Shown here: one piece after another, positions 1 through 47,854 of the stretch | Numbering within the stretch: the stretch's first letter is position 1 | Layout: each line of letters opens with the position of its first letter | NCBI GenBank assembly: GCA_002899805.1 | Contig: POCB01000097.1 | Location: 1 to 47,854 of the forward strand | DNA from: Fervidicoccus sp. | GTDB lineage: Archaea; Thermoproteota; Thermoprotei_A; Sulfolobales; Fervidicoccaceae | Direction of reading: 5' to 3' | DNA length: 47,854 nucleotides | The notes under the pieces: generated by a model | What the model saw: only the letters and a program-made list of their open reading frames with translations | Told to the model about the DNA's origin: nothing | The model's database searches: none | Made by a program: the position numbers and the translations under genes

Positions 1-43
1 AAGAGCCTCGGCGGACTTTGCCCGATACCCCGATATGAAAGGA
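1..43 (+). other. tRNA-like 3' tail of a truncated RNA gene at the window edge
   Basis: The first bases read like the inner part of a tRNA 5' half: GAGC (3-6) could be the 3' strand of a D-stem, and GGCGGA (10-15) resembles an anticodon-stem 5' strand. They are followed by the 12-mer GCCCGATACCCC (20-31). The same 12-mer follows the 5'-half tRNA at 9201-9212, and in both places it starts 13 bases after GAGC. The beginning of this sequence lies outside the window, so its nature cannot be settled. No T-arm or acceptor 3' strand follows. Confidence 0.25.
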
Positions 44-150
44 TATTACAGCTAGATAATATAATTTTCGTCTTCTTTCTCAAACAGAGTATTTCGATAA
101 AATTTCATATTTCATTGAATATAAATATAGAATAAAGGTCCAATGAACAT

Positions 151-1314
151 TCAAATTATAGAAGATTCCAAAATCTCATTAACCTTCTCTGCTTTTATAC
201 TCCGTCTATATGCCTCTACATGTCTCATTATAGCTGGTTTGAGAGCTGGAATATATATATGATCCATCACAGTCCCTTTTGCTTCATTGAGCCTCATTTC
301 ACCGAATAGAGATGAAAATCTACCTCTTAGCATGGCGTCTCCAAGCATTGCCATTCCCTGGGCAGCTTCCTTTGAAAAAGTTGCTCCCTTTAGTTTTGGT
401 CTGGATACAAAAATGGGAACTCCTAGGATTTCTTCGATAGTTTTTACAACATCTATGTCAGCCCACCTTCCACTAACTATGATTGTTTCATCATTTGATG
501 CTTCCAGATATGTTAAACCAGAACGTATTGAAGATATCATTGTCTTTACATATGATGCACAAGTTCGGTTTTCCTCTTTAGTAAACACCTCACTCATTGA
601 TTCTCCTTTGCAAGCTACATTTATTCCCCCAGACCATACGGAATTCCTTTTCCACTTTCCCGCAACAACTAGCTCTAAATCAATTGGTCCTGGAGTTATG
701 AATCCTGGTCCAAGAGAAGTTCCTCCAAGTCCACCATAAATGACTCCATCTTTAACATGAATAAGAGCATTATAGCCAAAACCAAGTTCCAAAAGTAGAA
801 AATCCTTTTTACTTTTTATGTTCTCAGTACTATTCTTCAATATATATGCTCCTAGAAAAGTTGAAGCTAGTTTATCCGCTGTACCCAAGTCTATTTTATT
901 TATCTTAAAGCTCAAATCAACTGTACCAAGTTGCTTAACTGAAGGGATGTAGCATACATTGAGCTTCTTTTTCCATAGCTGTCCAACCAGCTTATAAATA
1001 GCTCTGTAGACAGCAAACCCGAGATCTTCCTCTTTTTTTCTCAATAAATTGGCACTTGTTAAGAGTAAAATTTCTGAAGCAAAGAGTTTAGGATCGATGA
1101 TGTCTTCATTACATATATAGGGGGCACCATAACCCGATGGACCAACGATTATGTCGACTTCTTTCTCAAATCTGATCAGCTCTTCGGTGAGCTTTTCTGG
1201 ATTTTCAGCTACTTTTTCTGTTGCTATGCTGTCTTCCCACACTACCTCCCCATCTTCAACAATAACAAGATCGAAGCTTTTGGTGCCTGGATCTATCCCC
1301 AAACTTCTAACCAT
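151..1314 (-). CDS. DUF1464 family protein, acetate/sugar-kinase (ASKHA) fold
   Basis: This 387-residue protein begins with a phosphate-binding strand of the ASKHA kinase fold (LGIDPGTKSFD). It also has glycine-rich segments typical of DUF1464, such as GGLGGTSLGPGF and IIVSGRW. The family is archaeal and is annotated as a possible butyrate-type kinase, but its substrate is not established. The start at 1314 is chosen over the upstream ATG at 1332 because GGAGGT lies 8 bases before it. That site is inside the end of mptA, with which this gene overlaps by 8 bases, so translation is probably coupled. It is the last gene of the gcvP-pterin operon, which suggests but does not prove a link to pterin or C1 metabolism. 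Confidence 0.8.
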   Translation of the reverse strand: MVRSLGIDPGTKSFDLVIVEDGEVVWEDSIATEKVAENPEKLTEELIRFEKEVDIIVGPSGYGAPYICNEDIIDPKLFASEILLLTSANLLRKKEEDLGFAVYRAIYKLVGQLWKKKLNVCYIPSVKQLGTVDLSFKINKIDLGTADKLASTFLGAYILKNSTENIKSKKDFLLLELGFGYNALIHVKDGVIYGGLGGTSLGPGFITPGPIDLELVVAGKWKRNSVWSGGINVACKGESMSEVFTKEENRTCASYVKTMISSIRSGLTYLEASNDETIIVSGRWADIDVVKTIEEILGVPIFVSRPKLKGATFSKEAAQGMAMLGDAMLRGRFSSLFGEMRLNEAKGTVMDHIYIPALKPAIMRHVEAYRRSIKAEKVNEILESSII

Positions 1315-2125
1315 TGAAATGAACCTCCGCATAGACGTTGAAAGGATGAATAGATTCTAAACTATTAACTTGTGCTATGATATCTCTTGATTTTCTTCCA
1401 GCTTCTGTCTTTGATACTCTCACCGCAATTTCTCTCGCTAAGTCCTCCGCAAACATGGGGTTATTGATAACTTTTTTTATCAGTTCTTTCTCTTCGTCCC
1501 TAGAGAGAGAAACCGGTAAAATTCCAGAAAAGGATGATTCAATGACACTAATTACTTCCAAAGCTTCTTCAATTGTGAGGGGGGTTTTTGACCCATCTAA
1601 TATAGCCTTTGCCATAGCTCTCTGCATGTGAGTTGGGGTGTGGTTCCATTCAGTTCCTTCATAAAATCTGAATACTTCTTTAGCACAAGGACAAGATGTT
1701 GCTCCCATGATTTCAACTGAAGCTCTCCATTCCTCCTCTCCAGTTTTTTTCTTTCTCACCTTAAACTCTATAGAAACTAGTTGCCCATTGCGAGGAATTG
1801 CGATTTTTGTTTCTACTTCGGCAAAGCTCGAATATTGATGGGTAGCGAGTATCTTTTTAGCTATGTTGGATAGGAAGTCCTCAATCCTCAGACATGTTCT
1901 ATTCAATTCCGAAAGAGCTGCGTTAACTAGTCTAGATAGGTGTACTCCTCTCTTATCAGCTGGAAGATCTGTATAGATGTTCAAAATCGCAGTATATTCG
2001 TGGCAACTTTTTTCTAGCTCTATATGAGCCTCAACATAAAGATTAGAAATGCCAGCTTTGTTCACAGGTATGCTCAGTTTAGGTGGATCTTCATGAACAT
2101 CAGGAGAGACTCTGTTCGAGATCGT
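1307..2125 (-). CDS. mptA: GTP cyclohydrolase MptA/FolE2 type, apparent ACG start
   Basis: This enzyme of the FolE2/MptA (DUF198) family opens GTP in the first step of archaeal tetrahydropterin synthesis. Family signatures are visible: KRGVHLSR, the metal-ligand Cys segment TSCPCAKE, and the C-terminal ESIHPFNVYAE. The first ordinary start codon in frame is GTG at 2065, but the conserved family N-terminus (PDV, then IPVNKAGISN) is encoded upstream of it. Between the in-frame TGA at 2134-2132 and that GTG there is no ATG, GTG or TTG. ACG at 2125 lies 6 bases after a GAGGTGA ribosome-binding site (2138-2132), so I place the start there, giving 272 residues. It overlaps the end of the PTPS gene and is third from the end of the pterin cluster. 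The family call is secure; the start is an inference. Confidence 0.88.
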   Translation of the reverse strand, partial: TISNRVSPDVHEDPPKLSIPVNKAGISNLYVEAHIELEKSCHEYTAILNIYTDLPADKRGVHLSRLVNAALSELNRTCLRIEDFLSNIAKKILATHQYSSFAEVETKIAIPRNGQLVSIEFKVRKKKTGEEEWRASVEIMGATSCPCAKEVFRFYEGTEWNHTPTHMQRAMAKAILDGSKTPLTIEEALEVISVIESSFSGILPVSLSRDEEKELIKKVINNPMFAEDLAREIAVRVSKTEAGRKSRDIIAQVNSLESIHPFNVYAEVHFNG

Positions 2126-2528
2126 CCGTACTCACCTCTACGTAATTGTTTCTTCCTTCATAAAGCCTGATGCTTATTCTTCCTCGAACTTTCTTTCTCA
2201 ATTCACTCAAAATTGAAAGAGCTATATATTCTGTTGTAGCGTGTGGGGAATCCAAAACTTTTATTTCGGTTTTGAATTTTCCGGAAAGAACCGTCTGATT
2301 CAAGTGTTCCTTCGGGACAATCACTTTATGATCATACTCAGAGATTACTTCCTTAACGAGTTTTTTTAATTCAGCGAAATCCATTATCATGCCCGTGCTT
2401 TCGTCTACATCCCCTTCTAGCTCCACATCTAACTCGAATGTATGTCCATGGAGGGATTCGCATTTGCTTTCCGATCCTAAAGTATAATGGGCAGCATCGA
2501 AATGTATTCCTTTAATTCCTATTTTCAT
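2100..2528 (-). CDS. 6-pyruvoyl-tetrahydropterin synthase/QueD family protein
   Basis: This 142-residue protein of the PTPS fold works on dihydroneopterin-type compounds. Zinc ligands are visible as H14 (FDAAHY) and H27/H29 (HGH), with the family cysteine at C23 (CESLHGH). A second active-site region, YDHK, and the C-terminal E of LYEGRNNYVEV are also present. Lying between mptA and mptE, it probably supplies the hydroxymethyl-dihydropterin branch in place of a separate aldolase, but a role in queuosine/archaeosine precursor synthesis (QueD) cannot be excluded from sequence. The start is uncertain: an ATG at 2540 overlaps the stop of mptE but sits directly against GGGAGGA, whereas ATG 2528 is 12 bases away from it. 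Confidence 0.85.
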   Translation of the reverse strand: MKIGIKGIHFDAAHYTLGSESKCESLHGHTFELDVELEGDVDESTGMIMDFAELKKLVKEVISEYDHKVIVPKEHLNQTVLSGKFKTEIKVLDSPHATTEYIALSILSELRKKVRGRISIRLYEGRNNYVEVSTDDLEQSLS

Positions 2529-2536
2529 TTTTTTAA

Positions 2537-3265
2537 TCATTCCTCCCATGGAAAACCTGTACATTGGGAGTTATCCTGTAGGGGGATATTAATCCTACTA
2601 TCTTTACAAGCAAGCCATTCGACTATACTTTTGCCAATCCAGAATTTCTTTAACCTATTGTCTGAAGGTTTTTCATTGTGAGGTGGTAATGTCTTTTCTC
2701 CAATAGCATATACCTTGATGTTTCTCGCACCAAAGAAAAGAGCTACAAAGACTGCCCTATCCCCATCAGTGAAGCCACCCAGATTAAAAAAGGGGGGAGA
2801 TGGACTTATTTGAGTTGTGTAAACTATGTGTTGGTTTTGATAGTTAACATTTTTCAAAAACCTTTGGGCTTTTTCTATATTATCCCCATGCAGATGAGCG
2901 ATAATGAGTGGTACTTTTTTCAAATCACTAATCTCAATATCTTCAATTCCATCTAGATCTGTGACTAAAACGTCAGGAGTTTTTCTAAATATGCTCATAA
3001 CATGTTTTGCTGCACGATCGGCAACAATTACCCTCTTACCTTCTATTGAATTTATCATTTCTAACTCTGGTCCAGCTCCCAGCACCAACACTTCTTCTTT
3101 TTCTATCAATTCATATCCCCTTCTTAAAGCTCTCATATTCAATGAGATCGAGCTCGAGAATAACTTTACAGCGTCAATATCAGCTATGAAGTTCAGAGGA
3201 AGTTCTTTTTTCAACCATTCAAAAATTCTTATCCATTCTGAGGGTTCAAACTTCTTTGCCTTCAC
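2537..3265 (-). CDS. mptE: 6-hydroxymethyl-7,8-dihydropterin pyrophosphokinase, MptE-like (DUF115)
   Basis: Predicted to transfer pyrophosphate from ATP to 6-hydroxymethyl-dihydropterin, the activation step before the pterin is joined to the arylamine moiety. The 242 residues carry the archaeal MptE/DUF115 signatures: a nucleotide-binding LGAGP (62-66), TDLDG (102-106), HLHGDN (124-129) and GGFTDGDRAVF. It is unrelated to bacterial FolK. The start is a GTG at 3265, inside the end of gcvPB (20-base overlap), and its stop overlaps the region preceding the PTPS gene. This arrangement ties pterin synthesis to glycine decarboxylase expression. Confidence 0.88.
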   Translation of the reverse strand: MKAKKFEPSEWIRIFEWLKKELPLNFIADIDAVKLFSSSISLNMRALRRGYELIEKEEVLVLGAGPELEMINSIEGKRVIVADRAAKHVMSIFRKTPDVLVTDLDGIEDIEISDLKKVPLIIAHLHGDNIEKAQRFLKNVNYQNQHIVYTTQISPSPPFFNLGGFTDGDRAVFVALFFGARNIKVYAIGEKTLPPHNEKPSDNRLKKFWIGKSIVEWLACKDSRINIPLQDNSQCTGFPWEE

Positions 3266-4724
3266 CTCTCACACCATACACAATTGATGGTTTCATTGTT
3301 TGTGGATGATTAGCTCTAACAAGGTCGAGTCTCCTACTTGAGGTCGCAGTGGGAAGTCCTTTCAACGTCTTGGGCTCTCTGTAAGAAGCTTCTATAAGTT
3401 CCTTCAATGCTTCTGCGTATATCTCAATCACTTCTTTAGATTCAGTTTCCGTGAATTCGAACATCATTGCTTCTTCCACTATAAGGGGGAAGTAAATTGT
3501 GGGAGCATGGAGTCCCTTCTCTAAGAGAAACTTAGCAGCATCTTCAGCAGTAATTCCTGTTTCCTCAGTAAGATGCTTCAGTGAAATTACCGTCTCATGT
3601 TTTCTAAATCTATCAGTTCCAAATGGGAGCGTAACTCCTTTTAGGTCTCTCAGGAGGGAAAGGAAATAGTTAGTGTTGAGTGTGGAGTGAACAGCAACTT
3701 TCCATATGTCTTCACCATACGCTAGCAAGAAGACATAGGCGTAAACCATTCCTGGTAGATTTCCAATTGTGCTCAATACACTCCCTATGCTCTTCTCGGG
3801 AGTTTTTAATATATACTCTCCCCCCGCTTTTTCTACTATATATCCAGGTAAGTAGCTTGCGAGCTTCCCTTTCGCACATACTACACCTGCCCCAGGACCC
3901 CCACCACCATGAGGAGCGGAAAAAGTTTTGTGCAAATTCAGATGTATTATATCGAAGCCCATATCTCCTGGTCTAGAGATGCCTAATATTCCATTGAGAT
4001 TAGCACCATCATAATAGAGCAATCCGCCATAGGAATGAACAACTTCTGCTATTTCCAATATTCTTTCTTCAAAGAGTCCCAGTGTATTTGGATTTGTGAG
4101 CATTAGTCCTGCTGTTCTATTACTAGAAACAGCTTTAAGTGCTTCCAGATCTATGTTTCCTCTATCATCTGTTTGTATCCTAATTACTCTGAAACCTCCC
4201 ATAGAGGAACTAGCAGGATTGCTACCGTGCGCACTATCAGGAACTATCATCTCATCTCTCCAATTTTCTCCATTGTCAATATGATATGACTTTATCATTA
4301 AAACTCCACTCAGCTCACCAGAAGCTCCAGCTGGAGGTTGAAGGCTACAGGCGTCCATTCCTGTGGCATCTTTGAGCCATTCCTGCAAATCATACATCAT
4401 TTTTAAAATACCTCTCCCTTCTCCTACTTTCAGCAATTCTGGGTGCATGTTGCGAATTTTGTCTGATTGAAGAATTTTTGCTGCTATTCGTGGATTATAC
4501 TTCATAGTACAAGAGCCGAGAGGTACTGGACCTACATCGATACCATAGGTCATTTCTGTTAATCTGGTGAAGTGTCTCAACACTTCAAGTTCGCTCAAAT
4601 TAGGAAAAGGTAACTTTACCCTTCTAACGCCTTCAGGGAGATCGATTTCACTGTTGCCCATTTCCTTCCCTTTGTATTCGAAGAGTAGTTTTTCATCCCA
4701 TTTAGCCTGCCTGAACTCCATCAT
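3246..4724 (-). CDS. gcvPB: Glycine dehydrogenase (decarboxylating) subunit 2
   Basis: The PLP-binding half of the two-subunit P-protein of the glycine cleavage system, which decarboxylates glycine and loads the aminomethyl group on the lipoyl arm of GcvH. At 492 residues it has normal length for the archaeal and Gram-positive split form. The PLP lysine is K266 in HLNLHKTFSAPHGGGGPG, and the glycine-rich loop after it is intact. The ATGATG start overlaps the gcvPA stop by 4 bases. GcvT and GcvH are encoded about 8 kb away. The L-protein (dihydrolipoamide dehydrogenase) is not in this window. Confidence 0.97.
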   Translation of the reverse strand: MMEFRQAKWDEKLLFEYKGKEMGNSEIDLPEGVRRVKLPFPNLSELEVLRHFTRLTEMTYGIDVGPVPLGSCTMKYNPRIAAKILQSDKIRNMHPELLKVGEGRGILKMMYDLQEWLKDATGMDACSLQPPAGASGELSGVLMIKSYHIDNGENWRDEMIVPDSAHGSNPASSSMGGFRVIRIQTDDRGNIDLEALKAVSSNRTAGLMLTNPNTLGLFEERILEIAEVVHSYGGLLYYDGANLNGILGISRPGDMGFDIIHLNLHKTFSAPHGGGGPGAGVVCAKGKLASYLPGYIVEKAGGEYILKTPEKSIGSVLSTIGNLPGMVYAYVFLLAYGEDIWKVAVHSTLNTNYFLSLLRDLKGVTLPFGTDRFRKHETVISLKHLTEETGITAEDAAKFLLEKGLHAPTIYFPLIVEEAMMFEFTETESKEVIEIYAEALKELIEASYREPKTLKGLPTATSSRRLDLVRANHPQTMKPSIVYGVRGEGKEV

Positions 4725-6088
4725 TCCAACGCCTCCTCCAGTGAAATTTCAAGTACCCTTAAGTCATCATCTGTGTGTACTTCGGTTGAGCAGGACATCA
4801 ACTTGCTTTCATAAAGGGTAAAAGGAAGCAAACCTTTTTCTTTCAAGGTTTTTTCTTGAATTTTTCTGGGATCAATCTCTTTTTGGAGAGAAAATTCTAC
4901 ATTTTTAAAGTGCTTTGCTTTTGAATGAGTTATTTCAGCATCTATTTTCTTCAAAACACTCTTCAGCTTTTCAGTATTATCAAGTATCTTTTTTCCATCC
5001 TCTCTAAGTCCAGACTCCCCTTTTATGGCCAAACTAACAAGTGCAGCAATGGAGTTGAGAGAAGACCCTGTTGTTATGTTTGAAGTAGCCCTTTCTCTCC
5101 TAATATGCTGCTCTCTAGTTTGGAGGATCATGACATACCCTCTTCTTCCTTGAGAATCTACTGTTTCTCCTATAAGTCTCCCAGGCAAGTTCCTGATAAG
5201 CTCTCTATCGTCTCTGATTCCGAGAATCCCCAGCAGCATACCGCCACCGTACATTGGAAGTCCTAGAGATTGTCCTTCACCTACGACTATATCAGCTCCT
5301 AATTCTCCTGGAGATTTCAAGATTCCGAGAGAGGATGGATCTGTAAATGTTATAGCCAGAGAACCAGCAGCATGTGCTTCATGTATGACTTCTGGTGCAG
5401 TTAGCCTTATGGCTCCATTATTGGCTGGAAAGTCGATTATGACAGCAGCAGGCTTCTCCGCTTTTATTTGTGAAATTGTTTCAGCTGTAGTTTCCCCAGT
5501 CTCTTCATCAAAATCATATTCTACAAGAGATATTTGGTGACCGAAGAGGTATGTTTTAAGCACTTGCTTATATTCTTTAAAGAGGGTTCTAGGCACCATA
5601 ATCTTTTTCAATTTCTTTATCCTGACAGCCATAAGCGAAGCCTCAGCAAGTGCAGTTGCTCCATCATACATACCAGCGTTCACTATTTCTACTCCGTAAA
5701 GGAGTGCCATCGCACTTTGATATTCATAGAGCATCTGAAGCAAACCTTGAGATATTTCAGGCTGGTATGGTGTATAAGCAGAAAGCAATTCTCCTCTTGA
5801 AATAATAGCATCTACAACTGGATGTGTGTAATGTGGGGCTATAGGACCTCCAGCGAATATTCTGTTAAGAGGGAGTTCCAAGCTTTCTTCCAAAAGGCTT
5901 CCAAGTTCTCTCTCGATCTCCATTACTGAAAGAGGCCTTCCTTTCCCTACCTTCAGCTTTCTCCTGATAATAAGCTCCTTAGGTATATCAGAAAACATTT
6001 CCATAACATTATTTATTCCTATCTTAGCTAGCATTTTCTCAATTATCTTCTCATCATCATTTGGTATCCATGGGTGGCTTCTATTCAC
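4721..6088 (-). CDS. gcvPA: Glycine dehydrogenase (decarboxylating) subunit 1
   Basis: The non-PLP-lysine half of the split P-protein, 455 residues. It is recognised by the N-terminal NRSHPWIPNDDE, the segment FAGGPIAPHYTHPVVD, and AYTPYQPEISQGLLQ, all typical of GcvPA. A longer frame begins with TTG at 6139, but GTG at 6088 is preferred because AAGGTGG lies 6 bases before it and the family N-terminus begins there. It is the first gene of the minus-strand operon that continues through gcvPB, mptE, PTPS, mptA and the DUF1464 gene. A TATA-like TTTATTTATTA (6152-6141 on the minus strand) would place transcription start about 30 bases upstream of the start codon. Confidence 0.97.
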   Translation of the reverse strand: MNRSHPWIPNDDEKIIEKMLAKIGINNVMEMFSDIPKELIIRRKLKVGKGRPLSVMEIERELGSLLEESLELPLNRIFAGGPIAPHYTHPVVDAIISRGELLSAYTPYQPEISQGLLQMLYEYQSAMALLYGVEIVNAGMYDGATALAEASLMAVRIKKLKKIMVPRTLFKEYKQVLKTYLFGHQISLVEYDFDEETGETTAETISQIKAEKPAAVIIDFPANNGAIRLTAPEVIHEAHAAGSLAITFTDPSSLGILKSPGELGADIVVGEGQSLGLPMYGGGMLLGILGIRDDRELIRNLPGRLIGETVDSQGRRGYVMILQTREQHIRRERATSNITTGSSLNSIAALVSLAIKGESGLREDGKKILDNTEKLKSVLKKIDAEITHSKAKHFKNVEFSLQKEIDPRKIQEKTLKEKGLLPFTLYESKLMSCSTEVHTDDDLRVLEISLEEALE

Positions 6089-6140
6089 TTTTATCCACCT
6101 TCTCAATAAAATTCGAATAGTGCATTTGAAAAAAGTCAAT

Positions 6141-6177
6141 AATAAATAAACCGAGTTTCAATAGAGTTGTTTATAAC
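6141..6177. promoter_or_regulatory. Divergent promoter region of the gcvP-pterin operon and signal peptidase gene
   Basis: Two TATA-like elements lie back to back. TTTATTTATTA on the minus strand (6152-6141) faces gcvPA, and GTTTATAAC on the plus strand (about 6168-6176) faces the signal peptidase gene. Their distances to the respective starts fit archaeal promoters with short leaders. These were assigned by eye. Confidence 0.5.
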
Positions 6178-6212
6178 AACAATAGTAAGTTGATTTTGAG
6201 GAGTGAGAGGAA

Positions 6213-6659
6213 GTGTCAAACATAAGCAAAAAAGATGTAATAACGATAGCGATTTTCCTTGCTTTAATTATTTTAATAAGACCCGCGCTCGCTCTTGCTA
6301 CAGGAACTGAGACACCAATTGCCGTGGTAAGGGGAAACAGCATGCTCCCTCTACTAAGAGAGGGGGATATTGTTTTTCTTCATCACGCAACACCCCAAGA
6401 GATAAGAATTGGTGATATCATTGTTTATAAAAGTGTCAACGATGGTTATATAATACATAGAGTTGTGAAAATAGTAAACACATCGAACGGAATCTTCTAC
6501 GTTACTAAAGGAGATAATAACCCGGTAGATGACAGCATTCTCGGACAGTTTATCAATGGTCCGGGGATTTCTTATGACAGGGTAGTAGGAATAGTGTGGT
6601 CTCCAATGAATGAAACTTTTGTAATTCCAATAATTGGAATAATTTCACTTATTATTTGA
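6213..6659 (+). CDS. Signal peptidase I, archaeal/ER (Sec11) type
   Basis: A membrane protease that removes signal peptides from secreted proteins, 148 residues. An N-terminal membrane segment spans about residues 9-30. The catalytic serine is S43 in GNSMLP, the presumed His partner is H82 in IIHRVV, and the conserved box KGDNNPVDD follows. The His in place of Lys marks the archaeal/eukaryotic class. A second hydrophobic segment ends the protein. The start is GTG at 6213, preceded by GAGGAGTGAGAGG. It diverges from gcvPA. Secreted proteins in this window that could be substrates include the products at 30073-31626 and 32007-32687. Confidence 0.92.
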   Translation: MSNISKKDVITIAIFLALIILIRPALALATGTETPIAVVRGNSMLPLLREGDIVFLHHATPQEIRIGDIIVYKSVNDGYIIHRVVKIVNTSNGIFYVTKGDNNPVDDSILGQFINGPGISYDRVVGIVWSPMNETFVIPIIGIISLII

Positions 6660-6797
6660 TACTTTTATGTTTTTAAAATCCCTGCTCTCCAGAATATAGT
6701 AAAAAGCTACTTGATTTTTACAAAAAAAAGTACTGTCAGTGATTTTTTGAAGATCCGCCATTGTTAAAATCCACAAAAAACCATTTTATGGAGGGGC

Positions 6798-8405
6798 ATG
6801 AGGGATTTGCGTAAGTATGTTTTTGTCACAGGAGGAGTAATGTCAGGAATAGGAAAGGGGATAACAGTAGCTAGTCTCGCCATGCTTATTTCTAGAATGG
6901 GGTACTCAGTAACTCTCATAAAAATAGATCCTTATCTCAATGTTGATGCTGGAACCATGAATCCCTACATGCATGGGGAGGTTTTTGTTACTGAAGATGG
7001 AGGAGAGACAGACCTTGATTTAGGACACTATGAAAGATTCCTGGGAAAAAATCTCAGCAAGGAGAACAATATTACTACAGGAAAAATTTATGGTAATGTA
7101 ATTGAGAAAGAGAGGAGAGGAGAATACCTTGGTCAAACAGTACAGATAATACCTCACATAACCGATGAAATAAAGAGGCAGTTGCGAGATGTTTCGGAAA
7201 AAAATGCGAGTGACATAACATTTATAGAAATAGGTGGTACTGTTGGGGACATAGAGGGGCTTCCTTTTTTAGAAGCTGCGAGACAAATGATGATAGATCA
7301 TGGAAAGGAAAACGTCGCCTACATACATACGGCTTATCTACCTCTTCTTCCAACAACTGGAGAAATCAAGACAAAGCCACTCCAGCACAGCGTGAACGAG
7401 CTGAGGAGAATCGGGATACAACCTGATATGATAGTTGGAAGAAGTCCCGTTAAGCTTTCGGAAGATATAAAGAGAAAAATTTCACTATTTACTAATGTTC
7501 CCGAAAGCGGAATCATAAGTGCCCATGATGTGCCGATAGTATACGAGGTCCCTCTTGTTATGGAGGAACAAGGAGCAGGTAAACACCTTATTGAAAGATT
7601 GGGGCTTCAATATTTTAAGCCAGAGCTAGATGATTGGAAAGATTTCATAAAAAGGTTAGTAGAAGCGAATAAGAGAATTAATATAGCTATGGTAGGGAAG
7701 TATACTTCATTACATGATAGTTATTTGAGCATAAAAGAAGCGATAGTGCACTCTTCTTCCCTTATCGGCGTCAAACCTATTTTGAAATGGATTGAGGCAA
7801 CCGATTTAGAAGAGGGGAAGCTAAAAGTGGAAGACGCATTTTCCAATATCAATGGAGCTATAATCTTGCCTGGATTCGGAAAGAGAGGAAGTGAAGGAAA
7901 AATATCAGCTATCAAATACTTGAGAGAGAATAATATACCTCTTCTAGGAATTTGCTTTGGTCTCCAGCTATCAATTGTAGAATTTGCCAGGAATGTCCTC
8001 GGTTTAAAGGAGGCAAATAGCACAGAACTCGACCCATATACTCCTCATCCTGTTGTTTCACTCCTGGAAGAACAGAAAAACGTTAACAAGCTTGGTGGAA
8101 CGATGAGATTAGGAAGCTATCCCATAGTAATTGAAAGAGGCAGTAGGGCTTACAAAATATACGGCAGGGAAGAAATCTTAGAGAGGCATAGACATAGATA
8201 TGAGGTTAATCCCGCATATATAGAAAAGCTTGTAGATGCTGGTCTTGTAATTTCTGGATGGAGCAAAGAAGGTAAGAGAGTCGAAATAGTAGAATATAAT
8301 AAAAACAAGTTTTTCTTTGCTACACAGTTTCATCCAGAGTTCAAAAGTCGACCATTAGCTCCATCGCCACCTTTCATAGAGTTCCTCAGAGCATCTATTT
8401 CTTAA
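6798..8405 (+). CDS. pyrG: CTP synthase (glutamine hydrolysing)
   Basis: Converts UTP to CTP using ATP and glutamine. The 535 residues contain the N-terminal synthetase domain (P-loop region [11 protein letters not shown] near residues 11-21; substrate loops [13 protein letters not shown] and [14 protein letters not shown]) and a C-terminal class I glutamine amidotransferase domain. The nucleophile is C386 (GICFGLQ) and the dyad is H512/E514 (FHPE). GGAGGGG precedes the ATG at 6798. The 138-base gap after the signal peptidase gene argues for its own promoter. Length and motifs are complete. Confidence 0.98.
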
Positions 8406-8439
8406 TCTGAGGAGTGCTGAAGCTAAAGATGTTTTTAAA

Positions 8440-8467
8440 TGGATTTATAAACCGCATCGTTTAAAAG
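8440..8467 (+). promoter_or_regulatory. Putative promoter of the TBP gene
   Basis: TTTATAAA (8443-8450) and TTTAAAAG (8460-8467) are two candidate TATA boxes 40-70 bases before the TBP start at 8510. Which one is used cannot be decided by eye. Confidence 0.4.
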
Positions 8468-8509
8468 AAGTCTAGCATTAAGTTAGAAATTTGCACAGGT
8501 GTTGCGAAA

Positions 8510-9112
8510 ATGCCTTCTAAGGCAAAGGGCGGTTCGCCTACTTACAAAATTGAAAATATAGTAGCAACGGTTACCATAGATCAAACACTGGATCTCCACG
8601 AAATTGAGCGACGAGTACCGAGAGTAGAATACAATCCAGATCAGTTCCCTGGTCTCGTTTTCAGATTGGATAGACCAAAGATAACAGCATTGATATTCAA
8701 GTCTGGCAAGATGGTTGTAACAGGATCGAAGAGCACAAGTGAACTAATAAATTCTGTTAGAAGGATCATAAGGACATTCGCAAATCATGGAATAAACATT
8801 TCACATCAGGCCAAAGTCCAAATACAGAATATTGTCGCTTCAGGTAATCTGAATATAGGAGTGAATTTAGAAGAAGCTGCATACAAACTGGAAAATGTAA
8901 TGTATGAACCAGAGCAGTTTCCAGGTCTCATATATAGAATGACAGACCCTTATGTTGTTCTCCTCATTTTCAGCAGCGGTAAAATGGTCATAACAGGTGC
9001 AAAGAGGGAAGAAGAAGTAGAAATGGCAGTCAAAAACATCTACAATACATTGCTAGAACTTGACTGCTTAGTAGAAGAGAAACATGAAGAGACCACAGAA
9101 GAGTTCTTTTGA
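8510..9112 (+). CDS. tbp: TATA-box-binding protein
   Basis: General transcription initiation factor that binds the archaeal TATA box with TFB. The 200 residues form the two pseudo-symmetric repeats of the saddle fold. Repeat 1 is around [27 protein letters not shown] and [15 protein letters not shown]. Repeat 2 is around [25 protein letters not shown] and [14 protein letters not shown]. An acidic tail ([12 protein letters not shown]) ends the protein, as in several crenarchaeal TBPs. It is monocistronic on the plus strand, between pyrG and an RNA-rich gap. Confidence 0.98.
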
Positions 9113-9122
9113 TGACATAAGG

Positions 9123-9136
9123 AAAAATTTTTAATT
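9123..9136 (+). promoter_or_regulatory. BRE/TATA-like promoter of the 5'-half tRNA
   Basis: A purine-rich stretch followed by TTTTTAAT (around 9127-9134) lies about 30 bases before the first acceptor base at 9162. This is the spacing expected for an archaeal tRNA promoter with transcription starting at or near the 5' end of the RNA. Confidence 0.55.
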
Positions 9137-9161
9137 CCCCCGAACACAGAAAGCAAAACGA

Positions 9162-9220
9162 GGGCCCGTGGCTCAGCCTGGTAGAGCGGCGGAGGTCAGA
9201 GCCCGATACCCCCTATTTTT
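9162..9220 (+). tRNA. 5'-half tRNA gene with its own T-run; split-tRNA candidate
   Basis: The sequence has a complete tRNA 5' part: acceptor strand GGGCCCG (9162-9168), T8-G9, D-stem GCTC (9171-9174), D-loop AGCCTGGTA with invariant A14, GG and A21, D-stem GAGC (9184-9187), then G and GCGGA, which resembles an anticodon-stem 5' strand. After that the tRNA pattern breaks: there is no recognisable anticodon loop, T-arm or 3' acceptor strand. GCCCGATACCCC follows (9201-9212) and then CTATTTTTT, a likely terminator. No matching 3' half was found on either strand of the window. The best reading is a trans-spliced 5' tRNA half, of the kind described in Nanoarchaeum, Caldivirga and some Desulfurococcales. 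The alternative is a tRNA fragment left by recombination. The amino acid identity cannot be read. Confidence 0.55.
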
Positions 9221-9309
9221 TGCTCTCATCATTTTTCCAAAACCAAGCTATACGATCCACTTCAAGACACTATATTGGTCTAAGAAATGAGTTTATCTTA
9301 AAAAATAGA

Positions 9310-9375
9310 ACAACTCAGATACCCCAGAGAGGCTCATCGCCTTGCTCACTCGGCATGACTCTCATCATCGTTCAA
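9310..9375 (-). ncRNA. C/D-box sRNA (2'-O-methylation guide) candidate
   Basis: On the minus strand, box C ATGATGA (9368-9362) is followed by a degenerate D' (CCGA), a C'-like CGATGAG and a final box D CTGA (9318-9315). GAAC before box C and GTTC after box D could form the short terminal stem, and TATTTTT follows as terminator. The guide just before box D ends in CTCTCTGGGGTAT. By the N-plus-five rule it would direct methylation to the second C of ATACCCC in its target. A TATA-like AAATATATTT lies about 30 bases upstream. The target is not identified. Size and box order fit archaeal C/D sRNAs. Confidence 0.5.
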
Positions 9376-9430
9376 TAACCAATTTTCCAAGTCTCAGAAA
9401 TATATTTGCTTGCATTTATCTCAACTACTT

Positions 9431-9468
9431 TTAGGGCAAGCTACCCCGCCCCAAAGGCAAGTCTTCCA
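9431..9468. repeat. Possible decayed IS200/IS605-type terminal hairpin (site A)
   Basis: GGGCAAGCTACCCCGCCCC followed by AAAGG resembles the GC-rich foldback that borders many archaeal IS200/IS605 elements, but the second arm is imperfect here. It lies just downstream of cdvC. No transposase remnant is visible next to it. This is the weakest of four similar sites in the window. Confidence 0.25.
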
Positions 9469-9538
9469 GCGTTTAGGAACGTTATATGATATATCAATAT
9501 GAACAAAAAAGAAAGTTTTCAAAAAGAAAATAAAAAGT

Positions 9539-10666
9539 TCAGAGAGCTTTGAATTTTTCAAACCATGCTTCGTATCTCTTGACATATAAAGGATCGACAC
9601 TTGGTTTTCTGATTTTGAGTATTTCCATAAAGTCATCCATTGTTATCTTTCTTGGTTCGCCATTACCTAAATCTTTCTCGAAAAATTCCCTTATTACTTT
9701 GAGATGTGCAGCTTGTATGACATCTCTTATATCGCTAGCTGTGTAACCTTCTGTGAGCTCTACGAGCTTGGCTATGTCTACATCTTCAGAAAGAGAGAGA
9801 TCTTTTGTGTATATTTCGAACAACTGTGTTCTTGCCTCTTTGTCCGGAAGAGGAATAAAGATTCTTTTGTTGAATCTTCTTATAAATGCTTCATCCAATT
9901 GCCAAGGCTTATTAGTGGCACCTATTACATATATGTGCAGCTTTTTATCTTTATCCTGAATTCCGTCCATTTCTTTCAAGAATTGGTTCCTTACCCTTAC
10001 TTCTCCACCAATTTCTCCTGAAAAAGTTCCAAGAAGAGCATCTATTTCATCGATGAATATAATAACTGGAGCCCCTTCCTGAGTTTTTTCTCTAGCAAAT
10101 TTGAATATTCTGCTGACGTTTTTTTCTGCTTCCCCAAGCCATTTACTCATGATACTGGCGGCATCTGCATATATGAAGAAGCCATTTATTTCGTTAGCTA
10201 CAGCAGCAGCGAGCATTGTTTTGCCACATCCTGGGGGACCAAAGAGAAGTATTCCTCTGGGCCATCCCAGTGGAAATAAATCCGGTCTCTTTATAGGATA
10301 GATTATTGCTTCGGTTATAGCCTGTTTAGCTTCTTTCAGGTCAGCAATATCATCGAATTTAACGTTTGGCTTCTGTGTCAGAACAACATCATCGAGAACG
10401 TCCTTCCTTTCAGAATCCCTTCCTCTCTCAGCTCCCACCGTTTCTGCTTCATTCTGGAGTTGCTGTATGCGTTTTTCGTAGCTTTTTATAGTTTCAAGAT
10501 ATGTAGAAATCAGAGGACTGTCGGGATACATTCTCACTATCTTGGTCAAAATTTCAATAGCTTTTCTGTAGTTTTGAATGGCTGCATCATAATCTCCATC
10601 TTTATCAGCAGCAACAGCAGCTCTAGCATACCTAGTTGCCATTTCTTGTAAGTAAGGAAAAGCCAA
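9539..10666 (-). CDS. cdvC: CdvC, Vps4-type AAA ATPase of cell division
   Basis: ATPase that remodels and disassembles ESCRT-III (CdvB) polymers during crenarchaeal division. The 375 residues comprise an N-terminal MIT three-helix domain (about 3-75), a charged linker, and an AAA domain with Walker A GPPGCGKT (143-150), Walker B IIFIDEID (DE at 206-207), sensor IGATNKPW and an arginine-finger region RRFNKRIFIPLP. The frame opens at GTG 10675, but TTG 10666 has GAGGTGA 5 bases before it and is preferred. It is the last gene of cdvABC, directly after cdvB. Confidence 0.97.
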   Translation of the reverse strand: MAFPYLQEMATRYARAAVAADKDGDYDAAIQNYRKAIEILTKIVRMYPDSPLISTYLETIKSYEKRIQQLQNEAETVGAERGRDSERKDVLDDVVLTQKPNVKFDDIADLKEAKQAITEAIIYPIKRPDLFPLGWPRGILLFGPPGCGKTMLAAAVANEINGFFIYADAASIMSKWLGEAEKNVSRIFKFAREKTQEGAPVIIFIDEIDALLGTFSGEIGGEVRVRNQFLKEMDGIQDKDKKLHIYVIGATNKPWQLDEAFIRRFNKRIFIPLPDKEARTQLFEIYTKDLSLSEDVDIAKLVELTEGYTASDIRDVIQAAHLKVIREFFEKDLGNGEPRKITMDDFMEILKIRKPSVDPLYVKRYEAWFEKFKAL

Positions 10667-10687
10667 AAAATTCACCTCATTATAAAG

Positions 10688-11599
10688 TTATTTTTTGCTG
10701 GGGAAAGAGATCTTTATTTTTCCTTTTTTGCTGAGATTATAGAGAATTTCGTATATTTTGTCCTTATCAACTCCAAGTTTACTTGAAAGTTCCGTAACGA
10801 TCACTTTTCCGCCATTTTTCTTTATCTCTTCTAGCACAGCATTTTCTAGTTCCTCGTCTGAACGGGATCTTAGTCCACTCGTTGGAAGCTGAACCACTAC
10901 TTTCGAGGGCTGCTCTGTTTTCGTTTGAGCCTGTGGAGTTGCTTTTGCTCTTAGTTTTTCAGGTTCAGGGAGCTCTGCTTCGACACTGCTGTCTGCTTGC
11001 TTCCAGGCTTCATTCAGTATTTTTTCTACTTCTTCATTAACCATAAAGTTGTGATTAGCATTGTATTGGTTTCCTGATGTAGTAGTTAGCATTATGTCAG
11101 TTATGATCCTGTTTATATCATCGATAGTTTCGCCAGCTTTTGGAAATATTGCCGATATCTCTGTTTTAACACCATTGAGCATACTAGCGACAGGTCCCAA
11201 AACTGTCTGGAAGTCATGTATATCCTTTACAGTCTGCAACCTCTGGATCACTCTCTCGAAGCTTATCTTGGCAAAACGAATAGCTTTAAGGAAGCTCCTC
11301 AGTTCATAAACCTCTTCAGCATAGACTTTGCCAAGATTCTGGTACGTTTTTTTCTCATCATCTCTTGTGCTTAAGTCCATCATCTTTATATTTTCAACAA
11401 TTTTCGAGAATAACTCATCTATCCTCTTTTTGGTCCTATATTCAAGCTCTTCAAACCTATCCTGCTCGTTTTTGAGTCTAACAATTATATCTTGAACCAT
11501 TTCTTCCCAGTCAGGTTTCCTGGCTGAGGTACTGCCAAAAAGGCCCCTGAACCAGCCAAATATCCCCCTTTTTTCTTCTCTATCTGTTAATGTAGACAT
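10688..11599 (-). CDS. cdvB: CdvB, ESCRT-III-like division protein with C-terminal winged helix
   Basis: Filament-forming division protein recruited to the membrane by CdvA. The 303-residue product has a basic N-terminal helix, a long helical ESCRT-III core (about 25-190), a proline-rich stretch (ELPEPEKL) that could be the MIT-interacting motif for CdvC, and a C-terminal winged helix (about 248-303). The winged helix is the part that binds CdvA in characterised systems. It lies between cdvA and cdvC with short gaps. The C-terminal winged helix marks it as the main CdvB rather than one of the shorter paralogues, none of which is in the window. Confidence 0.96.
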   Translation of the reverse strand: MSTLTDREEKRGIFGWFRGLFGSTSARKPDWEEMVQDIIVRLKNEQDRFEELEYRTKKRIDELFSKIVENIKMMDLSTRDDEKKTYQNLGKVYAEEVYELRSFLKAIRFAKISFERVIQRLQTVKDIHDFQTVLGPVASMLNGVKTEISAIFPKAGETIDDINRIITDIMLTTTSGNQYNANHNFMVNEEVEKILNEAWKQADSSVEAELPEPEKLRAKATPQAQTKTEQPSKVVVQLPTSGLRSRSDEELENAVLEEIKKNGGKVIVTELSSKLGVDKDKIYEILYNLSKKGKIKISFPSKK

Positions 11600-11669
11600 A
11601 CTCGCACCCTCTCACTCCCCCTGAGGGGATTATCTACTAAAGCTAGAGCTCTTAGTCTTACCTCTGAAC

Positions 11670-12398
11670 TTAACCGCTTTGAGATACAGCTTGTTGTTCG
11701 TGAACCTCCACTACTATAGGTTGTTCTGTGGACTTCATAGGTTCGCTCGTAGATGGTAATGTTTCCTTCAGTACAGCATCAATATCTAGGTTCTGTGTTT
11801 CTAGTTTACCTATCAGATCCAATATCCTCTTAGCTTCATTTTTCTCCTCGAGATTCCTATCTTTGTTTTGTCTCAATATATCAGCGGCCGGCTTGTAGCC
11901 TCTTTCTCCGATCTCTCCAGCTATATAGCTCATCTTGAGAGCTGTTATCGCCTTTTCTATCTCAACTACCTGGTCTTCGAGCTCTCCTATTCTTTTCTTG
12001 ATCATCTCTTTGGCATCCGTAGCATCCTTCTTCAGTAGTTCTAGATCTCTGGAAACTTGGCTCTTGAACTCTTCATAAGCGCTCCTAGCTATTTCTCCCT
12101 TTGCATAGAGATCGTCAAGGGCCTTGGCTCTTCTCCTGGCTCTCTCAAGTCTCTCAATTACCCTCATAGCATTATACTTCCATTCTGGAAGGAGGACTAC
12201 TTCATCTTTTTGGATGAGTATTCTATCCGCCGGAATTGTTTTGAAATAGACATCGCCGAATAGTATCTCTACAGCCTTCACGTTTCCATCTATATCGCTG
12301 TAGAGACTTGCAAGTGATCCTATCACTCTTTGATAGGGGTCCTTTACTTTTTGACCAATGTACTTATCTAATGTATCTACTGTGTAGGATATGACCAT
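11670..12398 (-). CDS. cdvA: CdvA, membrane-associated division protein
   Basis: First component of the crenarchaeal division apparatus. It binds membrane and recruits CdvB. The roughly 242 residues show an N-terminal PRC-barrel-like beta domain (about 1-75, beginning VISYTVDTLDKYIGQKVKD), a long charged coiled coil (about 80-195), and a C-terminal tail ending in IVVEVHEQQAVSQSG that can serve as the CdvB winged-helix ligand. A GTG start 6 bases further upstream (12404) is also possible. GGTGTGAG precedes both. It is the first gene of the operon, with a TATA box 50-55 bases upstream. Confidence 0.95.
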   Translation of the reverse strand: MVISYTVDTLDKYIGQKVKDPYQRVIGSLASLYSDIDGNVKAVEILFGDVYFKTIPADRILIQKDEVVLLPEWKYNAMRVIERLERARRRAKALDDLYAKGEIARSAYEEFKSQVSRDLELLKKDATDAKEMIKKRIGELEDQVVEIEKAITALKMSYIAGEIGERGYKPAADILRQNKDRNLEEKNEAKRILDLIGKLETQNLDIDAVLKETLPSTSEPMKSTEQPIVVEVHEQQAVSQSG

Positions 12399-12448
12399 TG
12401 TCACTCACACCGGACGTTCTCTCTATTATACGATTAAAGGTGGAAGCG

Positions 12449-12456
12449 TTTAAAAG
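12449..12456 (-). promoter_or_regulatory. TATA box of the cdvABC operon
   Basis: The minus strand reads CTTTTAAACG here, about 50 bases before the cdvA start. This predicts transcription starting near 12425 and a short leader with GGTGTGAG as ribosome-binding site. In other crenarchaea cdv expression is cell-cycle regulated. No specific operator is recognisable here. Confidence 0.5.
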
Positions 12457-12733
12457 GGAGCGGACTTGGTTTATCTTTAACTATTTAGTATGGTAAAGAT
12501 TAGGATGAAAAACGGTCTCGAAGAACTTCTCTTCTCAAAATATCTTTAATTTCTAATTTGAAAAACAATCCCCTCAAAAGGAGAGAGATTCGAAGATAAT
12601 TTAAGTTCTATGCAACCTATTTAAAGAGTCGAAACTCAACTCCTAAATATAAGTAAAAAGTCATTTATGTAGTCTCTATGTCATTTTATTCTCTGTCAAA
12701 AAACTTGTACTGATTATTTTATCATATATCATT
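12457..12733. other. A+T-rich intergenic region between cdvA and gcvT
   Basis: No coding signature was found on either strand. On the minus strand a T6 run (about 12698-12703) after the gcvT stop could end that transcript. A TATTTAAAG motif occurs near 12620 but nothing recognisable follows it. No tRNA, C/D-box or repeat structure was recognised. Confidence 0.4.
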
Positions 12734-13849
12734 TCATTTACTCTTTATAAGAGGAAAATCTTCTATTTTAGCCTCTCCTTTTCTCCCCCTTTCATCAACT
12801 ATTTCTACGATTTCACCGGTTATCGCATATCTACTATCAAGGTAGCCTTGAGCAATCCCTCTATTGAGGATCGGACTGAAGCTTCCACTCGTGATCCAAC
12901 CAACTTCAACGTCGTCAATAAAAATTCTATTTCCTTTTCTAGGTATGAATCTTGACCAATCTTTTTTCATGATAAAACCATATCGTAACCATCTAGCCCC
13001 TTCTCTCCTGCATGCTCGTAATGCCTCTTCCCCAACAAATCCACTTTTATCCCAATCGATTGCTCCCATGCCATATCTAAGTGATATAGCGCACGGATAC
13101 TTTTTAGGATCCTCTCCATACTCATTGCCACCTAGAACAAAACCCATTTCCATTCTCAGAGAATCCCTCGCTGCTATACCTACAGGTTTCGCTCCAGAGC
13201 TCACTATTTTCTTGTAGAGCTCCCCTGCTTTCCTAATGTCGACCCATATTTCAAAACCATCTTCTCCTGTCCAACCGCTTCTGCTTATAAGATATATCCC
13301 CTGGTTTGAAGAAGCTTCAAATGTCGTGAATTGGAGAGGAGCAAGACTCGTGGCTTCTTTCAAGCCAACAGTATCAAGTACATCTTTACTCCTTGGACCC
13401 TGAACAGCAAAAAGCGCATACTTAAATGATATATCTTCGACTATAACCTCCAGCCCATTTATCTTAGCAATTTTCGTGAGGTGCTCAATCATTCTGGCTT
13501 TAAAAGCTGCATTAGTAACACTCAAGAATTCGCCATTGGGTAACCTATAGAGCATTTCGTCATCAATAACCCGAGCAAGTTCGTTCAAAGCCAAAGTGGG
13601 TCCGCTCATAAAACCTTCTTTTGTCTTTTGAATCTTCTTTGAAAAAATTACTTCGAGAAGTTCTAGGGCGTCTTTTCCGCTTATCTTTATACGACCCATA
13701 TGAGTAATATCGAAAATACCGGCATCTTTCCTGACCGCCAAATGCTCTCCTATTATAGAGCCATAATCCATAGGAACGTTCCAACCTGCGAATTCACCGA
13801 AGCTAGCATTCAATTCTTCATGGAGAGATTTAAGTGGAGATTCGAACAT
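12734..13849 (-). CDS. gcvT: Aminomethyltransferase (glycine cleavage T-protein)
   Basis: Moves the methylene group from aminomethyl-lipoyl GcvH to the tetrahydropterin, releasing ammonia. The 371-residue protein shows the usual GcvT features: FGEFAGWNVPMDYG near the N-terminus, VFDITHMGR-type segment (IFDITHMGRIKISG), VIDDEMLYRL, RSGWTGEDGFEIW, and the C-terminal barrel with ITSGSFSPILNRGIAQGYL. It diverges from gcvH across a 141-base gap, so T and H may share regulation. In this organism the C1 acceptor is likely the pterin made by the mpt genes at 1.3-3.3 kb. Confidence 0.97.
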   Translation of the reverse strand: MFESPLKSLHEELNASFGEFAGWNVPMDYGSIIGEHLAVRKDAGIFDITHMGRIKISGKDALELLEVIFSKKIQKTKEGFMSGPTLALNELARVIDDEMLYRLPNGEFLSVTNAAFKARMIEHLTKIAKINGLEVIVEDISFKYALFAVQGPRSKDVLDTVGLKEATSLAPLQFTTFEASSNQGIYLISRSGWTGEDGFEIWVDIRKAGELYKKIVSSGAKPVGIAARDSLRMEMGFVLGGNEYGEDPKKYPCAISLRYGMGAIDWDKSGFVGEEALRACRREGARWLRYGFIMKKDWSRFIPRKGNRIFIDDVEVGWITSGSFSPILNRGIAQGYLDSRYAITGEIVEIVDERGRKGEAKIEDFPLIKSK

Positions 13850-13990
13850 TTTTCATCACATAATAATAATTCTAGGCTGAACGGTATTAAAACAGTATTG
13901 AAATACAATTGATGTTAGGTAATAATATAATTACTTTTTCTAGTAAAATTTTAATTAAGTTAATGTTCTGAGTAAGTTTTGGTGGAGTTT

Positions 13991-14410
13991 ATGGATATAA
14001 TGAAAGTTAAGAATTTCATCATCAGGAACGACCTCTTCTACACAAAAACAGATGAATGGGTTAAGCTGGATGGAGACTTGGCGACTATTGGGATAACAGA
14101 CTATGCACAGAAGCAACTGAGGGATATAGTAGGAGTAGACTTGCCTGAAAGGGGAAAAAGAGTTGAAAAGGGTGACACTATAGCTACTGTAGATTCTGTG
14201 AAGGCTGTATCTGATATATATTCCCCTGTAAGTGGTGTTGTTTATGATGTAAATGAAACCCTGCTGGAAGCCCCCCAACTTATTAATAATGACCCCTATG
14301 AAAGCGGTTGGATAGTAAAAGTAAAGCTGGAAAATAATGAAGAGCTGAGAGATCTCCTAAGTCCACAACAATATGCAGAACTCATATTAGAGAGGATAGG
14401 TAAAAAATAA
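13991..14410 (+). CDS. gcvH: Glycine cleavage system H protein
   Basis: Lipoyl carrier that shuttles the aminomethyl group between P-, T- and L-proteins. The 139 residues include the lipoylation site K71 in TVDSVKAVSDIYSPVSG, and the expected C-terminal SGWIVKVKL. The frame opens upstream with TTG 13979, but ATG 13991 is preceded by GGTGGAG, so that start is used. A TATA-like TTTTAATTAAG lies about 45 bases upstream. It is followed after 7 bases by the PAC2 gene on the same strand. Lipoate-attachment enzymes are not in the window. Confidence 0.96.
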   Translation: MDIMKVKNFIIRNDLFYTKTDEWVKLDGDLATIGITDYAQKQLRDIVGVDLPERGKRVEKGDTIATVDSVKAVSDIYSPVSGVVYDVNETLLEAPQLINNDPYESGWIVKVKLENNEELRDLLSPQQYAELILERIGKK

Positions 14411-14417
14411 TTTATGG

Positions 14418-15206
14418 ATGATAAAAATGCCCCAAGTAAAAAATGAGGAGGAAATTGAAGGGGTAGTATTTCAGGAGTATGATGAGCTAGAGCTTGCTTC
14501 TCCATCATTCTTAGTAGTGGGCTTTCCCGATGCTGGGCTAGTTGGAGGAATCTCAATTAGCCATATAATTAGAGAATTGAACCCAGCAGAAGTAGGTGGA
14601 ATTGATATACCGAGACTATCTCCTCCCATAGTGTTCGTGAGAGACGGTGAAGCAAAACCTCCAATAAAGTTATTCAAAAAAGGAAATATGTTGCTGGTAG
14701 CTTCCGAAATGCCTCTTCCCCCAGGAGTAATACAAATGTTCAGCTACGCGTTACTCGAATATGCTAGGAGGAGGAGAGTCGACTATGTTATCGGTATCAC
14801 TGGGCTAGGAATAGGTGAAAGAGTAAATAAAGAAAGACCGCTTGTTTATGCTGCCTATTCAGGGGAAAAAATCAAGAAGATAATCGGAGAAAAGAAAATA
14901 CAACTATTCAATGAAGGAGCAATACTTGGACCATTCGCTATTTTTCTCAAAGAAGCTAGAAGATTCAGGCTAGACACCATAGTTTTATTGGCAGAAACCT
15001 TTCCAGAGCTTCCCGATCCTGAAGCGGCTTCGGCTGCTATAGAGGTTCTCTCAAAAATAATTGATACAAAAATAAGTATAGAGAAATTGCTTGAAGAAGC
15101 AGAATACATAAGACTTAGGAATAAGGAAATTATGAAACAGACAGCTAGAATGATGAGTCAAGTAGGTAAGAGTGCTGAGGCTCAACCTAGCCTCCTCTAC
15201 ACATGA
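14418..15206 (+). CDS. PAC2 family protein (proteasome-assembly-chaperone-like)
   Basis: A 262-residue member of the PAC2 family (COG2047), related in fold to eukaryotic proteasome assembly chaperone 2. The family signature is visible: FLVVGFPDAGLVGGISISHII, DIPRLSPPIVFVRDGE, and ITGLGIGERVNKERPLVYAAYS. In archaea such proteins are thought to help proteasome assembly, but this is not proven for this subgroup. A second in-frame ATG at 14427 is a plausible start. The stop overlaps the region of the small heat-shock protein gene, and this pairing supports a protein-quality-control role. Confidence 0.85.
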   Translation: MIKMPQVKNEEEIEGVVFQEYDELELASPSFLVVGFPDAGLVGGISISHIIRELNPAEVGGIDIPRLSPPIVFVRDGEAKPPIKLFKKGNMLLVASEMPLPPGVIQMFSYALLEYARRRRVDYVIGITGLGIGERVNKERPLVYAAYSGEKIKKIIGEKKIQLFNEGAILGPFAIFLKEARRFRLDTIVLLAETFPELPDPEAASAAIEVLSKIIDTKISIEKLLEEAEYIRLRNKEIMKQTARMMSQVGKSAEAQPSLLYT

Positions 15207-15217
15207 GGGGAGGTCAA

Positions 15218-15652
15218 ATGTCCTGGGACGATGAATTTGACCTGATAAGGTCATATGTTAAGAGAAGAATGAGAGAGTTGGAGAGAGAGTTGGAAAGTGC
15301 CTTCAATTTCATGTACACTTTCCCTCTTGGAGCTCCACCATATGGTCCCTCATTAGATGAACCCCTGCATGAAATCTATCTAACTGACAAGGAGTGCGTC
15401 GTAATAATAGATGTTCCGCTTTTAGATCAAACAAGCATTACTGTTGAAGCTGAAGAAGGAAAGCTCAGAATTGAGGGGAGGACGAGAAGAACAATTAAGG
15501 CTAATGAGATTGGCTACAGATTGATGGAGAGAGAGATCAGCAGATATTATAAGGAATTGAGTATCCCTGTAGAATGTAATGTATCTGAGATGTCTTATTC
15601 TTTCAGAAACGGGAGAATTGTAATAAGGATGCCAAAAATAGAGAAAACATAG
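15218..15652 (+). CDS. Small heat-shock protein (Hsp20/alpha-crystallin family)
   Basis: ATP-independent holdase chaperone. The 144-residue protein has an N-terminal amphipathic helix region (1-30), a hydrophobic linker, and an alpha-crystallin domain from about residue 50 with the EGRTRR and SFRNGRIVIRMPK strands. The usual C-terminal IxI anchor motif is not obvious. A frame continues upstream to ATG 15203, but GGGGAGGT just before ATG 15218 decides the start. It is translated immediately after the PAC2 gene. Confidence 0.88.
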   Translation: MSWDDEFDLIRSYVKRRMRELERELESAFNFMYTFPLGAPPYGPSLDEPLHEIYLTDKECVVIIDVPLLDQTSITVEAEEGKLRIEGRTRRTIKANEIGYRLMEREISRYYKELSIPVECNVSEMSYSFRNGRIVIRMPKIEKT

Positions 15653-15804
15653 CTGAGTGAGTTTTCAGAGTTTTAATTCGTTGTAGTAAAAGCTTTTTCT
15701 ATCTACTAAATGGTACAATATCAATTCTGAAGAATTTAAAAAGAGATCAGAAGTAATCGTTGACAAATCAAAGCTATTTTTGTCACTATCTTTTTTATAG
15801 CCTG

Positions 15805-15918
15805 TTAAATTATTTTCCTTTCTACGAATACTCCCTGTTTCCTCGCTTCGAAATAGTAATAAGCTGTCCCAATGGCGGTTCCAGCAACTGTGGAAAGAGC
15901 TACCCCGGTTCCCCTCAC
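15805..15918 (-). CDS. Putative 37-residue membrane mini-protein
   Basis: A short frame starting at GTG 15918 and ending at TAA 15805 encodes a peptide that looks like a real protein. A small/hydrophobic segment rich in Gly, Ala, Thr and Val (GTGVALSTVAGTAIGTAYYYF) could cross a membrane, and it is followed by a basic/polar tail (EARKQGVFVERKII). A TTTATATC element on the minus strand lies about 24 bases before the GTG, as expected for a leaderless archaeal transcript. There is no ribosome-binding site. It lies alone in the 383-base gap between hsp20 and the DUF354 gene. No family is recognised. Confidence 0.45.
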   Translation of the reverse strand: MRGTGVALSTVAGTAIGTAYYYFEARKQGVFVERKII

Positions 15919-16035
15919 AAAATGAAATAATAATGATATAAAGAAGCATTCAACTCACAAACATAAATGATATTTATACGGGGTTGGCTATTTGGTTGTG
16001 AAACTCTTGAATAAAGAAAGAAATGGAGATTTAAA

Positions 16036-17064
16036 ATGAGAATCTGGATGGATGCTCTAACGCCTAAACAGCTCTTGTTATTCAGCAAGCTTTCTTTAAT
16101 ACTGGAGAGAGAGCTAAGAGCTGAAATACTATTAACATCGAGAGAGACTGCCGAAATTAAAAAGATGAACTATCTTCTCGGAGGTAAAGCTAAGCTAATA
16201 GGTCTTCATGGAAGAACTAAAGATGAAAAACTGAGATATGATATAGCTAGAATGGCTGAGCTCTTGGATTTGGTAAAAAACTTTTCTCCCGATATGTTAG
16301 TATCGTATCCCAGCCCTTCAGCAGTGAGAATAGCATTCGGCTTAGGCATAAAAACCATTACATATAGCGATACTCCACATGCTTTTCATGCTCATATGCT
16401 AACTGTTCCCCTTTCTGATTACCTGATTTTCTCTTCGTTTATATGCAAGGAGAAATTTCTCAGATATATCCCAAGTTCGGGGAAAACAAGAACGGTGAAG
16501 TATAGAGGGGTAGATGAATTAGCTTGGGTTACCGATTTTTCTCCAAACCCAAAGACACTGTCTGATTTCGGTCTAAAACCCTATGATTATTTTCTTGTTA
16601 GACCGCCGGAGATTTTTGCCTCATATTATCGATGGAGCAAGGATAGTTTTTCAGAATTATTGAAAAATTTGGCAGAGATTTCAAATGTAGCTCTCATTCC
16701 TAGGTACGAGGACGATATTTACAGATATAGTGGAAAAAACATAATTGTCATAGATGGACCTGTTTTTGGTTTGGATCTAGAATATTTCAGCATAGCCACT
16801 GTAAGCGGAGGAGGGACAATGTCGAGAGAAGCATCACTGTTAGGAGTACCATCTATAACCCTTTTTCCCCTTAAAATAGATGTTGATTCGGGACTACGGG
16901 AAATGGGTTTTCCAATATTTAGGGCGAGCTCTCCAGACGAAACATTGAAAATAATAGAGCGTGTCATTGTTGGAGAGATGCGAAGAGGAGATTTTAATGA
17001 TTTGATTAAGAAGCTTGAACATCCGGTAGAACCTTTGAAAAAAATACTAAGAGGTGAAATCTGA
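16036..17064 (+). CDS. DUF354 family protein, glycosyltransferase/epimerase-like fold
   Basis: A 342-residue archaeal protein of the DUF354 family, which resembles UDP-N-acetylglucosamine 2-epimerases and GT-B glycosyltransferases. Recognisable parts are the N-terminal IWMDALTPKQ, the central SYPSPSAVRIAFGLGIKTITYSD, and the nucleotide-binding-like SGGGTMSREASLLGVPSI. The substrate is unknown; sugar nucleotides for surface polymers or glycans are the usual guess. GGAGAT precedes the ATG. The gene directly downstream begins immediately after its stop codon. Confidence 0.82.
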   Translation: MRIWMDALTPKQLLLFSKLSLILERELRAEILLTSRETAEIKKMNYLLGGKAKLIGLHGRTKDEKLRYDIARMAELLDLVKNFSPDMLVSYPSPSAVRIAFGLGIKTITYSDTPHAFHAHMLTVPLSDYLIFSSFICKEKFLRYIPSSGKTRTVKYRGVDELAWVTDFSPNPKTLSDFGLKPYDYFLVRPPEIFASYYRWSKDSFSELLKNLAEISNVALIPRYEDDIYRYSGKNIIVIDGPVFGLDLEYFSIATVSGGGTMSREASLLGVPSITLFPLKIDVDSGLREMGFPIFRASSPDETLKIIERVIVGEMRRGDFNDLIKKLEHPVEPLKKILRGEI

Positions 17065-17904
17065 GTGAGGTTTGCTTTTACAATATGGCCTAAATCAAAA
17101 ATCACAGAGAAAGATGTACATTATGCTTCAAGTATTGGTTTTGAGTCGGTTGAAATCAGTTTAGAGTATCCTTGGCCCTATTGGGAATTTCAATGGTTCG
17201 AGGATTTAATGAAACTTATAAAAGAACAGGGATTAAAGCTCGGTGCGCATCTACCATGGAGAGATCTTGCCATAGCTTCTCCATATCCGGAAATCAGAAA
17301 AGGTTCAATCGACTATCTAACAAAGCTTTCCGAATTGATGAAGAAGTGGGAGTTTCAGTACGCTGTTTCTCATTTTTCAACCAGAGAGAAAGTTAAATTT
17401 ACTAATAGAGAATATCTTAATGAAATTTTCATGGATGTGAAGAGACTGGTTTCATCATATAAAGACGCGGGAATAATATTCGCTCTAGAAAATTCTCCAT
17501 ATGGACCTCTGGCCTTTAAAGATAACTTGATGTTGCTGGCAAATGAAGTCGATAGCCAGGTTTGTCTGGATTATGGACACATAACAGCTAAGTTGTTACA
17601 AGAAGAAAAATTATCATTTTTGGAAGATATGCTACTTGATTGGACAAACTCTTTTCATAATATTGTAAGCGTCGTTCATATACATGGCGCTAGTAAGATA
17701 AATGGGCAAGTTGTTGAACATATGAAGATTGAGGGTTACGAAACCTCCTTCGCGAAGGTTCTCAAAGTTTTGGAAAACGCAGGGAAAAATCCATTTGTAA
17801 CCCTCGAAGTTTTTTTCAAAGATGAGCAGTTTAGAGATGCCGATATAGAGACATTAGCAAACCAGCTAGAACTTCTTAAACAAGCAAAAATGCCATTGTT
17901 TTAA
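17065..17904 (+). CDS. Sugar-phosphate isomerase/epimerase-like TIM-barrel protein
   Basis: A 279-residue member of the xylose-isomerase-like TIM-barrel superfamily (AP endonuclease family 2). Likely metal-binding positions lie at barrel strand ends: the E in FALENSPYG, the D and H in CLDYGHI, the H in VHIHGAS and the E in TLEVFF. Specific substrates in this superfamily cannot be predicted from sequence. The GTG start abuts the TGA of the DUF354 gene, so the two are co-translated and probably serve one sugar-related pathway. DNA repair activity (endonuclease IV type) is a less likely alternative, because the usual extra zinc ligands are not evident. Confidence 0.75.
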   Translation: MRFAFTIWPKSKITEKDVHYASSIGFESVEISLEYPWPYWEFQWFEDLMKLIKEQGLKLGAHLPWRDLAIASPYPEIRKGSIDYLTKLSELMKKWEFQYAVSHFSTREKVKFTNREYLNEIFMDVKRLVSSYKDAGIIFALENSPYGPLAFKDNLMLLANEVDSQVCLDYGHITAKLLQEEKLSFLEDMLLDWTNSFHNIVSVVHIHGASKINGQVVEHMKIEGYETSFAKVLKVLENAGKNPFVTLEVFFKDEQFRDADIETLANQLELLKQAKMPLF

Positions 17905-18091
17905 CACTGCCCTTTCCTCTCGACATTCCAACACCTCGGTGCGTAAAATTCATTTTATTCAAACGTAGATTGTTAAGTATGCTCATATTAAGAGTACAAT
18001 ATTCATTAAATCTCTTATCAAATATTCTAGATATGAAAATGTTTAGAGTTTCGTAAATAGAGCTTTTGATAGATGACGAGGTTGAGAAGTA

Positions 18092-18706
18092 ATGAAATTG
18101 ATAATGGGCATGGATGAAGCTGGCAGAGGTAGCCTGATTGGACCGATGGTAGTTGCTGCTGTCATTATAAACGAAAGAGTTGAGGAAGAACTCAAGAAAA
18201 TGGGAGTTACTGATAGTAAAAAACTGAGTAGAAAGAAAAGAGAACAGCTTTATGAAGTTATCATAAATCTTGCTGATTGGCATGACGTAGTTCTAGTGCA
18301 ACCTGAACAGATAGACAGTAATAACCTGAACATGCTTACAATTGAAGCTTTTAGGCAACTAGCATGCTCCGCACTCCTAAAAGGTTACATTCCCGATGCA
18401 GCTATAGCAGATGCTGTAGGTAGAATTGAACTTGAATTCTATGCATGTGTTCAAATTAAAGTAAGAATGGAAAAAAAGGCTGATTCTAAGTACACAGCCG
18501 TTGGAGCAGCTAGCATTGTAGCAAAAGTAATTAGAGATAGAGAGATAGAGAAAATTAGAAATGTTTATGGACTAGAAGGATCTGGATATCCAGGCGACAA
18601 ACGAACTGTCGCGTGGATCCTCAAGAACTCCAAGGCTCTTCCTCCGTTTCTTGTGAGACACAAGTGGAAGTCGAAAGCCAACCCATATTTTGAAAAAGGA
18701 GGTTGA
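18092..18706 (+). CDS. rnhB: Ribonuclease HII
   Basis: Removes ribonucleotides embedded in DNA and RNA of RNA/DNA hybrids. The 204 residues include the active-site D8-E9 of GMDEAGRGSLIGPM, the conserved VTDSKKLS, the third acidic residue in AIADAVG, and the SKYTAVGAASIVAKVIRDREI segment. The C-terminus ends with GYPGDKRT and HKWKSKANP. GAGGTTGAG precedes the ATG. It overlaps no neighbour, but the downstream GTPase gene begins 5 bases after its stop and uses the GGAGG at its 3' end. Confidence 0.97.
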   Translation: MKLIMGMDEAGRGSLIGPMVVAAVIINERVEEELKKMGVTDSKKLSRKKREQLYEVIINLADWHDVVLVQPEQIDSNNLNMLTIEAFRQLACSALLKGYIPDAAIADAVGRIELEFYACVQIKVRMEKKADSKYTAVGAASIVAKVIRDREIEKIRNVYGLEGSGYPGDKRTVAWILKNSKALPPFLVRHKWKSKANPYFEKGG

Positions 18707-18710
18707 TATT

Positions 18711-19880
18711 ATGCCCACAAACCTCCCTCCAGAGGCGAAAGCAAAATGGTTGAAGTTTACAGAAGCTAGGACATTAGAAGAAAAAATAGCAGCTCTTGAA
18801 GAATTCATTTCCTCTGTTCCTAAGCACAAAGGCACTGAAAATTTAATGTATTGGGCGACTAGGAGGCTAAGTCAACTAAAAGAAGAGCTAGAAGAACAGA
18901 AGAAGAAAAAAGGAGGGGGGTCTGGCCCAAAGTTCTATATCGAAAAGTCAGGAGCTGCACAGGTTGTTTTAATAGGTCCACCTCTTTCCGGAAAAACCAT
19001 GATTTTCTCAAAGCTCATCGGTATCCCTTATGAGGGCATTGGTATACCCTATTCAACTAGGCTCCCTAAACCAGGTATGTTAAAATTTGAAGATATTTAC
19101 TTCCAGCTCATAGATACTCCCAGCATACCATTCGGAAGCAACGAAAGAATTTCCTGGTATAATAGGACCATAGGATTAGCAAGGAATTCAGATATGGTAC
19201 TCATTGTACTAGATTCAATTTCCTCACCGGAAGGCTTAGCAAAGATAATTATAAAAGAATTCGAGGAAAATGGAATTTTTCTTAGAAAACCAAGAGGTAA
19301 AGTTGAACTCCTCAGAGAAAGCAGAGGAGGAATAAACGTTGTGGTTAATGGAAAAATAATTGATGGGAGTATCGAAGATGTTAAGAAAATGCTCAAAGAG
19401 TATCGAATCGAACATGCAATTGTGAAAATATGGGGCGAAGTTTCTATTGACGATATAGAATCCCAATTGCTAGGGAATAGGATTTATAGACCCGCAATCT
19501 TCCTCGTTAATAAAATCGATTTAGCGGATGTTAAGAAGCTCCGAGATAAAATGGCTGAGATAGAAAAAATTTCTCCAGTTCTATATGTTTCAGCCAAAAC
19601 AAGTGAGGGGCTAAACGATATAGGGAGAAAAATCTTCGAGTCTCTTGAGATAATAAGAGTTTACACCAAGCAACCTAATAGTGATGTTGCCGAGCGACCT
19701 TTGATCCTGAAGAAAGGAGCAACAGTAAAAGATGTTGCTGAGGCTGTTCATTCAAAGATGTTAAGGGGGTTCAGATATGCAAAAATATATGGAAAAAGTG
19801 TCAACTATCCAGGAGAAAAAGTTGGTCTTGACCACAAATTAGAGGATGGTGACGTGGTGGAAATATACTCAAAGGGATAG
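18711..19880 (+). CDS. DRG/OBG-type GTPase with C-terminal TGS domain, divergent G motifs
   Basis: A 389-residue protein organised as an N-terminal helical region (1-70, charged and lysine-rich at the end), a GTPase domain and a C-terminal TGS domain (about 320-389). This is the arrangement of the Drg family, which acts in translation. The P-loop is GPPLSGKT (89-96) instead of the usual Drg form GFPSVGKS, and the G3 motif reads DTPSIP rather than DLPGI. NKID and SAK motifs are normal. The start at 18711 is chosen because GGAGG lies 8 bases before it. It follows rnhB closely. Ribosome or tRNA binding through TGS is an inference from the family. Confidence 0.82.
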   Translation: MPTNLPPEAKAKWLKFTEARTLEEKIAALEEFISSVPKHKGTENLMYWATRRLSQLKEELEEQKKKKGGGSGPKFYIEKSGAAQVVLIGPPLSGKTMIFSKLIGIPYEGIGIPYSTRLPKPGMLKFEDIYFQLIDTPSIPFGSNERISWYNRTIGLARNSDMVLIVLDSISSPEGLAKIIIKEFEENGIFLRKPRGKVELLRESRGGINVVVNGKIIDGSIEDVKKMLKEYRIEHAIVKIWGEVSIDDIESQLLGNRIYRPAIFLVNKIDLADVKKLRDKMAEIEKISPVLYVSAKTSEGLNDIGRKIFESLEIIRVYTKQPNSDVAERPLILKKGATVKDVAEAVHSKMLRGFRYAKIYGKSVNYPGEKVGLDHKLEDGDVVEIYSKG

Positions 19881-19890
19881 AAAACAAAGT

Positions 19891-20286
19891 TTATTCTTCA
19901 GATAAATTGTGAGGGAGACCTTTCTTGACTATTTTTTCTGGAAGTTTGTCTGCAAATTTCTTCAGAAACTCCAGTTCCCTTTTCTTCTCATCTTTTCTTA
20001 TATAGTCTGGAAGCATGTGGGGAATACCGTTGATCACCGGATACCATCTTCCACAATTCTTACAATATAATACCGCTGTTTTGATTTCATATTTGAAGCA
20101 TTCCTCGCAGGGTGGTTTTTCCTCCATTTCCTTCAAGTATTTTTGTGTGTAAGAACAATAGATTTCACATAATGGTGGCTGAGATGGTAGCTCCCTATCT
20201 CTTTGTTCTTTTTCGATTATTATGAGTTCTAGTGGAAAACTCTTGCACATCGGGCACGCTAGTACGTCCATTAGCCTGTATTTCAT
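19891..20286 (-). CDS. Trm112-like zinc-ribbon protein
   Basis: A 131-residue protein with three CxxC pairs (CPMC near residue 11, CEEC and CKNC) and the Trm112 signature GRWYPVINGIPHMLPDYIR. Trm112 is the activating partner of several methyltransferases that modify tRNA, rRNA and release factor. This archaeal form is longer than usual because about 45 residues separate the first CxxC from the rest. It is convergent with the GTPase gene (10 bases apart) and starts 3 bases after the stop of the phosphohexomutase gene. Confidence 0.82.
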   Translation of the reverse strand: MKYRLMDVLACPMCKSFPLELIIIEKEQRDRELPSQPPLCEIYCSYTQKYLKEMEEKPPCEECFKYEIKTAVLYCKNCGRWYPVINGIPHMLPDYIRKDEKKRELEFLKKFADKLPEKIVKKGLPHNLSEE

Positions 20287-20289
20287 ATT

Positions 20290-21657
20290 TCATTCGACCT
20301 GGAGTATTCTTTCAATATCCTTCAAAATATCCTTTTCCTTTCCTTCTTTCTTAGATTCTATCATAACCCTTATCACTGGTTCAGTTCCACTCATTCTAAC
20401 AAGAAACCAGGCATCTTCAAGGATAACTTTTACTCCATCAATATCGATAATTCTATATTTTGAATATTGGTTCTTTATCCTCTCATATATTTTGAAGCCC
20501 TCTTCCCTACTTTTCAATGGATATTTTGTTTTTATAGACCAAGTCTTTGGATATATAGAGAAAAGGTCAGACGCCCTTCTATTTTCTCTTGCCATAAGTT
20601 CCATCATGAGGGCTGTAGCCATTCCAGCGTCACGTACAAATTGATGTGGAGGATACATTATTCCTCCATTTTCTTCGAACCCTAGCAAGCCTCCCTCTTG
20701 TTTCAACCTTCGAGCAATGTCAACGCTGCCAACTTTCATCCAAACAACGTCTATCCCTTTTTCTTTCAAAATATCTTCTATAAAAGAGCTGCTGCTTATT
20801 CCTGTGAATATTCTTGACGGAAGTTCTTGGTGTATTTCCTTCAAAAAGGGGGAAAGTACTAGAGCAGTTCTATCCCCCCAATAGACCTTTCCAGTCTCAT
20901 CGAGGAAAATGGATCTATCTGCATCACCATCAACAGCAACGCCAAAGTCTGCTCCACTTTCTCTAACAATTAAAGATGTAAGTTTGAGACTCTCCGGTGT
21001 AGGTTCAGGATCTCTCCCTGGAAATGAATAATCAAGATGCGAATTCAAACTTATAACTTTCCCCCCTAACTTTCTTATTATTCCAGGAATAGCAAGAGAA
21101 CCCACGCTGTTGGCTGCATCCAACAGGACCTTCATTTCTTTTTTTCTTATTATTTCATCATCGACTTGAGAAACTACTCCGTTAATGTATCTTTCAATGA
21201 CGCCTGGATAATATTCAACTTCGTGGTTTCCTATAATTTGTCGACTTCGGAATTCATCTTTCAAAGAGAAGAAAATTTCTTCTATTTCTTCCTCCTTTTT
21301 CCTAGAAATCTCAATACCGTCAGAATCTATGACTTTTATTCCATTGTAGTTCGGTGGATTGTGGGATGCTGTAATCATTATACCTCCATCGAAAAGGCCA
21401 TCTGACTTCACTGAAAATTGAAGTGATGGAGTTGTAACTAGACCCGCGTTATAGGCCCGGCATCCTCCAGAGAGAAGCCCAGATATGATGCCGTGAAAGA
21501 TCAATTCTCCGCCCAATCTCACATCTTTTCCAATTAGAAAAACAGAGTCTCGTCCGAAAGATTCACAAATAGAGTGAGAAAGTGAAGTGAAGAAATTGGG
21601 CGATAATCCTGAAGTGATATCTAATCTTATACCGTCTGTACCAAACAGTTTACCCAT
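20290..21657 (-). CDS. Phosphomannomutase/phosphoglucosamine mutase family enzyme
   Basis: Interconverts hexose or hexosamine 6- and 1-phosphates. All motifs of the alpha-D-phosphohexomutase family are present over 455 residues: the N-terminal LFGTDGIR, catalytic S98 in TASHNPP, metal loop DGDADR (243-248), sugar loop EENGG and phosphate loop RMSGTEP. The motif set fits archaeal GlmM/ManB-type enzymes, and specificity cannot be read. Its product could feed the sugar-1-phosphate nucleotidyltransferase/acetyltransferase at 44.2-45.5 kb. It diverges from the hexulose-phosphate synthase gene. Confidence 0.95.
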   Translation of the reverse strand: MGKLFGTDGIRLDITSGLSPNFFTSLSHSICESFGRDSVFLIGKDVRLGGELIFHGIISGLLSGGCRAYNAGLVTTPSLQFSVKSDGLFDGGIMITASHNPPNYNGIKVIDSDGIEISRKKEEEIEEIFFSLKDEFRSRQIIGNHEVEYYPGVIERYINGVVSQVDDEIIRKKEMKVLLDAANSVGSLAIPGIIRKLGGKVISLNSHLDYSFPGRDPEPTPESLKLTSLIVRESGADFGVAVDGDADRSIFLDETGKVYWGDRTALVLSPFLKEIHQELPSRIFTGISSSSFIEDILKEKGIDVVWMKVGSVDIARRLKQEGGLLGFEENGGIMYPPHQFVRDAGMATALMMELMARENRRASDLFSIYPKTWSIKTKYPLKSREEGFKIYERIKNQYSKYRIIDIDGVKVILEDAWFLVRMSGTEPVIRVMIESKKEGKEKDILKDIERILQVE

Positions 21658-21725
21658 ATGAAACCCTCATCAAATTTTTCTCAGAACAAGTTTTTAATCT
21701 TGATAGAGCAGAAGTTTTTCTGGAG

Positions 21726-22409
21726 ATGATAGCTTTGGATTTGATTCTACGCGACCCTCCTTATTTGCAGGTCGCAATCGATGTAATAGACTTAAGTAAG
21801 GCTGTAAAGATCGCTAACGCTGTAGCAATAAGCGAAAAGGTCATAATCGAAGCAGGAACTCCCCTTATAAAATCGGTCGGAATAGATTCTGTAAGGATTT
21901 TTTCTCAGATGTTCCCCAACAATATAATATTCGCAGACATGAAAACTATGGATGTTGGAGCTCTTGAAGTTGAAATGGCGTTGTCAGCCGGAGCGAAAAT
22001 CGTCTCTGTTCTGGGTGCTGCCGATGAGCAGACTATAATTGAATCTTCTAAAAAAGCGAAAGAGCTTGGAGGAGAAGTACAAGTAGACATGATCTCAGTT
22101 TTAGATCCACTGAACAGAGCTAAAAAAGTCAGGGAATTGGGGGTAAATATAGTTGGACTCCACGCTGGTATAGACCAACAATTGGGAAAAAGGTTAAGGG
22201 GAGTGGACTTCATACCGCTAGTTAAAGAGCTTAAGAAAGAGATAGACGATATTAAAATCTCAGTTGCTGGTGGAATAAAGCCTGATGAGGCGAAAAAGCT
22301 TGCTGAAGCTGGAACAGATATAATTGTTGCTGGAAGTTTTATAACAAATAGCAAAGAACCGAGAGAAGCCACAAAATTATTCTTAAAGGAATTGGGAATA
22401 AACCCCTAA
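21726..22409 (+). CDS. hps: 3-hexulose-6-phosphate synthase
   Basis: Aldolase of the orotidine-phosphate decarboxylase superfamily that condenses formaldehyde with ribulose 5-phosphate. In archaea lacking the oxidative pentose phosphate route it is thought to work in reverse to supply ribulose 5-phosphate. The 227 residues include IEAGTPLIKS, the catalytic DMKTMD (D71, K73, D76) and the phosphate loop AGGIKPDEAKK with IIVAGSFI. It is not fused to the 6-phospho-3-hexuloisomerase, and that partner gene is not in the window. GGAG is only one base from the ATG, so initiation may be nearly leaderless, from a TTTTTAATC TATA box about 30 bases upstream. Confidence 0.92.
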   Translation: MIALDLILRDPPYLQVAIDVIDLSKAVKIANAVAISEKVIIEAGTPLIKSVGIDSVRIFSQMFPNNIIFADMKTMDVGALEVEMALSAGAKIVSVLGAADEQTIIESSKKAKELGGEVQVDMISVLDPLNRAKKVRELGVNIVGLHAGIDQQLGKRLRGVDFIPLVKELKKEIDDIKISVAGGIKPDEAKKLAEAGTDIIVAGSFITNSKEPREATKLFLKELGINP

Positions 22410-22766
22410 ATTATTCTTTCCTTTCTGTGGGTTACTGAAAAACGAGTGTTGGGCATTTCTGACCTCTTCCCCGCTCCAAATGAATATAACTTCTCTAGAG
22501 AGGAACATGGGTTCTCAGCATCTAATCGGCATATATGTCTCATTTTCTGAGCAGTGGAAGTAGTTAAGGACCTCCTTATACGGATAAGCCCTCTTTCTGC
22601 TTTTTCAGAGCGCCAGCGTAATCCTTATTGTTCCATGAATCCACTTCGAGCTTCTGAACTTTCTACATCTGCTCTCTTTCCGCTCTGATCTAAATTCTTG
22701 CCATGTCTTCATCCCAATATTAAAAGGCTGAGATTTTAGAAATAATGTTGAGCTTTTAATTTTAGT
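22410..22766. other. Intergenic region with a probable decayed insertion-element end (site B)
   Basis: No intact gene. CTGACCTCTTCCCCGCTCC (22459-22477) matches site D at 41498-41516 in 16 of 19 bases and resembles the motif preceding the terminal hairpin of archaeal IS200/IS605 elements. On the minus strand two short frames look protein-like: KVQKLEVDSWNNKDYAGAL (ending at 22576) and, in another frame, ENPCSSLEKLYSFGAGKRS ending near 22413. They are separated by shifts and stops, as expected of a relic. The parent protein is not identified. Confidence 0.3.
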
Positions 22767-24122
22767 CTAGTGGAGAAAGAGGTTCTCGTATTTCGATATA
22801 TATTCGATACTGCTACGAAGATCAATGAATTTTGTTGATGCTTCTATGATGTCTTCCTTAGTTATGTTGTTTCTACCTCTTCTAGTTGCAATTATTTTTG
22901 CGGGAACCATTAACTGAACTGCGTATCTTAAACTTCTCTGTTGCCCAATCTTCGTGAGTTCATCGAGCGCCTCTTGTGTTAGGGCAATCTCTTCCTCATC
23001 TGCCCTTATTGAGATTATTTGCCTGATTTCTTCCTCGTTATAGGGCTTCGTAGTAATAATTAAAAGTCTGTCAAGGAGGTCTAAGGGCATTCCATGTGGT
23101 GATTCTATTTCCGTCCCTCTTATTTTAGCCATACCTCTGTTAGTTGCTAATATCATTATTGGAGCCAATTCACTTTCCATTGCCATGGTAAGAAAGCTGT
23201 AGGCTTCTATATCCAACATATGGGCGTCATCTATGAATAGAACTCCAGGGATGATTTCTCCCGTTCCATCAGAAACCCACTTTTTCACTTGCTCATCAAC
23301 TGTTTTTCTAATTTCTTGGCTAATCTCACGCATTGGGGAAAAACCGAAGAGAAGCTCTAGGCCCGCTCTTCTTGAAGCGAAGTAAAAGTCCAAATCATGT
23401 AACGTAACTGTATGTATGATCTCTTTTTCTTTCTTTATCGGTCCTTCTGGCTTCTCTACTATCTTTTCTCCAGTAAGATATAACTCTTGATTATCTCCTT
23501 TGATTCTACCTTCTTTGAATACCCTCCCGGTTTGTGCATCAATCCAGATAACATCATCTCTCTTGATCCCCTGAGATATCAATTGTTCTGCTATTTCATC
23601 GCTTACTGTCAAAGTCAAGCTATCCCCTTTAGTCTCCAAAGTTATCTTTGCTTCTCTAGGAACCATGACATAAGGATTATAGGGATGTCTAACCCTTCTG
23701 ACCTTTATTTCCTTAACCACTCCTTCATAGACCATTCTTTTTTCTCTGAGTCTTACTCCTATACTTTTCCTGATAGCCTGCATGAGCATCTCAGTCTTCT
23801 TTATTTCCAGTGAATAGATTTCAGAACCTTTGAATTCAACGAATGGTGTGTCTTCTCCGAGTTCTTTTGCTATTGCCACAGCCAAAGCCGTCTTTCCAGT
23901 TCCAGTGGGTCCTACTAATAGTATTCCCCTTCCTGCCATTTTTCCTTCTTTGATCATCTGAACAACAACGCCAGCCGCTTCTCTAGCTTCTTTTTGGCCG
24001 ACTAAACCATCCGCTATAGGCTTTGCCTTTCCATCGTTATCAAGACCAAGTCCCTTTATGTGACTGTGAACTCCTATTCTTTTGAATTCTGCTTTTTTGG
24101 GGACTTCCTCAATTATTGACAA
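22767..24122 (-). CDS. TIP49/RuvB-like AAA+ ATPase
   Basis: Archaeal homologue of eukaryotic Rvb1/Rvb2 (TIP49/TIP48), AAA+ ATPases of chromatin remodelling and snoRNP assembly complexes. The 451 residues show the family start [16 protein letters not shown], Walker A GPTGTGKT (71-78), the family-specific insertion domain (about 120-240), Walker B LFIDDAH (298-301 for DDAH), sensor 1 ATNRG, and sensor 2 in RSLRYAVQL. Walker B has DDAH where DEVH is usual. The start is TTG at 24122 with GGAGGTGA 6 bases upstream. The archaeal role is unknown; a link to C/D-box RNP assembly is only an analogy. Confidence 0.93.
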
Positions 24123-24281
24123 AGATGCTCACCTCCTTTTCAAAAATATTTCACTGAACTATCCTCATAGCAGAGAACCCCCATGATCATCTTTTGAGGT
24201 TTTAGATTTCTGGGGGGCAGAGATCTTTATTAGCTATTTATTATTGATAGAATAAAAAATGTTTAATATAGATATCGATGT

Positions 24282-25331
24282 TTAACTTTCATTATTCTTT
24301 TCTTTTGGTACGGGTTGGAATTTTAATATTATTGGTTTCTCCGGTAGAATTCCTTTAGGTCTGAAAAAGAAGAAAAGAAGGAGTATGATCCCCATGATCC
24401 CTATAGATAGATAATTAACATCGAAGGGGACTGTTATGTAGAATTTTACTTGCCTTATTATCCTATCGAGCATTATATAAATAAAGCTACCTATGAGTGG
24501 TCCGTTCACATTTGCCATTCCACCGATGACAATTATTAGAGAGAGAATGAAAGTTTTGTCTGGAATAAAATCGCTGGCATTTACGCTTCCAGAGTAAATT
24601 GCGTACAAGCTGCCTGCTATACCCGCTATAGCTGAAGATATGAAAAGCGTCCTAGACCTCACATATGTGGGGTCTTTTCCAAGGGAACTGAGAGCATCTT
24701 CATTATCTCTATGTCCCCTCATGATCCTGCCAAATGGTGAGAGTACTAGGATTCTACTGATATAGTAAGAAAGGAAAGTGAAAGCAGCAATAAAGAGAAT
24801 GAGAGTAGCATCATGTATCCTCCCTATACCTACCCATGAAAAGAAATCGGGTATATGTGTCCCTACTGTGCCTCCTATCAAGGGAGGGTAGTAGCTAGCT
24901 ATTACTCTGAGCAATTCCCCAGTCACTAAAAGTGTTATAGCCAAGTAGGTTTCTTTAAGCCTAATAGCAGGAAAAGAAACAAGCAATCCCATCAAACCAG
25001 ATATTATAGCAGAGAGAGCGACCAATATAAAAACAACTCCTATTGAAATAAAAGGATGTTGAGACAGCCAAACACTTATCGTCATCGAATAGGATATATT
25101 TTGTGTAACGAAGTCAATCAGTTGAACGCCAGAAATTACTGAAAGCAGCCTCAAAGATAAAGCACCTGTTACTATAGATCCCATAGCAAAAAACATCACT
25201 TTACCAAGGTTAGGAATCCCAGCAAAGCCATAATCTAGGTTCATGCTGATACTGAGCATGGAATAAATGAGAAAGAAATTTACTATATCGAAGGTGAATC
25301 TTATCGGATCCGTTATTCCGAGAAAGTTCAT
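24282..25331 (-). CDS. Branched-chain amino acid-type ABC transporter permease (LivM-like)
   Basis: A 349-residue very hydrophobic protein of the LivM family with about eight to ten membrane segments. Family landmarks are SMNLDYGFAGIPNLGKVMFFAMGS near the N-terminus, the coupling region SPFGRIMRGHRDNEDALSSLGKD and GGMANVNGPLIGSFIY. It pairs with the LivH-like permease encoded just upstream (4-base overlap). Substrates of the family include branched-chain amino acids, amides and urea, and the substrate is not predictable here. Confidence 0.88.
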   Translation of the reverse strand: MNFLGITDPIRFTFDIVNFFLIYSMLSISMNLDYGFAGIPNLGKVMFFAMGSIVTGALSLRLLSVISGVQLIDFVTQNISYSMTISVWLSQHPFISIGVVFILVALSAIISGLMGLLVSFPAIRLKETYLAITLLVTGELLRVIASYYPPLIGGTVGTHIPDFFSWVGIGRIHDATLILFIAAFTFLSYYISRILVLSPFGRIMRGHRDNEDALSSLGKDPTYVRSRTLFISSAIAGIAGSLYAIYSGSVNASDFIPDKTFILSLIIVIGGMANVNGPLIGSFIYIMLDRIIRQVKFYITVPFDVNYLSIGIMGIILLLFFFFRPKGILPEKPIILKFQPVPKEKNNES

Positions 25332-26272
25332 TTCTTCTCCCTCAGTCTTATTATTGCTCTATCAATGGAAGAAACTATTCCTCTTGGCATGAATAATAGA
25401 GCAATAATCATCAGGATGAAAGGAATTGCTACTCTATAAACAGGTTGGAGCCCTATGGGTGGTTGACTGAGAACGTAAATTCCCGTAACCTCACTTATCC
25501 CCACAAAAAATCCTCCAATCACGGCGCCAAGCAGGCTATCTATGCCTCCCACAATACTCGCAGCGAATATCCTCACAAGAAATGTCCATCCAATATTAGG
25601 ATCCGTAGGAAAGAATGTAACTATTACAGGTCCTGTCATTCCAGTTATTCCACCAGCCAAAAACCACGATATCGCATATACTCTCTCGACGTTCACTCCA
25701 TAAGTCTTTGCCAACTCAGGATTTTGGATTGCTGCTCTGAGCGATATGCCTAGCTTTGTATAATTGAGTACAATAAGGAATGAAAAAAGTATAGTAATTG
25801 TTAGAATCGATGATATCAAAAGAGGAAAAGGTATAGAATAATCTCCAACTCTTACCTGGTTTAATGGAATAAGTATGTTTGAGAAATATTTTGAAAAAGT
25901 ACGCTGCATATAGTCAGTATATATCAATAGGGCACTCCTGATTATCATTTCTGCTGCAAAATAAGCAATCATGAGGTCTGTGACCTTGAACCCCTTTTTG
26001 GACAGAGGACTGAAAATGAAAAGGAACATAAGTAGAGAAATACCCCCCGATATAAGGAAGGCGCTTGGAATAGAGAGATAGGGGTGGAGATTCCAGAAAA
26101 TGTAACTGGTATATGCGATATATGCTCCTATTGCTATGAAGTCTCCTTGAGCGAAGTTAGGAACCTTCAGCGTTATGTATGAAAATGTGAGACCCAGAGA
26201 CATCAACACGAGCATATTGCTATAAGTCAAAGCATTCATTAGCAGATCGCTTGGGATCATTTTTGTCCTCAC
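25328..26272 (-). CDS. Branched-chain amino acid-type ABC transporter permease (LivH-like)
   Basis: A 314-residue membrane permease of the LivH family. It has the N-terminal SLGLTFSYITLKVPNFAQGDFIAIGAYIAY and the coupling helix TKLGISLRAAIQNPELAKTYGVN, followed by GGIDSLLGAVIGGF. It is divergently transcribed from the binding-protein gene and overlaps the LivM-like gene by 4 bases. The usual LivG and LivF ATPase genes do not follow, so the ATPases must be encoded elsewhere or shared. Confidence 0.9.
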   Translation of the reverse strand: MRTKMIPSDLLMNALTYSNMLVLMSLGLTFSYITLKVPNFAQGDFIAIGAYIAYTSYIFWNLHPYLSIPSAFLISGGISLLMFLFIFSPLSKKGFKVTDLMIAYFAAEMIIRSALLIYTDYMQRTFSKYFSNILIPLNQVRVGDYSIPFPLLISSILTITILFSFLIVLNYTKLGISLRAAIQNPELAKTYGVNVERVYAISWFLAGGITGMTGPVIVTFFPTDPNIGWTFLVRIFAASIVGGIDSLLGAVIGGFFVGISEVTGIYVLSQPPIGLQPVYRVAIPFILMIIALLFMPRGIVSSIDRAIIRLREKK

Positions 26273-26344
26273 CGATTTACATTTTAATCTATTAGGATTA
26301 CGATATTATTAAACTGGGCAAATTGTAGTTATTAAATTTAACTT

Positions 26345-26366
26345 ATTGGGAAAAATTTTTAAACTG
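26345..26366 (+). promoter_or_regulatory. Promoter of the binding-protein gene
   Basis: A purine-rich BRE-like GGGAAAAA followed by ATTTTTAAAC (around 26350-26363) lies about 60 bases before the ATG at 26418, and GGGTGAA provides a ribosome-binding site. Confidence 0.5.
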
Positions 26367-26417
26367 AAAAGTTTACAATATGGTCTATCTAAAAAACAAT
26401 GTTAACTGGGTGAAAAA

Positions 26418-27674
26418 ATGAATTCAAATATACTCGGGGTAATACTACTGTTAGTTGGTCTAGGTATTGGAATCCTTGTAGGGTTTGAAGCAATGCCGCA
26501 CCAGATTTCATCTTCAACGATAACAACCGCTCAGAACTCGACAATTGAGATACCCATAGGAGTTGAAGTTTCACTTTCTGGAAGTCTTGAAGGATATGGT
26601 CCTCTTTACAGAACTGCTGCGCAGTTAGCGGAAAGCGACGTGAACGCTTACTTATCACAGATTGGTAGCAATTATAGAGTAAAGCTCTATTTTGAAGACG
26701 ACAAATCAACGCCCGACGGAGCTCTTGCAGCAGCCCAAACTCTAGCAGCGAGAGGGATAAAGATACTCTTCACCTACACGTCCTCAGCTACTTCAGCAGT
26801 TATGCAGTTTGCTAGTCAAAACGATATGATCGTGATATCATATGCTTCAACGGCACCGCAACTAGCAATACCAGATAACGTGTTCAGGCTAGAAACTCCT
26901 GACACAGGACAAGCGAGAGCTATAGCATACCTAATGTGGACTCAAGGAGTGAGAAACGTGGTTATAATATACAGGGGAGATGACTGGGGAGATGGTCTAT
27001 TCAATGCTACTAAACAGAACTTCGTTGCCCTTGGGGGCAATGTCATAGGATCCATAAGATATGATCCAAATGCAAAAGATTACTCTGCTGAAGTACAGAA
27101 TTTAGCCAATATTGTTTCCTCGGTGCAAAACAGAACCTCACTGGGCATCCTCGCGCTGAGTTTTCCCGGAGATTTCATATCGATATTTAATGCCGCAAAG
27201 AATTATCAAGTACTTATGAATGTTAGATGGTATGGTTCAGATGGAACAGTCAACGATGTTCAAGTTAGGGATGTTATCGGCAGAGATATTGTAAACAGTG
27301 GAATTGGATACATTAATGTAGCTTACACAGTTCCTCATAATGAGCTACAGGATAGCTTCATAGCTAGATACTCTAATTTAACTGGAAACAGACCGAGTGG
27401 AGCCACATTTGCTCTCTATGATGGTATATGGGCGATCTCCCTTGCAGTAGTTCAGACTGGAACAACAAGTGGAAAAGTTCTCACGCAGGCTTTTCCGCTG
27501 TTTGCGCAGCATTACTTCGGATTGAGCGGATGGTTGAAATTCGACCAGAATGGTGACAGGCAGTATGGCGCCTATTCCTATGTAGAGTTGCAGAAAGATA
27601 GTAGCGGCAATGTTGTTTGGGCTACAGTAGGGAATTTTGACCCGGTTACGAATACTGTAACAATAAACTCTTAA
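26418..27674 (+). CDS. ABC transporter substrate-binding protein (periplasmic binding fold type I)
   Basis: A 418-residue extracytoplasmic binding protein of the Leu/Ile/Val family. Residues 1-25 form an N-terminal hydrophobic signal or anchor (ILGVILLLVGLGIGILVGFE) followed by a Ser/Thr linker. The first lobe starts with IPIGVEVSLSGSLEGYGPLY, and FEDDKSTPDGALAAAQTLAARG marks the ligand-binding region. No lipobox cysteine is visible, so it is probably membrane-anchored by the N-terminal segment. It diverges from the two permease genes and evidently supplies their substrate. Confidence 0.9.
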   Translation: MNSNILGVILLLVGLGIGILVGFEAMPHQISSSTITTAQNSTIEIPIGVEVSLSGSLEGYGPLYRTAAQLAESDVNAYLSQIGSNYRVKLYFEDDKSTPDGALAAAQTLAARGIKILFTYTSSATSAVMQFASQNDMIVISYASTAPQLAIPDNVFRLETPDTGQARAIAYLMWTQGVRNVVIIYRGDDWGDGLFNATKQNFVALGGNVIGSIRYDPNAKDYSAEVQNLANIVSSVQNRTSLGILALSFPGDFISIFNAAKNYQVLMNVRWYGSDGTVNDVQVRDVIGRDIVNSGIGYINVAYTVPHNELQDSFIARYSNLTGNRPSGATFALYDGIWAISLAVVQTGTTSGKVLTQAFPLFAQHYFGLSGWLKFDQNGDRQYGAYSYVELQKDSSGNVVWATVGNFDPVTNTVTINS

Positions 27675-27751
27675 TTTTTTAATTTTTTTGTTAAGCAGAA
27701 TACATAAGCTATATAACCACGAGTTTTTATATCTATCCAAGGGGAAATTCG

Positions 27752-28216
27752 ATGTCGGCTTCGAGCGGTCAGGAGAAAAAAGGAAAAGAAGTAAAGTTCG
27801 AAACAAAACAATTGATCACCAGAGAGCAGGTAATGCAGAACCAGAGGCTTATGAAACTACTAAAAATAATTGACTTGGTTGGGGAAATAACGGAAAAAGG
27901 CTTGAATTTCTTAATGTATAAGCTCAATGAAAGGGGGATTTCGTGGGGATATAAATTCTTTGCTGTAGGAAATGCAGTTGTGAGCAAGTCTCTAAAAGAT
28001 GATGTAATCTCACTACTCTATGTAGAATTTCTCGAAACGGTCGGGAGATCCAAAAAACTGAGACCAACTAGTATGGGTAAAGAGGCACTCTCTATGGTTC
28101 AGTTCCAGGAACCTGAAATAGAAGAGATAAAGAAAGCGATTGAAGAGCTTAAGGGAGAACTAATAATGATTGAAGCTGAATCGGAGCTAGGAGGAATGCA
28201 GCGGAAAAAACGTTAA
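27752..28216 (+). CDS. Conserved-looking protein of unknown function, 154 residues
   Basis: No family is recognised. The product has a polar, lysine-rich N-terminus (1-25), a mixed helical core (about 30-115) that could be a winged-helix-like fold (GISWGYKFFAVGNAVVSKSLKDDVISLLYVEFLE), and a highly charged C-terminal helix (EEIKKAIEELKGE) ending in a basic RKKR. No cysteines or membrane segments are present, so a cytoplasmic, possibly nucleic-acid-binding protein is plausible. AAGGGGAA precedes the ATG. Codon use looks like its neighbours. It lies between the ABC binding protein and convergent usp. Confidence 0.7.
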   Translation: MSASSGQEKKGKEVKFETKQLITREQVMQNQRLMKLLKIIDLVGEITEKGLNFLMYKLNERGISWGYKFFAVGNAVVSKSLKDDVISLLYVEFLETVGRSKKLRPTSMGKEALSMVQFQEPEIEEIKKAIEELKGELIMIEAESELGGMQRKKR

Positions 28217-28283
28217 AGCTTTAATTAACCTATATTTAGCATTAATTAGATAGAGAAAAATTCTATCATATTTTAATGAGAAA

Positions 28284-28715
28284 TTATTTCACAAAGAGAA
28301 AGCTCACGTTAGCGTTGACGAACAAACTCGAAGCGACTGAGCCCTTAAGTACTCCTTCATACTCCGTTTTTCCTCTGATCCCAACAACAACCAAGTCATA
28401 GCTATTGCTGTTCACTTCCTTTACTATCTCTGAAGATTCACTGCTTTCTTCAGGGTTATATGCAATTAATTTCGTCTCTATTCTTATTCCTCTGGCTTCT
28501 GCTATTTCTCGAGCTCTTTTAAGAAGCCCTTCAGAACATTTATCCTTTTCACAGGCATACGCAACAGTTATCTTTGAGCCAAGGATGGCTGAGAGCTCTA
28601 AGGCTACTCTGAGTCCTTTCTCACTATTTGCAGATCCATCATATGGTACAAGGATTCTCCTAAACATATAACTCATTAAGAATACCCTTTCTTGTAGACT
28701 ATCCTCTTTACTCAT
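28284..28715 (-). CDS. Universal stress protein (UspA) family
   Basis: A 143-residue Usp-fold protein. RRILVPYDGSANSEKG forms the first strand and nucleotide-binding aspartate, and DLVVVGIRGKTEYEGVLKGSVASSLF supplies the GxRG...GSVxS ATP-binding motif with small changes. The start at 28715 is supported by GGGTGA 7 bases upstream, giving a 17-residue extension before the Usp core. It follows pgk with a 13-base gap and is probably co-transcribed. Confidence 0.88.
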   Translation of the reverse strand: MSKEDSLQERVFLMSYMFRRILVPYDGSANSEKGLRVALELSAILGSKITVAYACEKDKCSEGLLKRAREIAEARGIRIETKLIAYNPEESSESSEIVKEVNSNSYDLVVVGIRGKTEYEGVLKGSVASSLFVNANVSFLFVK

Positions 28716-28728
28716 ATCTACTTCACCC

Positions 28729-29973
28729 TTATGGAAGTTCTATACCTTTTAAATTAAATTTTTCAGCAGAGTGAGCTAAAGCTTCTATAGCAGGAAGTTC
28801 TTCTCCGCCAAGGAATAGGAGAAGAGCTCCTCCTCCAGTGCTGTTGTGAGCTTTGTTCCTTTCTTCAGGTGAAAGCTCTTCTAAGATAGCAGTGAGATGC
28901 CCTCCACCCACGATGACTTTCGCATTTGTTCTCAATGCCGATTTAATAAGTTCTAAACTCCCTCTCCTGAACCTTTTATCCTCAATAACTCCTGCTGGAC
29001 CTCTTAGGACTATAACTCTGGCACGGCGCATCTCTTCTTCATATAGCGAAACGGTTTCGGAACCTATATCTCTAATCTCTTTACTGTCTGCATAATTCTC
29101 CCCAACTTTCATGGTACTTCCATCTTCCAGTATATAATCAACAGGCAAGAGTAATCTATCCCTATATTTCAAATATATTTCTCTTACATTTCCAACTAGA
29201 GTTAGAGCTCCAACCCTTTCCAGTTTTTCTCTACTCATTTTTCCTAGATTTATTCCTGCTGAAAGGAAGAAGAGCTCTGAAAGTAACCCCGTTAGTAAAA
29301 CCTTTGAATCCCTATAATTCCCCAATATATTTTTTAATATTCTAACGCTATCGGAGATCTTGGCTCCTCCCAAAACAAATACCTTGGGTGATAGTCTCGG
29401 ATCCTTGATCTCCGTGAGCGCGATAATCTCTCTTTCCATCACATCTCCTGCAAGGGATGGAAGAGTGTAAGGAAATCCAACGATGCTCGCATGCTTTCTA
29501 TGCGCAGTTGCAAAAGCGTCGTTTACGAAATAATCGAAATAGGGAGACAACCTTCTAACTAAATAGGATCTGGCGTGGAACTCTCCCGAGGCTTCTATGC
29601 TTTCTTCAGCGAGAAATCTGACGTTGTCGAGCATCAAGGCTTCTCCGGGAGATAATTTCTTTATCATAGATATGCTTTCAGGGCCCATTACGTCATCGAC
29701 GAAGCGAATTTCAGTACCGACATATTCACCGAGCAACTTAGCATGCTCCGAAAGGTCTGTGAAGTCATCCATACCTGGTCTACCCTGATGGGCGAGGATT
29801 ACTACCGCAGCACCATTTTCGAGCAACCTTTTGACGGTGCCAGAATGAATTCTAATACGCGAATCATCAAGGATCTTGCCATCCTTACTAATAGGACAGT
29901 TTATATCTACCCTGAGAAGGATTTTTTTACCATGCAAATCTTCTTTGCTTGATAAGCCTATTTTCCTTGCCAA
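28729..29973 (-). CDS. pgk: Phosphoglycerate kinase
   Basis: Transfers phosphate between 1,3-bisphosphoglycerate and ADP in central carbon metabolism. The 414 residues carry LLRVDINCPI, HQGRPG, LDNVRF, NDAFATAHRKHAS and the C-terminal nucleotide-binding GGGHLTA and STGGGA. Several positions follow the archaeal variants. The frame is open from TTG 30012, but TTG 29973 (reading ARKIGLSSKED) has GGTGA 7 bases upstream and is preferred. A TTTTATAT TATA box lies about 40 bases further upstream. It is followed by usp. Confidence 0.96.
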   Translation of the reverse strand: MARKIGLSSKEDLHGKKILLRVDINCPISKDGKILDDSRIRIHSGTVKRLLENGAAVVILAHQGRPGMDDFTDLSEHAKLLGEYVGTEIRFVDDVMGPESISMIKKLSPGEALMLDNVRFLAEESIEASGEFHARSYLVRRLSPYFDYFVNDAFATAHRKHASIVGFPYTLPSLAGDVMEREIIALTEIKDPRLSPKVFVLGGAKISDSVRILKNILGNYRDSKVLLTGLLSELFFLSAGINLGKMSREKLERVGALTLVGNVREIYLKYRDRLLLPVDYILEDGSTMKVGENYADSKEIRDIGSETVSLYEEEMRRARVIVLRGPAGVIEDKRFRRGSLELIKSALRTNAKVIVGGGHLTAILEELSPEERNKAHNSTGGGALLLFLGGEELPAIEALAHSAEKFNLKGIELP

Positions 29974-30072
29974 AAAGAATTCACCATATAAAATAAGATG
30001 GTAAAACTTCAATATAAAATCGACCTTTCGATGCTAAAAGAAAAAAAGATTTTTTAAATTATAATAAAAAAA

Positions 30073-31626
30073 TCAGTCAGTTTCATTTTCCTGTTCTTCA
30101 ATCACTGTAGAATTTATAGTCAAAATCTTGTTCGCACTTACAATGTGACCTGTCATGTTCGATATAGTTCCATGGACTAACACTGGAGCATACAGAGTTA
30201 GCTGCCCTCTCACTTCTGTTGAATTGCTTAAAATCACTGTCCAATTAGTCGGCAATAATATAACATTGTCATGTATTTCCATTCCTTCCTTTTCTATTAC
30301 CAAAGAACCTGGAGATATTGTGCCGAGTACTGTTAGGTTGTTACCGTTTATGCTAACTACTATTCCTTTTATTAAAATGTTATTCTCCATCTCAACAATA
30401 GCTGGACTTATCTTAATAGCAGCTTCTAAATCTCTAATGATCAACTGAAGAGAGTTGATGATCAGCTGTCTCACATTTTGTAGCTGTGGTGAGACTCTCA
30501 TGGAGTTTACCTGGGAAAGCAACTGCTGAGCGTTACTGAGACTTTGATTCAATGTTGTCAAGGCTGAAGTATCTCCCTGCATCAGTTTTTCGGTAGCAGC
30601 AATAGCGGTATCAAGTATGCTTTTTTCTTGTGAGATTGTACTGTTCAGGGCTTGTATCTCATTCTGTAATTGTTTTTCCATCTTACTAGATCTACTGAGA
30701 CTTTCCTGAGCAACTTGGATCAGTACTTGCGCTGGCATGTATAACATTTCTGGCATTGACTTTCCTCTTCCTATAATGATATCTGCGAGCTTACTTTTCA
30801 GAATATCTTCATCACTGGTATTGGACATCCAAGAAACGTTCATTCTTTCTATACCATTCTTCATCTCTTTCTCTATCATGCCAAGGCCTCTGACTTTCAG
30901 AGCCATCTTCACTATATCATTTTCTTCTTCGAGTTTTTTCTTTTCGATAATCGCTTTTCCTGTCATATTGTTGATCTTGTCTGCTCTTTCTATAGCCATA
31001 GTAGTCAGCATGGTCATGACTCTTTCTCTATTTAGAGCGTTAGCCATGTCTCTCAGCTGAACCATGACTCTTTCCATGAGATGGGCAGCAGCCGTGTAAT
31101 TTCCACTTTCAGCCTCCTGAGCTGCTTGGCTAAGTAACTGAGTCAAATTCTGTCTTACATCTTGTGTCAGGAAGGTCATATTTGAGATGCTTTGGTTGAG
31201 TTCAGCAATCCTCCTCAATATTTCCTGCTGAAGTCTCTGCTGCTCCATCATCCTTATAGCTGTTATATTTCCAACTTCCAAGCTGTAAACAATGTTGACT
31301 GCCTTAATGAAGAAGGCTCTTCCAAGAGCATAGTTTCCACTTTCTATTGCCTGTATCATTTGTGCCACAGTTTGCTCTAGTTCTGTTGTATTGTATCCTT
31401 TTTCCTTAAGATTATTTATTATTAGTGAGAATGTTGAATTTAGATTAGCAACTATGGCCTGAACATCGCTACTGGTAGCATTCTGTGTTGATTGGGTAGA
31501 GGTCCCGGTCGTAGTTGTTGTAACTGAAGTTGTTACTGTTTGAGCTAATGGAGAAATTCCAATGGCCAATATTAGAGCTACAATGGATACCATCAAGCTT
31601 AGCTTTACAATCGATTTTGGTATCAT
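30073..31626 (-). CDS. Secreted helical protein with C-terminal beta (OB-like) domain, unknown function
   Basis: A 517-residue protein with a signal peptide (IVKLSLMVSIVALILAIGISPLAQT), a Thr/Ser-rich linker, then long helical segments (about 60-400) rich in Gln, Asn, Met and Leu that resemble extracellular coiled coil. A C-terminal beta-rich part (about 420-500) has the pattern IKGIVVSINGNNLTVLGTISPG, typical of an OB-like domain. Many N-x-S/T sites suggest glycosylation. No C-terminal membrane anchor is present. The start at 31626 is chosen because AGGTGA lies 7 bases before it. A role in the cell surface (S-layer-associated) is a guess. Confidence 0.72.
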   Translation of the reverse strand: MIPKSIVKLSLMVSIVALILAIGISPLAQTVTTSVTTTTTGTSTQSTQNATSSDVQAIVANLNSTFSLIINNLKEKGYNTTELEQTVAQMIQAIESGNYALGRAFFIKAVNIVYSLEVGNITAIRMMEQQRLQQEILRRIAELNQSISNMTFLTQDVRQNLTQLLSQAAQEAESGNYTAAAHLMERVMVQLRDMANALNRERVMTMLTTMAIERADKINNMTGKAIIEKKKLEEENDIVKMALKVRGLGMIEKEMKNGIERMNVSWMSNTSDEDILKSKLADIIIGRGKSMPEMLYMPAQVLIQVAQESLSRSSKMEKQLQNEIQALNSTISQEKSILDTAIAATEKLMQGDTSALTTLNQSLSNAQQLLSQVNSMRVSPQLQNVRQLIINSLQLIIRDLEAAIKISPAIVEMENNILIKGIVVSINGNNLTVLGTISPGSLVIEKEGMEIHDNVILLPTNWTVILSNSTEVRGQLTLYAPVLVHGTISNMTGHIVSANKILTINSTVIEEQENETD

Positions 31627-31783
31627 GATCCTTTCACCTAGCGATTTTCTTCTCCTGTTATTTTTCAATTAATGATGCTTTAATATACAACTCCGGAATT
31701 TATTCGGGACATCGATGGGACAATAATGATATGTTCAGCCAATTTTTTGCATCTATGCGAAAAATCACTCTTTCCCAAGAGCA

Positions 31784-32002
31784 TCAGCCTTCTTTGAGCC
31801 TGTAATAAGTTTTCCCGGCCATGTTTATTTGCTCGATAATTCCCTCTCTCTTAAGCCTGTTTATCCTTCTATAAAAAGCCGACCTCGGAATGCCAGTCGC
31901 CTTAAGAAGCTCTCCGGGAGTCATGAGTCCTTTTTCCCTGAGAAGAGATATTATAGCTCTATCCCTATCATCCAAAAACTCCTCCGCTATGCTTCCCTCC
32001 AT
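31784..32002 (-). CDS. Winged-helix DNA-binding domain protein, probably the severed C-terminus of the upstream gene
   Basis: A 72-residue winged helix: DRDRAIISLLREKGLMTPGELLKATGIPRSAFYRRINRLKREGIIEQ contains the recognition helix and wing, ending KTYYRLKEG. ATG 32002 starts 4 bases after the stop of the secreted/TM gene. The frame is actually open further back to 32032, so it overlaps the end of that gene. Archaeal regulators commonly have an extracellular domain, one membrane helix and a cytoplasmic winged helix in one chain. Removing one T from the six-T run at 32016-32021 would create exactly that fusion. Confidence 0.75.
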   Translation of the reverse strand: MEGSIAEEFLDDRDRAIISLLREKGLMTPGELLKATGIPRSAFYRRINRLKREGIIEQINMAGKTYYRLKEG

Positions 32003-32006
32003 ACTC

Positions 32007-32687
32007 CTACTTGCGAAAAAACCTTTTCCCAAGAAAGAGCAGTATGAGGGCTAAAGGGATAAAGATTACTGCTATAATCAGATAAAGAAGATTTGATGTT
32101 GAAGTAACTGGTTGAGTCGAATTGGTTGTGCTAGTTCCTCCTCCTTGAGAGGGAGGAATATTTGTACTTGTACTAGTACTCTGCGAAAGTGCATAGACTA
32201 TAGATACGTTACCTGGAGGAAAGATGAATGCTAACCTGTTATCTGCTGTCACCGTGAAATTCAAGGGAAGCGGTATAATATTGAGAGGAATGGCACCTAA
32301 AGGTAGAATAACCGTGCTATTTGTGGAAGAAGTAAAATTAGCGATCCAATTATCATTGGACGGAAGCGCAACCTGTGAAATATAATCGATTTCCACTAAT
32401 CCAGTGAATCCTTGTGGGGGGACAAGGACTATAGTGTTATTCTCTGCGTAGTAGGTAACATTTGAGGGAGCAACAGATGTAATGTAGAGTAGTTTACCGA
32501 TAACACCAAGTACCTCCACATCAGATACATATGTAGTCTGCCTGACGGAGGCGATTCCGAAACCATTGAAATCTATAGTCACCTGTCCGCTAGTAGATTG
32601 GGCATTTACTTCGATAATCGTTATCTGAAGTAACAGTAGTGAGAACAAAAGATAAGCTAATATTCTGTTGGTATTAACATTGTTCAA
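32007..32687 (-). CDS. Secreted/membrane-anchored protein with one C-terminal TM helix
   Basis: 226 residues: a signal peptide (ILAYLLFSLLLLQITIIEVNA), an extracellular beta-rich domain (about 30-165), a Ser/Thr/Pro linker with many N-x-S/T sites, and a C-terminal membrane helix (LLYLIIAVIFIPLALILLFLG) followed by a basic stop-transfer tail GKRFFRK. The start is TTG at 32687 with GAGGTC 7 bases before it. A TATATAAAAG-like element on the minus strand faces it. The next frame carries a winged helix, and the two together look like one membrane-bound transcription regulator broken by a single-base shift. Confidence 0.75.
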   Translation of the reverse strand: MNNVNTNRILAYLLFSLLLLQITIIEVNAQSTSGQVTIDFNGFGIASVRQTTYVSDVEVLGVIGKLLYITSVAPSNVTYYAENNTIVLVPPQGFTGLVEIDYISQVALPSNDNWIANFTSSTNSTVILPLGAIPLNIIPLPLNFTVTADNRLAFIFPPGNVSIVYALSQSTSTSTNIPPSQGGGTSTTNSTQPVTSTSNLLYLIIAVIFIPLALILLFLGKRFFRK

Positions 32688-32787
32688 GAGCAGTGACCTC
32701 TCTCATCAAACTTTTATATCGAGAGTTAGTTAAAGAATTAACTGTAAAAGGTTATTTATAGATTTTCAAACCTGAAAGGGGTTCAAT

Positions 32788-35187
32788 TTGTCACAAGAGA
32801 AAAATATTGAGTTTCAGCCCCTAGACGTGAGTTATGAAGTAGAAGGTAGGAAACCAAAGATAATTATATGGTCAAAGCTAAGAGATGGTAACACTGCTGT
32901 CATAGAGGATAGAAGGTTTTTGCCATACTTCTATGCTATTCCAGTGCAGGATGATAACTATATTGAAAAGATAAAGAGAGAGATCGAAAGAGAATGCAGT
33001 AGAAAGAAAATAGCATGTATGGTTCAAGTTAACACAAAGAAATACTTTGGAAGAAACATAAAAGTTCTCAGAATCGTAGTTGAAATACCTGAGCAAGTCA
33101 GACAAATAAGAGACGCTATTAAGGAAATACCTGGAGTTGAAGATGTCCTTGAGGCAGACGTCAGATTTTCTCTCAGATATATGATAGATAACGATATGAA
33201 GCCGTTCAGGTGGTATTCAGCCAAAGTTAAGGAGCTAGAGAAAGGAAACTACAGGGTTCATAAGGTTTTTGAGATGATAGACGGACCTAGAGAGCTAGAA
33301 GCAGAATCTGCTCCACCTAAACTCAAGATGTTCGCCTTCGATATAGAAGTCTACTCTCCTGCCGGCTCACCGAAACCCTCACAAGATCCTATCATCATAA
33401 TAGGTACAATGAATGGTGGAATAAAGCAATTTTATACTGTTGAAAAATACGATAAGAAAGTAATTGAAGATTTTGCTATGAAAATAATTGAAGAAGATCC
33501 AGACTTAATTGTTGGTTATAACACTAATTCATTTGACTGGCAATATCTAATGGAAAGGAGTAAAGTTTTGAAAGTGAACTTAGATATAGGAAGAAAGATG
33601 AATTCCCCTCCTTCTATGAGTGTAATGGGACATGTGAGTATACAGGGAAGATTGAACGTAGACATTTTCAATTTTGTGGAAGAAATGACAGGTACGAAGA
33701 GGAAGACATTAGACGAAATCGCTGAGTACATGGGGGTTATGAAAAAAAGTGAGAGAACGCTACTTGAATGGTATGATATACCGAAACTGTGGGATTCAGG
33801 AAAAGCAGGAATAGAGAAGGTTCTCGCATATAATAAAGATGATGTTGTTTCCACCTACAGGCTAGCTGAAAAGTTTATTCCCTTTGGAATCCAGCTCTCG
33901 GGGCTAACAGGTATCCCATTGGATCAGATAATGGCTGCTAGTGTTGGGTTCAGATTGGAGTACTATTTGATGAGAAAAGCATTTAAATATGGAGAGCTTG
34001 TCCCTAACAGAGAAGAGAGGGGAAGAGAGACATACAAAGGAGCTATAGTTCTTTCTCCCAAGCCCGGAGTCCATGAAAATGTTGCTGTCCTTGACTTTGC
34101 GAGTATGTATCCGAATATAATGATAAAGTACAATGTTGGGCCAGATACTCTGGTAAAAGATGAGAATTGCTCTCCTGAAGAGTGCTATATAGCTCCCGAT
34201 GTTGGACATAAATTCAGGAAGGAACCATCTGGATTCTTCAAGAGTGTTCTCAATGAGCTACTTCAAGCGAGAAAGAAAATGAGAGAAGAAATGAAAAAGT
34301 ACAAGCCAGATTCTCCGGAGTACTCTATCCTTGATGAGAGGCAGAAGGCTGTAAAGGTACTCGCAAATGCCACTTATGGTTATATGGGGTGGCAAGCAGC
34401 TAGATGGTACTGCAGAGAATGTGCTGAAGCCATCACGGCCTGGGGAAGAGCGAACATTACTTCCGCAATAGATAAAGCAAAAAAGCTTGGTCTCTCAGTC
34501 ATATATGGCGATACAGATAGTTTGTTCGTTGAGAATAAACCGGAATCTGTGGAGAAGCTGATCGGTTGGATAAATGATGAGCTAGGTCTGGAGATAAAAG
34601 TTGATAAAATTTACAAAAGACTCTTCTTCACTGAAGCAAAGAAAAGATACGTTGGTCTCACACAGGAAGGAGCAATAGACATAGTTGGCTTTGAAGCAAT
34701 AAGAGGAGATTGGTCGGAAATAGCGAAGGACATTCAGGTTGAAGTGGCTAGACTGGTTCTTGAAGAAATGAGCACAAAAAAAGCGGTTGAGCATGTGAAA
34801 AATGTCATAGAAATGTTGAGAAGGAAAGAAATTCCTATGGATAAACTAGTAATATGGAAAACAATCACCAAGAGGATAGAAGAGTATGAGGTTGATGCTC
34901 CACATGTCGCTACAGCTAAAATGTATGAAAGTTATGGATTAAAAATTTCACCAGGAGATAAAGTAGGATACGTGGTAATCAAAGGAGGGGGGAAAATCAG
35001 TGAGAAAGTAAAACCATACTTCGCTGCTTCTCTAGAGGAAATAGATGTTGATTATTATGCTGAACATCAGATAATACCCGCTGCCCTACGAATTCTAGAG
35101 TACTTTGGTGTGAAAGAAATAGAGCTCAAAGGGCAAAGTAAAGGTGGACAGAAATCTCTTATGGATTTCTTTGGTAAAAGTAAATAA
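32788..35187 (+). CDS. polB: Family B DNA polymerase with PCNA-binding C-terminus
   Basis: A 799-residue replicative-type polymerase with intact proofreading: exonuclease motifs FDIE (D185, E187), NTNSFDWQYL and YNKDDV. Polymerase motifs are DFASMYPNIM (motif A), KVLANATYGYMGW (motif B) and YGDTDS (573-578, motif C). The last residues QKSLMDFF form a PCNA-interacting (PIP) box. The start is TTG at 32788 after AAAGGGG. A GGTTATTTATAG TATA element lies about 40 bases upstream. Which crenarchaeal PolB class it belongs to was not determined. Confidence 0.96.
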   Translation: MSQEKNIEFQPLDVSYEVEGRKPKIIIWSKLRDGNTAVIEDRRFLPYFYAIPVQDDNYIEKIKREIERECSRKKIACMVQVNTKKYFGRNIKVLRIVVEIPEQVRQIRDAIKEIPGVEDVLEADVRFSLRYMIDNDMKPFRWYSAKVKELEKGNYRVHKVFEMIDGPRELEAESAPPKLKMFAFDIEVYSPAGSPKPSQDPIIIIGTMNGGIKQFYTVEKYDKKVIEDFAMKIIEEDPDLIVGYNTNSFDWQYLMERSKVLKVNLDIGRKMNSPPSMSVMGHVSIQGRLNVDIFNFVEEMTGTKRKTLDEIAEYMGVMKKSERTLLEWYDIPKLWDSGKAGIEKVLAYNKDDVVSTYRLAEKFIPFGIQLSGLTGIPLDQIMAASVGFRLEYYLMRKAFKYGELVPNREERGRETYKGAIVLSPKPGVHENVAVLDFASMYPNIMIKYNVGPDTLVKDENCSPEECYIAPDVGHKFRKEPSGFFKSVLNELLQARKKMREEMKKYKPDSPEYSILDERQKAVKVLANATYGYMGWQAARWYCRECAEAITAWGRANITSAIDKAKKLGLSVIYGDTDSLFVENKPESVEKLIGWINDELGLEIKVDKIYKRLFFTEAKKRYVGLTQEGAIDIVGFEAIRGDWSEIAKDIQVEVARLVLEEMSTKKAVEHVKNVIEMLRRKEIPMDKLVIWKTITKRIEEYEVDAPHVATAKMYESYGLKISPGDKVGYVVIKGGGKISEKVKPYFAASLEEIDVDYYAEHQIIPAALRILEYFGVKEIELKGQSKGGQKSLMDFFGKSK

Positions 35188-35328
35188 ACAGATTTCTCTC
35201 CTCTTATTCATAATAAATATAAAAATTTACTAAAATCCAACACAATTTGGAAAAGAGGCCCTTTATAGATTTGTTTTGTAGATATCGTTTTTAACGAGTC
35301 GAGAAAGACAATATTTTGAGGGAGAAGA

Positions 35329-37128
35329 ATGGAAAAGAAAGAATTACCGCTGAGACAGCCAATCGTTGTGGTTATGGGACATGTAGATCATGGGAAAACT
35401 AGTTTGCTTGACAAAATAAGAGGAACCAGTGTTGCTAGAAGAGAACCGGGAGAGATAACACAACATGTTGGAGCGAGTGTCGTCCCCTCAAGGGTCATAG
35501 AGGAGATAGCTGCTCCGCTGAAGAAAATAATTCCAGTCAAGCTCAAAATCCCAGGATTGTTATTCATAGATACTCCAGGTCACGAACTTTTCATGAATAT
35601 GCGCAGGAGAGGTGGAGAGATAGCAGATTTTGCTATCCTAGTGGTGGATATAATAGAGGGCTTTAAAGAGCAAACAGTAGAGTCGATCCAATTAATAAAA
35701 TCTAAAAGAGTGCCTTTCATAGTAGCAGCAAACAAAATAGATAAGATACCTGGTTGGAGGAGCTATCCTGGGGAACCATTTCTGATTTCGTATCAGAAAC
35801 AACAACAAAAAGCGAAAGAAGAACTAGACGAAAGAATTTACTATCTTATGGGGGAACTTGGAAAATATGGTTTCAATAGCGATAGGTTTGACAGAATAAG
35901 AGATTTCACGAGAACAGTAAGTATTGTTCCGGTTTCCGCGAAAAGCGGAGAAGGGATAGCTGAACTTTTAGCAGTGCTGGCTGGTCTCGCACAGCAATAT
36001 TTAAAAGATAGGTTGACATTCGCTATGGGACCAGCAAAAGGAGTAGTGCTCGAAGTTAAAGAAGTGAGCGGTCTTGGTTCTACAGTTGATGCCATCATAT
36101 ATGATGGGTTGCTGAGAAAGGGAGATACAATAGTTCTCGGGGGAACTGAGGGGGTTATAGTCACGAAAGTAAGAGCCTTATTGATGCCAAAACCATTGCA
36201 AGAAATCAGATCACCCGAGGACAAGTTCATGAGTGTAGAAGAGGTTTATGCATCTAGTGGAGTGAAGATAGTAGCCCCTGACCTAGACAAAGCACTAGCA
36301 GGAACTCCTATAATGGTGGTCGATAGCCCAGAAAAACTAGAAGAAGTGAAGAAAAAGATAATAGAAGATATTGAGAGTGTTAAGGTCAAAACTGATCGGT
36401 CAGGCGTAATAGCCAAATCAGATGCTTTGGGAACCTTAGAAGCTCTTGTTGAGGCTCTAAGAAGAGAAAATATACCTGTTAGACTTGCTGATGTGGGAGC
36501 TATATCAAAACGGGATGTTATTGAAGCTGCGATATCTAAACATGAAGACGAGAGCTTAGGTGTTATACTAGGTTTCAATGTTAAAGTCCTCCCAGAAGCA
36601 AAGGAAGAGGCAGAAAAATCCGGAGTTCAAATTATGCTCAGCAATGTCATATACAGATTGCTTGAAGATTACTTTAAATGGAGGCAGGATTTGAAAAGGA
36701 AAGAGCTTGAGAAAAAACTCGAATCGATTATATGGCCTGCAAAGATAAGGTTGCTCCCTGGATTTGTATTCAGAAGAAGTGATCCGGTTATTGTAGGAAT
36801 TGAAGTTCTAGGTGGAGTTTTGAAGCCTGGAGCTCCTTTGATGACAGAAGATGGGAAAAAAGTCGGTTCAGTTTTGCAAATGCAGGATAGAGGGCAAACA
36901 ATCAAAGAAGCTAGACCTGGTATGCAGGTAGCTCTTTCTATAAAAGGAAATATCATGGTTGGAAGGCATATAAATGAGGGTGATATACTTTACACGGATG
37001 TTCCAGATCAGCATGCAAGAATGTTATTCACGGAGCTAAAGAACTATGTGAGCGATGATTCTATGCTTGTATTAAATGAAATAGTCAAAATAAAGAGAAA
37101 GATAGATCCCATGTATGCTTTTGTTTGA
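35329..37128 (+). CDS. infB: Translation initiation factor aIF5B (IF-2 family)
   Basis: GTPase that promotes ribosomal subunit joining with initiator tRNA. The 599-residue archaeal/eukaryotic form lacks the long bacterial N-terminal extension. G1 is GHVDHGKT (17-24), G3 is DTPGHE, G4 is ANKIDKIP and G5 is VSAKSGEG. The C-terminal domains follow, with LPGFVFRRSDPVIVGIEVLGG. GAGGGAGA precedes the ATG. A CGTTTTTAACG element about 40 bases upstream is a likely TATA box. Confidence 0.97.
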   Translation: MEKKELPLRQPIVVVMGHVDHGKTSLLDKIRGTSVARREPGEITQHVGASVVPSRVIEEIAAPLKKIIPVKLKIPGLLFIDTPGHELFMNMRRRGGEIADFAILVVDIIEGFKEQTVESIQLIKSKRVPFIVAANKIDKIPGWRSYPGEPFLISYQKQQQKAKEELDERIYYLMGELGKYGFNSDRFDRIRDFTRTVSIVPVSAKSGEGIAELLAVLAGLAQQYLKDRLTFAMGPAKGVVLEVKEVSGLGSTVDAIIYDGLLRKGDTIVLGGTEGVIVTKVRALLMPKPLQEIRSPEDKFMSVEEVYASSGVKIVAPDLDKALAGTPIMVVDSPEKLEEVKKKIIEDIESVKVKTDRSGVIAKSDALGTLEALVEALRRENIPVRLADVGAISKRDVIEAAISKHEDESLGVILGFNVKVLPEAKEEAEKSGVQIMLSNVIYRLLEDYFKWRQDLKRKELEKKLESIIWPAKIRLLPGFVFRRSDPVIVGIEVLGGVLKPGAPLMTEDGKKVGSVLQMQDRGQTIKEARPGMQVALSIKGNIMVGRHINEGDILYTDVPDQHARMLFTELKNYVSDDSMLVLNEIVKIKRKIDPMYAFV

Positions 37129-37248
37129 GTTCTTCATCCAGTCATCTTCTTTTAACTCTGAGATTTACTCTTGTGATTTCTTTTAAACAAGAGATTTTTA
37201 TTCTATGAAGTTAAAACTACGTCTGATATTTGAGGAAAAACAACATTG

Positions 37249-37277
37249 GACTACTTCGCGATTTAGAGCGAAGCTTC
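37249..37277. repeat. Hairpin resembling an IS200/IS605-type element end (site C)
   Basis: CTTCGC (37254-37259) and GCGAAG (37268-37273) form a perfect 6-bp stem around the 8-base loop GATTTAGA, inside CTACTTCGC...GCGAAGCTTCC. The layout corresponds to the CTAC-stem-loop-stem-CTTCC of archaeal IS200/IS605 ends. The 13-base word AGAGCGAAGCTTC is repeated exactly at 41517-41529 (site D). Confidence 0.4.
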
Positions 37278-37280
37278 CAT

Positions 37281-37440
37281 ATTTCTAATAAGGCATTATA
37301 TTCATCTACACACCTCCTAGCTCTAGGTTCAATACTCTCATACCTTCAGCATATCCTTTGAGATGAACCAGCATTTGTAACCTATCTCGCTATAAATTCA
37401 TCCCAGCCGTTTTATGATGGGGTTCGAATTGAACGTTATG
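37281..37440 (-). pseudogene. Possible remnant of an insertion-element gene
   Basis: On the minus strand, just before hairpin site C, a short open stretch reads LQMLVHLKGYAEGMRVLNLE and then a stop. It is preceded by stops, has no start signal and no recognised family. Its position directly before the hairpin is what suggests it is the tail of a decayed transposase or accessory gene. The rest of the 37129-37550 gap holds a small palindrome (AATTCTA/TAGAATT at 37487-37503) and nothing else recognisable. Confidence 0.2.
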
Positions 37441-37550
37441 TAATAATATAAAGAAATATCTTGGAAAGGATGAAAACAAATCACTTAATTCTATCATAGA
37501 ATTATTTCAGCATCGAAAAGGTCTTCTTGTGATGGTAGATAAAGCTAATT

Positions 37551-37559
37551 CTTATAAAC
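37551..37559 (+). promoter_or_regulatory. TATA box of the S6e-aIF2-gamma cluster
   Basis: CTTATAAAC here is the best TATA box before the S6e gene. It predicts transcription starting near 37580 and an unusually long leader of about 160 bases. Confidence 0.5.
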
Positions 37560-37599
37560 CATTATTAAACTAAAACTGCTTACGATAAAGATTTAATGA

Positions 37600-37738
37600 A
37601 GCCTTAGGGATGAAACATCCTAAAGGCTAAAATATTTCGGGATCCACAGAAGCATAGATGGATCCCGTGATTCACATAAAAAGTTCCGGAAATGAACCGT
37701 ACTGCGGGGATACTGGAACATAAGGAGGAGATATGTGA
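37600..37738 (+). promoter_or_regulatory. Structured 5' leader of the S6e gene with consecutive hairpins
   Basis: Three hairpins occur in a row. H1 (37600-37628) pairs AGCCTT with AAGGCT and GGATG with CATCC around an AAA loop, interrupted by an A-A mismatch. H2 (37638-37667) pairs CGGGATCCA with TGGATCCCG, nine perfect pairs around a 12-base loop. H3 (37683-37719) has outer GTTCC/GGAAC with smaller inner pairs. The leader ends with AAGGAGGAG and an ATGTGA immediately before the start ATG. No T-run separates it from the gene, so it looks like a regulatory leader rather than an independent RNA. Confidence 0.5.
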
Positions 37739-38395
37739 ATGCCAGAATTCAAATTGGTAATATCGGATCCTGCACCAACAACCCCCCCAATTAAAGTAAA
37801 AGTAGTAGGGGATGACAAGATAGCTTTAAGTAAGGAACAGAAAGAAGGAAGAAAACTTCCGATTGCTGAGATTCCTAGATCTTTGGCAGAAAAGTTGAAT
37901 CTTTTTGATGGAGTAATAGTCCTTAAGTTTGGAAAAGAGGGCGATAAAAAAGTAAAACTTCACCTCAAAGCTATTGTGAAGGAAGGCATCGAGGAAAATA
38001 CAGTTAGAATCCCACAAGATCTCCTTGCGGAAAAAGTAGGAGAGACCGAAGCAGAGGCTGAAGCATCCAGATCTAAGGCCTTTCAGCTTATTCTCGACGA
38101 GGATACAAGTAGAAAACTAATAGGAATGAGGATAGGAGAAGAAATCGATGCCACAATAGTAGGACTAAATGGGAAACTTGTAATAAAAGGAGGAAGCGAC
38201 AATAGCGGTTTTCCCATGAGACCTGAATTGCCAGGTCCAGTCAAGAAAAAATTGCTTCTTTCGGGTCCCCCTGGATACCATCCTAGGAAGAGGGGGGAAA
38301 GAAGAAGGAAGATGGTAAGAGGCAATACTATTGATGACAGCATAGTTCAGGTTAACGTTGTACTTGTCAGGGAAAAGGGGGCTGAGAATAAATAG
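37739..38395 (+). CDS. rps6e: 30S ribosomal protein S6e
   Basis: A 218-residue archaeal S6e. The family core is seen in FKLVISDPAPTTPPIKVKV at the start, IGMRIGEEIDA, and the signature GGSDNSGFPMRPELPGPVKKKLLLSGPPGYHPRKRGERRRKMVRGNTI. It is longer than many archaeal S6e because of about 90 residues (roughly 25-115) inserted near the N-terminus. GGAGGAG lies 8 bases before the ATG. It opens the information-processing cluster and has a long structured leader. Confidence 0.96.
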   Translation: MPEFKLVISDPAPTTPPIKVKVVGDDKIALSKEQKEGRKLPIAEIPRSLAEKLNLFDGVIVLKFGKEGDKKVKLHLKAIVKEGIEENTVRIPQDLLAEKVGETEAEAEASRSKAFQLILDEDTSRKLIGMRIGEEIDATIVGLNGKLVIKGGSDNSGFPMRPELPGPVKKKLLLSGPPGYHPRKRGERRRKMVRGNTIDDSIVQVNVVLVREKGAENK

Positions 38396-38415
38396 GCCTC
38401 CGGAAAGTGATATCG

Positions 38416-39654
38416 ATGAGTTACGCTGAAAAGAAACAACCTGAAGTCAATATCGGAACGGCAGGACATGTGGACCATGGTAAGACAACGCTTGTCTCGG
38501 CTCTCACAGGAATATGGACTTCAAGACATAGTGAAGAACTGAAAAGAGGAATGACGATCAAACTCGGATACGCTGATGGTGCCATATATAAATGTGAGAA
38601 TATTCCCTTTCCAGAAGCATACCAACCATTTCCTGAATGTCCTAGTGGTTCAAATCCAAAGTTGCTAAGAAGAGTTTCATATGTTGACGCTCCAGGACAT
38701 GAGGTTTTGATGGCGACAATGTTGGCAGGAGCGGCTATAATGGATGGTGTTCTGCTAGTTATAGCTGCGAACGAGAGGGTACCCCAGCCGCAAACCGCTG
38801 AACACTTCGCTGCTCTCAGTGTAATTGGTCAGAAGAATTTGATAATTGTCCAAAATAAAGTAGATGTTGTTCCTCCAGAAAGGGCAAAAGAAAATTACAA
38901 TGAAATTAAGAAGATGATAGAGGGAACGTGGGCTGAGAATGCTCCAATAATCCCAGTTTCTGCGCTAAAACGTGGAAATATTGATGTTCTAATGGCAGCA
39001 ATTGAAAAGTATATTCCAACTCCAGAGCGTGATATTAACAAACCTCCTCTGATGTACGTTGTACGAAGTTTCGATGCAAACAAACCAGGAACCCCACCGG
39101 AAAAAATGGTCGGAGGGATCGTTGGAGGTAGCCTAATTCAAGGTAAGCTAAGTGTTGGGGATGAGATAGTCATTCTTCCCGGGTTGAAAATCAAGAGGCC
39201 TGGGGGAAGAGAAGAATATGAGCCTATAACTAGCAAGGTAGTAAGTCTCAGATTTGGTGAATTAAGTGTGGAGACTGCTCTTCCTGGAGGTCTTGTTGCT
39301 ATTAGTACACAACTGGACCCATCAATAACGAAGGGAGATAATCTCGTTGGGAGTGTCGTAACTAAAGCTGGAAACGAGTTACCAGTCGTAAATGAGATAG
39401 AAGCCGAGTATCATCTCTTTGAACGTGTTGTTGGGCTAAGAGAGAAAACTTCTGTGTCTCCTATTCAGGTAAGAGAACCATTGATGATAACTGTAGGTAC
39501 GTCTGTAACTATGGGAGTTGTGACGAGAGTCTCGTCGGTTTCTCTTTCCGTTTCTCTGAGGAGACCAATCGTAGCTCTTCCCAAGAGCAGGATAGCATTA
39601 AGCAGACAGGTTCAGGGAAGATGGAGGCTCATAGGATGGGGTCTGATAAAATAG
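38416..39654 (+). CDS. eif2g: Translation initiation factor aIF2 subunit gamma
   Basis: GTPase subunit of aIF2 that delivers initiator Met-tRNA to the small ribosomal subunit. The 412 residues include G1 GHVDHGKT (17-24), G3 DAPGHE, G4 QNKVDVV and G5 SALK. The zinc-knuckle region in the switch area retains only two cysteines (KCENIPFPEAYQPFPECP), so zinc binding may be lost. The frame opens at GTG 38407, but the GTGAT there is better read as ribosome-binding site for ATG 38416. It lies immediately after S6e, the common archaeal order. Confidence 0.96.
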   Translation: MSYAEKKQPEVNIGTAGHVDHGKTTLVSALTGIWTSRHSEELKRGMTIKLGYADGAIYKCENIPFPEAYQPFPECPSGSNPKLLRRVSYVDAPGHEVLMATMLAGAAIMDGVLLVIAANERVPQPQTAEHFAALSVIGQKNLIIVQNKVDVVPPERAKENYNEIKKMIEGTWAENAPIIPVSALKRGNIDVLMAAIEKYIPTPERDINKPPLMYVVRSFDANKPGTPPEKMVGGIVGGSLIQGKLSVGDEIVILPGLKIKRPGGREEYEPITSKVVSLRFGELSVETALPGGLVAISTQLDPSITKGDNLVGSVVTKAGNELPVVNEIEAEYHLFERVVGLREKTSVSPIQVREPLMITVGTSVTMGVVTRVSSVSLSVSLRRPIVALPKSRIALSRQVQGRWRLIGWGLIK

Positions 39655-40067
39655 CTAAAAGAACATTAGTCTTGCTCGATTCTAATGCTCTTCTTCAGCT
39701 CTACAAAGGAGTTCATTTATTCGAAGATATTGAGAGTGCACTTGAATCTTCACCTGAATACATATGTCCTGATGCTATCTTGAATGAGCTAGAAAAGCTC
39801 TCTGTAGGAAAAGGAGAGATCATGAGGGCAGCAAAGTTAGCCCTGGAAATAGCGAGGGAAAAATGTAAAACAATAGTTACAGGAGAAGAGAGTGGCGATA
39901 GGGCATTGATCAAATTGGCTGCTTACCTTTCGGAAAAGGGAGAGAGAGTCTTGGTGGCTACTAGCGATAGAGAGCTTAGAAGGAAACTTTCTATTCTGGG
40001 AATCAAGACAGCATATTATAGAGAATCGCAACATAGGTTTGAGGTCGAAGCTAAAGATGTTCTATAA
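39636..40067 (+). CDS. PIN-domain protein, archaeal Fcf1/Utp24-like
   Basis: A 143-residue PIN-fold ribonuclease-like protein. Acidic residues expected at the active site are D15 (LLDSNALL), the E region of CPDAILNELEKL, and the D of VATSDRELRRKL. The conserved position after aIF2-gamma and before rpo7 fits the archaeal Fcf1-like PIN proteins thought to act in rRNA processing. ATG 39636 is chosen because GGAGG lies 8 bases before it, inside the end of the aIF2-gamma gene (19-base overlap). A toxin (VapC) role is unlikely, since no antitoxin is adjacent. Confidence 0.85.
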   Translation: MGSDKIAKRTLVLLDSNALLQLYKGVHLFEDIESALESSPEYICPDAILNELEKLSVGKGEIMRAAKLALEIAREKCKTIVTGEESGDRALIKLAAYLSEKGERVLVATSDRELRRKLSILGIKTAYYRESQHRFEVEAKDVL

Positions 40068-40175
40068 GGTAAAGATTTTAACTTCATCGATTCAATTAAA
40101 TCAGAGATTAACTATTCATTGGGGATTTTCCCCTTTGATGTGAGAAACAAATGGAACGTTGAGTAGGTGAATCTC

Positions 40176-40712
40176 ATGTTTATGGTCTCAAAAATTAGAG
40201 ATGTTGTGAGAATTCCTCCAGAAAGGATGAATGAGAATCTTGAAGAAGTAGCAAAAAGCGTCCTCAACAGCCAATATTCTGGTTACTATGATGATGATCT
40301 TGGCATAATTATCGGTGTGTATGATATTGAAATCGATCCAATTGGGAAGATACTCCATGGTGATGGAGGAACTTACCATTGGTTAGAAGCAAGTGTTTTT
40401 TCTCTAAAACCAGCTATGAATGAGGTTATCGTTGGCACAGTGAGCAGTGTAAGAGAATTTGGGATATTTGTCAGAATCGGTCCAATCGAAGGGTTTATAC
40501 ATAAATCCCAGATATCTGACGAATACGTAGAATATGATGCTAGCAGACAAGCATTCATTCTTAAACAAAGTAATAGGATAATTGAGAAGGGAGATCTTGT
40601 CAGGGCAAGAGTGATAGCTTTCAGTTTCAACGCTGAAAAAAAGGAGATCAGAGTCCAATTGACCATGAGACAACCATATCTTGGAAAGCTACCTATTAAA
40701 AGTGGAGGTTGA
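40176..40712 (+). CDS. rpo7: RNA polymerase subunit Rpo7 (RpoE')
   Basis: Stalk subunit of archaeal RNA polymerase, the homologue of Rpb7. The 178 residues contain the N-terminal RNP-like domain (VRIPPERMNENLEEVAK, GDGGTYHWLEASVFSLKPAMNEV) and the C-terminal S1 domain (VGTVSSVREFGIFVRIGPIEGFIHKSQISDE). ATG 40176 follows AGGTGA by 5 bases. The frame itself opens at GTG 40167. It is followed after a few bases by spt4. The partner stalk subunit Rpo4 is not in the window. Confidence 0.96.
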   Translation: MFMVSKIRDVVRIPPERMNENLEEVAKSVLNSQYSGYYDDDLGIIIGVYDIEIDPIGKILHGDGGTYHWLEASVFSLKPAMNEVIVGTVSSVREFGIFVRIGPIEGFIHKSQISDEYVEYDASRQAFILKQSNRIIEKGDLVRARVIAFSFNAEKKEIRVQLTMRQPYLGKLPIKSGG

Positions 40713-40717
40713 TCTGA

Positions 40718-40927
40718 TTGTCAAAAAGGGCAAAACTCCAGTATAAAGCTTGTACGAAATGTAAACTTTTAGTTGAACCAGAAGTTGAAGTATGCCCAAA
40801 CTGTGGCTCTAGAAACTTCAGTACTGACTGGGAAGGCATGATTATAATTATCGATCCGGAAAAAAGTGAGATAGCAAAATTGATAGGGGCAAGCAAATCT
40901 GGGAAGTATGCGATAAAAGTTAGGTGA
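40718..40927 (+). CDS. spt4: Transcription elongation factor Spt4 (RpoE'')
   Basis: A 69-residue zinc protein that pairs with Spt5 to increase RNA polymerase processivity. CTKC and CPNC supply four zinc ligands, and the C-terminal DWEGMIIIIDPEKSEIAKLIG is the family signature. The start is TTG at 40718, with GGAGG 9 bases upstream in the end of the rpo7 gene. Confidence 0.96.
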   Translation: MSKRAKLQYKACTKCKLLVEPEVEVCPNCGSRNFSTDWEGMIIIIDPEKSEIAKLIGASKSGKYAIKVR

Positions 40928-40931
40928 TCTT

Positions 40932-41471
40932 TTGCCACTAATTCTTAAAGATGAAAACTTGAGAAGAGCGCTTTCTAATCCCATGCATCCAATATACAGA
41001 GGGGAAGCTTTCAAAAAAGCTGTCTCCAAACTTATAGGAAGAAAGGTAGTTACTGTAGGAGATATAGTAACAATGGAGTATATAAAAAGCGTAAGTTCAC
41101 CTCCTTCTGTTGCTTTCGTCGATGGGTTCACGAAGAGAGGAGAAAAAATCTCTAGTCCGCTTCTTGAACTATTCGAAGACTACGTTGAAATTTACAATGA
41201 GCGAGGGGAAATCGATTTAGAATTGATCAGTGAGGCCCTGAGCCAGGTAGCTGTAAACTTTCAGGAGGGAATACCTACACTCGTGAACGTAAAAGGAGAG
41301 GAGGACATGCTAGCGCTAGCTACGCCTATATTTTTCTCTTCTCCTTTAACTGTGTTGATCTACGGACAGCCTGATATGGGGGCAATAATACTGGAGCTCT
41401 TTTATCCAGTTAGAGATTATTTTACATCAATGCTTTCTCATCTTTCTCCTCATGTTGGAATGTCGAAATAA
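40932..41471 (+). CDS. GTP-dependent dephospho-CoA kinase (DUF359)
   Basis: Last step of archaeal coenzyme A synthesis. This family (DUF359) uses GTP and is unrelated to bacterial CoaE. The 179 residues show the conserved VVTVGDIVT, VAFVDGFTKR, VNVKGEEDMLALA and GQPDMGAI. The TTG start at 40932 follows AGGTGAT inside the spt4 end. It ends the S6e-to-kinase run, whose gene order is familiar from other archaea. Confidence 0.92.
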   Translation: MPLILKDENLRRALSNPMHPIYRGEAFKKAVSKLIGRKVVTVGDIVTMEYIKSVSSPPSVAFVDGFTKRGEKISSPLLELFEDYVEIYNERGEIDLELISEALSQVAVNFQEGIPTLVNVKGEEDMLALATPIFFSSPLTVLIYGQPDMGAIILELFYPVRDYFTSMLSHLSPHVGMSK

Positions 41472-41497
41472 ATATTGATAAAAGTACTATGGTATAT

Positions 41498-41529
41498 CTA
41501 ACCTCTTCTCTGCTCCAGAGCGAAGCTTC
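41498..41529. repeat. IS200/IS605-like end motif (site D)
   Basis: CTAACCTCTTCTCTGCTCC (41498-41516) matches site B at 22459-22477 in 16 of 19 bases. AGAGCGAAGCTTC (41517-41529) is identical to part of the site C hairpin. GCTC and GAGC form a short stem here. The site lies in the convergent gap between the dephospho-CoA kinase and YchF-like genes. Confidence 0.4.
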
Positions 41530-41631
41530 AAGATGTAACTTTTCACCTTTAGAGATTTGAGCCCAGATATAATGAGAATCGATTTGATTATAACAGATTA
41601 AATTTAAATTTAATGTGTTAAGCTCAATTAG

Positions 41632-42861
41632 TTAAATCGAAGATACTATCTTAATTACAGCCCTATCTGATAGCTTTGAATCAGCGCCAAGCCTTTGCTT
41701 CGTTCTTGCATCTATAGCATAAAGGAATCCCTTTTCTAAGTCGGAATGAACCAGCCCCGCTACTACTTTTGGATTAGAATCTCTGTCAACTAAAAGGGCA
41801 TCAGGGAGGATCCTTCCATCTTTATCTGTAAGCTTCGTCGGATCCTCAACTGGAAATATTACTATCTTTCTCAGAACTTCGAATATCAGAAAGTTAAGCG
41901 CTTGCTGTACGCCTGTCCCTCCATATGTAGCAATAACCCTCTCGTTTATGTACTTGAGAGCGCTCATCTGTTGTCTATTCAATCTAGAAGGTTCTGGAAT
42001 GCTAAAGCCAGGATCACCTGGTACATATTCAATGATACCTGCTTTCGCTGCTTTTTTTAAGGCGAGCTCTGCCTCTGCGCTCACAGGAAAAATCTTTTCC
42101 TCAGGGAACTCTTTCCTCAACCTTTCAATATTTTCTCTTGATATAGGGAGGTCTGCTTTGTTTGCTACTATAACATGAGGTTTAGCAGCCTTCCTCAGCT
42201 CCTTAGCGAACCTGTAAAAATCTTCCTGCCTCCAGGAAGATGGTCTAGTATTGAATAAACCAGACCTTTCCAAAGCCTCAACGACAGCTCCTCTCTTCAC
42301 AGAAAGTCCTGAGATCTTCTCGAATATTGCTTCGGAAATATCTTTCCTTGCTGTCTCGACACTTACAGAAAACTTCTGCCAATCAGATGATACTATCCTC
42401 GCTATCCACATGTCGATCTCATATAATATATCACGAACCTCTTTCACTGGATCTGATGTACCCGGAGGAACAGGATTTCCATTCTCATCTGTTGAACCTG
42501 AGGCGTCAATCACGAGGAGGAACGCATCTGCCTTTCTGAGATCATCCATAAACTTATTCCCCAATCCTTTACCGAGATGGGCTCCAGGTATAAGTCCGGC
42601 AACATCAATGAGATCAACGGGAATGAAACGATTTCCTTTCACACAATATCCGCTACGAGGATCACATTTTGGAAGGGAAAAATCAACATGTGGGCATTGG
42701 ACTCTCACATAACCCACTCCTTTGTTTGGCTCTATCGTTGTGAAAGGTCTATTGCTTATTTCAACGCTGGCCATTGAAATAGCAGAGAATAAAGTTGACT
42801 TACCTACATTTGTCTTTCCGACTATCCCCACTAATGGAGGTGAATAATTAACCAACTTCAT
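41632..42861 (-). CDS. YchF/Ygr210-like translation-associated GTPase
   Basis: A 409-residue GTPase of the OBG superfamily, archaeal YchF/Ygr210 branch. The P-loop region is GKTNVGKS (15-22), G3 is DVAGLIPGAHLGKGLGNKF and G4 is ANKAD. A C-terminal TGS domain contains GFLYAIDARTKQRLGADSKLSDRAVIKI. A helical insertion separates the G motifs. The ATG overlaps the stop of the radical SAM gene by 4 bases. Ribosome association is known for relatives; the cellular role here is inferred. Confidence 0.92.
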   Translation of the reverse strand: MKLVNYSPPLVGIVGKTNVGKSTLFSAISMASVEISNRPFTTIEPNKGVGYVRVQCPHVDFSLPKCDPRSGYCVKGNRFIPVDLIDVAGLIPGAHLGKGLGNKFMDDLRKADAFLLVIDASGSTDENGNPVPPGTSDPVKEVRDILYEIDMWIARIVSSDWQKFSVSVETARKDISEAIFEKISGLSVKRGAVVEALERSGLFNTRPSSWRQEDFYRFAKELRKAAKPHVIVANKADLPISRENIERLRKEFPEEKIFPVSAEAELALKKAAKAGIIEYVPGDPGFSIPEPSRLNRQQMSALKYINERVIATYGGTGVQQALNFLIFEVLRKIVIFPVEDPTKLTDKDGRILPDALLVDRDSNPKVVAGLVHSDLEKGFLYAIDARTKQRLGADSKLSDRAVIKIVSSI

Positions 42862-44249
42862 TCATCCCTTTCCAAATTTTTCATTGCTTCTCCAATTATC
42901 ATGATATCAGCATCTACTCCCTTAATGTTTATCTCATATTGTTTCCTTGCCATTCTAGGTTCATAAATTTCAACCTCAGCATATTGACTGAGAGAACTTC
43001 TCAGATAGTTAGCTCTTTCTTTCAATTCTCTCAATGGCAACATCTCGTATTTCCATAGGGGCGTCAATGGCTTAGGTATGAAGGGATTAGCGGAGACTTT
43101 AATCTTATTTCTAGATCCGATTATTTTCTTTATCTCTTTTACCTGTTCCACTATATTATCCAAATCTTCTTTTTTCTCTCCTGGTAAACCGAACATGTAG
43201 TAGAGCTTCACTGAAAGATCGTGTTTTGCTAAATAGGATACCGCATTAAATATCTGTTGGCTATCTATTCTCTTCCCTATTTTCCATCTCAAATCATCTT
43301 TACCCGTCTCAGGAGCTATAGCTACAGTCTTTTGACCTATCTTCTTTATGAGCTCAGCTCTCTCATCACTCAGGGTTTCAATTCTAATACTCGGAACGCT
43401 CCCTTTTAATCCCATTTCAATTAATAAATTGAGAATTCTTTCTCCTAGATCTGTGTCGAAGAAGCTAAGCGAAAAGAAAGTGACTTTGTCTACATCATTC
43501 GCTTCAACCCCTTTTTCTATCAAATTTTTTAAAACACTAAATGATCTCTCCCTTCTTACTCCAGAAACTGCTGATTCGAGACAAAATAGGCAACCCCAAT
43601 TGCATCCCCTTGATATTTCAGCCATATATGATCTTCCCCATACAGGTTCTGCATCTTCGCTCTGTATTTGAGCTATTGGATGGAAAGAGCTATCTAGATC
43701 CCTCACTCTCACGATTTCTTTCTTTTCTTTGCTAGGATGCCAGAAGCCTTTAACAGAGGTGAGTTCCTCAATGAAGGGTTTCTTATTGTATTTATCGAGG
43801 GAAAAAAGCGTGTTTACGAATTCTCTTCCCGAAGCCTCAAACTCTCCCAGAAATGCTGCATCAGCAATTCTAGACATAGGGTATGGCCATGCTGTTATGC
43901 TTGGTCCACCTATGATGAGTGGTGGAGAGTTTCTCCTTTCAGAAAGTGGCTCTATTCCCGCTCTTAAAATCGCTCTTACCAGTTCAATATAGTCGAGCTC
44001 ATAATGTGCTGTAGCGAGAATAACATCGAACTTTTTTAGAGGAGTTCCAGTTTCTATGCTCAAGAGTTCCTTATCTCTTGCTACAACTCTCTCAGCAAAT
44101 ACATCCTCGAAGTTATTCAAATAATAATATAATATTTGATAACCCAGGCTCGAAATACTGGCTTCATATGTTGAAGGGAAAAGGAGAGCTATTCTGAAAG
44201 AATATCTCCTTTTCAAAACTATATTTCTTTCCCGATGTAAAAGTTTCAA
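42858..44249 (-). CDS. Radical SAM protein with N-terminal B12-binding-like domain
   Basis: A 463-residue radical SAM enzyme. The CxxxCxxC iron-sulfur motif is C216-C220-C223 (SRGCNWGCLFC). The region before it (about 17-150) has the fold pattern of B12-binding/UPF0313-like enzymes (LLFPSTYEASISSLGYQILYY, LIIGGPSITAWPYPMS). The downstream TIM-barrel parts include IAPETG and YYMFGLPGE. The reaction is unknown. The TTG start overlaps the stop of the nucleotidyltransferase gene, and its own stop overlaps the GTPase gene start, so the three form one operon. Confidence 0.85.
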   Translation of the reverse strand: MKLLHRERNIVLKRRYSFRIALLFPSTYEASISSLGYQILYYYLNNFEDVFAERVVARDKELLSIETGTPLKKFDVILATAHYELDYIELVRAILRAGIEPLSERRNSPPLIIGGPSITAWPYPMSRIADAAFLGEFEASGREFVNTLFSLDKYNKKPFIEELTSVKGFWHPSKEKKEIVRVRDLDSSFHPIAQIQSEDAEPVWGRSYMAEISRGCNWGCLFCLESAVSGVRRERSFSVLKNLIEKGVEANDVDKVTFFSLSFFDTDLGERILNLLIEMGLKGSVPSIRIETLSDERAELIKKIGQKTVAIAPETGKDDLRWKIGKRIDSQQIFNAVSYLAKHDLSVKLYYMFGLPGEKKEDLDNIVEQVKEIKKIIGSRNKIKVSANPFIPKPLTPLWKYEMLPLRELKERANYLRSSLSQYAEVEIYEPRMARKQYEINIKGVDADIMIIGEAMKNLERDE

Positions 44250-45532
44250 GTTTTATCCTCTTCTCTTGTAATATACTTCCTTTCTTGTTCACATTTTAGA
44301 ACAGCCCTATCAGGAACATCTCTATCAACAATACATCCAGCATTGATCCAAGCCCAAGCTCCAATTTTTACTCCGGGTAAGATACTCGTATTTATTCCAG
44401 TCTTCACATAATCTCCAATTATCGCTCCAAGCTTCTTTCTTCCGGTATCAACTAAGGAGCCTTTTAGCATAGATTTCACATTCTTTCCATCATGTCTAAC
44501 GTTAGCTGTTATCGTTCCAGCACCTAGATTAGTTCTTTCACCTACTATAGAATCTCCGACATAGTTGAGATGTGGCACCTTCGCCCCTTTCATTATAATT
44601 GAATTCTTCACTTGAACAGAGAATCCAATTTTATTATCTCCACATAGTATTGTATTCTCTCTTATATGGGCGCATGGTCCCAACTCAGCATTTCCCTTTA
44701 TCATCACCGGTCCATTAATTATTACCGGGTCTTCTATTGTAATTTTCTGTTCATCGAAAATCACACACTCTTCTTCTTCCACTTTCATTTCCCGACAGAT
44801 TTCTTTGAGAGATGTCTCATTAGCTCTGATAAGATCCCAAGGAGTTCCGACATCCATCCACTCACCATCGAGCTCCAAAACTGATATGTCAATTTTTTTG
44901 GTTAGAAGTTCAATCGCAGATGTGAGTTCGAGTTCTCCTCTCTCCGAAGGTTCCGTCCTTCTAATGGCTTCAGATAAATCACCTGCATTTAACATCATCA
45001 TACCTGCATTAACTAGTCCTTCCTTACCTTCCAAAGTTTTTGATTTTTCCATAATTTTCAGAAGCTTACCGGAAGGACTGAGCAGGAGAGCACCATATTT
45101 AGAGACGTCTGGTACTTTAGCAGCTGCAATAGCATAATCAGTTGAAGATGATAGCTTTTTTATTGATTTTTCCAGCATGTGAGGAGTCATAAAAATATCA
45201 GAATATAATACTACTATATCTTCTAAGATGCTTTCCTTTTCAATCATCTCCAAAACCGCATGTCCTGTCCCAAGTGGAGTGCTCTGTTTTACTGTTTTTA
45301 TTTCAATTCCAATCTTCGAACTTAATTCTTCTGCCTTTTTTTTCATTATTTCTTCTTGATAATGTACGGCAAGTACAACTTTCTTTATTCCAGCTTTTTT
45401 CAAAGCTTCTACATGGTATTCGAGCAGTGGTTTACATAGAACTTCAACGAGAGGCTTTGGTCTTGTCGAAGTCAAAGGCCACATTCTTTCACCTTTTCCT
45501 GCTGCCAACAATACAGCAACTTGCGCTGCCAG
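44246..45532 (-). CDS. Bifunctional sugar-1-phosphate nucleotidyltransferase/acetyltransferase (GlmU-like), apparent CTG start
   Basis: An archaeal two-domain enzyme predicted to make a nucleotide sugar such as UDP-GlcNAc. The nucleotidyltransferase domain (first about 230 residues) has LLAAGKGERMWPLTSTRPKPLVEV, and the C-terminal left-handed beta-helix has repeats such as GDSIVGERTNLGAGTITAN typical of acetyltransferases. The first ordinary start, TTG 45511, would remove most of the first beta strand (AVLLAAG). In frame upstream, CTG at 45532 lies 6 bases after GGTGA (45543-45539), with a TATTTATAATG promoter just above, so the start is placed there (428 residues). An in-frame TGA lies just upstream of it. 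Confidence 0.85.
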   Translation of the reverse strand: MAAQVAVLLAAGKGERMWPLTSTRPKPLVEVLCKPLLEYHVEALKKAGIKKVVLAVHYQEEIMKKKAEELSSKIGIEIKTVKQSTPLGTGHAVLEMIEKESILEDIVVLYSDIFMTPHMLEKSIKKLSSSTDYAIAAAKVPDVSKYGALLLSPSGKLLKIMEKSKTLEGKEGLVNAGMMMLNAGDLSEAIRRTEPSERGELELTSAIELLTKKIDISVLELDGEWMDVGTPWDLIRANETSLKEICREMKVEEEECVIFDEQKITIEDPVIINGPVMIKGNAELGPCAHIRENTILCGDNKIGFSVQVKNSIIMKGAKVPHLNYVGDSIVGERTNLGAGTITANVRHDGKNVKSMLKGSLVDTGRKKLGAIIGDYVKTGINTSILPGVKIGAWAWINAGCIVDRDVPDRAVLKCEQERKYITREEDKT

Positions 45533-45602
45533 TCCTCTTCACCTTTACTACTGTTAATTCATTATAAATATTAAATATAAAAAATGCCAAGATAAAAAAA
45601 TC

Positions 45603-46544
45603 TTAAAGATTTTTGAATCTCTCTTCTAACCAGACGTTTCCTCTTTCATGATAACCTAACGCTTCCCAATATCCATCGCTATAGTCTTTTTTGAATTCTA
45701 TACCGGTAAGCCATTTTCCTCCTTTCCATCCGTAGAGATGTGGAATGAAAAGCCTCGCTGGGTAGCCTTGCTCTTGTGAAAGGACTTTACCATTTAGCTT
45801 TAACACAATCATGCTTCTTTCATCAAAGAAATCCTCAATAGGGATAATCGCCGTATATCCATCTGCTGAGTAAGTCAGGACCCATTCTACTTCGTCTCTG
45901 ACCTTCACGATCTTTGCGAGTTCTTTTGTTGGGACTCCCTCCCATAGTAGGTCTCTTACGCTCCAGCCTGTTACGCAGTGAAAATCACCTTTATATTTCT
46001 GTATACCAAGCGAATAGAGCTCTTCGTAGCTAAGCTCTACAGATTTTTCTACCTCTCCAAATATTTTTAGCTTCCAGCTATCTAAAGTTATATGTGGTTG
46101 GCCAAGAATCCTGTAAATGATGAAATCATTTATGATAACCTGACCTGGAGGAATGCTTTTTTCGTTCTTATTTGTTTTCTTATTACTAGAAGGAGAGGGG
46201 TTCTTTTTTTCTCCAGTTTCAATATTCATAGAACATTCCTCTGACAAAACCAGCGTAAGAGACACCAAAGCATTATTTCTCAAAACTACTCTTATTGAAG
46301 AACACCTTTTTCCTCCGACAAAAAGGTTGAACTTATATAGCATGTGGGAAGTTCCAATGCTCTCATTTTCAGAAAGTTCAATTTTGCCTGAAAGACCAAG
46401 CCTATTGACGATACTATTTACTAACTCCTTTAATCCCTCTAAATCTTTGACTTCTTGATTCTCCTTTATTTTACATTGATATATATTTCCGATTTTTTTA
46501 GTACTTCCTGAAGGCATGACTGTTTTAAAACACTCTATTTCCAT
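45603..46544 (-). CDS. Molybdopterin-dependent oxidoreductase of the sulfite oxidase family with a novel N-terminal domain
   Basis: The C-terminal part (about 131-313) is a sulfite-oxidase/YedY-type Moco domain. The Mo-binding cysteine is C190 (FHCVTGWSV), and GYPARLFIPHLYGWKGGKWLTGIEF is the other family motif. The first 110 residues form an unrecognised alpha/beta domain with several cysteines, joined by a Ser/Asn/Lys linker. There is no signal peptide, so the enzyme is likely cytoplasmic, unlike secreted sulfite dehydrogenases. The gene stands alone, diverging from the TFS-like gene. The electron partner and substrate are unknown. Confidence 0.85.
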   Translation of the reverse strand: MEIECFKTVMPSGSTKKIGNIYQCKIKENQEVKDLEGLKELVNSIVNRLGLSGKIELSENESIGTSHMLYKFNLFVGGKRCSSIRVVLRNNALVSLTLVLSEECSMNIETGEKKNPSPSSNKKTNKNEKSIPPGQVIINDFIIYRILGQPHITLDSWKLKIFGEVEKSVELSYEELYSLGIQKYKGDFHCVTGWSVRDLLWEGVPTKELAKIVKVRDEVEWVLTYSADGYTAIIPIEDFFDERSMIVLKLNGKVLSQEQGYPARLFIPHLYGWKGGKWLTGIEFKKDYSDGYWEALGYHERGNVWLEERFKNL

Positions 46545-46728
46545 GGCTTCTCAATTTTTTATGACTGGTTGGTGTTTATTAAAATTAACATTTAGTTATT
46601 ACAGAGCCATCCGAATTACTGGCGAGATTGACTGAAAGGTTATGAATTGATAAAGATGTACAGAGTTTGAGGTTTTTATTAAAAGGATATAATAACAATT
46701 ATAATAATATACTCATAAAAAAAGGACG

Positions 46729-46742
46729 ATTTCTTTATATAT
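46729..46742 (+). promoter_or_regulatory. Promoter of the TFS-like gene
   Basis: TTCTTTATATATGG forms a clear TATA box about 70 bases before the apparent ACG start at 46810. A leader of about 45 bases follows and contains AGGAGGAG. Confidence 0.55.
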
Positions 46743-46809
46743 GGGTTATGTGTTTTAGTAAAAGAGCCAACTTTACCTGAGGAGAAAAAATAACAGGAGG
46801 AGATAAATC

Positions 46810-47106
46810 ACGAAATTCTGCCCCAAATGTGGTGGAGTAATGGTTCCTACAAAAAGGGGGAACCAAATAGTGCTGAAATGTACTAAATGCGGATACGAGA
46901 CAAAGGTCGGGAAAGAAAAGAAATCATATGTCATAAAAGAAAAGGTAAGTGAAAAAGAGCGTACAAAAACAACTTCCTTAGTTTCGGAACCTGCTAAGTT
47001 CGGGATTTCCGATGAAGAACACCAGCAGCGCGTGGAAGACTACTATGAGATAGCACTGGAACTCATGCAAGAAGAGGGGGAAGAAGGGGGAGGAGAAGAA
47101 GAGTAA
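46810..47106 (+). CDS. Zinc-ribbon protein related to the N-terminus of TFS/RpoM, apparent ACG start
   Basis: A 98-residue protein with an RpoM/TFS-type N-terminal zinc ribbon (KFCPKCGG near the start, then LKCTKCGYE), a charged linker and an acidic, glutamate-rich tail. The C-terminal TFIIS-like ribbon that carries the catalytic DE of true TFS is absent. The first ATG in frame (46840) would delete the first CPKC, and TAA lies immediately upstream at 46804-46806. Only ATC (46807) and ACG (46810) remain, and ACG follows AGGAGGAG by 7 bases. The start is therefore placed at ACG, which replaces the Met of the expected MKFCPKCG. Confidence 0.8.
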   Translation, partial: TKFCPKCGGVMVPTKRGNQIVLKCTKCGYETKVGKEKKSYVIKEKVSEKERTKTTSLVSEPAKFGISDEEHQQRVEDYYEIALELMQEEGEEGGGEEE

Positions 47107-47155
47107 AATTAAAAAAGATACTTCCAATAATTCTTAGTAATTTTGGGGTTTAGAA

Positions 47156-47854
47156 TTGGAAGATGTTAATGCAGTAAAAAATGCCGTTAAAACATTTTCA
47201 GAAAAACTTACCGAATATGTAACGAAGGCAGAAGTGGTAAAAATCCTGAGCTTTCCAGATACGATCTCTTTTCATGCTTCATTGCTTATTGCTTCCTTAA
47301 TAGCCGAAAAGAAAGAGCGCATTAAGATATCTTTTTCAATGGAAATCTCGAATGAAAATGAAGAAGGTATATTTGTAGGTTTTGATTTAAAGGAAAAAAC
47401 AAAAAAAAGTGGGATTTATATTACTAAAAATTTTGTTGTATTTCCAAATTCGAAAGTAGAGACGATCGCGCTCAATCCGGTCCTACAGGCTTTGCAATTG
47501 ATGGAGAACATAACTCTAATTCAAGATAGTAAGCTTATGCTAGCATATTCTTCACTTTTCCAGGAGCTACAGACTTTGGGAGAAGATGACCCTCTAATTC
47601 GTTTCATTCAATCTATAACACCCATAAAACTTCATAAAAAGGGTTTGGCTCTCGTTCAGACTTCAAATAGATCAATTGTCGATTCAATCTACCATACTGT
47701 TGATCCTTTTTTCATTTCTCTTTCAGCTTCCAAATATGAAAAGATATTCTCAACATTGAAGGAAATAGGTATAGATCCCAGCCAACCCTTTTCTAAACTT
47801 GAAGAAAATGATATAAAAAATATTCTTAATCTTTTCTTGAAAGAACTACGCTAT
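47156..47854 (+). CDS. Partial gene, unknown; possibly an inactive DHH/RecJ (Cdc45-like) protein
   Basis: The frame opens at TTG 47156 and continues 233 codons to the window edge without a stop. The region ILSFPDTISFHASLLIASLI followed by an alternating strand (IKISFSMEI) resembles the first DHH motif of RecJ-like proteins with its catalytic Asp and His residues altered. That would fit an archaeal Cdc45/RecJ-type replication factor, but the likeness is weak and was judged by eye. The rest is mixed alpha/beta with no cysteines or membrane segments. It follows the TFS-like gene by about 50 bases and may share its transcript. Confidence 0.6.
   Translation, partial: MEDVNAVKNAVKTFSEKLTEYVTKAEVVKILSFPDTISFHASLLIASLIAEKKERIKISFSMEISNENEEGIFVGFDLKEKTKKSGIYITKNFVVFPNSKVETIALNPVLQALQLMENITLIQDSKLMLAYSSLFQELQTLGEDDPLIRFIQSITPIKLHKKGLALVQTSNRSIVDSIYHTVDPFFISLSASKYEKIFSTLKEIGIDPSQPFSKLEENDIKNILNLFLKELRY

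What the first reader, a model, noticed from the sequence alone, without database searches (positions are those of the whole stretch)
9123..9220. Self-standing 5'-half tRNA gene: split-tRNA candidate
A TATA box at the right distance, a complete and correctly paired tRNA 5' part (acceptor strand, T8, D-arm with all invariant bases), then loss of the tRNA pattern, a GC-rich tail and a T6 run within about 20 bases. No 3' half lies downstream or anywhere else in the window. This is the layout of trans-spliced 5' tRNA halves, known from only a few archaea, in which the GC-rich tail pairs with a complementary leader on the 3' half. A fragment left by element integration is the main alternative. A minus-strand C/D-type RNA (ATGATGA at 9232-9226, CTGA at 9199-9196) over the same bases is less likely.
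Basis: partly seen in the sequence, partly recalled or inferred. Interest (0 to 1): 0.8.

Follow-up and report, generated by a model that had tools for sequence, protein, structure and literature searches.

The report
Split lysine tRNA gene, both halves
This archaeon encodes its lysine tRNA (anticodon CUU) as two separate half-genes on opposite DNA strands that must be joined at the RNA level; such split tRNAs are rare but known, and the close relatives found here show intact, intron-containing, tandem-split and fully separated versions of the same gene.

Summary
The finding is right, and the missing partner is in the window. The 5' half of tRNA-Lys(CUU) (31-nt exon, 9162-9192) carries a GC-rich tail. 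The start of its 3' half lies at the window's left edge on the minus strand (34..1), cut off by the contig end. Tail and leader share a perfect 12-bp complement (GCCCGATACCCC/GGGGTATCGGGC), and the junction (30/31) forms a canonical bulge-helix-bulge. The halves are 9.1 kb apart on opposite strands, so this cannot be a cis intron. Two same-genus genomes conserve both halves with their leaders. The joined product is a perfect tRNA-Lys(CUU), and the 99%-complete relative has no intact copy. The genome holds two PF01974 tRNA-endonuclease paralogs. The same split was published for Staphylothermus and Nanoarchaeum (Chan et al. 2011), so the kind is known. New here: a second family carries it, and its members show intronless, cis-intron (same site), tandem-split and separated states at a locus next to TBP; the initiator tRNA-Met is also split at 30/31 in the 99%-complete relative. 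No RNA data were available, so transcription and splicing are inferred.

The parts
9126..9136 (+). TATA-like promoter element of the 5' half (AATTTTTAATT), 26-36 nt upstream of the tRNA
   Evidence: AT-rich TATA-like stretches at similar distance in G001, G002, G003
9162..9192 (+). 5' exon of tRNA-Lys(CUU), 31 nt (acceptor, D-arm, first four nt of the anticodon stem; junction 30/31 after 9192)
   Evidence: identical in G001, G002, G003, G007
9187..9193 (+). 5' side of the bulge-helix-bulge: central helix CGGC (9187-9190), bulge GG^A (9191-9193)
   Evidence: sequence; same motif in cis-intron genes of relatives
9193..9212 (+). 3' tail of the 5' half; 9201-9212 GCCCGATACCCC pairs with window 31..20
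   Evidence: 12 bp without G-U, duplex -29.6 kcal/mol
9216..9221 (+). T6 run, probable transcription terminator of the 5' half
1..34 (-). Start of the 3' half: leader (34..7) and first 6 nt of the 3' exon (GCTCTT, 6..1); cut off by the contig end
   Evidence: continued in G001 (L029) and G002 (L028)
20..31 (-). Leader segment GGGGTATCGGGC, exact complement of 9201-9212
6..12 (-). 3' side of the bulge-helix-bulge: central helix GCCG (12..9), bulge AG^G (8..6)
   Evidence: sequence
57..68 (-). TATA-like element AAAATTATATTA of the 3' half
   Evidence: AAAATTATAT(T/A)A at similar spacing in G001 and G002

Best explanation
A trans-spliced (split) tRNA-Lys(CUU) gene. Inferred mechanism: the halves are transcribed from their own promoters as short RNAs. 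The 5' half's GC-rich tail pairs with the 3' half's leader (12 bp), which brings the ends together and forms a bulge-helix-bulge (central helix CGGC/GCCG, bulges GG^A and AG^G). The tRNA splicing endonuclease cuts both bulges, and the ligase (presumably RtcB) joins nt 30 to nt 31, giving tRNA-Lys(CUU), the only tRNA with this anticodon. Shown by sequence: both half-genes, complementarity, junction motif, conservation, absence of an intact copy in the near-complete relative, endonuclease genes. Inferred: transcription, pairing in vivo, cleavage and ligation. Inferred history: a tRNA-Lys gene beside TBP acquired a 30/31 intron, which became a tandem split (as in G002); later rearrangements with breakpoints between the halves separated them.
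For: Both halves in the window on opposite strands. Both conserved in G001 (different contigs) and G002 (tandem). Tails and leaders differ between lineages yet match within each genome (runs of 10-23 bp): in a 15x15 tail-by-leader comparison the best duplex energy always falls within the genome's own genus or, for three f9 genomes, within a group of related f9 genera. Joined halves give a perfect cloverleaf with anticodon CTT; a natural intronless copy (G006) has the same 30/31 sequence. Relatives carry 13-32-nt cis introns at the same 30/31 junction. No intact tRNA-Lys(CUU) in G002, where tRNA-Lys(UUU) is intact. Two PF01974 tRNA-endonuclease paralogs in G000 and in six of the seven genomes searched. 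S. marinus and S. hellenicus came up without being named, at the published coordinates.
Against: No transcript data. The window's 3' half is truncated after 6 nt of exon, so the rest is taken from sister genomes. The G000 assembly is 79% complete with some damaged-looking tRNAs, so absence of an intact copy in G000 itself is not proven. In G002 alone the arrangement could also be read as one transcript with a 156-nt intron. RtcB was not searched for.
Confidence: 0.95

Rival explanations
1. Remnant of a mobile element integrating in a tRNA gene: the 5' half is a non-functional fragment.
For: tRNA genes are common integration sites; an insertion-sequence-like end motif is seen nearby by eye.
Against: The tail pairs perfectly with a 3' half leader, both are conserved in three species and replaced by different matching pairs in other genera; no intact copy in G002.
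Confidence: 0.02
2. Ordinary cis-spliced tRNA with a very long intron, with an assembly rearrangement in G000.
For: In G002 the halves lie in tandem with 156 nt between exons; G000 has other assembly oddities.
Against: G001 also lacks tandem halves (different contigs, different neighbours); G003 has them about 88 kb apart on opposite strands in a one-contig genome. A conserved TATA-like element precedes the 3' half in all three same-genus genomes.
Confidence: 0.03
3. A minus-strand C/D box sRNA over the same bases (ATGATGA 9232-9226, CTGA 9199-9196).
For: The two motifs are present.
Against: ATGATGA is absent from the corresponding sequence of G001 and G002; the motif spacing is unusual. A better conserved C/D candidate lies elsewhere, at 9313-9372 minus.
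Confidence: 0.01

Closest known systems
Split tRNA-Lys(CUU) of Staphylothermus marinus and S. hellenicus (Chan, Cozen & Lowe 2011, PMC3218864)
   Same: Same tRNA, same 30/31 junction, same 31-nt 5' exon length, same AG^GCTC junction sequence, canonical BHB and a GC-rich trans stem of about 13 bp.
   Different: Different family; unrelated tail/leader sequence; halves here on opposite strands 9.1 kb apart (about 4.8 kb, same strand there); 5' half follows the TBP gene here.
Split tRNA-Lys(CUU) of Nanoarchaeum equitans (Randau et al. 2005, as tabulated in PMC3218864)
   Same: Same tRNA and 30/31 junction, halves on opposite strands.
   Different: Distant lineage; halves about 71 kb apart; six split tRNAs per genome.
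[quoted passage not shown]
   Same: Tandem 5'-3' half-genes with a promoter between them, like G002.
   Different: Different tRNA, joined at 37/38; separate transcripts were shown by northern blot there.

Membership tests
Trans-spliced (split) archaeal tRNA | 5' and 3' tRNA halves encoded at separate loci | tested here: met
   Window 9162-9192 plus and 6..1 minus (truncated); full 3' halves in G001-G003
Trans-spliced (split) archaeal tRNA | Complementary GC-rich tail and leader | tested here: met
   12 bp perfect; different matching pairs in other lineages
Trans-spliced (split) archaeal tRNA | BHB motif at the junction | tested here: met
   CGGC/GCCG with bulges GG^A and AG^G; same motif in cis-intron relatives
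Trans-spliced (split) archaeal tRNA | Joined product is a complete tRNA | tested here: met
   ARAGORN tRNA-Lys(ctt) on the 5' exon plus the G001/G002 3' exon
Trans-spliced (split) archaeal tRNA | No intact gene for the same isoacceptor | tested here: met
   G002, 99% complete; G000 itself is too incomplete to decide
Trans-spliced (split) archaeal tRNA | Separate promoters for the halves | tested here: inconclusive
   TATA-like elements by inspection only; the one before the 3' half is conserved in three species
Trans-spliced (split) archaeal tRNA | Crenarchaeal-type tRNA endonuclease with two subunits | tested here: met
   Two PF01974 paralogs in G000: C49 E 1.1e-29 and C23 E 1.4e-9
Trans-spliced (split) archaeal tRNA | Separate half transcripts and spliced product detected | not testable with these tools
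   No RNA data

The most novel reading that the evidence does not exclude
This family records tRNA splitting step by step and more than once: intronless or cis-intron tRNA-Lys(CUU) at 30/31, then a tandem split with an internal promoter (G002), then separation by different rearrangements whose breakpoints fall in the short spacer between the halves (G000 and G001). The initiator tRNA-Met of the same genus made the same move at the same 30/31 position, from a cis intron still present in sister genera. Splits would be late, repeated derivatives of introns, and the spacer a rearrangement hot spot.
Probability: 0.5. Interest if true: 0.7.

Novelty: new member of a known kind. Interest (0 to 1): 0.58.

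Why it matters
Whether split tRNAs are ancient relics or recent derivatives of intron-containing genes is an open debate (PMC3218864, PMC4390854). Here closely related genomes show the intronless, cis-intron, tandem-split and separated forms of one gene at one locus, which supports late splitting and makes the order of events testable. A second split tRNA in the genus, the initiator tRNA-Met, suggests the 30/31 site was used twice.

Tried and rejected
ARAGORN and Rfam find nothing in the window, as expected for half genes. The minus-strand C/D idea over the half was dropped (not conserved). A pattern search of G000 for the T-arm plus CGGGCCC found only other tRNAs and two contig ends, which first looked as if the partner was missing; the sister genome's 3' half used as a query revealed the left-edge fragment. 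The G000/G002 difference looked like one clean inversion, but the conserved sRNA next to it does not fit that, so only 'rearrangement with a breakpoint between the halves' is claimed. The loose order-wide pattern with one mismatch was dominated by other tRNAs and was replaced by a BHB-specific one.

Full report
Observation. The window carries a TATA-like element (9126-9136), a perfect 31-nt tRNA 5' part (9162-9192), a GC-rich tail and a T6 run (9216-9221). No program reports a tRNA in the window. The window is contig C154 of a 1.46-Mb, 312-contig, 79%-complete genome.

The partner. Two same-genus genomes have the same 5' half downstream of the TBP gene, and in G002 a 3' half follows on the same strand with the leader GGGGTATCGGGC. 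Searching with that 3' half found the start of the window's own 3' half at the left edge, minus strand 34..1, cut by the contig end after six exon nt. The halves lie 9.1 kb apart and are transcribed away from each other, so a cis intron is excluded for this arrangement.

Pairing and junction. Tail 9201-9212 and leader 31..20 are exact complements over 12 bp. Across 15 genomes with both halves the tails and leaders differ by lineage but match within each genome (10 to 23 bp runs). Cross-lineage runs are mostly shorter; the exceptions are same-genus pairs, related f9 genera, and one 11-nt run of G007's tail with the G139 leader. The junction is a canonical BHB: exon side AGAG-CGGC-GG^A, leader side GCCG-AG^G-CTCT. 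Joined, the exons form a perfect tRNA-Lys(CTT). G006 has a natural intronless copy with the same junction sequence and G004 a 26-nt cis intron at this site.

Completeness of the tRNA set. In G002 (99% complete) ARAGORN reports 42 tRNA genes at the RF00005 loci, including intact Lys(TTT) and no Lys(CTT); BLAST with the 3' half finds no other Lys(CTT). G000 encodes two PF01974 endonuclease paralogs, as expected for the heterotetrameric crenarchaeal enzyme (PMC3218864).

Distribution. In 214 genomes of the order, 50 have a tRNA-Lys(CTT) 3' part with the 30/31 BHB. Twenty-nine genomes of family f2 have cis introns of 13-23 nt. In f9, 15 have no 5' exon within 260 nt upstream and one (G194) has a 32-nt cis intron. 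In f1, G001, G003 and G007 are split, G002 is a tandem split, and G004 has a cis intron. Both halves were read for ten f9 genomes and for five f1 genomes, the window's 3' half being partial.

Locus history. In G006 an intact tRNA-Lys(CTT) lies about 160 nt downstream of TBP on the same strand; in G000-G003 the 5' half holds that place; in G004 the cis-intron gene is next to TBP on the other strand. In G001, G002 and G003 the 3' half is followed by the same convergent gene. Relative to G002, G000 and G001 differ by separate rearrangements, each with a breakpoint between the two halves. The conserved sRNA near 9313-9372 shows that the G000 change is not a single clean inversion. That the tandem state came first is an inference from G006 and G002. 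Whether the f1 and f9 splits are independent is also inference: tails and leaders are unrelated and both families contain cis-intron members, but an old split with later re-fusions is not excluded.

Second split tRNA. In G002 the initiator tRNA-Met is also split at 30/31: 5' half at C2:38731 plus, 3' half near C2:36356-36269 minus, tail GGGCTACCGCC matching leader GGCGGTAGCCC (11 bp); G001 has the same 5' half. G003, G006 and G007 have cis introns at that site. The joined product, with a second intron removed by hand, folds as tRNA-Met(CAT). Its state in G000 is unknown. In the papers read, split tRNA-iMet is listed only for N. equitans, at 37/38.

Verdict. A real split tRNA of a known kind in a family for which the searched literature records none, with an informative evolutionary series. 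Expression is untested.

Noticed in passing
G002:C2:36269-36356 (L250) and C2:38731 (L261, L269); G001:C23:10983 (L260): Initiator tRNA-Met is also split at 30/31 in this genus, with an 11-bp tail/leader match; sister genera G003, G006, G007 have a cis intron at the same site.
   Followed up: partly
L260-L267, flanks of the tRNA-iMet genes: The tRNA-iMet 5' leader (GGCGGGG) and 3' trailer (CCCCGCC) are complementary across the family, with a matching change in G003 (GGCGGGT/ACCCGCC); possibly a processing stem.
   Followed up: no
window 9313-9372, minus strand: C/D box sRNA candidate (weak Rfam matches below gathering score), 95% identical over 60 nt in G002 beside the DUF1464 gene.
   Followed up: partly
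L009, L010, L011, L012 (G000 contigs C169, C121, C5, C73): Three G000 tRNA genes lack the anticodon arm and one has a 4-nt loss; L010 is a central deletion relative to the intact G002 tRNA in L225. Probably assembly or amplification errors.
   Followed up: partly
window 9434-9462: gggcaagctaccccgcccc resembles an end of an archaeal IS200/IS605-type element (by eye, from memory).
   Followed up: no
G134:C1:858573-858914 (L142, L216): In family f9, G134 has tandem 5' and 3' halves of tRNA-Lys about 320 nt apart with a 23-nt match, about 1 kb upstream of a TBP gene.
   Followed up: partly
G002:C9:44080-44318 (L227): tRNA-Pro(CGG) with an unusually long predicted intron (108 nt by ARAGORN).
   Followed up: no
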